The notes beneath the pieces were generated by a model, which saw only the letters and a list, made by a program, of their open reading frames with translations, did no database searches and was not told the origin of the DNA. A DNA stretch of 53,106 nt from Acidobacteriota bacterium (GTDB lineage Bacteria; Acidobacteriota; Blastocatellia; HR10), in NCBI GenBank assembly GCA_030550025.1, contig JAUQQC010000015.1, positions 1-53,106 on the forward strand, in the 5' to 3' direction. Within the stretch, counting starts at the first letter, position 1, and every line of letters starts with the position of its first letter. This document shows, one piece after another, positions 1 through 53,106 of this stretch. The translations under genes and the position numbers were made by a program.

Positions 1-1
1 G

Positions 2-127
2 GGGGATAATGTGAATTTGGAGGTGGAGCTGATCACCCCAATTGCTCTGGAGCGGGGCTTGCGCTTCGCCATCCGAGAAGGCGGCCGAACCGTCGGCGCC
101 GGCACCATCACCGAAATCCTGGAGTGA
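2..127 (+). CDS. tuf: Elongation factor Tu, C-terminal end (partial)
   Basis: Only the last 41 codons are in the window; the gene runs off the left edge. The tail contains [19 protein letters not shown] and ends [10 protein letters not shown], the standard C-terminus of domain 3 of EF-Tu, the GTPase that delivers aminoacyl-tRNA to the ribosome. It is followed four bases later by rpmG, so the two are probably cotranscribed, as is usual for the tuf-rpmG-secE-nusG block. Confidence 0.95.
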
Positions 128-131
128 GGGC

Positions 132-284
132 ATGCCGCGCGAGATCGTCATCTTGCAGTGTTCCGAGTGTAAGTCGAGGAATTACTCGACGACGAAGAAC
201 AAGAAGAAGACGACCAAGCGGCTGGAATTTCGGAAATTCTGCCGCGTGTGCCGTCGGCACACGCTCCATCGAGAGACGAAGTGA
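132..284 (+). CDS. rpmG: 50S ribosomal protein L33
   Basis: A 50-residue protein beginning [20 protein letters not shown], a typical bacterial L33 of the large ribosomal subunit. It keeps all four zinc-ribbon cysteines (CSEC and CRVC), so it is the zinc-binding C+ form. The ATG at 132 was chosen over an in-frame upstream start because family members begin here and GGAGTGAGGG lies just before it, overlapping the tuf stop. The next gene is tRNA-Trp, seven bases downstream. Confidence 0.96.
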
Positions 285-290
285 TGCGGC

Positions 291-366
291 AGGGGTATGG
301 TGTCAGCGGATAGCACGGCGGTCTCCAAAACCGCAAGGGCAGGTTCGAATCCTGCTACCCCTGCCA
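291..366 (+). tRNA. tRNA-Trp (anticodon CCA)
   Basis: A complete 76-nt cloverleaf. The acceptor arms AGGGGTA and TACCCCT pair over 7 bp, and the anticodon stem GCGGT/ACCGC encloses loop CTCCAAA with anticodon CCA. The T arm contains GGTTCGAAT, and the 3' CCA is encoded (364-366). It lies between rpmG and secE, the usual place for tRNA-Trp in this cluster, and is probably processed out of the operon transcript. Confidence 0.97.
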
Positions 367-385
367 CGCCCATTCTCGGGAGCAT

Positions 386-703
386 ATGGGGAAGGTCGCC
401 GAGGGGATAGAGAAGAAGCCGCTCGCGGCGGAGCCGAGTTGGATCGCGCGAGGGGGGCAGTGGGTGGTCGGGCTGCCGGTTCGCGTGGGCTCTTGGGGGG
501 TGGCGAAGGCGCGCGCGGCACGGCAGTTCTATGAGGACGTGAAGCTGGAGTTGCAGAAGGTCTCCTGGCCGACGTGGAAAGAGGTCTATGCCCAGACGGT
601 CGTCGTCTTGATCGTCGTGTTCTTCTTCGGCTTCTTCCTCTACGGCACGAACTGGGTGCTGGGTTATTTGGTCAATAAACTCTTCGAGTACGCCGCGCGA
701 TAA
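386..703 (+). CDS. secE: Preprotein translocase subunit SecE
   Basis: A 105-residue membrane protein of the SecYEG channel. The family core is visible: an amphipathic stretch FYEDVKLELQKVSWPTWKEV (about residues 48-67), then one membrane helix of Val/Ile/Phe (about 70-90). The N-terminal extension of about 45 residues is longer than in the shortest single-helix SecE and carries no clear second helix. GGGAG lies eight bases before the ATG. nusG starts three bases after the stop, the conserved secE-nusG pairing. Confidence 0.95.
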   Translation: MGKVAEGIEKKPLAAEPSWIARGGQWVVGLPVRVGSWGVAKARAARQFYEDVKLELQKVSWPTWKEVYAQTVVVLIVVFFFGFFLYGTNWVLGYLVNKLFEYAAR

Positions 704-706
704 GCG

Positions 707-1270
707 ATGCCGAAGCGGTGGTTCATCATCCATACATATTCCGGGCATGAGCACAAGGTGTGCGAGAGCCTGAAGAATCGCGTTCGGGCCTTTGGCATGG
801 AGAAGGAGATCACCGATGTGCTCGTGCCGACGGAGAAAGTCGTGGAGTTGCGGGGCGGGCGTCGCATCGAGTCGGAGAAGATGATCTTCCCCGGATATGT
901 GCTCGTGCAAATCGAAACCAACGAGCGAGGGGAGATCTCCGAGAAGGCGTGGCAAGTGGTGCGGTACACGCCGAAGGTCACGGGATTCGTCGGAGGGCAG
1001 CATCCGACGCCGTTGACGGAGGAGGAGGTCGAGGAGATCATCCATCACGTCTCGCTCACGGCGGATAAACCGAAGCCCAAGCACATGTTTGTGCCGGGCG
1101 AGATGGTCAAGATCATGGACGGTCCGTTCACGGGATTCATGGGGAAGGTGGATGAGGTGAATCCGGACAAGAACACGCTGAAGGTGATGGTGACGATCTT
1201 CGGGCGTTCGACGCCGGTGGAGCTGAACTTCCTCCAGGTGGAGAAGGTGACCTTCGCGGAAGAAGAGTGA
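707..1270 (+). CDS. nusG: Transcription termination/antitermination protein NusG
   Basis: A 187-residue protein with the two NusG domains. The N-terminal NGN domain starts [20 protein letters not shown] and contains the family segment [10 protein letters not shown]. The C-terminal KOW domain contains [21 protein letters not shown]. NusG binds RNA polymerase, whose beta and beta' genes lie downstream, and couples it to Rho or to ribosomes. The ATG is three bases after secE, and rplK begins one base after the nusG stop, so translation of the three is probably coupled. Confidence 0.97.
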
Positions 1271-1271
1271 T

Positions 1272-1700
1272 ATGGCGAAAAAGGTCGTCGCACAGGTGAA
1301 GTTGCAGATTCCGGCGGGGCGGGCGACGCCAGCGCCTCCGGTGGGGACGTCGCTTGGGCCGCATGGGATCAATCTCATGGAGTTCTGTAAGCAGTTCAAT
1401 GCCCGGACGGCGAACATGGGCGACGTGAACATCCCCGTGGTGGTGACGGTCTATTCGGATCGGTCGTTCACGTTCGTGACCAAGACGCCGCCGGCGGCGG
1501 ATCTGTTGAAGAAGGCGGCGGGGATCGAGAAGGGGTCACCGCAGCCGAATCGGCAGAAGGTCGGCCGCGTGACGATGAAGCAGATCGAGGAGATCGCGCG
1601 GACGAAGCTGCCGGATTTGAACACGACGTCGCTGGAGGCGGCGATTCGCATCATTATGGGGACGGCGCGGAACATGGGGTTAGAGATCGTGGAGTCGTAA
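1272..1700 (+). CDS. rplK: 50S ribosomal protein L11
   Basis: A 142-residue protein of standard length for L11, the base of the ribosomal GTPase centre on 23S rRNA. The N-terminal domain has [20 protein letters not shown] with the proline pair typical of the thiostrepton-contacting region. The C-terminal RNA-binding domain ends [20 protein letters not shown]. It starts one base after nusG, leaving no room for a separate leader, so any L1-mediated feedback on rplKA would need a site inside nusG or rplK. Confidence 0.97.
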
Positions 1701-1711
1701 GGGGGGGACCG

Positions 1712-2398
1712 ATGGGAGGGAAGAAGTATGTGGCGGCACTGGCGCAAGTGGATCGCGCGCGAGCGTATGGTCTGGAGGAGGCGATTGAGCTGATCAAACG
1801 GATTGCCTTCGCGCGCTTCGATGAGACGGTCGAGTTGGCCATCCAGCTCAATGTGGATCCGCGGAAGGCCGACCAGATGGTGCGCGGGACGGTCGTTCTC
1901 CCGCACGGTTTAGGGAAGAGCAAGCGCGTGGCCGTGATCGCTTCGGGAGAGAAGATGAAGGAGGCGGAAGAGGCGGGGGCGGATATCGTCGGCGGGGAGG
2001 ATTTGGTGGCGCGGATCAAGGACGGATGGCTGGAGTTCGATGCCCTGATCGCGACCCCGGACATGATGCGGTTGGTCGGGCCGCTGGGCAAGATCCTGGG
2101 TCCGCGCGGCCTGATGCCGAACCCGAAGACGGGGACGGTCACTTTCGATGTGAAGACAGCCGTGCGCGAGGTGAAGGCCGGGCGGATCGAATTCCGGGTG
2201 GACAAGACGGGCGTCGTGCATGCGCCGATCGGCAAGCTCTCGTTTGAGACGCCCAAGCTCGTCGAGAACGCTCGCGCGCTCATTGAGGCTGTCGTCGGAG
2301 CGCGTCCGGCGTCGGCCAAGGGGAAGTACATCAAGGGGATCACGATCTCCTCGACGATGAGTCCGGGCGTGAAGCTCGATGTGAGCGGATGGCCGTAA
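1712..2398 (+). CDS. rplA: 50S ribosomal protein L1
   Basis: A 228-residue L1 protein, part of the mobile stalk at the tRNA exit site. Visible family segments are [20 protein letters not shown], the central [15 protein letters not shown] loop (about residues 128-142) and the C-terminal [19 protein letters not shown]1 is the translational repressor of the L11 operon in well-studied bacteria; no obvious binding site can be seen here. It sits 11 bases after rplK and 10 bases before rplJ. Confidence 0.97.
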
Positions 2399-2408
2399 GG
2401 AGGGCGCG

Positions 2409-2939
2409 ATGAAGACTCGGCAGCAGCGACAAGCGGAGCTGGAGTGGCTTGCGCAGGCGTTCCGGGAGACGCCGACGATCGTCCTGTTGAGCACGCAGGG
2501 GCTGACGGTCGCCAAGGATTGGGAGCTGCGGCGAAGGTTGGAGAAGGCGAACGCGCGCTTCCGTGTCGTGAAGAATACGCTGGCGCGGTTGGCCGCACAG
2601 GGGACGCCCGTTGAGCGGCTCAGCGAGTATTTTCGCGGGATGACGGCTATCGCGCTCAGTAAGGATGATCCGGTGGCGCTCGTTCGCGCGCTCACGGAGT
2701 TCGCCAAGGAGAATGCGCAGGTTCAGTTCAAGGCGGCTCTGGTTGAGGGGACGGTGGTCGAAGCACCGCAGATTCCGGCCATTGCGACCTTGCCCTCGCG
2801 CGCGGAGCTGATGAGCCAGATCATGTTCCTTATTCAGGCGCCCACGCGCGCCTTGATGGCGGCGATCAACGGCGTATCCCGAAATCTCGTGGTCGTTCTC
2901 AGCCAGATTCGGGACCAGAAACGGGAGGCCGGTTCGTGA
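2409..2939 (+). CDS. rplJ: 50S ribosomal protein L10
   Basis: A 176-residue L10, which anchors L7/L12 dimers to the ribosome stalk. The N-terminal domain has [12 protein letters not shown], and the C-terminal helix (about residues 140-170) is the L12-docking region. AAGGAGGG precedes the ATG. Only 10 bases separate it from rplA, so the long L10 leader that mediates autoregulation in several model bacteria is absent from this position. A 7-bp hairpin (about 2928-2947) overlaps the stop codon and precedes the rplL ribosome binding site. Confidence 0.96.
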
Positions 2940-2976
2940 CCGGTCCGAGCGAAATCTTCAGGGAGGGAGTACGGAC

Positions 2977-3369
2977 GTGAGTGAGAAATTGCAAGCGATT
3001 GTCGAACAGATTGCCGGATTGACGTTGTTGGAAGCTTCGGAATTGGTGAAGCTCATGGAGGAGAAGTTCGGCGTCTCGGCGGCCGCTGCGGCCGTCGTCG
3101 CCGGACCTGCTGTGACCGGAGCCCCGGCGGCGGCTGCGCCCGCCGTCGAGGAGAAGACGGAGTTCGACGTCATCCTGGCGGCAGTCGATCCGGCCAAGAA
3201 GATCAACGTCATCAAAGTGGTTCGCGAGTTGACCAGTCTCGGGTTGAAGGAGGCGAAAGACCTCGTCGAAGGGGCGCCCAAGCCCATTAAGGAAGGTGTC
3301 TCGAAGGAAGAGGCCGAGGCCATCAAGAAGAAGCTCGAAGAGGCGGGCGCTAAGGTCGAAGTCAAATGA
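2977..3369 (+). CDS. rplL: 50S ribosomal protein L7/L12
   Basis: A 130-residue stalk protein that recruits translational GTPases. It has the N-terminal dimerisation helix ([20 protein letters not shown]), an Ala-rich hinge of about 25 residues (45-70), and the C-terminal domain with [20 protein letters not shown] (about 82-101). The start is GTG, preceded by the strong site GGGAGGGAG. A 213-bp spacer separates it from rpoB, the largest gap in the cluster. Confidence 0.96.
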
Positions 3370-3582
3370 GGTCGCCGAGGGCTATTCGGACGACCGATGC
3401 GCGAATTCCCTTGATCGAGGTTCATCGAGGACGGAAGAGGTGGACGGAGGGGGAACGCGCGCTCGCGCGCGATGCGAGTGCGCGCGTGCCGTTCCGTTCG
3501 TTCCCGATCTGCCGCGCTGCGGCGCGGCGCAGGATGGAAACGAAGCCGATCCTTCTGATCGGCGGGTGAGGAGAGGAAGGCT
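3370..3582 (+). promoter_or_regulatory. Structured rplL-rpoB spacer (possible attenuator or rpoB leader)
   Basis: No convincing gene lies here. It holds three GC-rich inverted repeats: GCGCGC-TC-GCGCGC near 3457-3470, CCGCGC-TGCG-GCGCGG (3512-3527), and GCCGATC-CTTCT-GATCGGC (3545-3563). The last is a perfect 7-bp stem that ends just before the rpoB ribosome binding site. None is followed by a T-run, so a simple intrinsic terminator is unlikely. An attenuator that lowers rpoBC expression relative to rplJL is known at this position in Escherichia coli; a similar role here is inference. Confidence 0.5.
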
Positions 3583-7971
<4,389 letters not shown>

Positions 7972-8007
7972 GCGGAAGCCGTTGGGCTTCTGGAAAGGAG
8001 TGCGCAT

Positions 8008-11000
8008 ATGTTTCCGAGGCGCTTCTTCGATCGTGAACCGATCACGCTCGATTTCGAGGCGATTCGCATTGGGCTGGCCTCGCCCGAGAAGATCCGATCC
8101 TGGTCGCATGGCGAGGTGACCAAGCCCGAGACGATCAACTATCGCACGCATAAGCCGGAGCGGGACGGGCTCTTCTGCGCCCGCATCTTCGGCCCAATCG
8201 CCGACTACGAATGCTTGTGCGGGAAGTACAAGCGGGCGAAGTATCGTGGGGTCATCTGCGACAAATGCGGAGTCGAGGTCACCTTGAGCCGGGTGAGGCG
8301 CGAGCGCATGGGACATATCGAGCTGGCTGCCCCATGCTCTCACATCTGGTTCTTCAAGAGCTTGCCCTCGCGCATCGGCCAGCTTTTGGATCTGAGTCTC
8401 CGCGATCTGGAGAAGGTGCTCTACTATGAGTCGTACATCGTCATCAAGCCGAATGAGGAACTGGAGCGACTCGGCTTGCCGATCCAGTACAAGGAGTTGC
8501 TCAGCGAGGAGCAGTACCGGAAGCTCGCGCAGGAATTCCCGGGCAAGTTCGGGCCGGAGGTGGCCCGCATGGGGGCCGAGGCCATCCGCATCTTGCTGCA
8601 GCAGGTGGACCTGGAAGCGCTCGCGGCCGAGTTGCGCGAGAAGATGAAGACCGATCCCTCGCAGCAGAAGCGGCTCAAGTACGCCAAGCGTCTGAAGGTC
8701 GTGGACTCGTTCCGCAAGTCGGGGAATCGGCCCGAGTGGATGATCCTAGAAGTCCTGCCCGTCATTCCGCCGGAGTTGCGCCCGTTGGTCCCCTTGGATG
8801 GCGGACGCTTCGCCACGTCGGATCTGAACGAGCTGTATCGTCGCGTGATCAACCGCAACAACCGTTTGAAGAAGCTCCTGGAGTTGCGCGCTCCGGAGGT
8901 CATCGTGCGCAATGAGAAGCGCATGCTGCAGGAGGCCGTGGATGCCCTCTTGGACAACGGACGGCGCGGGCGGGTCATCAAAGGCGCGAACAATCGGCCG
9001 CTCAAATCGCTCGCCGATTCGCTCAAGGGGAAGCAGGGACGCTTCCGACAGAACTTGCTCGGTAAGCGCGTGGACTACAGTGGGCGCTCGGTCATCGTCA
9101 TCGGGCCGGAGCTGAAGCTCCATCAATGCGGCTTGCCCAAGCAGATGGCGCTGGAGTTGTTCAAGCCCTTCATCTATCACTTGCTGCAGAAGAAGGGCTA
9201 CGTGGCGACGGTCAAGCAGGCGAAGGAGATCGTCGAGAAGCAAGACCCGATCGTGTGGGATGTCCTGGAGGAGGTGATCCGCGAGCATCCCGTATTGCTC
9301 AATCGTGCGCCGACGTTGCATCGGCTGGGCATCCAGGCGTTCGAGCCCATTCTCGTGGAGGGGAAGGCCATCAAGATTCATCCGCTCGTGTGCACGGCGT
9401 TCAACGCCGATTTCGATGGCGACCAGATGGCCGTGCACGTGCCGCTGTCGCCGGAGGCGCAAGTCGAAGCGTCGGTCCTCATGCTCTCCAGTCACAATAT
9501 CCTCTCTCCAGCCAGTGGCCAACCGATCGCCGTGCCCACGCAGGACATCGTGCTCGGGCTTTACTACCTGACCCGCCGCAAGCCGGGCGCGCGCGGCGAG
9601 GGGATGCGCTTCGCCTCGATGGAGGAGGTCCTGCTGGCGCTGGAGGAAGGGGTCGTCGAGGTCCAAACGCCGATCCGGCTCCGCTACGAGGGGCGGTTGA
9701 TCGAGCTGGAGATGCAGCGCGATCCGCAAGACGTCGTCAACGCGCCGATCTACGAGGTGCAAGGTCGGCTTATAGATACGACCGTCGGGCGCGTCATCTT
9801 CAATCAGCATCTGCCTGAGGGCATGCCCTTCATCAATGGCCTGATGAAGAAGAACGGGTTGCAATCGCTCGTGCGCTATTGCTTCCTGCGCCTGGGCCAC
9901 GCCAAGACGATCGCCTTGCTTGACAACTTGAAGGACCTCGGGTTCTACTATGCGACGAAATCGGGTATCTCGCTTTGCCTCGACGATCTCGTCGTGCCGG
10001 AAACCAAGGCCGAATTGATCCGTCAGGCGCAGAAGGAAGTGCTCGCCGTCGAGAAGCAGGTGAAAGAGGGGGTTATCACTTCGGGCGAGCGCTACAATCG
10101 GGTGATCGAGATTTGGTCGAACGTAGCCGAGAAGGTCGCCGATGAGATGTTCAAGGCCATGGAGCAGCGAGAGAAGGAGACGGGGGTGCCCAATCCGCTC
10201 ATCGTCATGGCCGATTCGGGCGCGCGCGGATCGAAGCAGCAGATTCGGCAGTTGGCTGGCATGCGCGGCTTGATGAACAAGCCCACCGGGGAGATCATCG
10301 AGACGCCGATTTTGGCCAACTTCCGCGAGGGGTTGAACGTGCTCCAGTACTTCATCTCGACGCATGGTGCGCGCAAGGGCTTGGCCGATACGGCGCTGAA
10401 GACGGCCGATTCGGGATACCTCACCCGCCGCCTGGTGGATGTGGCGCAGGATGTGATCGTGACCGAGTACGACTGCGGCACGGTCAAGGGCATCTGGGCC
10501 GAGGCGATCATCCACGCCGGAGAGATCGTCGAGCCGCTGCGCGAGCGCATCATCGGGCGCGTCGCTTTGGAGGACGTCATTGATCCGATTGACGGCAGCG
10601 TCCTCGTGCGGGCCAATGAGGAGATCACCGAGGACGTGGCCAATGAGATTCAGAACGCGGGAATCGAACGGGTGAAGATCCGTTCGGTGCTCACCTGTGA
10701 ATCGCGGCGTGGGGTTTGCGTCCTCTGCTATGGGCGGAACCTCGCCACTGGGAGGATGGTCGAGATCGGCGAGGCCGTGGGCATCCTGGCCGCGCAATCC
10801 ATCGGCGAGCCGGGCACGCAGTTGACCATGCGGACGTTCCACATCGGCGGGACGGCCGGCGCCATCAAGGAGCAGTCCTCGCACGAGGCGCGGCGCGCCG
10901 GGCGGGTCAAGTTCATCAACCTCAAGACGATCCGCAACCGCCGAGGCGAGCTGATCGCCATGAATCGCAACGGCCGCATCGCCATTGTGGACAATCGCGG

Positions 11001-12318
11001 GCGTGAGATCGAGAGCTATCCCGTCAACTACGGTGCCATCCTCCGCGTGAACGATGGCGATATGGTGGAGCCCGATCAGCGCTTGGTCGAGTGGGACCCG
11101 TACACCTTCTCGATCCTCTCGGACGTGGAGGGGACGGTCCACTTCCGCGATCTCATTGAGAACGTGACGTTCCGCGAGGAGGTGGATAAGGTCACGGGCC
11201 TGGCCTATCGCTTCGTCATCGAGTCACTCGATGAGAAGCTACAGCCGCGCATCGAGATTCGCGATGACGCCGGTCGGCTCGTCAAAGTCCAACATCTGCC
11301 AATCCGCGCCATCATCCTCGTGAACGATTTCGACGAATGGCGGCGGCGCAAGCGCGAGGAGCGGCGCGAGGATTGGCAGGAGAAGGCTGTTCAAGAGGCC
11401 GAGGGGGTGCGCGTGGCTCCCGGCGACGTGATCGCGAAGATCCCGCGTCAGACGGCCAAGGCCAAGGACATCGTCGGCGGTCTGCCGCGCGTTGTGGAGC
11501 TGTTCGAGGCCCGCAAGCCGCGCGAGACGGCCGTCATGAGCGAGATCTCCGGCCGTGTGAAGGTGCTCGGCATCCAGCGCGGCGTGCAGAAGGTTCAGGT
11601 CATCGGCGACGATGGTGAAGTCCGAGAGTACTCGATCCCGCGCGGTGTGCACTTGAACGTGCAGGATGGCGACTACGTGCAAGCCGGCGATCCGCTCATC
11701 GATGGGCCACTGAACCCGCACGACATCCTCGCTATCCTCGGCGTGGAGGCCGTGCAGAAATACCTGGTCAACGAGATCCAGGAGGTCTACCGGCAGCAGG
11801 GGGTCACCATCAACGATAAGCACATCGAGGTCATCGTCCGACAGATGCTCCGCTGGGTGCGGATCAAGGATCCGGGAGACACCGAGTTCGTGCTCGATGA
11901 GCAGGTGGATCGGTTCCATTTCCAGGAGGAGAACGAGCGCGTGGTGAAGATGGGGGGCCGACCCGCTCAGGCCGAACCGCTTCTGCTCGGCATCACGAAG
12001 GCGAGCCTCTCGACCGACAGCTTCATCAGCGCTGCCTCCTTCCAGGAGACGACCCGCGTGCTTACGGAGGCCGCCGTCAGCGGACGCATCGATTTCCTGC
12101 GCGGGCTCAAGGAGAACGTCATCGTCGGTCGCTTGATCCCGGCTGGGACGGGGATGAAGTACTACCGCAACATCCGCATCCCGGTGGATCGCGTGGCCGA
12201 GGAGGCGGAAGTCGCCCTGCCGTCGGAGGAGGAGCGCGAGGAGTTGCTCAAGGACATCGGCATCACGGTCGCCGAAGAGTCTTCGCTGGAGGAGAACCTC
12301 GGCGATCTCAATGAGTGA
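8008..12318 (+). CDS. rpoC: DNA-directed RNA polymerase subunit beta'
   Basis: A 1436-residue subunit carrying the polymerase active site. The magnesium-binding motif NADFDGD is at residues 466-472. The N-terminal zinc site (C69, C71, C84, C87) and the second zinc site (a lone upstream Cys plus [11 protein letters not shown]) are intact. The trigger-loop and bridge-helix regions ([20 protein letters not shown] and the [16 protein letters not shown] block) are also present. The subunit is about the same length as in E. coli. AAAGGAGT precedes the ATG, 37 bases after rpoB. A hairpin and a terminator follow it. Confidence 0.98.
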
Positions 12319-12323
12319 TCATG

Positions 12324-12352
12324 GCGGAAGGGAGCGATCGGCTCCCTTCCGC
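12324..12352 (+). other. 12-bp perfect hairpin just after rpoC
   Basis: The arms GCGGAAGGGAGC and GCTCCCTTCCGC pair perfectly around a 5-nt loop, starting six bases after the rpoC stop. There is no T-run behind it, so it is more likely a 3'-end protecting or pausing structure than a terminator. The true terminator lies 46 bases further on. Confidence 0.6.
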
Positions 12353-12397
12353 GCGCAGTTTGTGGAGAAGAACGCCTTGTGCGAGCAAGAGGAGAAG

Positions 12398-12429
12398 AAC
12401 CGCCCTCGGGTCGTCCGAGGCGGTTTTTT
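12398..12429 (+). terminator. Intrinsic terminator of the ribosomal protein-rpoBC operon
   Basis: The stem AACCGCC(C)TCGG pairs with CCGAGGCGGTT, with one bulged C and a short loop, and runs directly into a tract of T residues. This is a classic intrinsic terminator, placed between rpoC and ilvE. It marks the end of the rpoBC transcript. Confidence 0.85.
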
Positions 12430-12480
12430 CTTACGCGGACGCCCTTCTGTGCGTGAGAGAGCGTGTGAGGGGGAGACGAT

Positions 12481-13407
12481 ATGCAGCAGCAATTGACGCG
12501 ATACATCTGGCACAACGGAGAGTTCATCGCGTGGGACGACGCCAAGGTTCATGTCATGGCACACGGGCTCAACTACGCCTCGGTCGTCTTCGAGGGGATT
12601 CGGTGCTACGCGACCCCACGCGGCCCGGCGATCTTTCGCTTGCGGGAGCACTTGGAGCGCCTGCTGCGCTCCTGCCACATCTACCGCATGGAGGTCCCCT
12701 ACACGCTGGAGGATCTCGTGGCGGCGTGCAAGGAATTGGTGCGGCGCAACGAAGTGTCCGAATGTTACATTCGCCCACTCGTCTTTCGCGGCTATGGCGC
12801 CTTCGGGGTGAACCCCTTTCCTTGTCCCATCGAGACGTACATCGCCTGCTGGGTGTGGGGGAGGTATCTGGGTGAGGAGGCTTTGGAGGAAGGCGTGGAT
12901 GCGTGCGTCTCGACCTGGGCGCGCATCGCACCGAACACTCTGCCCGCTCTGGCGAAGGTGGCGGCCAATTACATGAATTCACAGCTCATCAAGATGGAAG
13001 CGATTGTGAATGGTTTCGCCGAGGGAATTGCGCTGGACATCTACGGGAACGTGAGCGAGGGGAGCGGGCAGAACGTCTTCCTCGTCCTGAACGGGAAGGT
13101 GCTGACGCCTTCGCTCAGCTCCTCCATCCTGCCGGGGATCACGCGCGATACGGTGCTCCGAATCTGCCAGATGCTGGGCCTCGAGGCGCAGGAGACGACG
13201 ATCCCGCGCGAGATGCTCTACATCGCCGATGAGGTCTTCTTCGCGGGGACGGCGGCGGAGATCACGCCCGTGCGCTCGATCGATCGAATTCGGATCGGCA
13301 CAGGGCGACGCGGCCCGATCACCAAGCGGTTGCAGGAGGAGTTCTTCGCTATCGCGACGGGGCGGAAGGAAGCGCCCGGCGACTGGCTGACTTATGTGGA
13401 GGAGTGA
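12481..13407 (+). CDS. ilvE: Branched-chain amino acid aminotransferase (class IV PLP)
   Basis: A 308-residue fold-type IV PLP enzyme that exchanges amino groups between branched-chain amino acids and 2-oxoglutarate. Recognisable segments are HGLNYASVVFEGIRCY (about 24-39), YIRPLVFRGYG, the catalytic lysine in LAKVAANYMNS (about 159), and the cofactor-binding GSGQNVFLV and GITRDTVL stretches. GAGGGGGAG precedes the ATG. The strong terminator upstream suggests it heads its own transcript. A related D-amino acid aminotransferase is the main alternative, but the motif set and length fit IlvE. Confidence 0.92.
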   Translation: MQQQLTRYIWHNGEFIAWDDAKVHVMAHGLNYASVVFEGIRCYATPRGPAIFRLREHLERLLRSCHIYRMEVPYTLEDLVAACKELVRRNEVSECYIRPLVFRGYGAFGVNPFPCPIETYIACWVWGRYLGEEALEEGVDACVSTWARIAPNTLPALAKVAANYMNSQLIKMEAIVNGFAEGIALDIYGNVSEGSGQNVFLVLNGKVLTPSLSSSILPGITRDTVLRICQMLGLEAQETTIPREMLYIADEVFFAGTAAEITPVRSIDRIRIGTGRRGPITKRLQEEFFAIATGRKEAPGDWLTYVEE

Positions 13408-13413
13408 GCGGGG

Positions 13414-14235
13414 ATGGATCTCGGATTGGCGGATAAGGTGGCGCTCGTCACGGGAGGGTCCGGTGGGATCGGACGCGCGATCGTGCGCCTCCTGGCGGCC
13501 GAGGGCGCGCATGTCATCATCCACTATCACACGGGGCGAGATCGAGCCGAGGCGCTCCGCCAAGAATTGCCGCGCGAGAGCCTCGTGCTCGGAGCCGATC
13601 TCACGCAAGAGGATGAGGTCCGACGGCTCTTCGCCGACGCCGTGCGCTGGCGCGGTCGACTCGATCTGCTGATCGCGAACGCGGGCGCTTCGCCGCACGA
13701 GGGGATCGCGATCAAGGACCTGACGACTGAGCAGTGGGATTTCGAGTTTCGGGTGAATGCTCGTTCGGTCTTCTACTGTGTGCGGGAATTCCTCCCCATC
13801 GTGGAACGGCAGCGGAGCGGGCGCATCGTCCTCATCTCCTCGACGGCGGCGAAATTCGGCGAAGCATACAACGCTGCGTATGCGGCGGCCAAGTCGGCTC
13901 TGCACGCCTTCATGCTCTCGCTGAAGAACGAGATCGTGAAGGTTGCCCCGTATGCGGCCGTGAATATCGTCGGACCGGGATGGACGCTCACGGGGATGAT
14001 GGAGGGGATCGAGCCGAGCATCGTGAAGCGGTCGTTTCAAACCCGCGCCATCGCGTGGGAGGTGCCGCGTCCGGAGGACATCGCGCCGATCGTCGTCTTC
14101 CTCTGCTCGGAGACGTGTGCCCGCTTCATCTCCGGTCAGGCGATCTTCGTGGATGGTGGCATGGAAGGCCGCGTCATTCATTCGCCGGAGGAGCTGGCGC
14201 CCCTGGACGAGTTCTTCGCGAAACATCTCGCGTGA
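13414..14235 (+). CDS. SDR-family oxidoreductase (FabG-like)
   Basis: A 273-residue classical short-chain dehydrogenase. The Rossmann motif TGGSGGIG is at about residues 14-21, NAGA at about 89, and the catalytic Ser (LISSTAAK) and YAAAK motif at about 136-158. The end carries the family's ISGQAIFVDGGM. It reduces or oxidises a carbonyl/alcohol with NAD(P)H; the substrate cannot be read from the sequence. It starts six bases after ilvE. The C-terminal 25 residues after VDGG are longer than in housekeeping FabG, so a specialised role is more likely than fatty-acid synthesis. Confidence 0.88.
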   Translation: MDLGLADKVALVTGGSGGIGRAIVRLLAAEGAHVIIHYHTGRDRAEALRQELPRESLVLGADLTQEDEVRRLFADAVRWRGRLDLLIANAGASPHEGIAIKDLTTEQWDFEFRVNARSVFYCVREFLPIVERQRSGRIVLISSTAAKFGEAYNAAYAAAKSALHAFMLSLKNEIVKVAPYAAVNIVGPGWTLTGMMEGIEPSIVKRSFQTRAIAWEVPRPEDIAPIVVFLCSETCARFISGQAIFVDGGMEGRVIHSPEELAPLDEFFAKHLA

Positions 14236-14266
14236 GGGGAACGGAACGAAATGAGGGGAGGGGATC

Positions 14267-15643
14267 ATGAAGCAGACATCAGCGCTCTTCCGAGGGTTGG
14301 ACGCGTACATCCGCAGCGTGCGTGAGGAATTCGAGGAGAAACTCGCGGCGCTCGTCGAGACGCCGACCGTGAGCGTAGATCCCGAGCGCAAAAGCGACAT
14401 CGAGCGCGGCGCGCATCTTGCCGCCGAATATCTCCGAGAGCTTGGCGCCACGGTAGAGATCGTGCCCACGCCGGGCCATCCTGTCGTTTTCGGCCGCCTG
14501 ATCACTGATTCGAAGAATCCGACAGTGACCATTTACAATCATCTCGATGTGCAGCCCGCCGATCCCGAGGAGTGGCGCACGCCTCCCTTCACCTTCGTCC
14601 GAGAGGATGGGCGGTACTTCGGTCGAGGGACGACCGATGATAAAGGGCCGGCGCTGACGGCGCTCTTAGCCGTCCGCTATGCGGTGGAGAACGGCGTGCC
14701 ACTCAACGTCCATTTCCTCTGGGAGCTGGAGGAGGAGATCGGGAGTCCGAACTTCGCACACTTCATGCGGAAGAAGCAGAAGCAGCTGCGCACGGATGTG
14801 GTCGTCGTCTCCGATACGATTTGGATCGCGCGGAACCGGCCGACGGTGCCCTATGGATTGCGAGGATTGCTCGGACTCACGTTGACGCTGGAGACGGGCA
14901 AGAAGGATGCCCATTCGGGCGTCACCGGAGGGCCGGCGCGCAATCCCATCGGCGAGCTGTGTCAGCTCATCTGCGAGTGCTATGATCCGCGGACCGGGCG
15001 CGTGAAGATTCCCGGGTTTTACGACGACGTGCGGAAGGTGACGCGCCGGGAGTTGGAGAATTACCTCGCCTCCGGTTTCGACGTGCGGCGGTTCATGCGC
15101 GTGCACGAATTCACTTCGTTGCGCACGACCGATCCCGTGCGCGTGGTGCGCGGGATCATGGCCGAACCGACGTTCGAGGTGCACGGCATCGTCGGCGGAT
15201 ATCGTGGGCCTGGCATTAAGACGATCATCCCGCCGCGCGCTGAGGCGAAGATCAGCATGCGCTTGGTGCCGGATCAAGATGCCGAGAAGATCTTCCGTCT
15301 GGTGAGCGAGTTCATCCGCTCGAAGAACCCGGATGTGGTGATCCAGCGGGCGGGGACCTTGCGCCCCTATCTCGGGTCTTTCACCGGCCCTTATGCCGAC
15401 GCCGCTCGTCGCGCCATGAAGTTCGCCTTCGGCAAGGAGCCGGCCTTCACCCGCGAAGGGGGCTCGATCGGCGCCGTCGTGATCATGGAGGAGTACCTGC
15501 GCGCGCCGATCATCTTCCTGGGGTTAAGCCTGCCCGAGCACGGCTATCACGCGCCGAACGAGAACTACGATTGGCGACAAACGGCAGGTGGGATCAAGAT
15601 GTTCGTCCACTACTTCGCGGAGATCGCTCAGCTCGGGCGCTGA
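14267..15643 (+). CDS. M20-family metallopeptidase (dipeptidase / CNDP-like)
   Basis: A 458-residue di-zinc peptidase of the M20 (ArgE/DapE/CPG2) group. The metal and catalytic motifs are intact: YNHLDVQP (His, Asp), [10 protein letters not shown] (bridging Asp), the catalytic Glu pair in [10 protein letters not shown], and the final His in [12 protein letters not shown]. The inserted dimerisation domain lies between about residues 210 and 340. Family members cleave dipeptides or deacylate amino acids in the cytoplasm; the substrate is not determined. GAGGGGAGGGG precedes the ATG. It ends 12 bases from the convergent atpG. Confidence 0.9.
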
Positions 15644-15655
15644 AGGGGCGTGGAG

Positions 15656-16546
15656 CTAGCGGGCCATCTCCTCAAGGGCCGCTGCCCCGCTGACGACCTC
15701 GATGATCTGCTTGGTGATCGTCGCCTGCCGGACGCGATTCATCTGCAGCGTGAGCGAGGCGATCATCTCCTCCGCGTTCTTGGTCGCTGCGTCCATGGCC
15801 ATCATGCGCGCGCCATGCTCGGAGGCCGTCGCTTCAAGAAGCGCGCGATAGACTTGCGCTTCCACGTATCGGGGGAGCAAGCTGTCGAAGATCTCGGCCG
15901 GAGGTTGCTCGTACAGGTAGTCAATGAAGACCTCTCGCGGTTTCCGCTCGCCCTCGGGCGGCCATTGGGCGATGGGCAGAAGCTGCTCGACGACGATCTG
16001 CTGCCGCGCCGCGGATTTGAATTCGTTGTAGAGGAGCACGACTTTGTCCACCCCGCATTCAGGGGCGAGGAAATCCGCAATCAGCGCTTGCGCGATCTGT
16101 CGGGCGATGGGCAGTTCGACTTGTCGGGCCGTGACACCCGTGTATTCGGCGCGAATTGGGACGCCATGCCGGCGGAAGAAATCGCGCCCTTTGCGCCCGA
16201 TGCAAACCAGTTCGATCTGCGCGTTCGGATGGCGCTCGAGGAAGGCCTGCGCGGCGCGAATGAGGTTGGTGTTGTACGCGCCGCAGAGCCCTTTATCGGC
16301 GGTGATGAGGACCAGTAGGAAGTGATCCTCGCCGCGCGGCTCCAGAAGCGGATGCCGGTACTGCTCCGCGCGTTCGGCCAAGCCCTGCAGCACGGCGGCC
16401 ATGCGCTGGGCGTACGGACGAGCGGCGACCACACGCTCCTGCGCGCGGCGCAATTTGGCCGCCGAGACCATCTTCATCGCACGCGTCACTTGCTGCATGT
16501 TGCGCACGGCGCGCACGCGCCGTCGCAGGTCTTGCAAGCTTGCCAT
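15656..16546 (-). CDS. atpG: ATP synthase gamma chain
   Basis: A 296-residue gamma subunit, the central rotor shaft of F1. It begins MASLQDLRRRVRAVRNMQQV and has TRAMKMVSAAKLRRAQ, the family N-terminal helix, plus ITADKGLCGAYNTN (about residues 78-91). The C-terminal helix ends near MRVQ-type sequence MNRVRQATITKQIIEVVSGA. The ATG at 16546 was preferred over an upstream in-frame ATG because the family starts here, GGAGTGGGAG precedes it, and the longer form would overlap atpA. It is the last gene of the operon. Confidence 0.96.
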   Translation of the reverse strand: MASLQDLRRRVRAVRNMQQVTRAMKMVSAAKLRRAQERVVAARPYAQRMAAVLQGLAERAEQYRHPLLEPRGEDHFLLVLITADKGLCGAYNTNLIRAAQAFLERHPNAQIELVCIGRKGRDFFRRHGVPIRAEYTGVTARQVELPIARQIAQALIADFLAPECGVDKVVLLYNEFKSAARQQIVVEQLLPIAQWPPEGERKPREVFIDYLYEQPPAEIFDSLLPRYVEAQVYRALLEATASEHGARMMAMDAATKNAEEMIASLTLQMNRVRQATITKQIIEVVSGAAALEEMAR

Positions 16547-16556
16547 CTCCCACTCC

Positions 16557-18095
16557 TTATGCCGCCCGCGCCGCAATGGCGTGGGCCATCACGAACCGCT
16601 CCTTGAACTCGCTCACCGTCTCCCGTAATTCGGTGAGGATCTCCTCATCGAGCGCCTTTCGCGTGCGAATCTTCTCCAAGAGCCCGGCGCGACTGTTCTC
16701 GACAAATTGCAGAAGCTCTTCCTCAAAAGGCCGCACCAGCTCGTCGGGGAGATCGTCCAAATACCCATTCGTCCCCGCCCAGATCGAGACGATCTGCTTC
16801 TCGACATCCATCGGCTTGTATTGCTCCTGCTTGAGCAGCTCGGTCAGCTTGCGTCCGCGATTGAGCTGCTGCAGGGTCACCTTGTCCAGGTCCGATCCGA
16901 ACTGAGCGAAAGCGGCCAACTCGCGATATTGCGCCAGCTCCAAGCGCAACGTCCCGGCCACTTGCTTCATCGCCTTGATCTGGGCCGATCCGCCGACGCG
17001 CGAGACCGAAATGCCCACGTTGATCGCCGGTCGAATCCCGGCATGAAAGAGATCCGTCTCCAAATAAATCTGCCCGTCCGTGATCGAGATGACGTTGGTC
17101 GGGATATAGGCCGAGACGTCGCCCAACTGCGTCTCGATGATCGGCAAGGCCGTGAGCGAGCCGCCGCCGAATTCGTCGCTGTATTTCGCCGCTCGTTCCA
17201 GCAGCCGCGAGTGCAGATAGAAGACATCACCCGGATAGGCTTCCCGTCCGGGAGGACGCCGCAGTAAGAGGCTGATCTCGCGATAGGCTGCCGCATGCTT
17301 GGAGAGGTCATCGTAGACGACCAGCGCATGTTGCCCGCGATCCCGAAAGTATTCGCCCATGGCGCATCCGGCATACGGCGCCAGATACTGCATGGCCGCC
17401 GGATCGGAGGCCGCGGCCGAGACGACGATCGTGTAGTCCATCGCGCCGTAATCGTGGAGCGTTTTGACGACCTGCGCGATCGTGGACTTCTTCTGTCCGA
17501 TGGCGACGTAGATGCAGACGACGTCCTTGCCCTTCTGGTTGATGATCGTGTCAATGGCGATGGCCGTCTTCCCCGTCTGCCGATCCCCGATGATCAACTC
17601 GCGCTGGCCACGCCCGATTGGGATCATAGCGTCGATCGCCTTGATGCCCGTCTGCAGGGGCTCTTTCACCGGTTGCCGATCCACGACGCCCGGAGCCAAA
17701 CGCTCAATCGGATTGTACGTGTCCGTGATGATCGGCCCGCGTCCGTCGAGCGGGCGCCCCAGTGGATCCACGACGCGCCCGATGAGCGCTTCGCCGACGG
17801 GCACCGACATGATCCGGCGCGTCCGCCGCACCTCATCCCCCTCTTTGATCAAGTGATACTCGCCGAAGAGGACGGCTCCGACCTTATCTTCCTCCAGATT
17901 GAGGGCCAATCCGTAGACGTCATGCGGCAAGGCCAGCAGTTCACCGGCCATCACCTTCTCGACGCCGTAGATCTCGGCGATCCCATCGCCCGCTTTGATG
18001 ACCGTCCCCACCTCTTCCAGCGAGACGCGCGTCTCAAAGCCTTCGATCTGTTGGCGAATGATGTCCACGATCTCATCGGCTCTCAACCTCTCCAT
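16557..18095 (-). CDS. atpA: ATP synthase subunit alpha
   Basis: A 512-residue non-catalytic nucleotide-binding subunit of F1. The P-loop GDRQTGKT is at about residues 169-176. The alpha-type segments [11 protein letters not shown] and [20 protein letters not shown] and the signature [20 protein letters not shown] are present. In most bacteria it is followed by gamma, then beta and epsilon; here only gamma follows, and the catalytic beta subunit is absent from the window. The gene is intact. Confidence 0.97.
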
Positions 18096-18121
18096 CGCTT
18101 TCCCTCCTCACAGAGCGGCGG

Positions 18122-18661
18122 TCACAGCAAGAGCTGGCGCCGCAGGGTCTGCAGGCGAGCGTCCAACGATCCGTCGTAGACCTCGCTGTCCAGGCGGGCT
18201 TGGACGCCTCCGAGCAATCGTTCGTCTACGACTTCCCGTACGCGGACGATTTTCCCCGTCAATCGCTCCAATTGCCGATGCAAATCCCGGCGCTCCGCTT
18301 CCTGAAGTGGCCGCGCCGCGCGCACTTCGACATTGATGATGCCCAATCGGCGATCCACTTCCTCGGCGAAGGCCCGTGCGATCGCCTCCAGATGCTGCAG
18401 CCGGTAGTTCTTCAAGAGCAGATGCAGGAACGTCGCCGTCGTGCGCCCGACGTTTGCTCGCTCGATCAGAGTCTGCAGCACGCGCTCTTTCTGCGCGCGC
18501 GGGATAATTGGGTTGGCGAAGACGTCACTGAGCAGCGGCGCCTCGCGAAACACTTCGGCGAGGGCGTGGAGTTCGTTCCGCACCGCTTCGTGCTCCTGGC
18601 GCGGGAACGTGTACTCAGCCAGCGCGCGCGCATATCGGCGTGCGATGCGGAGCGAGATCAT
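18122..18661 (-). CDS. atpH: ATP synthase subunit delta
   Basis: A 179-residue OSCP/delta subunit linking F1 to the peripheral stalk. It starts MISLRIARRYARALAEYT, the family's N-terminal helix. It ends with a motif related to the C-terminal G-G-x-DSxxYDGSLxxRL region (LLGGVQARLDSEVYDGSLDARL), which is diagnostic. Its start overlaps the atpF stop by four bases, so the two are probably translationally coupled. Confidence 0.94.
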   Translation of the reverse strand: MISLRIARRYARALAEYTFPRQEHEAVRNELHALAEVFREAPLLSDVFANPIIPRAQKERVLQTLIERANVGRTTATFLHLLLKNYRLQHLEAIARAFAEEVDRRLGIINVEVRAARPLQEAERRDLHRQLERLTGKIVRVREVVDERLLGGVQARLDSEVYDGSLDARLQTLRRQLLL

Positions 18662-19188
18662 CGCGGCACCTCCGCCAGTCCTTCGATGAACTGCGCGACC
18701 AAGCGCTGATGGTCCTCCTCCGTCAGTTGCTGACGCAGCAGGGCGCGCGCTCGGGCCATGGCGCGCTCGACCAGAAACGTCTTCAACTCCAATTCCGCCG
18801 CTCGCCGCGCCATCTCGATCTCACGCTCGGCCACGGCGCGAATCTTCTCAGCCTCGATTTGTGCTTCCCGCCACAAGCGCTCGTATTCGGCTTCGGCCTC
18901 CTGCTCAGCGCGCGCGCGAATGGCGGCCACCTCTTCGTCCAATCGAGCCAGGCGCGCACGCGTCTGTTCCAACTCGCGTGCCGCAGCCTCGCGCGCACGC
19001 CGCGCTTCCTCCAGCTCCCGAGCGATAGCCTGCGCGCGTTGACGAAAGAACTCGCTCACCGGCTTCCGCAGCAGATAGTAGAGCGCGGCGACGAAGATCA
19101 GGAAATTCACCACGCGCGGAAGTCCCGAGCCAACCAGGCCAAGCGGCCCGCCGATCTCGGTCGCGACGTTCAGGAGGAGGATATCCAT
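18658..19188 (-). CDS. atpF: ATP synthase subunit b
   Basis: A 176-residue peripheral-stalk subunit. A single membrane helix lies near the N-terminus (about residues 20-40, VVNFLIFVAALYYLLRKP), followed by a very long Arg/Glu/Ala-rich coiled coil. The ATG at 19188 (MDILLLNVATEIG) was chosen because it begins four bases after the atpF' stop; the in-frame upstream start would overlap atpF'. With the preceding b' subunit it should form a b/b' heterodimer. Confidence 0.92.
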   Translation of the reverse strand: MDILLLNVATEIGGPLGLVGSGLPRVVNFLIFVAALYYLLRKPVSEFFRQRAQAIARELEEARRAREAAARELEQTRARLARLDEEVAAIRARAEQEAEAEYERLWREAQIEAEKIRAVAEREIEMARRAAELELKTFLVERAMARARALLRQQLTEEDHQRLVAQFIEGLAEVPR

Positions 19189-19192
19189 AGGG

Positions 19193-19678
19193 TCACGAGG
19201 GGATGCGCGTGACTTCCTCCACGCGGCGGCCAAGTACCTGTCGCACCATCTCCCGCGCCAGCTCTCCCGCCTCCTGTTCGAGATAGCCCTTGGTCTCTTG
19301 CACCTGTTCGGCCAGCTCGCGGCGCGCCCGCTCGACGCTCGCGCGCGCCTCTTCCCGAACGGTCCGCAACAAGCGTTCCCGCCGCTCCAACGCTTCCCGC
19401 CGCCGTGCCTCGACGAGTTGATACCCCTCGGCTCGCGCGCGCTTCACCAGCTCCTCATACCGCGCCCGCTCGCGCGCGCTTTCGGCCTCCATCGCCTTCG
19501 CCTCCGCTCGATATCCCCGCGTGCGCCGCTCCCGCTCATCCAGGATTTGATTGACCGGACGAAAGAGCAATCGGTCGAGCACCCACACCAACATCCACGT
19601 CGTCAGGAAGACGACGATAACCGTGGCATCCGGCTTCAAAACGTTCTCTTGCAGCGCCAGCGCGTGGATCATGCCCAT
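19193..19678 (-). CDS. atpF': ATP synthase subunit b'
   Basis: A 161-residue second b-type subunit. A membrane helix occupies about residues 17-36 (ATVIVVFLTTWMLVWVLDRL), followed by LFRPVNQILDERERRT, the b-family junction, and then a long coiled coil. Paired b and b' genes occur in phototrophs, Aquificae and several other phyla. It is the first gene of the operon; atpI, atpB (a) and atpE (c), which normally precede it, are replaced by an unrelated DUF523 gene. A start at the second ATG (two codons in) is possible. Confidence 0.9.
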   Translation of the reverse strand: MGMIHALALQENVLKPDATVIVVFLTTWMLVWVLDRLLFRPVNQILDERERRTRGYRAEAKAMEAESARERARYEELVKRARAEGYQLVEARRREALERRERLLRTVREEARASVERARRELAEQVQETKGYLEQEAGELAREMVRQVLGRRVEEVTRIPS

Positions 19679-19712
19679 GGCCGCACGCCTGATGTCATTT
19701 CAAAGGGGTGAA

Positions 19713-19742
19713 AGGCTACCATACGGCCGAAGACCCTGTCAA
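19713..19742 (-). promoter_or_regulatory. Predicted sigma-70 promoter of the atpF'FHAG operon
   Basis: On the minus strand a consensus -35 TTGACA (19737-19742) is followed after 18 bases by TAGCCT (19713-19718) as a weak -10, about 35 bases before the atpF' start. The -35 box overlaps the end of the upstream DUF523 gene. It supports independent transcription of this partial ATP synthase cluster. Confidence 0.5.
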
Positions 19743-20746
19743 GCTGGCGTCGGTCGCCGATTCCGTGCCAAGGGGATGTCCCATTCCCACGCCGTGCGCG
19801 GATCAAGCGGCCCCCGCAGCTCATCCGGATACGGCTCGAAGAAGGTCTGCGCGAGGAGATACTTGACCTCAAACCGCACGATCCAGGCGCGCAAGAGCGA
19901 GAGGACGGCGCTCGCCGGAAGCCGCCCGCGCCGGTACTTCTCCACAGTCTGTTGAAACAGCGCTTTCTCTCTCGCCGTCAGATGCTTCGACACATACCCG
20001 AACCCATGCTGAAAGACGTTCACCAAGGCCATGCGGCGCGCCCTCCGTTGCCAAGCGCACTGCAGATGCCGGCGATATTCGGCGATCACCTCCGAGAGGG
20101 GACGATGCGCGGCGTGAGCGACCAGCCGCCCCATCGCGCGCAGTTCCTTCTGGCTCTGAGCCATCAGCAGGAACTTATGCGTCGCGTGGAAGTGAACGAG
20201 CGCCGCTATCGAATCGGCCTTCGCCGCCTGACGAAAGCGCGCGAACGTGAAGAGTTTCATCAAAAAATGTTCGCGGATCGCCTCATCGTTCAACCGCCCC
20301 TCGTCCTCAATGGCCAGGCCGGGGAACCGTCGTACCACCATCTCGGCGAAAAGACCGGCGTGGTGTCCGCAAGCCGCCTCGCTCTCCACCGATGGAAAGA
20401 CCTTCGCGTCCCGAATCCCACAGGAGGGCGAGCGGCTCTTCAGGATGAACCCGTCCACTTCCGGCAGGGCCTTCAAGAATCGTTCGGCGAACCCCACGAG
20501 CCGCTCGGTCACATCCTGACCCGTCGCCGCTTGAATCGCGCGCACGTCGTCTCCCCGCCGAATCAGTCGAATGGGCTCACGCGGCACACCGAGCCCGATC
20601 TCCACCTCCGGACACACGGGGATGAGCGTCGCATGCGCAGCGAGCCGCCGGATGAACGCATTCGGAATGACCTGCCCGTTGTACCGACAGGCCTCCAAGT
20701 CCAAACACCGGCTGACGACGACAATGGGCCGCACAGTCTCGCTCAT
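19739..20746 (-). CDS. DUF523 and DUF1722 domain protein (TudS-like Fe-S protein)
   Basis: A 335-residue two-domain protein. Residues 1-150 are DUF523, with conserved cysteines in SRCLDLEACRYNGQ and SRSPSCGI. Characterised DUF523 members (TudS) bind a [4Fe-4S] cluster through three cysteines and desulfurate thiouracil. Residues about 190-310 are DUF1722, seen as HATHKFLLMAQSQKELRAMG. The fused form is widespread, but its own reaction is not established. It is same-strand with the ATP synthase genes, but a separate promoter probably serves those. The ATG gives the family's standard start (SETVRPIVVVSRCLDLEACR). Confidence 0.88.
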   Translation of the reverse strand: MSETVRPIVVVSRCLDLEACRYNGQVIPNAFIRRLAAHATLIPVCPEVEIGLGVPREPIRLIRRGDDVRAIQAATGQDVTERLVGFAERFLKALPEVDGFILKSRSPSCGIRDAKVFPSVESEAACGHHAGLFAEMVVRRFPGLAIEDEGRLNDEAIREHFLMKLFTFARFRQAAKADSIAALVHFHATHKFLLMAQSQKELRAMGRLVAHAAHRPLSEVIAEYRRHLQCAWQRRARRMALVNVFQHGFGYVSKHLTAREKALFQQTVEKYRRGRLPASAVLSLLRAWIVRFEVKYLLAQTFFEPYPDELRGPLDPRTAWEWDIPLARNRRPTPA

Positions 20747-20802
20747 GGTCGCTCGTCTTGAGGCCGCACGAAGGGACGTTGTTCCGCCGTCTCCACGCTG
20801 AG

Positions 20803-20809
20803 AAAAAAA
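20803..20809 (-). terminator. T-run immediately after tRNA-Thr
   Basis: On the minus strand the encoded CCA of tRNA-Thr is followed after one base by seven T residues. The tRNA's own folded arms followed by this run probably act as an intrinsic terminator, a common economy for single tRNA genes. Confidence 0.5.
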
Positions 20810-20810
20810 C

Positions 20811-20886
20811 TGGAGCCGGCGATCGGATTCGAACCGATGACCTGACGATTACGAATCGTCTGCTCTACCTGCTGAGCTACGCCGGC
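20811..20886 (-). tRNA. tRNA-Thr (anticodon CGT)
   Basis: A complete 76-nt cloverleaf on the minus strand. The acceptor arms GCCGGCG/CGCCGGC pair over 7 bp, the D arm has GCTC...GAGC, and the anticodon stem GACGA/TCGTC holds loop TTCGTAA with anticodon CGT, reading ACG threonine codons. The T arm has GGTTCGAAT and the 3' CCA is encoded. It stands alone, between a DUF523 gene and a beta-lactamase-like gene. Confidence 0.97.
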
Positions 20887-20966
20887 CCCTACTCCTGACA
20901 TCGAGGATCGTCGAGGCGGCGCATCTCGCCATCCTCCGGCCATCCCCCTCGATGCGAAAGGAAATT

Positions 20967-22052
20967 TTAGCGAAGCCGAGGGGATTCAGCAAGCCCTTCC
21001 CGCCGCGCAGGCGCCGGATGGAAGAGGAAGAAATCGTGAACAGCGCGGGCGATCTCGGCGATGGCGCGTTCGCGCGTCGGGACGTCCTTCTCCGAGGACT
21101 TGACGAACACGGCGATGGCCACATGCCCGGCATCGGCGGGCAGAGTCAGGATGCCCACGTCATTCGTCGTGCCGCCAATCGTCCCCGTCTTATGCGCCAC
21201 CTCAGTCCCCGGTGGAAGCAAGCCTTTCAGCCGCGCTTCGCCCGTTCGACACCGTCGCATGATGTCAAGCAGCAGTTCAGTCGTCTCCCGCTTGAGCGCC
21301 TGGCCGCGATAAATCTGCTCTAGTAGCGTGACCATCGCCTCCGGCGTCGCCGTATCGCGCGGATCGGCATCGAATCGCTTCGCCGCCGCCTGCCGGTCCT
21401 CCGGCAGGACGGCGCGAGCCAACTCCCGAAATCGCTCTAACGACCATGGCCCCGATGCCGCGATCCCCATCCAATCGGCAATCACTTGTTTCGTCGAACG
21501 GTCCACCCGCAGGCCCTCGATCCCCAACTCCCGCATGCGCGCCGTGACGGCCTCCGCACCCCCAGCCAATCGCAAGAGGACATCGGTCGCCGTATTGTCG
21601 CTAATGAGCAACATCAATTCCAGAAGATTTCGCACCGAGAGCGCCACGCCCGGTTTGTTGAAGAGATCCGAGAGCGTGCCACTCCCCGGGCTCAGATCCG
21701 TCGGCTCTATCTGAATCATTTGGTCCAAGGCGAGTTCGCCGCGATCCACCTTGCTGAGCACTTGCACAGCAATGGGGACCTTGTACGTGCTCGCCATCGG
21801 AAAGCGTTCCCCACCATTCAACGATACGCGCCGGCCGCTCTCCAGATGAAGTGCCGCGACGCCGACGACTCCACCGGCGATCTCCGCCAGACGAGCGATC
21901 TCCCGTTCCAATCGCACTAGCGCCGGATCCGCGACCGCCTCGGTCTGGGCGTGCGCCGGAGCCGGTATGCCCGCATAGGCCAGAACGCAGATCGTAGCCC
22001 ATAAGGTGACTCGCCATGAGAATAGCCCGAGCGATCGGGTGATCGTTAACAT
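20967..22052 (-). CDS. Class A beta-lactamase-like serine hydrolase, exported
   Basis: A 361-residue protein with a signal peptide (about residues 1-36, ending APAHAQ). The active-site motifs of serine beta-lactamases and PBPs are intact: S88-T-Y-K91, S151-D-N153 and K288-T-G290. The region between SDN and the conserved RDTATP motif (about 232-237) is roughly 30 residues longer than in TEM-type enzymes. The expected deacylating Glu and Asn of the omega loop (E166, N170) cannot be aligned with confidence. It may therefore be a true beta-lactamase, or a related hydrolase of the broad PF13354 group with another substrate. It sits alone between two tRNA genes, with no regulator beside it. Confidence 0.85.
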   Translation of the reverse strand: MLTITRSLGLFSWRVTLWATICVLAYAGIPAPAHAQTEAVADPALVRLEREIARLAEIAGGVVGVAALHLESGRRVSLNGGERFPMASTYKVPIAVQVLSKVDRGELALDQMIQIEPTDLSPGSGTLSDLFNKPGVALSVRNLLELMLLISDNTATDVLLRLAGGAEAVTARMRELGIEGLRVDRSTKQVIADWMGIAASGPWSLERFRELARAVLPEDRQAAAKRFDADPRDTATPEAMVTLLEQIYRGQALKRETTELLLDIMRRCRTGEARLKGLLPPGTEVAHKTGTIGGTTNDVGILTLPADAGHVAIAVFVKSSEKDVPTRERAIAEIARAVHDFFLFHPAPARREGLAESPRLR

Positions 22053-22306
22053 ATACGGCCTCCGCTTGATCTCACAATGGCCGACAGGCCGGTCTTAAGG
22101 TAACGCCTATGAGGGCGAACGTCAAACGGTATGTCCACCCCCCAAGTGCCGAGAGGAGAAGGCCCATTCAAAGCACTTCGAAAACGGCCAACGTCCAGAA
22201 GGAACGCCGTCTCTTACGGCTGCTCCCTCGGTCCCTTAAGATTCCGCGTCGTGAGAATTGGGCCGTTAAAAAGGCGATAGGCATTTTGAGAAGCGCGGTC
22301 CCGATC
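22053..22306. other. Intergenic region, no gene seen
   Basis: This stretch lies between the divergent beta-lactamase-like gene and tRNA-Ala. Open frames that cross it have no ribosome binding site, no recognisable protein and run into the tRNA. No repeat or mobile-element end is visible. It probably holds the beta-lactamase promoter, which could not be picked out. Confidence 0.6.
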
Positions 22307-22334
22307 TTGACGAACGGCCCCGACTTCGTATATG
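22307..22334 (+). promoter_or_regulatory. Predicted promoter of tRNA-Ala
   Basis: TTGACG (22307-22312) and TATATG (22329-22334) are 16 bases apart, resembling a sigma-70 promoter. Transcription would begin about 12 bases before the mature tRNA 5' end, a typical distance for a single tRNA gene. Confidence 0.6.
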
Positions 22335-22352
22335 TTCTCCACCGAACGCGGT

Positions 22353-22428
22353 GGGGCTATAGCTCAGTTGGGAGAGCGCGTGAATGGCATTCACGAGGTC
22401 GCCGGTTCGAATCCGGCTAGCTCCACCA
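22353..22428 (+). tRNA. tRNA-Ala (anticodon GGC)
   Basis: A complete 76-nt cloverleaf with encoded CCA. The acceptor stem GGGGCTA/TAGCTCC contains the G3-U70 wobble pair that alanyl-tRNA synthetase recognises. The anticodon stem CGTGA/TCACG holds loop ATGGCAT with anticodon GGC, reading GCC alanine codons. Confidence 0.97.
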
Positions 22429-22496
22429 AATGCCCATTCTGACGATCCGCGCATAGCGCCTTCTCTCTCCAAGAGCGAAAGGCCATCTTAATCCGT

Positions 22497-22548
22497 GCCT
22501 CTCCCCGGAGGGGCGGGCTCATCGAGAACTGGTCCTGCCGAGAGAGGC
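22497..22548 (+). ncRNA. Possible structured RNA element
   Basis: A perfect 7-bp outer stem GCCTCTC (22497-22503) with GAGAGGC (22542-22548) encloses two inner helices: a short CCCC/GGGG hairpin and GGCGGG/CCTGCC with a 16-nt loop. This looks like a folded three-way junction. It does not match a riboswitch class I can recognise. It lies between tRNA-Ala and a T-run, upstream of a small secreted-peptide gene, so it could be part of a tRNA 3' trailer or a leader for that gene. Confidence 0.35.
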
Positions 22549-22573
22549 TACCTCAGCAAACGTCTCATGCCAG

Positions 22574-22601
22574 AAGGAAAGTTTCCCCTTGATTTTTTTT
22601 T
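22574..22601 (+). terminator. Terminator-like imperfect hairpin with nine T residues
   Basis: AAGGA and TCC(CC)TT can pair with a two-base bulge, followed after two bases by nine T residues (22593-22601). The stem is weak, but the T-run is the longest nearby. It could end the tRNA-Ala transcript or work as an attenuator before the small peptide gene. Confidence 0.4.
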
Positions 22602-22655
22602 CATGTCTGTAAGAAAATCCTGCCTTTCCAAATGCACCGATTGCAAAAAGCGTGG

Positions 22656-22679
22656 GTGGGCCTTGTCAATCCGGCCCAC
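22656..22679 (+). promoter_or_regulatory. Hairpin upstream of the small peptide's ribosome binding site
   Basis: The perfect 7-bp arms GTGGGCC (22656-22662) and GGCCCAC (22673-22679) enclose a 10-nt loop. The structure ends 11 bases before the AAAGGAGG site of the downstream gene. In DNA it could be an operator; in RNA it could protect or regulate the leader. Confidence 0.4.
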
Positions 22680-22704
22680 GTGAAACCCATAAAGGAGGAC
22701 GGCC

Positions 22705-22872
22705 ATGACGTTGACGAAGTGGTTTATTCTGATCCTCTTGAGCTTGTTGATGAGTGGCTCTTCTTGGTTCACGCGAGAGCCCGATCTGCGGACGCCCGGT
22801 CAGATCACAACGGCAAGCGATGGCTTGTGCTGCGCTTTGGGAGCCTCCTGCTGCTCGACTCCGCCCAAGTGA
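22705..22872 (+). CDS. Small secreted cysteine-pair peptide (55 aa), unknown function
   Basis: A short gene supported mainly by its start: AAAGGAGG lies six bases before the ATG, one of the best ribosome binding sites in the window. The N-terminus MTLTKWFILILLSLLMSGSS is a clear signal sequence (Lys5 then an Ile/Leu core). The mature part of about 33 residues ends with two cysteine pairs, C42-C43 and C49-C50, in GLCCALGASCCST, which could form disulfides or bind a metal. It converges on the CHAT protease gene with a 37-bp gap. No known family is recognised; a protease substrate, a peptide signal or a small toxin are all possible. Confidence 0.6.
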   Translation: MTLTKWFILILLSLLMSGSSWFTREPDLRTPGQITTASDGLCCALGASCCSTPPK

Positions 22873-22909
22873 GCTTCTCTCTCAAAAGCCGCGCGCACGA
22901 CGTTCGCCA

Positions 22910-25891
22910 TTAAGGCGAGCCGACTAAGATAAAGGGCGCCCAGTGAAATGGCGCCAAGCCTTGATGGAGGAGGTGGAGTTTTGCGCGTTGCAGAGCGCGC
23001 CCAGTCGCAAGGCCGCGCACAAGCAGGCCATTGTAAAATTGCACCATGAGCTCTTGCGTCGCTGCATCTTCGACCTTCCAGAGAGAGCCGCAGACGCGAC
23101 GAGCTCCGGCCAAAAGGAAAGCGCGCCCGAGTCCGATGATGGACTCCGCTGCGGTCTTCTGTCCGGTTCCGGTCTCACATCCGCTCAGGACGACGAGATC
23201 GGCATCCAACCGTAAGCGCGCAATCTCGGCCGCCGTGAGGACGCCGTCTTCGTGAGCGCTTTCATCTGTGAGCGAGAGGACGATGGCCGAGAAGTTCCCA
23301 TCGTCTGGATCAGCAACGGCGTGCGTCGCGAAGTGCAAGAAGCGGTAGGGGGTGAGGTCGTGACGCTTCACGTTCTGCTCGCTCGCCTCGCGTCCGAGCC
23401 AGACGGTCGGTCGCAGCCGATGTCGCGCGCTGAGCGCAGCGATCTCCCGCACTTCGCGCTCTGTCAAAGGAAGCCGATGCAAGCCCCCGCGCCATCGCGC
23501 CGCCGGCGCGTTCATCGCGATGAGTGTCGGCGCGACCTCCTTCGCTCGCGGATCCTCCGCGTTGAAGATGGGATCGCCGACAAGAAGCACAGCGTTCCTC
23601 GGAACGGTTCGCTTCCGTCGTCCGGCGATCTCGACGAGCACAGAGGCCGAAGGGGCATAGATGACGGCGTGCTCCTCGACGAGATAGCGCGGGCGGAAGA
23701 ATCCCCCGCGATCGCCCGCCACTTGGGCTGGCGCGATCGCTTCATCTGGAGGAGACAGGACGAGCGCTTCGAAAGCGAGATCGTGAAGCGCGGCATCGGG
23801 GATGATCACCAACTCGCGGCCTCGGATGACGCGAGCGGCCGGACGAAGCAGTAACTCGTAGAGCCGATGCGCGGCGCGCGCGTAGGCCCGCAAGGCTTCG
23901 GGCGTGCGACCATCCGGCGTGACCTGCCGTCGGATGTGCGCTCGCCATTCGCTCACGGCATCCCGGATCACGGTCCAGTTAGGCAGTTTGAAAAGATGGG
24001 CCGCCTCCCGCGTGAGAACGATGAGAAAGCTCTCGCGGATGCCGAGCTGATAGAAGAGAATGGCTGCGTTGGGATGAACGGACAGATACGCGCGCTGCAC
24101 GCGCTCGGCCGTGAGCGGCGCGATCCACGCTTGATTCGAGTCGTCGGTCACCGTGCGACGAATGTGCGTTTCAAGCCGAATGCGCTCGTTGAGGAGCCGA
24201 GCGCGCTCTTCTTCCAGGCGACTTAACTCCGAGGCATCGAACGCTCCGCTTGCGCGCAGGAGGACGAGCCGACGCCCGAGGGCCGAGAGGCGATCCAAGA
24301 GCGCTTGCTCGGCTTCGAGTAACGCGACCTCGGGGCTTGAAGGAGCGCCGATCCTCAAGGCCACGAGCTCCGCAAGCAGTGTCCGACTCCGACTCCGTTC
24401 GGCCACATCAAAGGCCTGACGCGCATATTCCTCATTCGGATGGCGCGCGTAGAGGGCGTACAGGTTCTGAACGACCTGCGTGGAGATCGCCTTCGATAGG
24501 GAGAGGAAGCGCTGTCGCAACTCCTCAATCGTCGCGCGCGCCCACGCCCGCTCGGTCACGCGCAGCGCCTCGATGCAGAGCTGCAAGGCCGCTTCGTGCT
24601 GTCCTCGGAGCATCTCCCCGTCCGCTTGCATCTGCAGAGCCATGCGGCGGAGATTCGGATCGTCATCGTTGGGATCGGTCAGCTCAAGAGCTTCGCGAGC
24701 CGAGCGAATGACTCCTTCCGGATCGTTCAAGGAAAAGTACGCGATGCTCATCGCAATGAGAATAGCGCTCTCTTGATCGCGGCATCCGAGACGACGAGCG
24801 AGGGCGCGGGCTTCGGAAGCGACCTCCATCCCCGCGGTGCTCTTCTGCTGCATGAAGAGGGTCTCGGCGAACCGATAAGCGGCGAGGAGGCGAAGCGTGG
24901 GATCAACGCCATCGCGGAGGGCATAGGCGCGTTCGGCATAAGCGAACGCGCGCTCCCGCTCCGAGAGGCGGAGGAATTCGAACAAGGAAGCGTAAAGTGG
25001 CACGAGCACGGTCGGATGCTTCAACCGCTCGGCGAGCGCGAGGGCGCGGCGATAGTAAGCCGTCGCCGCTTCGTTGCGATCCAGGGAACGATGGAGATCG
25101 CCAAGGCGCGTGAGCGTGAGGGCTTGGGCATAATCGGCGGCGCGCAAGTCCTTCGCGAGGGTGAGCATCCGCTCCAGTTCGGCGATCGCCTCTTCGTACT
25201 GCAGGCGGCGGGCCAGAAGCGCCGCGCGTTCGAGGCCCAAGAACCATTGGCCGTAGGAGAAAGCTGCTTCTCTCGCAAGCCGCTCGCTCTGCGCGTAGTG
25301 CGTTTCCGCTTCCTTCCAGCGCCGATGCTCGCGGAGATATCGGCCAAGCGCCAGGTGCAACCAGCTCTGCGCGCGCTTATTCTGTTGGCGTTCGGCCCAT
25401 TCCAATCCGCGTTGGAAGAAGGCGAACACGTCGGCTTCGCGCCACGGCGGCTCTTGCTCGCCCTGTTGCAACGTGATCCAATAGGTGCCGTATTGATCGG
25501 CGTTCGTCCCGCAGACGATCGCCGTATAGCGTCCGCTCATGGGCAGAGTCGCGCGCACGCGCGCGGTGAAGAACCAATCGTCGTCGTCATTCCAGCCGAT
25601 CGGGCGTCCCCAAGGGCCGAGGAGCTGCACCGAGGGATCGAACTCATAGGAAGTGACGGTGAGTGTGATCCGCTGTCCGGCTTCGGCTTGGAAGCTCCAG
25701 AAGTGTTTCGGCCCGCATACGCTCCCCGGCGTGAACGAATCCTGCGGCTGGAGGAGGGCTTCCCGGAGTTCGTCGAAGCGAATCGGCCACGCTTGCGGGG
25801 CGCGCCAACCGAAGAGGATCCCGACCACGGGCGCCAGACCCACCATCGCGCCGATGAGGACCAGCATTCGCCGCATCGCGAGCCCTCTCAT
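22910..25891 (-). CDS. Exported TPR-CHAT protease
   Basis: A 993-residue protein. A hydrophobic N-terminus (about residues 7-28) is an export signal or anchor. Residues about 40-140 resemble a small beta-sandwich of the PPC type (RITLTVTSYEFDPSVQLLGP, SGRYTAIVCG). Residues about 150-470 are TPR-like helical repeats, followed by a coiled region. Residues about 620-990 form a CHAT caspase-like domain with the catalytic dyad H857 (LHFATHA) and C905 (VLSGCETG). CHAT proteins are cysteine peptidases related to separase and the TPR-CHAT effector of type III-E CRISPR systems; no CRISPR is present here. Its ATG overlaps the anti-sigma stop as ATGA, so the two are translationally coupled. Confidence 0.88.
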   Translation of the reverse strand: MRGLAMRRMLVLIGAMVGLAPVVGILFGWRAPQAWPIRFDELREALLQPQDSFTPGSVCGPKHFWSFQAEAGQRITLTVTSYEFDPSVQLLGPWGRPIGWNDDDDWFFTARVRATLPMSGRYTAIVCGTNADQYGTYWITLQQGEQEPPWREADVFAFFQRGLEWAERQQNKRAQSWLHLALGRYLREHRRWKEAETHYAQSERLAREAAFSYGQWFLGLERAALLARRLQYEEAIAELERMLTLAKDLRAADYAQALTLTRLGDLHRSLDRNEAATAYYRRALALAERLKHPTVLVPLYASLFEFLRLSERERAFAYAERAYALRDGVDPTLRLLAAYRFAETLFMQQKSTAGMEVASEARALARRLGCRDQESAILIAMSIAYFSLNDPEGVIRSAREALELTDPNDDDPNLRRMALQMQADGEMLRGQHEAALQLCIEALRVTERAWARATIEELRQRFLSLSKAISTQVVQNLYALYARHPNEEYARQAFDVAERSRSRTLLAELVALRIGAPSSPEVALLEAEQALLDRLSALGRRLVLLRASGAFDASELSRLEEERARLLNERIRLETHIRRTVTDDSNQAWIAPLTAERVQRAYLSVHPNAAILFYQLGIRESFLIVLTREAAHLFKLPNWTVIRDAVSEWRAHIRRQVTPDGRTPEALRAYARAAHRLYELLLRPAARVIRGRELVIIPDAALHDLAFEALVLSPPDEAIAPAQVAGDRGGFFRPRYLVEEHAVIYAPSASVLVEIAGRRKRTVPRNAVLLVGDPIFNAEDPRAKEVAPTLIAMNAPAARWRGGLHRLPLTEREVREIAALSARHRLRPTVWLGREASEQNVKRHDLTPYRFLHFATHAVADPDDGNFSAIVLSLTDESAHEDGVLTAAEIARLRLDADLVVLSGCETGTGQKTAAESIIGLGRAFLLAGARRVCGSLWKVEDAATQELMVQFYNGLLVRGLATGRALQRAKLHLLHQGLAPFHWAPFILVGSP

Positions 25892-26697
25892 TTCACCGTG
25901 CCGGATTGAAGAAGCTGCCGTTTCGCCTGTTCGGCCTCCGTGCGATAGACGCTCTCCTCTGCGATGAGCGTCTCCAGCTCGCGAAGCGCCTCCGCGCGGT
26001 AACCGGCGCGCGCGTAAGCCAGGGCGAGATAGTATCGGCTGCGCTCCCGCTCCACACCTAGACTGAGCTGGAGAGCGCGTCGCAGGGGAGCGATGGCCTC
26101 CTGCGGGCGGTTGAGCTGAAGCCAGGAAGCGCCGAGCCAGAAATGTGCTTCCGCGTTCTCGGGCTCAAGCCGCGCGATCGGCAGAAGGAGTTCGACGGCG
26201 CGGACGAAGTCGCCCTTCTCGTAAGCGGAACGCGCGCGATCTATGGTCTCCCTTGTCTCCGCGCCTCGCAGTCGCGCAATCTCCTCGGCCGAGAGGGAGG
26301 ATCTCGGAGCAGAGGGAGGAGCCTTCTCCGGCAGAGCGATGGGCGGCACGTCGGGCGGCTTCTCGGGAGCGCGCGTCCAGAAGAAAGCCGCTAGTGCTGC
26401 GCTCACGGCGATGAGGATCGAAGCCGCCCAACGGATCGCGCGCCTCCGTTCGGCCCATAGTACCATGCGCATCTTGAGCAGAAATGCTCGCCTTTGAGAG
26501 GCCAGGGCCGCTGCGCGTTTGGCGCGCAATAGATCCATGACGGGCTCCATGGCGTACAACTCAGCGTGACAGAAGTCACAATGCAAAAGGTGGTTCTGGA
26601 AAGCCTCGCGCTCGCCCTCCTCCAGCAAGCCAAGCTCATATTGCGCGAGCAATCGCCCGAGCCGAGGATCCGTGCATTTCCATTCGCGCGCCGACAT
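25888..26697 (-). CDS. Membrane anti-sigma factor with zinc-finger and TPR domains
   Basis: A 269-residue protein. The N-terminal ZAS-type zinc motif is H36-x3-C40-x2-C43 (HLLHCDFC), which in this family binds the ECF sigma factor. A membrane helix covers about residues 90-107, then a Pro-rich linker, and then TPR repeats from about 145 to 265 (AEAHFWLGASWLQLNRPQEA). The topology would put the sigma-binding end in the cytoplasm and the TPR end outside. The ATG at 26697 was chosen over an upstream in-frame start because GGGAGAAAG precedes it and the longer form would overlap the sigma gene. It follows the sigma gene by 22 bases and overlaps the CHAT gene by four. Confidence 0.85.
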   Translation of the reverse strand: MSAREWKCTDPRLGRLLAQYELGLLEEGEREAFQNHLLHCDFCHAELYAMEPVMDLLRAKRAAALASQRRAFLLKMRMVLWAERRRAIRWAASILIAVSAALAAFFWTRAPEKPPDVPPIALPEKAPPSAPRSSLSAEEIARLRGAETRETIDRARSAYEKGDFVRAVELLLPIARLEPENAEAHFWLGASWLQLNRPQEAIAPLRRALQLSLGVERERSRYYLALAYARAGYRAEALRELETLIAEESVYRTEAEQAKRQLLQSGTVK

Positions 26698-26719
26698 ATG
26701 GGCTTTCTCCCGGTGCAAG

Positions 26720-27319
26720 CTACCACTCAATTCCCCATCTCTCTTTGAGAAGACGCCGCAAGAAACGCCGGCAGCGATGCAGCTCGACGTCAAAATGATT
26801 GGGCGTGATGCGCAGGATCTGACACAGCTCCTTCTTGCCCAAACCCATGAGGAGGCCTCGGAGGATCACCGCGTACCGAGGCCGCGTGTGCCGGAGCTCC
26901 TCGATTACGCGTTTGAGGATGCGTTCGAGTTCGGCCGCTTCCAGTTGGGTGTCCATCCAAACGGAGATGGTCACTTTCTCCATCGGGACTTCCAGCGGAT
27001 CGCGGTAGAGGCGATATTGGTGGTAATTCCCGAGGCGATTCCTCAAGACTTGCCGTGCGAATCGCATCATGTTCTTCCACGCCTCGAACTCCAACAGATG
27101 CTCCCGAACGATGATCATCGTCTCCTGGGTCGCATCCTCCGCATCTGCGGCCCGCAATCCAATGTTCGATACTTTTCGTTTGGCGAGGGCGAGGATCCTT
27201 TCGCGCAGGAAAGAGAAAACCTCTTCAAGGGCTTCAGGGGATCCTTGCTGGGCTTGCCGAAGTCGCTCGGTCAACTCCGCTTCCGTGTACGTCCGAAACT
27301 CTCGCCCCGTGATCTCCAT
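26720..27319 (-). CDS. ECF-type RNA polymerase sigma factor
   Basis: A 199-residue sigma factor with only regions 2 and 4. Region 2 is about residues 20-100 (AADAEDATQETMIIVREHLL, FARQVLRNRLGNYHQY). Region 4 is about 130-195, with a helix-turn-helix containing MGLGKKELCQILRITPNHFDVELHRCRRFLR. It heads the sigma - anti-sigma - CHAT operon and probably directs transcription of it and of other targets. The region-4 HTH departs from the common LPxxxREVxxL form, so it belongs to a less typical ECF group. Confidence 0.85.
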   Translation of the reverse strand: MEITGREFRTYTEAELTERLRQAQQGSPEALEEVFSFLRERILALAKRKVSNIGLRAADAEDATQETMIIVREHLLEFEAWKNMMRFARQVLRNRLGNYHQYRLYRDPLEVPMEKVTISVWMDTQLEAAELERILKRVIEELRHTRPRYAVILRGLLMGLGKKELCQILRITPNHFDVELHRCRRFLRRLLKERWGIEW

Positions 27320-27331
27320 ATGCGGTCCTTC

Positions 27332-27384
27332 CCCTGGCCAAGCGATCGAGGCTCAGGATACCACACTTGGCCAGGGCTTGACAA
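27332..27384 (-). promoter_or_regulatory. Promoter and 11-bp inverted repeat before the sigma-CHAT operon
   Basis: On the minus strand TTGTCA (27379-27384) and TATCCT (27355-27360) lie 18 bases apart and look like a sigma-70 promoter, about 30 bases before the sigma gene. A perfect 11-bp inverted repeat, CCCTGGCCAAG (27332-27342) and CTTGGCCAGGG (27366-27376), places one arm between -35 and -10 and the other just after the start point. Because the transcript would not contain both arms, a protein-binding operator is more likely than an RNA hairpin. Confidence 0.5.
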
Positions 27385-27426
27385 TAGGGTGATATCCGGT
27401 AGTGGCACCGGATGCCTTGAGGAGGC

Positions 27427-30303
27427 TCACCGGCTGAAGAAGGAGAAGCGGACGGTTCGCCCATCGGTCATGAGGGTGATCAGGCCTTGCTGCCCCGTGT
27501 GGAGGAGGGGGATGGCTCGGCGCTCGTATCGCTCTCGAACGTCGGGGTGGGGATATCGGAATCGCCCAGTGATAGGATCAGCGGCCGAGAGGATCGCCCA
27601 TCGAGGTCGAACGCGGTCGAGGAAAGCATCGGAGCTACTGGTGCGGCTCCCGTGGTGGGGAACTTTCAAGACGTCGCTCTGCAGCTCCCCGCCGGAGGCC
27701 AGCAGCGTTTCTTCGGCTGCGCGCTCGATGTCTCCGGTCAGCAGGATCGTCACGTCCCCATACTGAATTCGGAGGACGAGCGAGTCCTCGTTCCCCCACG
27801 TTTCGGGCTGACGGTCGGAAGGCGGGGGCCAGAGCACGGTCGCCGTGACCGGGAGGGGCATCGTGCGCCCGAGCTGCAGGTGATCGCCTTGTCTGATCTC
27901 CACGACGGGAATATGCCGCCGCTGGACTTCCTGCAGGAAAGCGGCGAAAAGGGGATCGTGCCAAGGGCGGCGCACAAGGAGCACGCACCCGATGTCGAAG
28001 TTCCGGACGATCTCCAGAAATCCGCGCAGGTGATCGGCATGCGCGTGCGTGGGGACCAAGAGATCAACGCGCTTGAGCCTTCGTGACCAGAGAAAGTTAG
28101 AAGTGACGGCCTCCCCAATCGGTGGGCGGTCCTCGACGAATTCCGGCTCCTCGTCGCCGGACGTCCATGTCGGGGTCGCTCCGATCTCGCCGCCGGCATC
28201 GATGAGCATCGTCGTTCCATCGGGAAGCTCCAGAAGGGCGGCGTCTCCGTGGCCGACATCGAGAAAGTGAAGCTGGAGCCAGCCCTTCGGCCGAGCCGGC
28301 TGGAACGGATGCGCAATGAGAAGTCCGAAGTTCACCGTGAGAAGAAGCAGTGCGACACCAAGTGCCCATCGTCGCACTCGCTGCGTGCGCTCTCGGTGCT
28401 GTGCGACCAGCGGTGGCAAGGTGTGAGCTGCTGGAGGTGGTGGATCCAGCGGACGCCATGCATGAAGTCGATGGGCGACGTAAAGGGCGGCAGCCCAATA
28501 GGCGACGTAAACGAACGCTCCCGCACCCGAATAATCTGGGATGCGGAAGCTGAGCGCAGGGAACCGAAGGGCGAGTTCGGAGCTGGCGATCGTCACATCG
28601 GTGAGCCAACGGGCGAGTGTCGTCAGAGAGGCGGCCAGATGCGCCTTCCACAACGAGAGCGCGAGGGCCGAAACGGCCACCGCGCCGAGAAGGGGGATCG
28701 TCACGCCGACGATCACGTTAAGCACAATGCCGATGAGGGCGACTCGATGAAAGTACTCGATCATAAGGGGGAGCATGGCCAGTTGCACGACGGACGAGAC
28801 AAGCAGCGAGAGCGCGAGCGCTCGTACCAGGGGCTGGAGTCGAAAGTGATTGAGCGTGCGGGCCAGTGGAGCTTTTTCCAATCGGAAGCGAATGGACGAC
28901 GTCTCCTGTTCGCGCTGAAACTCTCGCTCGTTCCAGAAGAGGCATTCCGTCCATCGCCGGAGAATCTCCGGGGCTTGCGGGGGATACGGATGTTCGGGCG
29001 TCGGTCGCCAGGCGCCGATGGCGTGAAGCCGCACGATGAGTGGGGCTACCAGTAAGGCCAGGCTGCCGGCCGCCGCGAAGGAGAGTTGGAAGGAGGGGGA
29101 GAAGAGCTGCCGGGGGTTGACGAGGAGCAAGACCAAAGCGGCGATGCCGAGGTTGTTCGCCGCCGGCGCCTGCCGGAACAGAAGCGAGGCGAGCAGAAAG
29201 ACCGTCACCATCACGGTGGCGCGCCAGACCGGGGGCTGGCCGCCGACCAGAAGGGCATATCCCCACAGCGGGAGGAGCGTGCCGAGCGCGCGCCCAAGAG
29301 GCCACCGCGTGTACCAAGAGGTGATTCCCAGGAGCACCGCTGCCAAAATCCCGATGTGTAATCCGGAGATGACCAAGAGGTGGAACGTCCCTCCAGCCCG
29401 AAGCGCTTCCGCCATGCGGGCATCAAGGAAATGTCGGTTCCCAAGAAGGAGCGCTTTCACCAACCCGGTCGTTCGTGGTCCCGCTTCGCTGAACACGCGG
29501 TCAATGTCGTGTTCGAGCATCTCCTTCGCGTCGTAAAGCGGAGCGAGCAGGCGCCTGCCAAGTCGGCGGAGGAATTCCGGATTGGCAGATCGCGCGCACG
29601 GCAGTGCGTGCGAGATGCCTTTGGGGAGGAGCGCGGTCTCGTCCAGCGGCTCCAGAAGCCGTGGGCTTTTGCTCACGGCCGCGAGCTCGTAGCCGCGTTG
29701 CTCCAAGTATTCGTCGTATTCCGGCGAACCGGGATTTTGATACCGTTTGCGCGGAGCGAAGCGAACGAGCGCCTGCAGGCGTCGGCCGTAGCGGAGCCCC
29801 AAGCGCTCATAGGCGGCGCGCGCTTCCGCATCGGGGATGGCGACCATCAGGCGCAGGCGACCGCCGGTGCAGTGAACGCGTCCGAACGCGACGACGTGTT
29901 CGACTTCGAGGTCGAGATAGACCCGTTCCGGCGCGCGCTCCGGTGGAGCGGCGAGTCTCCCGATCACACGCGCGGGCTCTCCGGCCGCGATGAGCCCGCG
30001 GTCGTAAAGCGTCTGGAGGCGCTGCGAGCGCGTCTCCGCAAGTTGCAGATGGAGGGTGCCGGCCAGGCCATATCCGACGAGGAGCAGAGGGACGAAGGTG
30101 CGGGAGCGCCGTGCGCGGAAGCTGAGGAGCCAAACGCCGACGGCGCTGATCCCCCACAGGAGCGGACGAGGAGGAAGGGCGCGGCCAAGGGCGACACCCG
30201 CGGCGAAGGCCGCCGCCAGAAAGAACATCGGCTGAAAGCGCAGATCCAGTGGCACGAAGCGCTGCGCTTCGACCGATCGCGGTGCCAGGGCGGGAGGGGC
30301 CAT
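27427..30303 (-). CDS. comEC: ComEC/Rec2 family DNA-uptake channel protein
   Basis: A 958-residue polytopic membrane protein. N-terminal helices (about residues 25-65) are followed by an OB-like soluble region and the Competence domain (about 260-600, with GLHIGILAAVLLG and ALLLGNRHFLD). The C-terminus (about 690-950) is a metallo-beta-lactamase-fold domain with FLDVGHGDAALLELPDG and the metal site THAHADHL. ComEC carries single-stranded DNA across the inner membrane in natural transformation. All three domains are present and the frame is intact. The exact start is uncertain; Met25 is an alternative. It follows the uvrD-type helicase by 50 bases. Confidence 0.92.
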   Translation of the reverse strand: MAPPALAPRSVEAQRFVPLDLRFQPMFFLAAAFAAGVALGRALPPRPLLWGISAVGVWLLSFRARRSRTFVPLLLVGYGLAGTLHLQLAETRSQRLQTLYDRGLIAAGEPARVIGRLAAPPERAPERVYLDLEVEHVVAFGRVHCTGGRLRLMVAIPDAEARAAYERLGLRYGRRLQALVRFAPRKRYQNPGSPEYDEYLEQRGYELAAVSKSPRLLEPLDETALLPKGISHALPCARSANPEFLRRLGRRLLAPLYDAKEMLEHDIDRVFSEAGPRTTGLVKALLLGNRHFLDARMAEALRAGGTFHLLVISGLHIGILAAVLLGITSWYTRWPLGRALGTLLPLWGYALLVGGQPPVWRATVMVTVFLLASLLFRQAPAANNLGIAALVLLLVNPRQLFSPSFQLSFAAAGSLALLVAPLIVRLHAIGAWRPTPEHPYPPQAPEILRRWTECLFWNEREFQREQETSSIRFRLEKAPLARTLNHFRLQPLVRALALSLLVSSVVQLAMLPLMIEYFHRVALIGIVLNVIVGVTIPLLGAVAVSALALSLWKAHLAASLTTLARWLTDVTIASSELALRFPALSFRIPDYSGAGAFVYVAYWAAALYVAHRLHAWRPLDPPPPAAHTLPPLVAQHRERTQRVRRWALGVALLLLTVNFGLLIAHPFQPARPKGWLQLHFLDVGHGDAALLELPDGTTMLIDAGGEIGATPTWTSGDEEPEFVEDRPPIGEAVTSNFLWSRRLKRVDLLVPTHAHADHLRGFLEIVRNFDIGCVLLVRRPWHDPLFAAFLQEVQRRHIPVVEIRQGDHLQLGRTMPLPVTATVLWPPPSDRQPETWGNEDSLVLRIQYGDVTILLTGDIERAAEETLLASGGELQSDVLKVPHHGSRTSSSDAFLDRVRPRWAILSAADPITGRFRYPHPDVRERYERRAIPLLHTGQQGLITLMTDGRTVRFSFFSR

Positions 30304-30353
30304 TCGATCACCGCTTCACGTCGGCTGCCTCACCGCGCGTGGAGAGGTGGCGT

Positions 30354-32360
30354 TCACGCCGACTCGATCACCCACGTCTCGAACAACTCGGGCTCGACCT
30401 CGAGGATGAAGCGAGAGGGGCGGAGCAGAATCGTGCGCACACCTTCGCGGGCGATGAGGGGATAGCAGACGTACAGCTCGTCTTTGGCGCGGGTGATGGC
30501 GACGTAGAAGAGTCGGCGCTCTTCCTCCAGCGCATCCGGATCCTGAAGCGAGCGCGCCGTGGGGAAGCGCCCATCGGCAGCCCAGATCAGGAAGACGATG
30601 CGCCATTCCAGGCCCTTCGCCTGATGGATGGAGGAGAGGACGAGGGACTCCGCTTCCCCCTCGGCTCCGCCGAGGATGTCCTCGCCGTAGAGGCCGTCGC
30701 GCATGGAGAACCGTTCCTGCCCCAGGAGCGCGACGTCGCTCAGGAAGTGTTCGGTCGAGGGGTAACGAGCGGCGAACTGCGCGAGCTGGCGCAAATCTTC
30801 CAGGCGCATCTCGGCGTTGCTGTAGGTCGCGCGCAGAACGTCCGTGTAACTGCTGGCGAGAATGGCTTCGATCTGTGCGGCCGGACGTTGGGCGAGCGGC
30901 TCGTTGAGGAGCGCCTCCAGCAGCTCGCGCAACTCGTGCCATCCCGAACGGGCGCGGCGAGGAATGAGGCTGCGCGCTTCGATGTCCGCGAGCGCGCGCG
31001 GCAGATCCGCACTTCCGGCGATGACCGGCCAGATGCGCTCGATCGTGCGCTGTCCGATGCCGGGGACCAGACGCAAGAGGCGCCGCCAGGCCAGCTCATC
31101 GTGCGGGTTCACGACGACGCGCAAATAAGCGAGGATGTCTTTGACGTGCGCCTGTTCGAAGAAGCGCAGTCCGGAGCGGACGACATACGGGATGCGCCGC
31201 CGCAAGAGTTCGACCTGCAGCTCCATCGAGTGATAATGCGAGCGATAGAGCACGGCGATCTCAGAAAGCGGTACTCCCTCTTCGTACAGCTCCAGAATGC
31301 GCGTGGCGACGAAGGCGGCTTGCTCGTAGACATCTTGCGCGGGCACGAGAGCCGGTTTCGGCCCGTCCGCACGTCGCGCGCGCAGTTCTTTGTGAAATTG
31401 CCGCTCATTGTGTCGGATGGAGGCGTTGGCCAACGCCAGAATCTGCGGCGTGCTCCGATAGTTCGTCTCGAGCCGATAGATTCGCGCATCCGGGTAGCGC
31501 TCGGGGAATTCGTAGATGTTGCGGAAGTCCGTCCCCCGCCAGCTGTAGATCGTCTGGCAATCGTCGCCGACGACCATGACGTTCCGATGGCGCACGGCAA
31601 GCCGATCCACGATCTCCGCCTGGAGGCGATTCGTGTCCTGATACTCGTCCACGAGGATGTGCTGGAACTGCTCGGCATAAAGGGCGGCGATCGCCGGATG
31701 TTCGGTGAGCAGTCGCCACCAGTTCACGAGCAGATCGTCGTAATCCATCACGTTCTCGCGCCGTTTGCGTTCCGCGTAGGCGTGGAAGACGCGCTCGATC
31801 TCCGGGAGCAGCGGCTCGAAGTAGGGGAAGCGCGCCAGGACGATCTCCTCCAGCGAGCGCCCCGTGTTGACCGAGAGGCTGAGGATGTCCTGCAGGACTT
31901 CGCCGCGAGGGAATCGCCGCGCGCGCGTCTCTATGCCGCAGGCGCGCACGCACGCATCGAGCAACTCGCGCGCGTCCTCGCTGTCCAGGATCGTGAAGTT
32001 CGGGTGATAGCCGAGCACCTCCGCATGTCGGCGGAGGATGCGATTGGCGATGTGGTGAAACGTCCCGCCCCAGATGCGACGGCACTCCGTCTGCAGCAGC
32101 GCCTCGACGCGCTGAAGCATGCTTCGCGCGGCCTTATTGGTGAAGGTCATCAGCAGCAGGCGCGACTGATCCACTCCTTGCTCCACGAGCCAGGCGACGC
32201 GATAGGTGATCACGCGCGTCTTGCCCGAGCCGGCGCCGGCGATCACCAATGCCGGGCCTTCGCCCGAGGTGACCGCCGCATATTGCTCCTCGTTCAGCTC
32301 GGCGCGATAGTTGATCAGCGTGCGCCGGATCGCCGTTCGCTTCAGGACGTATCGTCTCAT
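30354..32360 (-). CDS. uvrD: UvrD/PcrA-type superfamily 1 DNA helicase
   Basis: A 668-residue 3'-5' helicase with all SF1A motifs: AGAGSGKTRV (Walker A), VDEYQDTN (II), GDDCQTIYSWRG (III), LETNYRSTP (IV), SSIHQAKGLEW (V) and VAITRAKDELY (VI). It is shorter than E. coli UvrD and lacks the C-terminal tail that binds UvrB or RNA polymerase, so it is nearer Rep/PcrA core size. The ATG at 32360 was chosen over a GTG ten codons upstream, which has no visible ribosome binding site. Sitting next to comEC, it could act in repair or in handling imported DNA. Confidence 0.9.
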   Translation of the reverse strand: MRRYVLKRTAIRRTLINYRAELNEEQYAAVTSGEGPALVIAGAGSGKTRVITYRVAWLVEQGVDQSRLLLMTFTNKAARSMLQRVEALLQTECRRIWGGTFHHIANRILRRHAEVLGYHPNFTILDSEDARELLDACVRACGIETRARRFPRGEVLQDILSLSVNTGRSLEEIVLARFPYFEPLLPEIERVFHAYAERKRRENVMDYDDLLVNWWRLLTEHPAIAALYAEQFQHILVDEYQDTNRLQAEIVDRLAVRHRNVMVVGDDCQTIYSWRGTDFRNIYEFPERYPDARIYRLETNYRSTPQILALANASIRHNERQFHKELRARRADGPKPALVPAQDVYEQAAFVATRILELYEEGVPLSEIAVLYRSHYHSMELQVELLRRRIPYVVRSGLRFFEQAHVKDILAYLRVVVNPHDELAWRRLLRLVPGIGQRTIERIWPVIAGSADLPRALADIEARSLIPRRARSGWHELRELLEALLNEPLAQRPAAQIEAILASSYTDVLRATYSNAEMRLEDLRQLAQFAARYPSTEHFLSDVALLGQERFSMRDGLYGEDILGGAEGEAESLVLSSIHQAKGLEWRIVFLIWAADGRFPTARSLQDPDALEEERRLFYVAITRAKDELYVCYPLIAREGVRTILLRPSRFILEVEPELFETWVIESA

Positions 32361-32436
32361 CCTCGTGCTCTCGACGTCTGGCGGATTCACCTTATCGCGC
32401 GCGTGGCCGGGCTGTCAACGGAGGAGTCTTCGAGGA

Positions 32437-33600
32437 TCACCCCTGGCGAGCGAGCGCGACGACCCGCTCCGCCGCTTCGCTCATGCTCTGGGCGACGGTG
32501 ATCTTCAATCCCGATTGCGCCAGCAACTCGCGCGCGCGCTCGACGTTGGTCCCCTCCAGCCGCACGACGATGGGAACGGTGACGCCGATCTTCCGCGCCG
32601 CTTGGATGACGCCTTCGGCGACGATGTCGCAGCGGACGATGCCGCCGAAGATGTTGATCAAGACGGCCCGCACGTTCGGATCCGAGAGCAAGAGGCGGAA
32701 GCCATTCTCCACCCGTTCGGTCGTTGCGCTCCCGCCGACATCGAGGAAATTCGCCGGCTCCCCTCCGGCGAGCTTGATGATGTCCATCGTCGCCATGGCC
32801 AGGCCGGCGCCATTGACCATGCACCCGATCGTGCCGTTCAGCTTGATGTAGTTCAGGTCGTATCGCGAGGCTTCCACCTCTAGCGGTTCCTCCTCGTTCA
32901 CGTCGCGCAGCTCGGCATACTCCGGATGCCGAAACAACGCGTTGTCATCGAAGGTGACCTTGGCATCGAGGGCGTAGAGGCGTCCATCCTCGGTCACGAC
33001 GAGGGGGTTCACTTCGACGAGCGAAGCATCGAGCTCGACAAAGGCGCGATAGAGGCCAAGGAGAAAGCGCACAGCCGGCCCGAGCTGTTCTCCGGCGAAG
33101 CCAAGGGCGAAGGCGAGCTTGCGCGCCTGATACGGTTGGAGGCCGAGCGCCGGATGCGCATGCTCTTTGAAGATCAACTCGGGCGAGCGCTGCGCGATCT
33201 CCTCGATGTCCATGCCGCCGGCTGGGCTCGCCATGAGGACCGGACAGCGCGCCGCCCGATCCAAGATGATGCCCAGGTAATATTCTTGCCGGATGGGCAG
33301 AGCCTCCTCGATGAGGAGCGTGCGTACCAACCGACCCTGCGGCCCCGTCTGTGGCGTCACCAGCGTCATCCCCAGCATCTCGCGCGCTAGCTCATAAGCG
33401 CGCTCCGGCGAATCGGCCAGACGGATACCTCCGGCCTTCCCCCGCCCCCCCGCGTGAATCTGCGCCTTCACGACGACGCGCCCGCCGAGCTTCTCGGCCG
33501 CGGCGCGCGCGGCCTCCGGCGTCACGACGGCTTCTCCTCGCGGGACCATCACCCCATAACGTTGGAGCAGTTCCTTCGCTTGATATTCATGTATTCGCAT
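32437..33600 (-). CDS. sucC: Succinyl-CoA synthetase (ADP-forming) subunit beta
   Basis: A 387-residue ATP-grasp subunit of the TCA-cycle enzyme that converts succinyl-CoA to succinate with ATP formation. It starts [17 protein letters not shown], the family's N-terminus. [12 protein letters not shown] is the nucleotide-binding loop, and GATMNGAG-type sequence [18 protein letters not shown] is near residue 260. GGAAGGAGAGG precedes the ATG at 33600; the longer in-frame extension upstream is Pro/Arg-rich and not real. The alpha subunit gene sucD, usually next to it, is not in the window. Confidence 0.95.
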
Positions 33601-33725
33601 GAAGCCTCTCCTTCCGCTCAGGATCAGCGGTTGGAGTTTAGGGGGAGTGGGAGGGGAAGTCAAGACAGCGCCAGAGCGGTCTCTTCGGCACCTGAGGCGA
33701 GCGCCGGTTTCTGGAGGCGTTCGGT

Positions 33726-33755
33726 TTGGCGCGAGGGCGACATCAGTGCTAAGAT
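33726..33755 (+). promoter_or_regulatory. Possible promoter of the pfp-SIS operon
   Basis: TTGGCG (33726-33731) and TAAGAT (33750-33755), 18 bases apart, resemble a weak sigma-70 promoter in the divergent region between sucC and pfp. Confidence 0.35.
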
Positions 33756-33797
33756 TAGGCCCTCGCGCACGCCATGGAGGAGGGGGAACGATCAAAG

Positions 33798-35114
33798 ATG
33801 AGTGCCGAGCGTTCCGATCGTGTGGGGATTCTGGTCGGAGGGGGGCCGGCGCCGGGGATCAACGGCGTCATCAGCGCCGTGACCCTCGAAGCGCGTAACC
33901 GCGGATATGAGGTCGTGGGGATTTACGATGGCTTCGCATGGCTGATGAAGGGGGAGACCAGCCGCGTGCGGCTTCTGGATCATGACGAGGTCTCGCGCAT
34001 TCACTTCCAGGGAGGCTCGATCCTGAACACCTCGCGGGCGAATCCGACGCGTCGTCCGGAAGACCTGGAGCGAGTGGTCGCCTCGCTGGAGGCGCTCGGC
34101 GTTCGGTATCTGGTGACCATCGGGGGCGATGACACCATGTACGCCGCACATTGCGTGGCGCGGCAGGCCAACGGGCGTATTCGCGTCTGCCACGTCCCCA
34201 AGACGATTGATAACGACTTGCCGCTCCCGGGCGACATGCCGACGTTCGGCTTTGAGACGGCGCGCCAGTTAATCTTCGAGCTGCTGCGCAACCTGATGGA
34301 GGATTCGCGGACGACGAATCGGTGGTATTTCGTGGTCGTGATGGGACGATCGGCCGGCCATCTCGCTCTGCAAAGCGGTATGGCTGCCGGTGTGACGACG
34401 ATCATCATCCCGGAGGAATTCCCGGAGGTTGTGCATCTGGAGACGGTGGCCGATGTCCTAGAGGGAGCGATCCTGAAGCGGCGCGCGTTCTGGCAACGGC
34501 GCGATGGCGTGGCCGTGATCGCTGAGGGGCTGTTGGAACGCATCCCGGAGGAGGAACTCAGCCAGATTGAAGGCGTGCGCCTCACTCGCGATGAGTATGG
34601 CCATTTGCGATTGGCCGAAATGGACCTGGCGCATATCCTCAAGACGATCGTCGAACGCCGCTTCGCCGCGCGCGGGGACACCCTCACGATCGTCCACAAG
34701 ACGATCGGTTATGAGGTGCGGTCGGCACCTCCGATCGCTTTCGATTGCCAGTACGTGAAGACGCTCGGGTATGGGGCCGTCGAATTCTTGCTCAATCCCA
34801 CGCCGGAGCAGGCCGAACGGCCTGGTGCACTGGTCTGCGTCGTGAGCGGGCAACTTCAGTTCCTGCCATTCGAGGACTTGATGGATCCGGCCACCGGGCG
34901 CACACGCATTCGCACGGTGGAGGTCACGGCCCCGATGTATCGCATCGCGCGCGAATATATGATCCGACTCGAGCGCGAGGATTTCGAAGACGAGCGCCGC
35001 TTGGCCGAGCTGGCGCGGGCGGCTTCGACTAAGCAACACCCGATGACGCCGGAAGAGTTCCGGCAGCGATTCCACCATGTCGTCACAGACCTCACCGGAG
35101 GCATGGGAACATGA
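33798..35114 (+). CDS. pfp: Pyrophosphate-dependent phosphofructokinase
   Basis: A 438-residue PfkA-superfamily enzyme that phosphorylates fructose 6-phosphate. The phosphoryl-donor loop reads GGDDTM: the second Asp, in place of Gly, blocks ATP and is the mark of PPi-dependent enzymes. PKTIDND (about residue 135) is the catalytic segment with the Lys also linked to PPi use, and [10 protein letters not shown] is the substrate-binding region. PPi use makes the step reversible and saves ATP. The ATG at 33798 lies after GGAGGAGGGGG at a rather long spacing; an ATG eight codons upstream is the alternative. The next gene overlaps its stop by four bases. Confidence 0.9.
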
Positions 35115-35767
35115 GGGGACGGCTCGAAACGCGCGAGGCGGCACCGGTCCGCCGTTATGAAGCGGCCGTTCGAGAATTCCTGGACATCGCGCTCGCTGAG
35201 TTGCAGACGCTGCGGAAGCGACTCACGCCCGGATACTTCGATCGAGCCGTGGAATTGATCCTGCAAGCCGAACAGCGCGGCGGACGCGTGCACGTCACCG
35301 GCGTAGGCAAGCCCGAACATGTGGCGACCTATATCGCCTCGCTGCTCAATAGCACGGGCACGCCCGCCTATTTCTTGCACGGGACGGAAGCCGTGCACGG
35401 GAGCGCCGGACAGGTCTTGCCCAGCGACGTCGTCATCGCCATCTCCAATAGCGGCGAGACGCAAGAACTCAAGGAGACCGTCGCGACCGTGAAACGTATT
35501 GGGGCGCGCATCATTGGCGTCAGCGGTCAACCACACTCGTGGCTCGCACGACATTCGGATGTCTTCCTCTACGCCGGCGTCTCTCACGAAGGCGATCCCC
35601 TGAATCTTCCCCCGCGCGCGAGCGTGTTGGCCGAGATCTACGTGCTGGCTGCGCTCTCGGTCGCCTTGCAGGTGGAAAAAGGCCTCACCCGCCAGCAATA
35701 CCATCTCCTGCATCCAAAGGGTCGGTTAGGACAGCTCTCTTCAGGGAACGACTCCTCCTCCGGATAA
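35111..35767 (+). CDS. SIS-domain sugar-phosphate isomerase (KpsF/GutQ-like, no CBS domains)
   Basis: A 218-residue protein with one SIS fold: VHVTGVGKPEHVATYIASLLNSTG (about residues 59-82), FLHGTEAVHGSAG and VVIAISNSGETQEL (about 111-125). These match arabinose-5-phosphate isomerases (KdsD, KpsF), but the two C-terminal CBS domains of those enzymes are missing. The start forms an ATGA overlap with pfp, so the two proteins are made together. It may interconvert a phosphosugar feeding the PPi-PFK, or make arabinose 5-phosphate for Kdo; the choice cannot be made from sequence. Confidence 0.82.
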   Translation: MRGRLETREAAPVRRYEAAVREFLDIALAELQTLRKRLTPGYFDRAVELILQAEQRGGRVHVTGVGKPEHVATYIASLLNSTGTPAYFLHGTEAVHGSAGQVLPSDVVIAISNSGETQELKETVATVKRIGARIIGVSGQPHSWLARHSDVFLYAGVSHEGDPLNLPPRASVLAEIYVLAALSVALQVEKGLTRQQYHLLHPKGRLGQLSSGNDSSSG

Positions 35768-35898
35768 TGTGGGGCTAGTTTTCGCTCGCCCAATACTCAG
35801 CCACGCCTGTTTCCGTTCCCTCGAAGGGATTTCTCTCTCAGCTCGCGCGCGGCGTATGAGCGCTCTTGTGCCAACCCATCAAGGGGCTTTACAGGCAC

Positions 35899-36390
35899 TC
35901 ATTTGAGGAAGTCAACGATCCGCCCCAGGGTGTCAATGACCTTAGGATTACTCAAAACGACCAGGGCGATCACCACATAAAGGATCGCCTTGACGCGGAA
36001 TAGCTCGCTCCTCATTTCTTCACGAATTTGCGCGATGTCCCGCTTCAGCTCGTCCCGAATCTGATACATCTCCGCGCGAACGGCCGCGATGTCCCCCTTC
36101 AGCTCGTCCCGAATCTGATACACCTCCGCGCGAACGGTCGCGATGTCCCCCTTCAGCTCGTCCCGAATCTGATACATCTCCGCGCGAACGGTCGCGATGT
36201 CCCCCTTTAGCTCGTCCCGCAGCTTGTAGAGCTCCTCCTTTGTCTCCTCACGGAGCTTATAGATGTCCTCCTTCGTGGCCACATGAGTTTGGGTCACCTC
36301 TTGAATGTACTGCAACAACGCCGCCGTGGCTTCATCCCCCAGCTTCTCCCGCAGCAACCGGTAGGCTTCAAATGTATGCGCGTTCGGCAT
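35899..36390 (-). CDS. Coiled-coil membrane protein with 18-residue repeats
   Basis: A 163-residue protein, resembling the DUF1640/CCDC90-like coiled-coil group. The N-terminal 40 residues (EAYRLLREKLGDEATAALLQ) are helical. From about 45 to 125 it is built of an 18-residue unit, YQIRDELKGDIATVRAEM and variants, forming a long charged coiled coil. A membrane helix (about 132-150, AILYVVIALVVLSNP) ends it. Function is unknown; comparable proteins occur singly in many thermophiles and cyanobacteria. It is flanked by gaps on both sides and stands alone. Confidence 0.7.
   Translation of the reverse strand: MPNAHTFEAYRLLREKLGDEATAALLQYIQEVTQTHVATKEDIYKLREETKEELYKLRDELKGDIATVRAEMYQIRDELKGDIATVRAEVYQIRDELKGDIAAVRAEMYQIRDELKRDIAQIREEMRSELFRVKAILYVVIALVVLSNPKVIDTLGRIVDFLK
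36043..36230 (-). repeat. 54-bp in-frame tandem repeat, about 3.5 copies
   Basis: Near-identical 54-bp units begin at 36043, 36097, 36151 and 36205, the last partial. The units differ by only a few bases, and the period equals 18 codons, so copy-number change would keep the reading frame. It encodes the repeated coiled-coil segment of the gene around it. Confidence 0.85.
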
Positions 36391-36491
36391 AGCTCGTTGG
36401 GGAACTATAGCACGAGTCTCCCGTGAAGTCGATAGGGGACAAGCCGGCGGTTCGCTCCTGTTGGGGGGCTCCGCATCGCTTCAGGGAAGGA

Positions 36492-37598
36492 TCAAAACCG
36501 ATGGGGGTGAAAAGGGGTAAGATCTCGGCTCGCTTGTCCACTTGTGACCAGTTCCGCAATCAAGCGGGCCGTGATCGGGGCGAGCAAAATCCCATTGCGG
36601 AAGTGGCCCGTAGCGATGAGAAGGCCGGGCTCAGCTTCTCCCAGGATGGGGAGATGGTCCGGCGTATCGGGACGAAATCCGGCCCAGGCCTCAACGAACG
36701 TACTGCGCTCGATCGCCGGGAGGACTTGTCGCGCAGCCGAGAGAAGGCGAAGGAGCGCATCGGCCGTCACGCGCTTCTCATAGCCGACGTCCTCCATCGT
36801 GCTGCCGACGAGCAAGCGGCCGTCGCGACGCGGGACGATGTAGCAGTTGGCTGAATGCACGACATGCTCCAGAAGAGGCGCGCGCGTGCGAAGGACGACG
36901 ATCTGTCCACGAATGGGCTTGACGGGAAGCGGCGGATGCCGGTGAGGATCCACCGTGGCCGCCCACGCGCCGGCACAGTTGATGACACACGCAGCGGTGT
37001 ACACGTCGTGACTGGTGCGCACCCCGACCACGCGATCTTTCTCTCGCATCAGACCGAGGACGGGCTGACCCGTCAGAATCTCCACGCCGCGACGCTGCGC
37101 CGCCAGAGGGAGCGCCTCCATGAGCTTTTGATTGTCCACTTGATGATCCTCTGGCAGAAGGAGTGCCATTTGCACAGCCTCCGAGAGCGCCGGCTCGCGC
37201 TCGCGGACCTCATCGGCCGTCAGATCTTCGATGGCCAATCCGATGGCCTTTTGCTTCTCGTAGGCGGCGGCTAGGACCTCACCCTCGGCGAAATCGAAAG
37301 CCAGAAATAGCGCACCCTCGCGGCGATATTCGATCGAGAGACCAGTCACCTCTTCGATCTCGGCGATGAAGTCAGGGTAGAGGTGGAGACTCGCCCGACA
37401 CAGTTCGAAAAACGGGCCGTGGGGCTCGTGCATCACCTCGGACTGAGGCGCGAGCATACCGGCCGCTGCACGCGAGGCTTCGCACCCAGGCTCCTGGCGC
37501 TCGATGAGCCGGACGCTGATCCCCTCCTTCGCCAACGCATAGGCGATCGCGCACCCGATGATCCCACCGCCCACGACGATGACGTCCGAGGCTCTCAT
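36492..37598 (-). CDS. thiO: Glycine oxidase ThiO
   Basis: A 368-residue FAD-dependent amine oxidase that makes the iminoacetate used in thiamine thiazole synthesis. The N-terminal dinucleotide motif VIVVGGGIIGCAIAYALA (about residues 6-23) is followed by RLIERQ, SRAAAGMLAP and, near the C-terminus, GFRPDTPDHLPILGE and ATGHFRNGILLAPITA, which together mark the ThiO/DAO family. The ATG at 37598 was chosen because the family starts here; an upstream in-frame start runs through the neighbouring gene. No other thiamine gene is nearby. It follows the SprT-like gene by 13 bases. Confidence 0.88.
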   Translation of the reverse strand: MRASDVIVVGGGIIGCAIAYALAKEGISVRLIERQEPGCEASRAAAGMLAPQSEVMHEPHGPFFELCRASLHLYPDFIAEIEEVTGLSIEYRREGALFLAFDFAEGEVLAAAYEKQKAIGLAIEDLTADEVREREPALSEAVQMALLLPEDHQVDNQKLMEALPLAAQRRGVEILTGQPVLGLMREKDRVVGVRTSHDVYTAACVINCAGAWAATVDPHRHPPLPVKPIRGQIVVLRTRAPLLEHVVHSANCYIVPRRDGRLLVGSTMEDVGYEKRVTADALLRLLSAARQVLPAIERSTFVEAWAGFRPDTPDHLPILGEAEPGLLIATGHFRNGILLAPITARLIAELVTSGQASRDLTPFHPHRF

Positions 37599-37611
37599 GC
37601 CACGATCCGCT

Positions 37612-38331
37612 TCATCGGCGATGCCAGCGCCCGTTGGCGATGCGTTCGGCCAGGGCTTTCGCCCTCTCATAATCCTTGAAGCGCCTCTCGGCCTCGCGAA
37701 ACTCGGCCGTGTGATAATAGCGCTTCCCGTTGATCGTGCGCGGGGGGTACACAAGGTGGAGCATCTCATGAAAGAGCACGTACTCGAAGAAGAACTCGGG
37801 GATTCGCGGATCGTCGAGCAACCGGCTGATGACCAGCGTCCGATGCGTGTGGTCGAGATGGCCGAGCACCGTCCGGCTGCGGTACGGACTCCAGGTCAAG
37901 ATCGGCATCCGGAGCGCGCCGCCGAAGTAGAGCCGATTCAACCGTTGGAAGGCCTGTTCGAGATTTCGATACCGGCCCTGTGGGCCGAGAATCCGCTTGC
38001 GCCCTCGGTGGCGCCGGGCGAGCTCAGCAGCGCGGAGGATGGCGGGATCGGCCGTATACGCGCGATAGATGCGCTCGCATTCATCGTCCGCTTTTCGCCG
38101 AAAGAGCTTCGCCACCAAAATATGCGCCAGCGCCTGATGGACGCGCCGCGGCGCTCCTCGTAGGATGTCCGAGAGCTTCACGTAGAGCCGGTTGCTCCGC
38201 AAGCGGATATAGCTGTTGAGGCCGGCGAACGGATAGAACCCCACCTCGATCTCTGGCACCGATCGCCGCCCCGTGATCTCGCGCACCGCCTCGGCGAAGA
38301 TCCGCTTCAGCTCCGCCTCCGTGACCGCCAC
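37612..38331 (-). CDS. SprT-like zinc metalloprotein
   Basis: A 239-residue protein of the SprT/Spartan-like group. The zinc-binding motif HEMLH lies at about residues 189-193 (EYVLFHEMLHLVYP), with a further His in YYHTAEFREAERRF. The central segment YFGGALRMPILTWSPY is typical of the domain. The start is a GTG at 38331, preceded by GGAGAGAAAGG five bases away; an ATG 17 codons upstream has no such site. Such proteins may cleave DNA-protein crosslinks, but bacterial members are little studied. Confidence 0.78.
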   Translation of the reverse strand: MAVTEAELKRIFAEAVREITGRRSVPEIEVGFYPFAGLNSYIRLRSNRLYVKLSDILRGAPRRVHQALAHILVAKLFRRKADDECERIYRAYTADPAILRAAELARRHRGRKRILGPQGRYRNLEQAFQRLNRLYFGGALRMPILTWSPYRSRTVLGHLDHTHRTLVISRLLDDPRIPEFFFEYVLFHEMLHLVYPPRTINGKRYYHTAEFREAERRFKDYERAKALAERIANGRWHRR

Positions 38332-38471
38332 AGCCCTTTCTCTCCGCCGGAATCCCCACTTGGGACTCCTCCAAACGATCAAGGATAGCGTTTGATGTTA
38401 GCCAAAGGCTCAAAAGGTCGTCAAATGTGCGCTCGCCGGTTCTCCCTCCGGCCGAGCGAACTATCCTCCGG

Positions 38472-38500
38472 TGGAAAATTCGGCGCGGGACTGGTATCAT
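38472..38500 (+). promoter_or_regulatory. Predicted promoter of aconitase
   Basis: TGGAAA (38472-38477) and an extended -10 TGGTATCAT (TATCAT at 38495-38500) are 17 bases apart. The start point would be near 38507, giving a leader of about 80 bases. No iron-responsive or other operator is obvious. Confidence 0.55.
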
Positions 38501-38585
38501 AACGAGCTGAATGTTCGCCCTCTTCGAGAGGAAGCTCCTTCGTGGAGATTCCGACGAGCACGGGGGCAGAAGGGGAGGACAGCAT

Positions 38586-41342
38586 ATGAACGTGGGAAGG
38601 AAGGATAGCTTCGGCGTCCGATCCCGACTCTCCGTTGGTTCGCTCTCGGTGGAGTATTTCTCTCTGACGGCCTTAGCGCGCGCTGGTGTGCCGGAGGTCA
38701 CACGGCTCCCATTCTCGCTGAAGATCCTCGTGGAGAACCTCTTGCGGTTCGAAGACGGGCGGACCGTGACGCCTGAGGACATCATGGCTCTCTGTCGCAG
38801 CGTGACCGCGAATCGCCAAGAGCGCGAGATCGCGTTTCGGCCGGCGCGTGTCCTTATGCAGGATTTCACAGGCGTGCCGGCGCTCGTAGACTTGGCGGCG
38901 ATGCGCGAATGGATGCGTCAGCAGGGCGGCGACCCACGGCGCATCAATCCGCTGACTCCGGTGGACCTGGTCATTGATCACTCCGTTCAGGTGGATCAGT
39001 TCGGCACGCCGACGGCCTTCGCCGAGAACGTGGCGCGCGAGTTCGAGCGGAATCATGAGCGGTATCGCTTCCTGAAGTGGGGGCAGCAGGCCTTCGCGAA
39101 TTTTCGCGTCGTCCCCCCGGGGATGGGAATCGTGCATCAGGTCAACCTCGAATACCTGACTCGCGTCGTGTTCGTCGAGGAGGGTATTGCCTACCCGGAT
39201 ACTCTGGTCGGGACGGATTCGCATACGACGATGATCAACGGGATCGGCGTGCTCGGCTGGGGCGTGGGAGGGATCGAGGCGGAAGCTGCTCTGCTTGGCC
39301 AGCCGATCTCCATGCTCATCCCGGACGTTGTGGGTTTCAAGCTGACGGGGGAACTGCCTCCGGGAGCGACGGCCACGGACCTGGTGCTCACCGTCACCGA
39401 GATGCTCCGCCGAAAAGGCGTCGTCGGGAAGTTCGTGGAATTCTATGGGCCGGGACTTCGAAGCTTGAGCGCGGCTGATCGCGCGACGATCGCTAACATG
39501 GCCCCGGAGTATGGCGCGACGATCGGCTTCTTCCCCGTGGATGAGGAGACACTGCACTACTTGCGCCTCACCGGACGCGAGGAAGAGCTTGTGACGCTTG
39601 TCGAAGTGTACACGAAGGAGCAAGGACTCTTCCGAAGCGAGGAGACGCCGGATCCGATCTTCACCGACACGATCGAGCTGGACCTCAGCACGGTCGAGCC
39701 GAGCGTTGCTGGACCGCGCCGTCCGCAAGATCGGGTTTCCCTCAAGGACTCGCGGCGCGCCTTCCGTCGCGCGCTTGTGGCAATGGTCAATGGCGAAGTG
39801 CAAAAGCTCGGCGCGGAACGGCTCACTCGATGGGTGGGGGGCGAGGTCGTGGAGCCCATACCGGCTTCGCTTCAAAAGCGCGTCCCAGTTCGCGTGAACG
39901 ATCAGGAGGTGGAGCTCGGGCATGGATCGGTCGTCATCGCCGCCATCACCAGTTGCACGAATACGTCGAATCCGGCGGTGATGATCGCTGCAGGGCTTCT
40001 GGCGAAGAAGGCCGTCGAGCGAGGGCTTCAGGTCAAGCCCTGGGTGAAGACGAGCCTGGCGCCGGGCTCGCGCGTCGTCATCGAGTACTTGCACGAGGCC
40101 GGATTGCTGCCGTATCTGGAGGCCTTGCGCTTTCATCTAGTTGGCTATGGCTGCACGACCTGCATTGGGAATAGCGGCCCGCTGCCCGAACCGATCGCTC
40201 GCGCGATTCAAGAGGCAAAGCTCGTGGCCGCCGCCGTCTTGAGCGGCAATCGCAATTTCGAGGGGCGCGTGCATCCGCTAGTGCGCGCCAGTTTCCTGGC
40301 CTCGCCGCCGCTTGTGGTCGCGTACGCGCTCGCCGGGACGATGGATGTGGATCTGCTGGTGGAACCGCTGGGCGTGGACTCCGAAGGGCGTCCCGTGTAC
40401 CTGAAGGACATTTGGCCGACGCCCGAAGAAATTCGCGCGACGATCGGCGGGGTCATTCGGAGCGAGATGTTCCGCCGAACCTACGCCGATATCTTCCGGG
40501 GCGAGGAGCGGTGGAGCGCGCTCTCGGCGCCGACGGGAGAATTGTTCGCTTGGGACGAAGCCTCCACCTACATTCGCCGTCCCCCATTCTTCGAAGCGAT
40601 GCCCGTCGAGGCCCCTCCGCTTGAGGACATCCGCGGCGCACGCGTGCTGCTGGTGCTCGGCGATTCAGTGACGACCGATCATATCTCGCCGGCCGGCTCG
40701 ATCCCCGTTCCGAGCCCAGCCGGGCAATACCTGATCGCACGCGGCGTCGCTCCTCAAGACTTCAATTCCTATGGTGCACGGCGCGGCAATCACGAGGTGA
40801 TGATGCGCGGCACGTTCGCCAATATTCGACTGCGAAATCTGCTGGTGCCAGACCTGGAAGGAGGATGGACCGTGCATCTTCCGGATGGCGAGCTGGTGAC
40901 GGTCTTCGAGGCTGCCGAACGCTACCGAGCTGAGAACGTGCCGCTTCTGGTCATCGCTGGGAAGGAATACGGTTCGGGTTCCTCACGGGATTGGGCGGCG
41001 AAGGGTCCACGCTTGCTCGGCGTGCGCGCTGTGCTCGCCGAGAGCTTCGAGCGCATTCATCGAAGTAACCTCGTCGGCATGGGCATTCTCCCCTTGCAGT
41101 TTCGCGAGGGGGAGAATCGTGAGACGCTCGGCCTCACCGGTCGCGAGGTCTATGACATCGAAGGCTTGGCACAGGGACTCGCGCCGCGTCAGCAGGTCAC
41201 CCTTCGCGCTCGGCGCGAGGACGGTTCGGAGATCGTCTTCTCGGCCATCGCGCGCGTGGATACGCCCATCGAGGTCGAATATTATCGGCACGGTGGCATT
41301 CTGCCCTACGTCCTGCGCGAGTTGCTGCGAGAAAGTCGGTGA
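38586..41342 (+). CDS. acnA: Aconitate hydratase A
   Basis: A 918-residue AcnA/IRP-type aconitase that interconverts citrate and isocitrate through a [4Fe-4S] cluster. The cluster cysteines are in [10 protein letters not shown] and [14 protein letters not shown]. The substrate-binding stretches [20 protein letters not shown] and LAGTMDVDL and the C-terminal swivel domain with [16 protein letters not shown] are intact. The ATG at 38586 follows GGGGAGGACAG; in-frame starts upstream are less supported. It needs Fe-S assembly of the kind encoded at 43.8-46.4 kb. Confidence 0.97.
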
Positions 41343-41386
41343 CGCCTGTAGCCGCATGGACGAACGCTTGATGAACGAGGCGGCGC

Positions 41387-41833
41387 ATGTATCGGCCTCG
41401 CTATTGCGCGGAATGCGGACGTCGCATTGAGCGAGAACGCTGGCGCTTGTGGCATAGCCGGCAGTTCTGCGATGTGTGCGCCCGCCATTTCGAGCGCCGC
41501 CGACGCGCAGGACTTGGTGCGCTTCTCATCGCGAGCCTCGTCCTGGGATTTCTGATGGGCCGCCTCTCCGGACGCGCTCCTTCCCCAAACCCCGTGCTTC
41601 GGATCGAGCGCCTCGCTCCCGTTCCTCAGACGCCCTCAACGCTCCCCTCCGTCGATCCGCGCTCGCCCACGGCGGGCGCCTCCGAGAACATCACCCGGTG
41701 TGGCGCGCCGACCAAAAGCGGACGACCGTGCCAACGCCGCGTGCGCGGCGGCGGTCGGTGTTGGCAACATCGCGAGGTCGCGACGCAATCGCCAACAGAC
41801 ATCGGACGTCCAGCCCCTATCGGGAATCCATGA
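41387..41833 (+). CDS. Two-zinc-motif membrane protein, unknown function
   Basis: A 148-residue protein. The N-terminus has a zinc-ribbon-like motif, C-x2-C at residues 7-10 (CAEC) and again at CDVC (about 28-31). A membrane helix follows (about 42-60, LGALLIASLVLGFLMGRL), then a Pro-rich linker, and then a C-terminal motif RCGAPTKSGRPCQRRV with CWQH, similar to the small DUF5763-like finger (C-x-A-x-T-K-x-G-x-x-C...C-x2-H). Two zinc motifs on opposite sides of one membrane helix is odd. It overlaps the downstream NTPase start by four bases (ATGA). Confidence 0.65.
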   Translation: MYRPRYCAECGRRIERERWRLWHSRQFCDVCARHFERRRRAGLGALLIASLVLGFLMGRLSGRAPSPNPVLRIERLAPVPQTPSTLPSVDPRSPTAGASENITRCGAPTKSGRPCQRRVRGGGRCWQHREVATQSPTDIGRPAPIGNP

Positions 41834-42387
41834 GCGACCCCAGGCCGGTGATCCCACCAATACGACCCCATCTTCTCATCACGGGCCGGCCGGGCGTCGG
41901 TAAGACGACGCTCATTCGCCAAGTGGCCGAACGCTTGGCTCCACAGGCGGCGGGCTTTTACACGCTTGAGGTACGAGATGCCGCAGGCCGTCGTGTCGGA
42001 TTCGAGATCGTCACCTTGGAGGGCCAACGCCGCTTACTCGCTCACGTGGATTTTCAAACCCCCTATCGCGTCTCCCGATACGGCGTGGATATCAACGCGA
42101 TGGAAGCGGTCGCCGTCCCCGCTCTGGAGCGCGGATTGGTCGCCGAAGCCGTCACTTCCCTCATCGTGGATGAGATCGCACGCATGGAGCTCTTCTCTGG
42201 CGCCTTTGTTCGCGTCCTCGAACAGATTCTGGCCGGCCCCAAGCGCCTCATCGCGACAGTTCAACAAAGCCCCCATCCAGTCATCGAGCGGATTCGCGCG
42301 CGCGCCGACGTCCAACTGTGGGAATTGACGCCGACGAACCGTTCGGAACTGCTCGCGCGGCTTCTGGAGCATCTGCGCGCGTCGTGA
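41830..42387 (+). CDS. THEP1-type nucleoside-triphosphatase
   Basis: A 185-residue P-loop NTPase of the THEP1 family, known from hyperthermophile members that hydrolyse all NTPs. The Walker A motif GRPGVGKTT is at about residues 16-24. The Walker B-like segment LIVDEIARMEL (about 115) matches the family's DEIGxMEL. A C-terminal segment resembles the family end (ATVQQSPHPVIERIRAR). The ATG at 41830 overlaps the preceding stop; the longer upstream reading is in another gene's frame. The physiological role of the family is unclear. Confidence 0.85.
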   Translation: MSDPRPVIPPIRPHLLITGRPGVGKTTLIRQVAERLAPQAAGFYTLEVRDAAGRRVGFEIVTLEGQRRLLAHVDFQTPYRVSRYGVDINAMEAVAVPALERGLVAEAVTSLIVDEIARMELFSGAFVRVLEQILAGPKRLIATVQQSPHPVIERIRARADVQLWELTPTNRSELLARLLEHLRAS

Positions 42388-42395
42388 GGCCCGGC

Positions 42396-42629
42396 TCAAG
42401 ATCCTCTCTTGCGCGACGCTCGCCATTCGAGGATCACGCCGATGGCCGAGCCAAACAGCCCGATCAATCCCCCAAACACGACCATGCCGATTCCGATCAG
42501 TGCGCCAATCCCCGTCAGGATGAACAGCAGACCGAAGAAGACGAACCCCGCCCCAATGATGAAGAAGAGCAGCTCGATGTCGAATCCCCTCTCCGTCTGA
42601 GGCGCCTTCTCCTCTTCCGGCTCCGGCAT
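42396..42629 (-). CDS. Small Gly-rich membrane protein, unknown function
   Basis: A 77-residue protein: an acidic N-terminus (MPEPEEEKAPQ), then a long hydrophobic Gly/Ile/Phe stretch (about residues 18-63), long enough for two helices in a hairpin, and a basic tail (EWRASRKRGS). AGGAGGAGACGT precedes the ATG at 42629. No family is recognised. It converges with the THEP1 gene and is separated from cspA by 340 bp. Confidence 0.65.
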   Translation of the reverse strand: MPEPEEEKAPQTERGFDIELLFFIIGAGFVFFGLLFILTGIGALIGIGMVVFGGLIGLFGSAIGVILEWRASRKRGS

Positions 42630-42641
42630 ACGTCTCCTCCT

Positions 42642-42676
42642 GATCGGCGAAGAGGCCTCGCTCGAGGCTCCCGATC
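42642..42676 (-). promoter_or_regulatory. Leader hairpin touching the ribosome binding site
   Basis: Nested perfect arms GATCGG/CCGATC (outer) and GCCTCG/CGAGGC (inner) form a 35-base inverted repeat that ends directly before the AGGAGG of the small membrane protein gene. In RNA it would be a stable hairpin next to the ribosome binding site; it may regulate translation. The rest of 42677-42952 holds nothing recognisable. Confidence 0.5.
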
Positions 42677-42952
42677 TCCGAGCAAGCAACTTGCGTTCCG
42701 TCGAACGCGAGCAGCCGGAGCTTCGGTAACCTCCCCCATGACGGTCACAAGCATCGTCCGCGCTTCACCACCCCCCCTCCCGATGGGGAAGATGACGCGC
42801 CGGCAGACGTCCAGATGGGGCTTTTCGCACAATCAAGGGGGAGGTGCGCCGCGAAACGAAAGGCTTTCCCAACACGAGTCCACAAGGACTTCCTCCGGGA
42901 AGGCCTCAAAGGACTCGCCTGCTCGCTGCGAAAGTCAGGGGAGGTGCCGGAA

Positions 42953-42968
42953 GGTGTCAAAAGACACC
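42953..42968 (-). terminator. Hairpin after cspA (no T-run)
   Basis: GGTGTC and GACACC (on the minus strand) pair perfectly around a TTTT loop, four bases after the cspA stop. The sequence after it is C-rich, not T-rich, so it may be a 3'-end stabiliser or a weak terminator. Confidence 0.4.
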
Positions 42969-42972
42969 AACG

Positions 42973-43182
42973 CTAGAGCTTCACCACGTTCTCCGCTTGC
43001 AACCCCTTCGGACCTTCTACCAGATCGAACTCCACAAGCTGCCCCTCTTTCAGGGACTTGTACCCCTCCTCTTGAATTGCCGAGTAATGGACGAACACAT
43101 CGGGACGGCCATCGGGCTGCTCGATGAATCCATACCCCTTCTGATTGTTGAACCACTTCACTCTCCCGCGCATTCTCGGCAT
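42973..43182 (-). CDS. csp: Cold-shock domain protein
   Basis: A 69-residue OB-fold RNA chaperone. RNP1 is KGYGFIE (about residues 15-21), and RNP2 is VFVHYSAI (about 29-36), both intact. It starts [25 protein letters not shown] precedes the start. The promoter is about 205 bases upstream, giving the long 5' leader typical of cold-shock genes, which in known cases controls translation by temperature-dependent folding. Confidence 0.95.
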
Positions 43183-43388
43183 GGTCCGACCTCCTGACGG
43201 AAAATCCCCTCGCCAGACCTTCTCCGGGCGGGCTCGGCACTTCCAAAGAAGGTCTTCCGCGAGAGAAGAGAGCTGAAGAAAAGGCCAAGAGCCTCGCGGG
43301 GGATCACGAACCGACGCCTCGGGCGATGAGCGACGGTTCGATTCTTCCCTTCACCACGTGCACTCCACAGCATACGTACAGCCGACGC
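43183..43388 (-). promoter_or_regulatory. Long 5' leader of the cold-shock gene
   Basis: About 205 bases lie between the predicted start point and the csp start codon. No convincing gene lies in it. The length matches the structured leaders of known csp mRNAs, but I could not assign a fold or a thermosensor class by eye. Confidence 0.4.
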
Positions 43389-43394
43389 GGCTGC

Positions 43395-43423
43395 ATACTA
43401 TAGCAAGAGGGTGAAGAAGTCAA
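43395..43423 (-). promoter_or_regulatory. Predicted promoter of csp
   Basis: On the minus strand TTGACT (43418-43423) is followed after 17 bases by TAGTAT (43395-43400); TATAGT (43397-43402) is an overlapping alternative at 15 bases. It is one of the best sigma-70-like promoters in the window. Confidence 0.65.
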
Positions 43424-43465
43424 GATTTTTTTCGCCGCTCGAAGGCCGGTCGGGCACGGCCGCTC

Positions 43466-43741
43466 TCATTGCCGCCGGGAGACGGTGACGTCGTCAACGA
43501 TCCCGACGATGGTGCAATCGGTGGGGACCTCGCGCGGGAGGAATGGAAAGCTCGCCTCGCGCCCGCGACACCAGAAGACGAGTTCGCCCGCTCCGGCGCC
43601 GACCGAATCCACGGCGACTAGGGGCTTCCCCACAGGCTTTCCCTCCGGGGTGAGCGGCTGAATCAGGAGCAGTTTCAACCCTTGCAGCGTCTCGTTCTTC
43701 GCTGTACAGACGATGCGTCCGATGACCCGAGCCAGGTGCAT
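43466..43741 (-). CDS. EutN/CcmL-type microcompartment vertex protein (isolated)
   Basis: A 91-residue protein matching the BMC-P (EutN/CcmL/CsoS4) family from end to end: MHLARVIGRIVCT, the GLKLLLIQPL segment, the VAVDSVGAGAGELVFWCRG core, and the end IVGIVDDVTV. These proteins form pentamers that cap the vertices of microcompartment shells. No BMC-H or BMC-T shell gene and no encapsulated enzyme is in the window, so either the shell genes are elsewhere or this is a stand-alone member. GATGAGGAG precedes the ATG. Confidence 0.85.
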   Translation of the reverse strand: MHLARVIGRIVCTAKNETLQGLKLLLIQPLTPEGKPVGKPLVAVDSVGAGAGELVFWCRGREASFPFLPREVPTDCTIVGIVDDVTVSRRQ

Positions 43742-43750
43742 CGCTCGCTC

Positions 43751-43802
43751 CTCATCCTTGTGCCGTGAGGATGAGCATGCCGCCCTTGGATCCTCCTGTC
43801 AA
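43751..43802 (-). promoter_or_regulatory. Promoter and inverted repeat before the EutN-like gene
   Basis: On the minus strand a perfect -35 TTGACA (43797-43802) and a weak CATGCT -10 (43774-43779) are 17 bases apart. A 7-bp inverted repeat, CTCATCC (43751-43757) and GGATGAG (43769-43775), overlaps the -10 box and the ribosome binding site. It suggests separate, possibly repressed, transcription of this gene. Confidence 0.45.
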
Positions 43803-43807
43803 GGGCG

Positions 43808-44140
43808 CTAGGACGACGCGCTCGCGCAGTGCGGGCACGGGCAGAGAGCGCGAAGTTCAGCGAACGGATAGATGCCCGTACTGTGCCCGTCGCTCCATTG
43901 GAAGTGCAGGGCATACTGGCCGACCAGCTCGACGCTCACGATCGTGAGGTCGTCCGGGATCATCTCGGGAGCGAGCAAGGGGCGACCGGTCAGCTCTTCC
44001 ACGCACAGCGCGCAGCGACAGTGGCGCCGTAGATAGCTCGCGCGATAGGTGCTCGCGTGCCCATCGCTCCACAGGATGTGAATCTCGGACGCTCCGATCT
44101 TCTTGATCGCAGTGGGGCGAACGGATGCGTGTGCGCTCAT
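43808..44140 (-). CDS. DUF971 (GBBH-like N-terminal domain) protein
   Basis: A 110-residue single-domain protein. It has the DUF971 pattern ILWSDGHASTYRASYLRRHCRCALCVEE with a CxCxxC cluster, and a second cysteine cluster CPCPHC at the C-terminus. In several bacteria DUF971 is fused to Mrp/ApbC proteins; here the separate gene lies 31 bases after mrp, which supports a role with it in Fe-S or metal handling. The exact function is not established. Confidence 0.8.
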   Translation of the reverse strand: MSAHASVRPTAIKKIGASEIHILWSDGHASTYRASYLRRHCRCALCVEELTGRPLLAPEMIPDDLTIVSVELVGQYALHFQWSDGHSTGIYPFAELRALCPCPHCASASS

Positions 44141-44171
44141 GCTCTCGTTCTTTGGATCAAGGCGCTCTCGA

Positions 44172-45257
44172 TCAGGTCGAGACTTCCTCGATCCGCAGCG
44201 GGGTCATCTGGTAGTTCACGATGCTGATCTGCGCGGCCAGTCGCTCGGCGATCGCGCGATACGCCTGAGCCGCCGGCGATTCCGGATCGGCGAGCACGAT
44301 CGGCGTCCCCGTATCGGCCTGTTGACGAATTCGGACGTCAATGGGGATCTCTCCGAGGAAGGGGACGCCCAGTTCTTCGCTCGCCCGACGCGCACCGCCG
44401 TGGCCGAAGATCTCCTCGCGCGCGCCACAGTGCGAGCAGACGTAATAGCTCATGTTCTCCACGATCCCCAGAATGGGGATATTCGTCTGCTGGAACATGC
44501 GCAGCGTCTTCATCGAGATCACCAACCCCACGTCTTGCGGAGTGGAGACGATGACGGCTCCGGTGACGGGCACCGATTGCGCCAACGTCAAATGGACATC
44601 GCCCGTACCGGGCGGCAGATCCACAAGCAGATAATCCAACTCTCCCCATTCCACGTCGAAGAGGCACTGTTGCAGAGCCTTGTGCGCCATCGGGCCGCGC
44701 CAGATCAGGGGCTTATCGCCGGGCACAAATAATCCCATCGAGATGAAGCGCAGGCCGTGATGTTCGGCCGGTAGGATGCGGTTGTCGCGGACTTCGGCCT
44801 GCTGCCCGTGCCCGAGCATGATGGGGACGGCCGGGCCGTAGATGTCGGCGTCGAGCAATCCGACCCGCGCGCCGCTCGCACGCCAAGCGGCCGCCAGATT
44901 CACGGCGACGGTGGATTTGCCCACGCCGCCTTTGCCGCTGCCGACGGCGACGAGGTTTCGCACTCCGGCTAGCGCCGATCGGTCGAGCCCAAGATGAGGT
45001 CGGACCTCCGCCGTCATATTCACCCGCACCTCGCGCACGCCCTCCAGTTGCGCGACGGCTCGCCGCGCCTCTTCCCGCATCCGCTCCTTCACGGGACAAG
45101 CCGGCGTCGTCAGGTTGATGTCGAAACTCACGACGGAGTCTTCGATCTTGAGATTCTTGATGAATCCCAGCGAGACGATGTCCCGATGCAGATCGGGATC
45201 CACGACCTGACGCAGAGCCCGGAGGACATCGCTCTCGCTCACCTTCTTGCCGAACAT
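44172..45257 (-). CDS. mrp: Mrp/ApbC-family Fe-S cluster carrier ATPase
   Basis: A 361-residue protein. The N-terminal DUF59 (MIP18) domain (about residues 1-95, VVDPDLHRDIVSLGFIKNL) is followed by the deviant Walker A GSGKGGVGKST (about 105-115), LLVDLPPGTGDVHLT, and the cluster-binding C-x2-C in YYVCSHCG near residue 280. Mrp proteins bind and transfer [4Fe-4S] clusters. The ATG at 45257 follows AAAGGAGGTGCAC; a GTG two codons upstream is less likely. It lies between erpA and a DUF971 gene in one probable operon. Confidence 0.92.
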   Translation of the reverse strand: MFGKKVSESDVLRALRQVVDPDLHRDIVSLGFIKNLKIEDSVVSFDINLTTPACPVKERMREEARRAVAQLEGVREVRVNMTAEVRPHLGLDRSALAGVRNLVAVGSGKGGVGKSTVAVNLAAAWRASGARVGLLDADIYGPAVPIMLGHGQQAEVRDNRILPAEHHGLRFISMGLFVPGDKPLIWRGPMAHKALQQCLFDVEWGELDYLLVDLPPGTGDVHLTLAQSVPVTGAVIVSTPQDVGLVISMKTLRMFQQTNIPILGIVENMSYYVCSHCGAREEIFGHGGARRASEELGVPFLGEIPIDVRIRQQADTGTPIVLADPESPAAQAYRAIAERLAAQISIVNYQMTPLRIEEVST

Positions 45258-45315
45258 GTGCACCTCCTTTTCGGAGGGGTTCGGCGAAGCGCTGGGCGTT
45301 TCGCCAAAAGCCCCA

Positions 45316-45648
45316 TCAGACCGTGAAGCTGCTGCCGCAGCCGCAGGTCCCGCGCGCGTTCGGATTCCGGAAGGTGAAACCCGAGCCCATCACGGAACGC
45401 ACGTAATCGATCTCGACGCCGTTCAGGTATCGCTTGCTCAGCGGATCCACGAAGACGCGAATCCCTTGGATCTCCAGGACCTCGTCCCCGCTTTCGGGCG
45501 CGTCGTCCAACGCGAGGTCGTACTGAAATCCCGAGCATCCTCCCGGGATGACGCGCACGCGCAGGCCAACCTGCTCGGGCGAGAGATTCTCGCTCTCGAT
45601 GAACCGCTTGATCTCGGCCGCTGCCGCTTCGGTGATCGTGAGTGTCAT
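45316..45648 (-). CDS. erpA: A-type Fe-S cluster carrier (ErpA/IscA-like)
   Basis: A 110-residue HesB/IscA-family carrier that hands Fe-S clusters to target proteins. The three conserved cysteines are in PGGCSGFQYDLAL and GTCGCGSSF, in the standard positions. The ATG at 45648 is preceded by GGAGGG; a long in-frame extension upstream is not real because it covers the divergent promoter. It is the first gene of the erpA-mrp-DUF971 set and faces a SufR-like repressor. Confidence 0.92.
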   Translation of the reverse strand: MTLTITEAAAAEIKRFIESENLSPEQVGLRVRVIPGGCSGFQYDLALDDAPESGDEVLEIQGIRVFVDPLSKRYLNGVEIDYVRSVMGSGFTFRNPNARGTCGCGSSFTV

Positions 45649-45686
45649 GGTCGTTCCCTCCTGCTGCGAATTCTTGCGAAAGGTTA

Positions 45687-45725
45687 ATCTTACCAGCTCG
45701 CCGCGAAATAGGCAATATTTTGCCT
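45687..45725 (-). promoter_or_regulatory. erpA promoter with palindromic operator
   Basis: On the minus strand TTGCCT (45710-45715) and TAAGAT (45687-45692) lie 17 bases apart, forming the erpA promoter. The -35 box is one half of a perfect palindrome AGGCAA-TATT-TTGCCT (45710-45725). A repressor bound there would block erpA transcription. The divergent SufR-like gene is the obvious candidate to bind it. The sequence differs from the CAAC-N6-GTTG sites reported for cyanobacterial SufR. Confidence 0.6.
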
Positions 45726-45760
45726 GAATATTCTGCGTTTGCGGAGGCGCGGACCTGTGG

Positions 45761-45766
45761 TACAAT
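45761..45766 (+). promoter_or_regulatory. Possible -10 box of the SufR-like gene
   Basis: TACAAT lies 12 bases before the ATG at 45779, with a poor -35 (TTGCGG at 45739-45744). The start point would be only a few bases before the start codon, so the transcript would be nearly leaderless. The operator at 45710-45725 lies about 35 bases upstream of it. Confidence 0.4.
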
Positions 45767-45778
45767 ACCCCAGGACTT

Positions 45779-46441
45779 ATGGAGCGATGGTCGGTCGCCA
45801 ATACGTCCACGCGCATGCGCGTCGTCGAGCGGCTCAAGCAGTGGGGAAGCGCGACGGTCGCGGAATTGGCGCGCGAGCTGCGGCTCTCGGGCGTGAGCCT
45901 CCGCCGCCATCTCGATCTTTTGGAGCGCGATCGTTTGGTCACGGCCCAGATTCAGCCCCGAGGGCGCGGGCGTCCGGTGAAGGTCTATCGGCTCACGGAG
46001 GAAGCCGATCGGTTTTTCCCCGAGCGCTATAGTGAGTTCGCCGTGGAGGTGCTCGAAGGCGTGCGCGAGCTTTTTGGCGAGCGCGCCCTCCATCGGTTGT
46101 TGCAACATCGGACGGCGAAGCTGGTCGCCCGGCTCCGGGCGCGCTTGGTGGGCAAATCACTGCGAGAGCGCGTGGAGCTGTTGACTGCGGCGATGACGGA
46201 GATGGGCTTCCTCGCCTCATGGGAGAAGATCGGCGCGGGTCGCTTCCTCTTGACCCAGGCTCACTGTCCCCTGCGTCGCATCGCATCGGTCTGCCCGGAG
46301 CTCTGCGAGCAAGAGTTGCGCATGCACGCGGAGGTCCTCCGCGCGTGCGTCACCCGCGAGTGTTTCATCCAGCACGGGGAGGCCGTCTGTCAGTACCTGA
46401 TTCGTTCCACTCGATCGCACCCCGCTTCTCTAGCTCGGTGA
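45779..46441 (+). CDS. sufR: SufR-like Fe-S-sensing transcriptional repressor
   Basis: A 220-residue regulator. An N-terminal winged helix-turn-helix (about residues 13-75, WGSATVAELARELRLSGVSL and RGRGRPVKVYRLT) is followed by a C-terminal region with cysteines C163, C176, C190 and C204. The spacing C-x12-C-x13-C-x13-C is one residue short of the C-x12-C-x13-C-x14-C signature described for SufR. SufR binds a cluster and represses Fe-S assembly genes when clusters are plentiful. The divergent erpA-mrp operon supports the same role here. A start at Met13 is possible. Confidence 0.75.
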   Translation: MERWSVANTSTRMRVVERLKQWGSATVAELARELRLSGVSLRRHLDLLERDRLVTAQIQPRGRGRPVKVYRLTEEADRFFPERYSEFAVEVLEGVRELFGERALHRLLQHRTAKLVARLRARLVGKSLRERVELLTAAMTEMGFLASWEKIGAGRFLLTQAHCPLRRIASVCPELCEQELRMHAEVLRACVTRECFIQHGEAVCQYLIRSTRSHPASLAR

Positions 46442-46491
46442 GATTCCTCCTCCCTCCGGCTTCGTGTTAGACTTCCCAGGTCAGAGACGCC

Positions 46492-47241
46492 ATGACGACC
46501 AAGCCCGCGATCATTTACGGCTGGGCTCCCGTGCGCGAGGCCATTCGCGCCCGAAGTCGAGCAGTGCACAAGGTGCTCGTCGCCCGAGGGGGGAAGCAAC
46601 ACCGCCGGAACGAGCTGTTGGCCGAGGCGCGCAGCGCGGGCGTTCCCGTGCATCTTGTCTCGCGCGCGGTCTTGGATCGGTTGGCTCCGCAGGCCGTCCA
46701 TCAAGGGGTCATCGCGTATTTGGCGGCGGGCGAATACGCTGATCCCGAACAGATTCTGGCAAATCTCACGGAGGAGACGCTGCTGGTGCTCTTGGATCAG
46801 GTCGAGGATCCGCGCAACTTAGGCGCGATCCTGCGCACGGCGCACGGCGCGGGCGCGCAGGCCGTCGTGATCCCCAAGGATCGCGCCGTCGGTCTGACGG
46901 AGGTCGTCGCCAAGACCTCGGCCGGAGCATGGGTCTATACGCCACTGGCGCGCGTGACGAATCTCGCCGCCTTCTGCCGCCAGCTGCGCGAGCGCGCCGT
47001 GCGCATCATCGGCGTGGAAGCCGATGCTCCTGTCCCCTATACGGACGTCGCGTACACGGGTCCCATCGCCTTCGTCTTCGGCAGTGAGGGAAGGGGATTG
47101 CGCCGCCTCACTCGCGCCCACTGCGATCTCATCGTCTCCATCCCGATGAAGGGACGGATCACTTCGCTCAACGTCTCGGTCGCCGTCGGAATCGTCCTCT
47201 TCGAGGCGCTTCGACAGCGCACTCAAGGGGCGCGCTCGTGA
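46492..47241 (+). CDS. rlmB: 23S rRNA 2'-O-methyltransferase RlmB (SpoU/TrmH family)
   Basis: A 249-residue SPOUT methyltransferase. An N-terminal substrate-binding domain (about residues 1-75) is followed by the knotted domain with motif 1 DQVEDPRNLGAILRTAHGAG (about 101-120), motif 2 FVFGSEGRGLRR (about 192) and motif 3 IPMKGRITSLNVSVAVGIVL (about 218-237). It uses S-adenosylmethionine to methylate a ribose in 23S rRNA; the G2251 target is inferred from the family. It follows the SufR-like gene by 50 bases. Confidence 0.9.
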   Translation: MTTKPAIIYGWAPVREAIRARSRAVHKVLVARGGKQHRRNELLAEARSAGVPVHLVSRAVLDRLAPQAVHQGVIAYLAAGEYADPEQILANLTEETLLVLLDQVEDPRNLGAILRTAHGAGAQAVVIPKDRAVGLTEVVAKTSAGAWVYTPLARVTNLAAFCRQLRERAVRIIGVEADAPVPYTDVAYTGPIAFVFGSEGRGLRRLTRAHCDLIVSIPMKGRITSLNVSVAVGIVLFEALRQRTQGARS

Positions 47242-47375
47242 TCCCCTCTTTCGGCTCTCCCAAGTTCTGCGGATCGGCCTGCGCGCATTTTTCCGTGTAA
47301 CCTCTTCTCCATCGAGGACGTTCTTAGCCACCGGAGATGACCGAATTGAATATCTCAGCAAAGGGAGGAATGTGC

Positions 47376-47879
47376 ATGAAGCAAGTAGCTGCCATCGCCA
47401 TCAGCATCCTTGTCCTTGGGCTGGTGGGCCTGGCCCAGGAGAAGCCCAATTTGAGCGGGACGTGGGTCTTAGATAAGGAGAGGAGTGACCCACCTGGCAT
47501 GGGGATGGGGGGACGCGGCGGGTTCAATCCCGACGTCACCCTGATCATCGAGCATCAAGAGCCCATCCTCAAGATCAAGCGCATCGTCAAGACCGAACGC
47601 GGCGAGCAGGTGCAGGAGCTTCTCTATACGACCGATGGGAAGGAAAACGTGAACCCTGGCATGCGCGGTGGTGAATTCCGCTCCAAGACGAAGTGGGAGA
47701 AGGGCAAGCTGGTGACCAAGGGCACGCAAACGATCCAATCCCCAATGGGGACGATGGATCTGGAAATCACTGAGACGCGCACGCTCTCGGAAGACGGCAA
47801 GACACTGATCATCGAAACGACGACGGTGACGCCGCAGGGCGAGCGGACGCGCAAGCAGGTCTTCGTGAAGCAGGGATGA
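47376..47879 (+). CDS. Secreted protein with NLSGTW motif, unknown function
   Basis: A 167-residue exported protein. The signal peptide is about residues 1-20 (MKQVAAIAISILVLGLVGLA). The mature part begins with NLSGTWVLDKERSD, a start typical of a lipocalin-like family common in Acidobacteria and relatives, then alternates hydrophobic and charged strands to the end. GGGAGGA lies eight bases before the ATG; an upstream start two codons earlier is too close to it. It converges with the HEAT-repeat gene, three bases apart. Confidence 0.75.
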   Translation: MKQVAAIAISILVLGLVGLAQEKPNLSGTWVLDKERSDPPGMGMGGRGGFNPDVTLIIEHQEPILKIKRIVKTERGEQVQELLYTTDGKENVNPGMRGGEFRSKTKWEKGKLVTKGTQTIQSPMGTMDLEITETRTLSEDGKTLIIETTTVTPQGERTRKQVFVKQG

Positions 47880-47882
47880 ACG

Positions 47883-48635
47883 TTATCGCTCGCGGGCGCG
47901 GATTTTGCGGAGCGCTTCGTGAGCCATCGCGCTCAAATACGGATCGGGAGAGCGGGAGAGCGTCCGCAGCGTCTCCGCCGCCTGTGGATCGCCAATTTCG
48001 CCAAGCGCCCAGGCGATCGCGCGTTTGACCTCCGGGTCCTTTTCCCGCCCCAAGCGCGCGATGAGGGGAGCTGTAGCCGCCCGGGCACGAAGTTGCCCCA
48101 AGGCGCGCGCAGCCTGACGCCGCACGAAGGCATCCTTGTCCTGTAAGCGCTCAAGGAGCGCGGCCTCCTCCCGATGCTCGCCGAGCGCTTCGACGGCCGC
48201 CGCGCGCACGGCCGCCTCTGAATCTCGCGCCGCTTCCCGGAGGGCGTTCGTCGCTCGCGGATCGTGTACGCGTCCGAGCGCCCATGCGGCCGTGCGTCGA
48301 ACCAGCGGATGCGAATCCATCACGGCGCGCAACAGCAGAGGGATCACGTCCTCCAACTCTGCAGACTTCTCCATCGGCATGAGCCGCCCCAGGGCCATGA
48401 TCGCCGCTGCCCGCACGCTGGCCTCCGAATCTTGAGCTGCCGCCTGAAAAACGGGGAGCAAAGTCGGATCGGAGAACGCGCTCAGGGCCAAGAGCGCATC
48501 TCGACGGCGCGTCGCTTCCGGAGCTCGAAGCTGCTCGATCAACGCACGCTTCGCCTCCGTCCAATCCTCCGGAGCAGCAATCGCCTGGAAACTCCCGCCG
48601 CCGACGAGCACCACAATCACTGCGAGCCCGTGCAT
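47883..48635 (-). CDS. Exported HEAT-repeat protein
   Basis: A 250-residue protein with a signal peptide (about residues 1-21) and about six HEAT/PBS-lyase-like repeats of some 31 residues, seen as repeated VRAAAIMALGRL, VRRTAAWALGRV, VRAAAVEALGEH, VRRQAARALGQL and VKRAIAWALGEI. Such alpha-solenoids bind other proteins. The partner is unknown. AAGG precedes the ATG. Confidence 0.8.
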   Translation of the reverse strand: MHGLAVIVVLVGGGSFQAIAAPEDWTEAKRALIEQLRAPEATRRRDALLALSAFSDPTLLPVFQAAAQDSEASVRAAAIMALGRLMPMEKSAELEDVIPLLLRAVMDSHPLVRRTAAWALGRVHDPRATNALREAARDSEAAVRAAAVEALGEHREEAALLERLQDKDAFVRRQAARALGQLRARAATAPLIARLGREKDPEVKRAIAWALGEIGDPQAAETLRTLSRSPDPYLSAMAHEALRKIRARER

Positions 48636-48716
48636 TCGCCTTCTGTCAGAAGCCTGGAAGAGAATTTCATGCGGTCCCCCGATGGTCAGAGGTACATTCC
48701 CCCGCCCTCGAAGCGC

Positions 48717-48935
48717 TCACGATGCGCCTTTCCGACCTCGTGAAGCGGATACGCCCCCCTTCTCCGAAGGGGAGAGCAAGGAGAGCAACTCCTTCTGGAA
48801 CTGCTCCGGATGGCGCTCCTCTTCTTTCATCAACCGCATGATGGAGATGTATTCGAGGACTTCCACGGCCTCTTCCTCGCTCAAGTTTTCGATCTCCTCA
48901 GCCAGACGCTGTCTGGCGCTTGATGGCTCCGGCAT
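48717..48935 (-). CDS. Small orphan protein (72 aa)
   Basis: A 72-residue acidic then basic protein. The first half (RLAEEIENLSEEEAVEVLEY) is predicted helical, and the tail is Ser/Gly/Arg-rich. AGGGAGGG precedes the ATG at 48935, chosen over a longer in-frame reading that starts in intergenic sequence. It resembles the size and composition of antitoxin-like proteins, but no toxin gene is next to it and no family is recognised. The 250 bases upstream hold nothing else. Confidence 0.55.
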   Translation of the reverse strand: MPEPSSARQRLAEEIENLSEEEAVEVLEYISIMRLMKEEERHPEQFQKELLSLLSPSEKGGVSASRGRKGAS

Positions 48936-49185
48936 GTTCCCTCCCTTCCTGTGCCCCATCGCTTCCCCCCTTCCGCCCTCTTCGGGATCGCCCTGGGGCC
49001 GATCTTCTGCGCTCAATCATACCTGATCTCCTCCAGGCAGGCAACCAAGCCGATCCCTCGAGCCCGAGGACTCAAAAGTCCGCTCGCTCTTGAAATGGGC
49101 GGGGAAATGGCATAAACTTCCCCGCCTCTGCGATGGGAGTTTCGCGCATGAAGCATCCCATCGACTTCTGAGGGGAGAAGGAGCC

Positions 49186-50271
49186 GTGAGAGGACGCCTG
49201 TGGATCCGAACCAGTGCCCTCATCCTCATGGTGATCGGCGCGAGCGTCGGCGGCCGTCCTTCGGCCGGGCAGGAGCCGCACGCGACAGAACCGCGCGGCT
49301 TGCTCTTCCCTGGCGAGGAGCGTCACTTGGCCAATATCCGCCAACTCACCTTCGGCGGCGAGAATGCCGAAGCCTACTTCTCCGCCGATGGGAAGAAGCT
49401 CATCTTTCAATCCACGCGCCCGCCGTTTCTCTGTGACCAGATCTTCATCCTGGACCTGGAGACGAACGACGTTCGCCTGGTCAGCACGGGGAAGGGGCGC
49501 ACGACCTGCGCCTACTTCTTCCCCAAGGGCGATCGTATCATCTATTCCTCAACGCATCATGTCAGCCCGGATTGTCCCCCACCGCCGGATCGTGCGCGCG
49601 GCTACGTTTGGGCGCTCTATGAAGGATACGACATCTTCTCGGCGCGCGTGGACGGTTCCGATCTGCGGCAGCTCACCCATACGCCCGGCTATGATGCGGA
49701 GGCCACGATCTCCCCGGACGGGAAGAAGATCGTCTTCACCTCGATGCGCGACGGCGATCCCGACATCTACGTCATGGACGCCGACGGTCGCAACGTCCGG
49801 CGTCTGACGCGCACGCCCGGTTATGACGGCGGCGCCTTCTTCTCCCCCGATGGCAAACGCATCGTCTACCGCGCGCATCACCCCCGCACGATGGCCGAAC
49901 TCTCCGATTTCCAAGCGATGCTCAAAGATGGCGCCCTTCGTCCGATGCGCTTGGAGATCTATATCATGGACGCCAACGGGTCGCGCCAGCGCCAGATCAC
50001 GAATAACGGCGCGGCCAACTTCGCCCCCTTCTTCCATCCCAGTGGCCGACGCATCATCTTCGCCTCTAACTATCACGATCCGGCGCGGCGGAACTTCGAC
50101 CTCTTCCTCATCAACGATGACGGGACGGGATTGGAGCGGATCACCTTCAATCCGACCTTTGACGGCTTCCCCATGTTCTCGCCCGATGGTCGGAAGCTCG
50201 TCTTCGCCTCCAATCGCAACGCGCGAACGCCTGGCGAGACCAACATCTTCATCGCGGATTGGATTCCGTGA
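49186..50271 (+). CDS. Exported TolB-like beta-propeller protein
   Basis: A 361-residue protein with a signal peptide (about residues 1-27, RLWIRTSALILMVIGASVGG) and repeated PD40/TolB blades, each with a core such as ISPDGKKIVFTSMRDGDPDI, FSPDGKRIVYRA and FSPDGRKLVFASNRNA. It lacks the N-terminal domain of true TolB, and no tol or pal gene is nearby, so it is a TolB-like propeller rather than TolB itself. The start is a GTG at 49186, preceded by GGAGAAGGAG; an ATG 32 codons upstream would put the signal peptide deep inside the protein. Confidence 0.82.
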   Translation: MRGRLWIRTSALILMVIGASVGGRPSAGQEPHATEPRGLLFPGEERHLANIRQLTFGGENAEAYFSADGKKLIFQSTRPPFLCDQIFILDLETNDVRLVSTGKGRTTCAYFFPKGDRIIYSSTHHVSPDCPPPPDRARGYVWALYEGYDIFSARVDGSDLRQLTHTPGYDAEATISPDGKKIVFTSMRDGDPDIYVMDADGRNVRRLTRTPGYDGGAFFSPDGKRIVYRAHHPRTMAELSDFQAMLKDGALRPMRLEIYIMDANGSRQRQITNNGAANFAPFFHPSGRRIIFASNYHDPARRNFDLFLINDDGTGLERITFNPTFDGFPMFSPDGRKLVFASNRNARTPGETNIFIADWIP

Positions 50272-50583
50272 GGACGACGTCTGAGTCAAAGCGCGCCTTC
50301 CCGGATGGGGAACGAGGCGACGTGAATGCTCTCTCTCGATCGAGGAAGCCGGGCGCACGTTGGCGCGTGGGTTCGACGTCTGGACGGCGCAACATCGCCC
50401 GGGGCCGCTCATCCCAATCCGCTCGGGCCGTACCGATTCCTCGCGCTCTCGTGGATCATCGCGCACCTGCAGCACGACGGCTTGTGGACCACCGACGTCC
50501 TGGAGAGTCGGCGAGCCACGGCTCGCCTTTTGGCATCCGCTCGATACGGGATTCATGGGACGCCACCCCTTTGACCAAGTGCG
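50272..50583. other. Intergenic region, no gene supported
   Basis: Three overlapping open frames cover this stretch, none with a ribosome binding site or a recognisable family. The frame that ends in WHPLDTGFMGRHPF looks protein-like for a few residues and might be a decayed gene end, but this cannot be shown. It also contains a terminator-like hairpin. Confidence 0.5.
50510..50531 (+). terminator. Terminator-like hairpin after the TolB-like gene
   Basis: GGCGAGC and GCTCGCC pair perfectly around CACG and run into TTTT. It lies 240 bases after the TolB-like stop and 53 bases before the patatin gene. Confidence 0.5.
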
Positions 50584-51624
50584 ATGAGCGGGCGCGGTGT
50601 TGATCGAACGCGGATCGCACGAACGATCCAAGCGCTCTCGGATCGCGTCGGAGGAGTTCGACCGGAGGTCGCCCTGCAGCATATCCTCCAGCGCAAGCTC
50701 GAGCGTGATATCTCGCGCAAGACGGCCTGCATCCTTCAGGGCGGCGCCATGCGCGGCGTCGCCAGCGCTGGAGCCATCATCGCTCTGGAGCAGCTCGGCT
50801 TCACCCACGCCTTCGACGCCGTCTACGGAGCCTCGGCCGGAGCCATCAACGGCGCGTACTTCCTGGCCGGACAGGCCGCCTTCGGCACCTCGATCTACTA
50901 CCAAGATATCGCCAATCGCCGCTTCATCAATCCGGCGCGCTTCTGGAAAGTCGTGGACATGGACTTCCTCTTCCAAGAGATCATCGCACGTCGAAAACGG
51001 CTCGATCTCGAGCGCCTGCGCCAGAATAGCACGCCGCTCTACATCGTCGCGACCGAGGTCCAGGCCGGGCGCAAAGTCCTTCTCAACAGCCAGGACCGAA
51101 AGCTCGATCTGCTGGCCGCGCTCAAAGCCAGCGCCGCTTTGCCCATCCTCTATCCCCATCCCGTACCCGTCGGTGATCGCCTCTACGTGGACGGCGGCCT
51201 CGTGGACGCGATCCCCATCGAACAGGCAGTGCTGGATGGCTGTACGGACCTTTTGGTCGTGCTCACCGTCCCCAAAATGTATCGCGCTCAACCTCCCAGC
51301 GCGCTCGAACGCGTGTTGGCCGCCCAGTTGCTCCGGCCGCTCAGCCCAGATTTGGAACGCGCCTTCCTGCATCGGCACAAAGCCTATAACCGAGCCCTCG
51401 ATCTCGCTCTCGGCCGTCTCCAGACGCCGGCGAACATCGTGGCCCTCTTCCTCGATCCTCAGCTTCCGCTTCGCCGCCTGACGACGGACACCCGTCTGCT
51501 CAAACGAGCCGCTATCGAAATGGCCCGCCTCGTCTTTCAACTCTTCGCCGGAGAAGACCGCGAGCCGGTCGAGCTGCTGCACTTCGTGAAGAGTCCCGAT
51601 CGCGATTCCACAGAGGGCCAATAA
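50584..51624 (+). CDS. Patatin-like phospholipase
   Basis: A 346-residue serine lipase-fold hydrolase. The oxyanion motif GGAMRGVASAGA is at about residues 54-65, the nucleophile motif GASAG (G-x-S-x-G) at about 83-87, and the catalytic Asp in DGGLVDAIP at about 206. These Ser-Asp dyad enzymes cleave acyl chains from lipids. The first 45 residues are not part of the domain. No signal peptide is seen. There is no clear ribosome binding site, so the start is uncertain; an in-frame stop lies just upstream. Confidence 0.85.
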   Translation: MSGRGVDRTRIARTIQALSDRVGGVRPEVALQHILQRKLERDISRKTACILQGGAMRGVASAGAIIALEQLGFTHAFDAVYGASAGAINGAYFLAGQAAFGTSIYYQDIANRRFINPARFWKVVDMDFLFQEIIARRKRLDLERLRQNSTPLYIVATEVQAGRKVLLNSQDRKLDLLAALKASAALPILYPHPVPVGDRLYVDGGLVDAIPIEQAVLDGCTDLLVVLTVPKMYRAQPPSALERVLAAQLLRPLSPDLERAFLHRHKAYNRALDLALGRLQTPANIVALFLDPQLPLRRLTTDTRLLKRAAIEMARLVFQLFAGEDREPVELLHFVKSPDRDSTEGQ

Positions 51625-52203
51625 TTCCGAGAAGCCTGCGGGAGCAAGCGACCCGAATCTCGCCCAAGGCGATCGGACAAGATGGGGCCGCTCGCGATGC
51701 CCCCCCCACCACGCGGAGCCTGTACATGCGAGCGACCGGGTCTGGCCTTGGGCGAGCCGCAAGGCGAGCCCACGAACAACTGTGCCCACCCCTCCAAGCC
51801 CTTGAAGGGAGCCACCCATCGAGCCGCCCCTCACCTGCCCGGGAACAGCGACCCCATTTGCTTCCTCCGCGTGCGCGTTCCCAAGGTTCTCTCGCGCTCA
51901 CCTCAGGCTATTTCGGGATCGCCCCCCTCATAGGCTCGCATACAGAATCTGGATTTGGTCTTGACTGGAATTCGCTGCCGCCAGGCTCGATCCGAATCGC
52001 CCGCTTGCGCGCGCCTGCCTGTGGAATGGGTTTGGTCTCAAGGGTGGGCGCTTCGCTCGCTTCGGGCTGGGTTCAGATCACCCCTTTCAACAGGGGGAAT
52101 GAGAGGCGATCTTACTGGAATCCGCTCCTGCTCACCTTCTGCGAACTCGATAGGTACGGCCTTCTGGTAAGGCCTTGAGCTTTCTGTCGCTTCCGCTGTC
52201 AAC
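51625..52203. other. Intergenic region, no gene supported
   Basis: Long open frames in this stretch are Arg/Ser/Pro-rich, lack ribosome binding sites and match no family. Two short similar segments, ACTGGAATTCGCT and ACTGGAATCCGCT (about 51964 and 52109), and a CCCCT-TTCAAC-AGGGG hairpin near 52080 are present. A weak hairpin GGCCTT/AAGGCC (52158-52174) lies near the right end. No CRISPR array, insertion sequence or attachment site is visible. Confidence 0.5.
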
Positions 52204-52209
52204 ATGAGA

Positions 52210-52215
52210 TATAAT
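52210..52215 (+). promoter_or_regulatory. Consensus -10 box (TATAAT) of the coiled-coil nuclease-like gene
   Basis: A perfect TATAAT lies 31 bases before the start codon at 52246, with no good -35 at the usual distance. The promoter is plausible but may depend on an activator. Confidence 0.5.
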
Positions 52216-52245
52216 AGGGAAACTCGAACAGAAGGAGTGGACAAC

Positions 52246-53007
52246 ATGGCCCTTACGGTGAAGGACTTTCATGATTTGGTTCGGATTTTGGAGGAGCATC
52301 CGGAATGGCGGGCGGAGTTGAGGCGACTCCTTTTGACCGATCAACTGCTAGAGCTTCCCGCCCTTGTCCACGAATTAGCCGAAGCCCAGCAGCGGACGGA
52401 ACGACAGATGCAGGTCTTGGCGGAGCAGGTGAGGGAGCTGGCCGAAGCCCAACGGCAACTGGAGCAGCCAATGGTTGAACTGGCGGCCGCGCAACAACGG
52501 GTGGAACAAGTCCTGCTGCAACTGGTCGGGTGGCAGCAAGGTGAGGCGGGCCGACGCGAGGGCGAGCGGTATGAACGGCGAACGGTGGCGCGAGCCCCGA
52601 ACCTGTTCCTCGGCGGCGAGGGAGGAACGCCCAGCGAGCCCGACGTCCGTCGCCGCCTCACCCATTGGCTTCGCCCGCTTTATCAGCGAGGTCAAGCCCC
52701 AGACCCGTTGGGCGATCCCTTCCTGGCTGACCTCATCTGGTGGAAAGGGGACGAGGTGCTCCTGGTTGAGATCTCGCAGAAAGTGGACGCACAGGATATC
52801 CGTCGGGCGCGCCAACGGGCGGACACATTGCGCGAAGTCGGGGTGAAGGCAACGCCTGTCGTCATCGGAGAAGAATGGGCGACGCCCGAATCGCAGGTGC
52901 TGGCGCAAGCGGAATTGGTCGAATGGTTCGTCAGTGGCGGAAGCTCCCAAGGATTCCTGAACTTCCGCCGCTTGCCCTTCTCGCCAGAAGAGGAGGATCG
53001 AGAGTAG
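52246..53007 (+). CDS. Coiled-coil protein with possible PD-(D/E)xK nuclease domain
   Basis: A 253-residue protein. The N-terminal half (about residues 30-110) is a Gln/Glu/Ala coiled coil with repeated ELAEAQ units. The C-terminal part (about 115-230) has the order of a restriction-like fold: an Asp in DPFLADLIWW, then EVLLVEISQKVD, then alternating strands and helices. It resembles the DUF3782-type proteins of cyanobacteria and thermophiles, whose function is unknown. The expected Lys of the motif is displaced (E-I-S-Q-K), so activity is doubtful. AGAAGGAGTGG precedes the ATG at 52246, and an upstream in-frame start is weaker. Confidence 0.7.
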   Translation: MALTVKDFHDLVRILEEHPEWRAELRRLLLTDQLLELPALVHELAEAQQRTERQMQVLAEQVRELAEAQRQLEQPMVELAAAQQRVEQVLLQLVGWQQGEAGRREGERYERRTVARAPNLFLGGEGGTPSEPDVRRRLTHWLRPLYQRGQAPDPLGDPFLADLIWWKGDEVLLVEISQKVDAQDIRRARQRADTLREVGVKATPVVIGEEWATPESQVLAQAELVEWFVSGGSSQGFLNFRRLPFSPEEEDRE

Positions 53008-53106
53008 CCGAGGGTGATCGAAAAGCGCCCAATTCTCCATAAGGCCCCGAATGCGCCTGAGAGCGAGTCCCGGTGAAGACACAGCCCGTTAGGCGACCGC
53101 GCGCAC

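Follow-up and report, generated by a model that had tools for sequence, protein, structure and literature searches.

The closest described systems are those of the SufR family, represented by Sll0088 of Synechocystis, Rv1460 of M. tuberculosis and the SufR proteins of S. avermitilis and C. glutamicum, in which a winged helix-turn-helix (HTH) domain is combined with a C-terminal cysteine domain of the spacing C-X12-C-X27-C. Their genes lie divergent from the genes they control or are the first gene of the operon, and repression depends on the cluster. The published signature of the family has four cysteines, C-X12-C-X13-C-X14-C (PMC8593673). In the case of Rv1460 it has been shown that each cysteine of C203-X12-C216-X27-C244 is needed (PMC6034842), and C175, C188 and C216 are among the four cysteines named for the C. 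glutamicum SufR (PMC11995493). The Acidobacteriota are outside the phyla named for SufR in the part of a 2021 review that was consulted (PMC8593673). A second type of sensor is formed by Rrf2-type regulators such as IscR and RisR, which belong to another protein family and likewise control Fe-S biogenesis genes; RisR of M. xanthus binds T(t/g)GAC-N7-GTCC, and its holo form represses transcription in that it covers promoter elements (PMC9973013). Among the titles and abstract openings listed by our literature searches, none described a SufR homolog with a link to mrp or erpA.

The regulator gene studied here is located at positions 45,779 to 46,441 (plus strand) of a window of 53,106 nucleotides, i.e. 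the whole stretch of DNA analysed, from a member of the Acidobacteriota (class Blastocatellia). The predicted protein of 220 residues shares its architecture with the known SufRs: it has a winged HTH at about residues 9 to 72, with Pfam matches to HTH_20 and HTH_5, and C163, C176 and C204 (plus C172, C190 and C195) lie in the C-terminal domain. The profile SufR_cyano (TIGR02702) matches residues 11-208 with an E value of 1.4e-30, and its positions 2-208 of 208 are covered, so the architecture is full-length; the score of 106.6 bits is below the curated cut-off of 178.8 bits. Across the phylum, this profile had a match in 99 of 396 genomes and exceeded the cut-off in none of the 396. An Rrf2 domain was sought in the protein by Pfam and gave no match, and a Foldseek search of the PDB with the structure model (mean pLDDT 82.6) gave HTH-level and weak matches alone, with TM scores to the query of at most about 0.4. 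The same locus is present in the named genus records Bacterium HR10 and uncultured Blastocatellia bacterium, with protein identities of 79% and 90%, respectively. The window genome has a second SufR-type gene (L037:7291-8130, G000:C29:301404), which lacks suf or carrier neighbours and outscores the window gene on SufR_cyano (122 bits).

An earlier note on this DNA had called the cysteine signature near-SufR. For the triad the likeness is complete, because C163-X12-C176-X27-C204 is exactly the spacing of Rv1460 and also that of C175, C188 and C216 of the C. glutamicum SufR, and these three cysteines are shared by all 16 aligned homologs, in which positions 190 and 195 vary and C190 is missing several times (alignment A1). 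It does not extend to the four-cysteine form: the window regulator reads C-X12-C-X13-C-X13-C, with X13 in place of X14 as the last spacing. As far as sequence can tell, the regulator resembles SufR in its working. However, since its score is under the curated cut-off, its four-cysteine spacing deviates, and neither the published operator nor a suf target was found for it (see below), we file it as a SufR-related branch and not as SufR itself.

As the earlier note had it, the regulator is divergent from three genes, all on the minus strand. Domain matches identify these as erpA, encoding an A-type Fe-S carrier (45,316 to 45,648) and the sole PF01521 match in the window genome; mrp/apbC, encoding a P-loop Fe-S carrier with an FeS_assembly_P domain (44,172 to 45,263); and a gene for a GBBH-like_N protein (43,808 to 44,140), a Pfam family that we take to be the former DUF971. 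Unlike the known SufRs, the window regulator adjoins erpA-mrp-DUF971 and not suf. After DUF971, downstream of the carrier operon, follows a lone EutN/CcmL shell-vertex gene (43,466 to 43,741, minus strand), which is also present in G005 (L134:4620-4889), the nearest relative outside the genus and a member of the same family. The intergenic region contains the perfect palindrome AGGCAA-TATT-TTGCCT (45,710 to 45,725), which we propose as the operator on the basis of its sequence, its conservation and a genome scan. Its overlap with the -35 of erpA, already pointed out earlier, was confirmed in that the best-scoring promoter on the minus strand is TTGCCT-17-TAAGAT, whose predicted -35 (45,710 to 45,715) is one arm of the palindrome and whose predicted -10 is at 45,687 to 45,692; with a simpler promoter score, a second erpA candidate scores equally well in G001 and others. 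The predicted promoter of the regulator itself on the plus strand, TTGCGG-16-TACAAT, has a weak -35 (45,739 to 45,744) and a -10 (45,761 to 45,766) that is conserved in all five divergent loci described below. Because this promoter begins 13 bases beyond the palindrome, the carrier operon is the clear target of the putative operator, and self-control is uncertain.

Five genomes of the genus were scanned (G000 to G004, G000 being the window genome), four of which hold the locus. The conservation on which the earlier note had made its proposal depend was found in these four: none of the 12 arm columns varies and a single loop base does, so that 15 of the 16 columns of the palindrome are invariant, as against 68 of the 120 remaining columns between the genes (p 0.0027 in a Fisher test that takes columns to be independent). 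In G001, G002 and G003 the erpA -35 is inside the palindrome too. The block of conservation spans about 28 columns, which is more than the palindrome. Without mismatch, AGGCAAN4TTGCCT occurs once per genome in G000 to G003, each time between the regulator and erpA. It is absent from G004, a genome that is 73% complete and also lacks an erpA match and a regulator ortholog match; since the erpA match is missing as well, G004 says nothing on the site, and we dropped its apparent loss there as evidence. Versions with one mismatch are no commoner in the genus genomes than a reversed control pattern; there are seven such sites, none recurring next to the same gene, of which five lie within probable genes (mechanical ORF listing, judged by eye) and the other two (L066 and L061) are ambiguous. 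The genome scan for the palindrome, as the earlier note had suggested, gave no second perfect site and none at suf. A wider regulon is thus unsupported, and was rejected for perfect sites.

We searched 58 related genomes at the protein level and obtained matches in 37. A homolog adjoins mrp in 28 of the 58: in five it is divergent from erpA-mrp (the four of the genus and G005), and in 23 it lies upstream of mrp on the same strand, with a gap of up to about 0.5 kb. DUF971 follows mrp in the window and in G005, and the other divergent stretches end before its position. Among the 23 codirectional loci, erpA is just downstream in 8, longer flanks without erpA are present in 10 (family f6), and the remaining 5 stretches are too short to show it. 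Directly 3' of the regulator, on the same strand, rlmB is found in all five divergent loci (46,492 to 47,241, plus strand, in the window). The three genomes G006, G008 and G009 of the sister family f2 all have erpA-mrp-DUF971, yet they gave no mrp-linked regulator match, and inspection by eye of the upstream regions (L147-L149) gave no AGGCAA-N4-TTGCCT; G006 has a one-mismatch CAAC-N6-TTTG upstream of its carrier genes.

The tree was built from 63 of 64 homolog rows and 241 columns; L100 was left out because its match holds stop codons, and rows L035 and L041 are the same gene of G004. It has long branches and is unrooted, as no named cyanobacterial or actinobacterial SufR was included. A split with a support of 97 separates the 28 mrp-linked homologs, together with 13 further homologs of the class, from a side that includes C29:301404 of the window genome and three homologs from other Acidobacteriota (G192, G126 and G081). 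The latter three belong to the same family as the window regulator and have the same divergent layout, but they are divergent from sufB and linked to the suf core; their intergenic regions (L136, L144 and L118) contain no match to CAAC-N6-GTTG with up to one mismatch. The five window-type proteins group together (support 99), as do the 23 codirectional proteins (96). The tree does not unite all 28 mrp-linked homologs in one clade, though such a clade was not rejected either (p-AU 0.251); a grouping of the five window-type with the three suf-divergent proteins was rejected (p-AU 9e-6). Two carrier-side homologs that are not next to mrp are divergent from an enolase gene (L133:7765-8436, f9) and from an HgmA_N-domain gene (L127:8430-9158, f6).

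The canonical SufR box, CAAC-N6-GTTG, was sought in the 120 bases upstream of the homologs, with expectations derived from dinucleotide shuffles. With at most one mismatch it is found upstream of 12 of the 23 codirectional homologs (1.27 expected), and these 12 are not independent events as there are near-copies among relatives; three of the boxes are exact (0.05 expected). In the 22 rows not next to mrp there is a single one (0.76 expected). The relatives of the class thus share the box with the known SufRs. In 11 of the 12 cases GTTG runs into a -35 of TTGACA or TTGACC, a position that is partly given by construction because the choice of the best-scoring promoter favours TTGACA; the twelfth box (L047, at -103) is probably due to chance. 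None of the 10 f6 loci next to mrp has the box within one mismatch at the -35; several carry AT-rich dyads at the -35 instead, and others none.

The window locus has three mismatches to CAAC-N6-GTTG. The earlier statement that its site differs from the published one therefore stands, as AGGCAA-N4-TTGCCT sets the genus apart from the known SufRs, but the site does not seem to be fundamentally different, since relatives keep the box at the same -35. On the erpA strand, G005 reads TAAC-AAAAAT-GTTGCCT, G003 AGG-CAAAAT-GTTGCCT and G000 AGG-CAAAAT-ATTGCCT, from which it follows that the right half, on the -35, has been kept; G005 likewise has TTGCCT as its -35, with a spacer of 17 bases, inside the TAAC-N6-GTTG box. 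We infer a path, of which the tips are observed, along which the left arm changed in the genus and yielded a new, tighter dyad. Given the enrichment of the box upstream of the codirectional homologs and the location of 11 of 12 boxes on the -35, the "non-standard" palindrome seems to be the standard SufR operator in a form peculiar to this lineage, placed at a constant point of the promoter. The exact or one-mismatch boxes at the same -35 in class relatives, together with TAAC-N6-GTTG in G005, would make the window site a local variant.

It should be noted that the recognition-helix region of G005 is nearly the same as that of the genus, yet its left arm differs and no perfect dyad remains. 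Near-identical recognition helices facing a changed operator arm, and a conserved block wider than the palindrome, would fit the palindrome being the operator of another factor, with the SufR-like protein using a different or degenerate site nearby. We consider this unlikely, because a perfect palindrome that occurs once per genome, and next to this regulator alone, fits a dedicated neighbour regulator, because relatives keep the SufR box at the same place in the promoter, and because the Rrf2 regulator of suf, described next, has a different conserved dyad.

The absence of suf core genes from the locus, as stated in the earlier note, was borne out: sufB and sufD of the window genome are on another contig, behind an Rrf2 gene; the names sufC, sufS, sufU and sufT for other genes there were given by eye from translations. 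The Rrf2 gene is directly upstream of the suf operon (L060:10953-11420, G000:C29; Pfam Rrf2 E 1.4e-31). All 8 genomes of the order that were examined (G000-G006 and G008) have the Rrf2-sufB pair, with a conserved dyad of the TTGACAAA..AGTCAG type (TTGAC-N6-GTCAG type) over the predicted -35 of the Rrf2 promoter; this dyad is similar but not identical to the RisR site of M. xanthus. The Rrf2 member of the window genome thus precedes sufB, not erpA, and differs from the window regulator in protein family. No palindrome of the AGGCAA-N4-TTGCCT form was found at suf, and CAAC-N6-GTTG has 14 exact matches in the window genome, compared with 23 of the reversed control, none of which is at suf or at either regulator. 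Since suf has an Rrf2 gene with a dyad of its own and the carriers have the SufR branch, cluster assembly and cluster delivery seem to differ in both regulator and operator.

These observations also bear on the view that the window gene encodes an ordinary global SufR, acting in addition on suf and further Fe-S genes by way of diverged sites that exact scans would miss. The drift of operators between lineages makes degenerate sites conceivable, and the second SufR-type gene of the genome is on the suf-linked side of the tree. However, this view is improbable in the light of the absence of a second perfect palindrome from all five genus genomes, the location of five of the seven one-mismatch sites inside probable genes, the lack of any of the 14 CAAC-N6-GTTG matches at suf and their number below that of the control, and the possession by the suf operon of its own Rrf2 gene and dyad.

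We therefore return to the reading that the window gene encodes a SufR-type, Fe-S-cluster-sensing repressor dedicated to cluster carriers, which, judged from sequence comparison, is probably correct. The earlier suggestion of a SufR-related branch assigned to carriers agrees with the adjacency to mrp in 28 of 58 genomes, the 97 split from the sufB-divergent homologs and the presence of suf behind an Rrf2 gene. Points against it are the SufR_cyano score under the cut-off, the three mismatches to CAAC-N6-GTTG, the imperfect dyad of G005 in spite of its similar recognition helix, the lack of the box at the -35 of the f6 loci, the width of the conserved block and the distance of the regulator's own -35. 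According to this reading, the repressor would, as a dimer with a [4Fe-4S] cluster ligated by C163, C176 and C204, bind AGGCAA-N4-TTGCCT and cover the erpA -35, so that erpA-mrp-DUF971 would be kept low while clusters are plentiful; upon loss or oxidation of the cluster, the repressor would be released and the carriers made. The suf assembly operon would not be a target of this regulator and would respond to its own Rrf2 sensor. What this scheme adds to the sequence comparison, namely the binding of a cluster and of DNA, repression and the nature of the signal, is proposed. Activation of the carrier operon by the window regulator is very unlikely: a cluster-free activator is known, apo-IscR at the E. 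coli suf genes (PMC9973013), and nothing specific speaks for one here, whereas a dyad over the -35 hexamer is in a repressing position and the characterised SufRs are described as repressors in the sources consulted. It is hardly credible that the palindrome has no regulatory role and arose by chance or as a structural (hairpin) feature: even if palindromes with 6-base arms are not rare and one-mismatch versions are no commoner than the control, all four genomes show invariant arms and the fixed -35 position, and the site lies upstream of the predicted erpA transcription start.

In summary, the best reading of these data is that there are two Fe-S circuits, one in which an Rrf2 regulator would serve cluster assembly and one in which the SufR branch would serve the cluster carriers. 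For the Blastocatellia as a whole we can only tentatively propose that Fe-S homeostasis is divided between the two sensors, the Rrf2 protein responding to cluster supply on behalf of suf and the SufR branch on behalf of the carriers. The carrier operator would then have been remodelled at least two times (CAAC-N6-GTTG, AGGCAA-N4-TTGCCT and AT-rich dyads) without leaving the -35, and the DNA specificity of the regulator would have turned over while the circuit was conserved. A SufR-related branch in another phylum may thus be tied to cluster delivery by ErpA and Mrp, with assembly being left to an Rrf2 gene. If true, this would mean that cells can set cluster assembly and cluster delivery separately, and the graded set of operators within one class would make the co-change of repressor and site testable.
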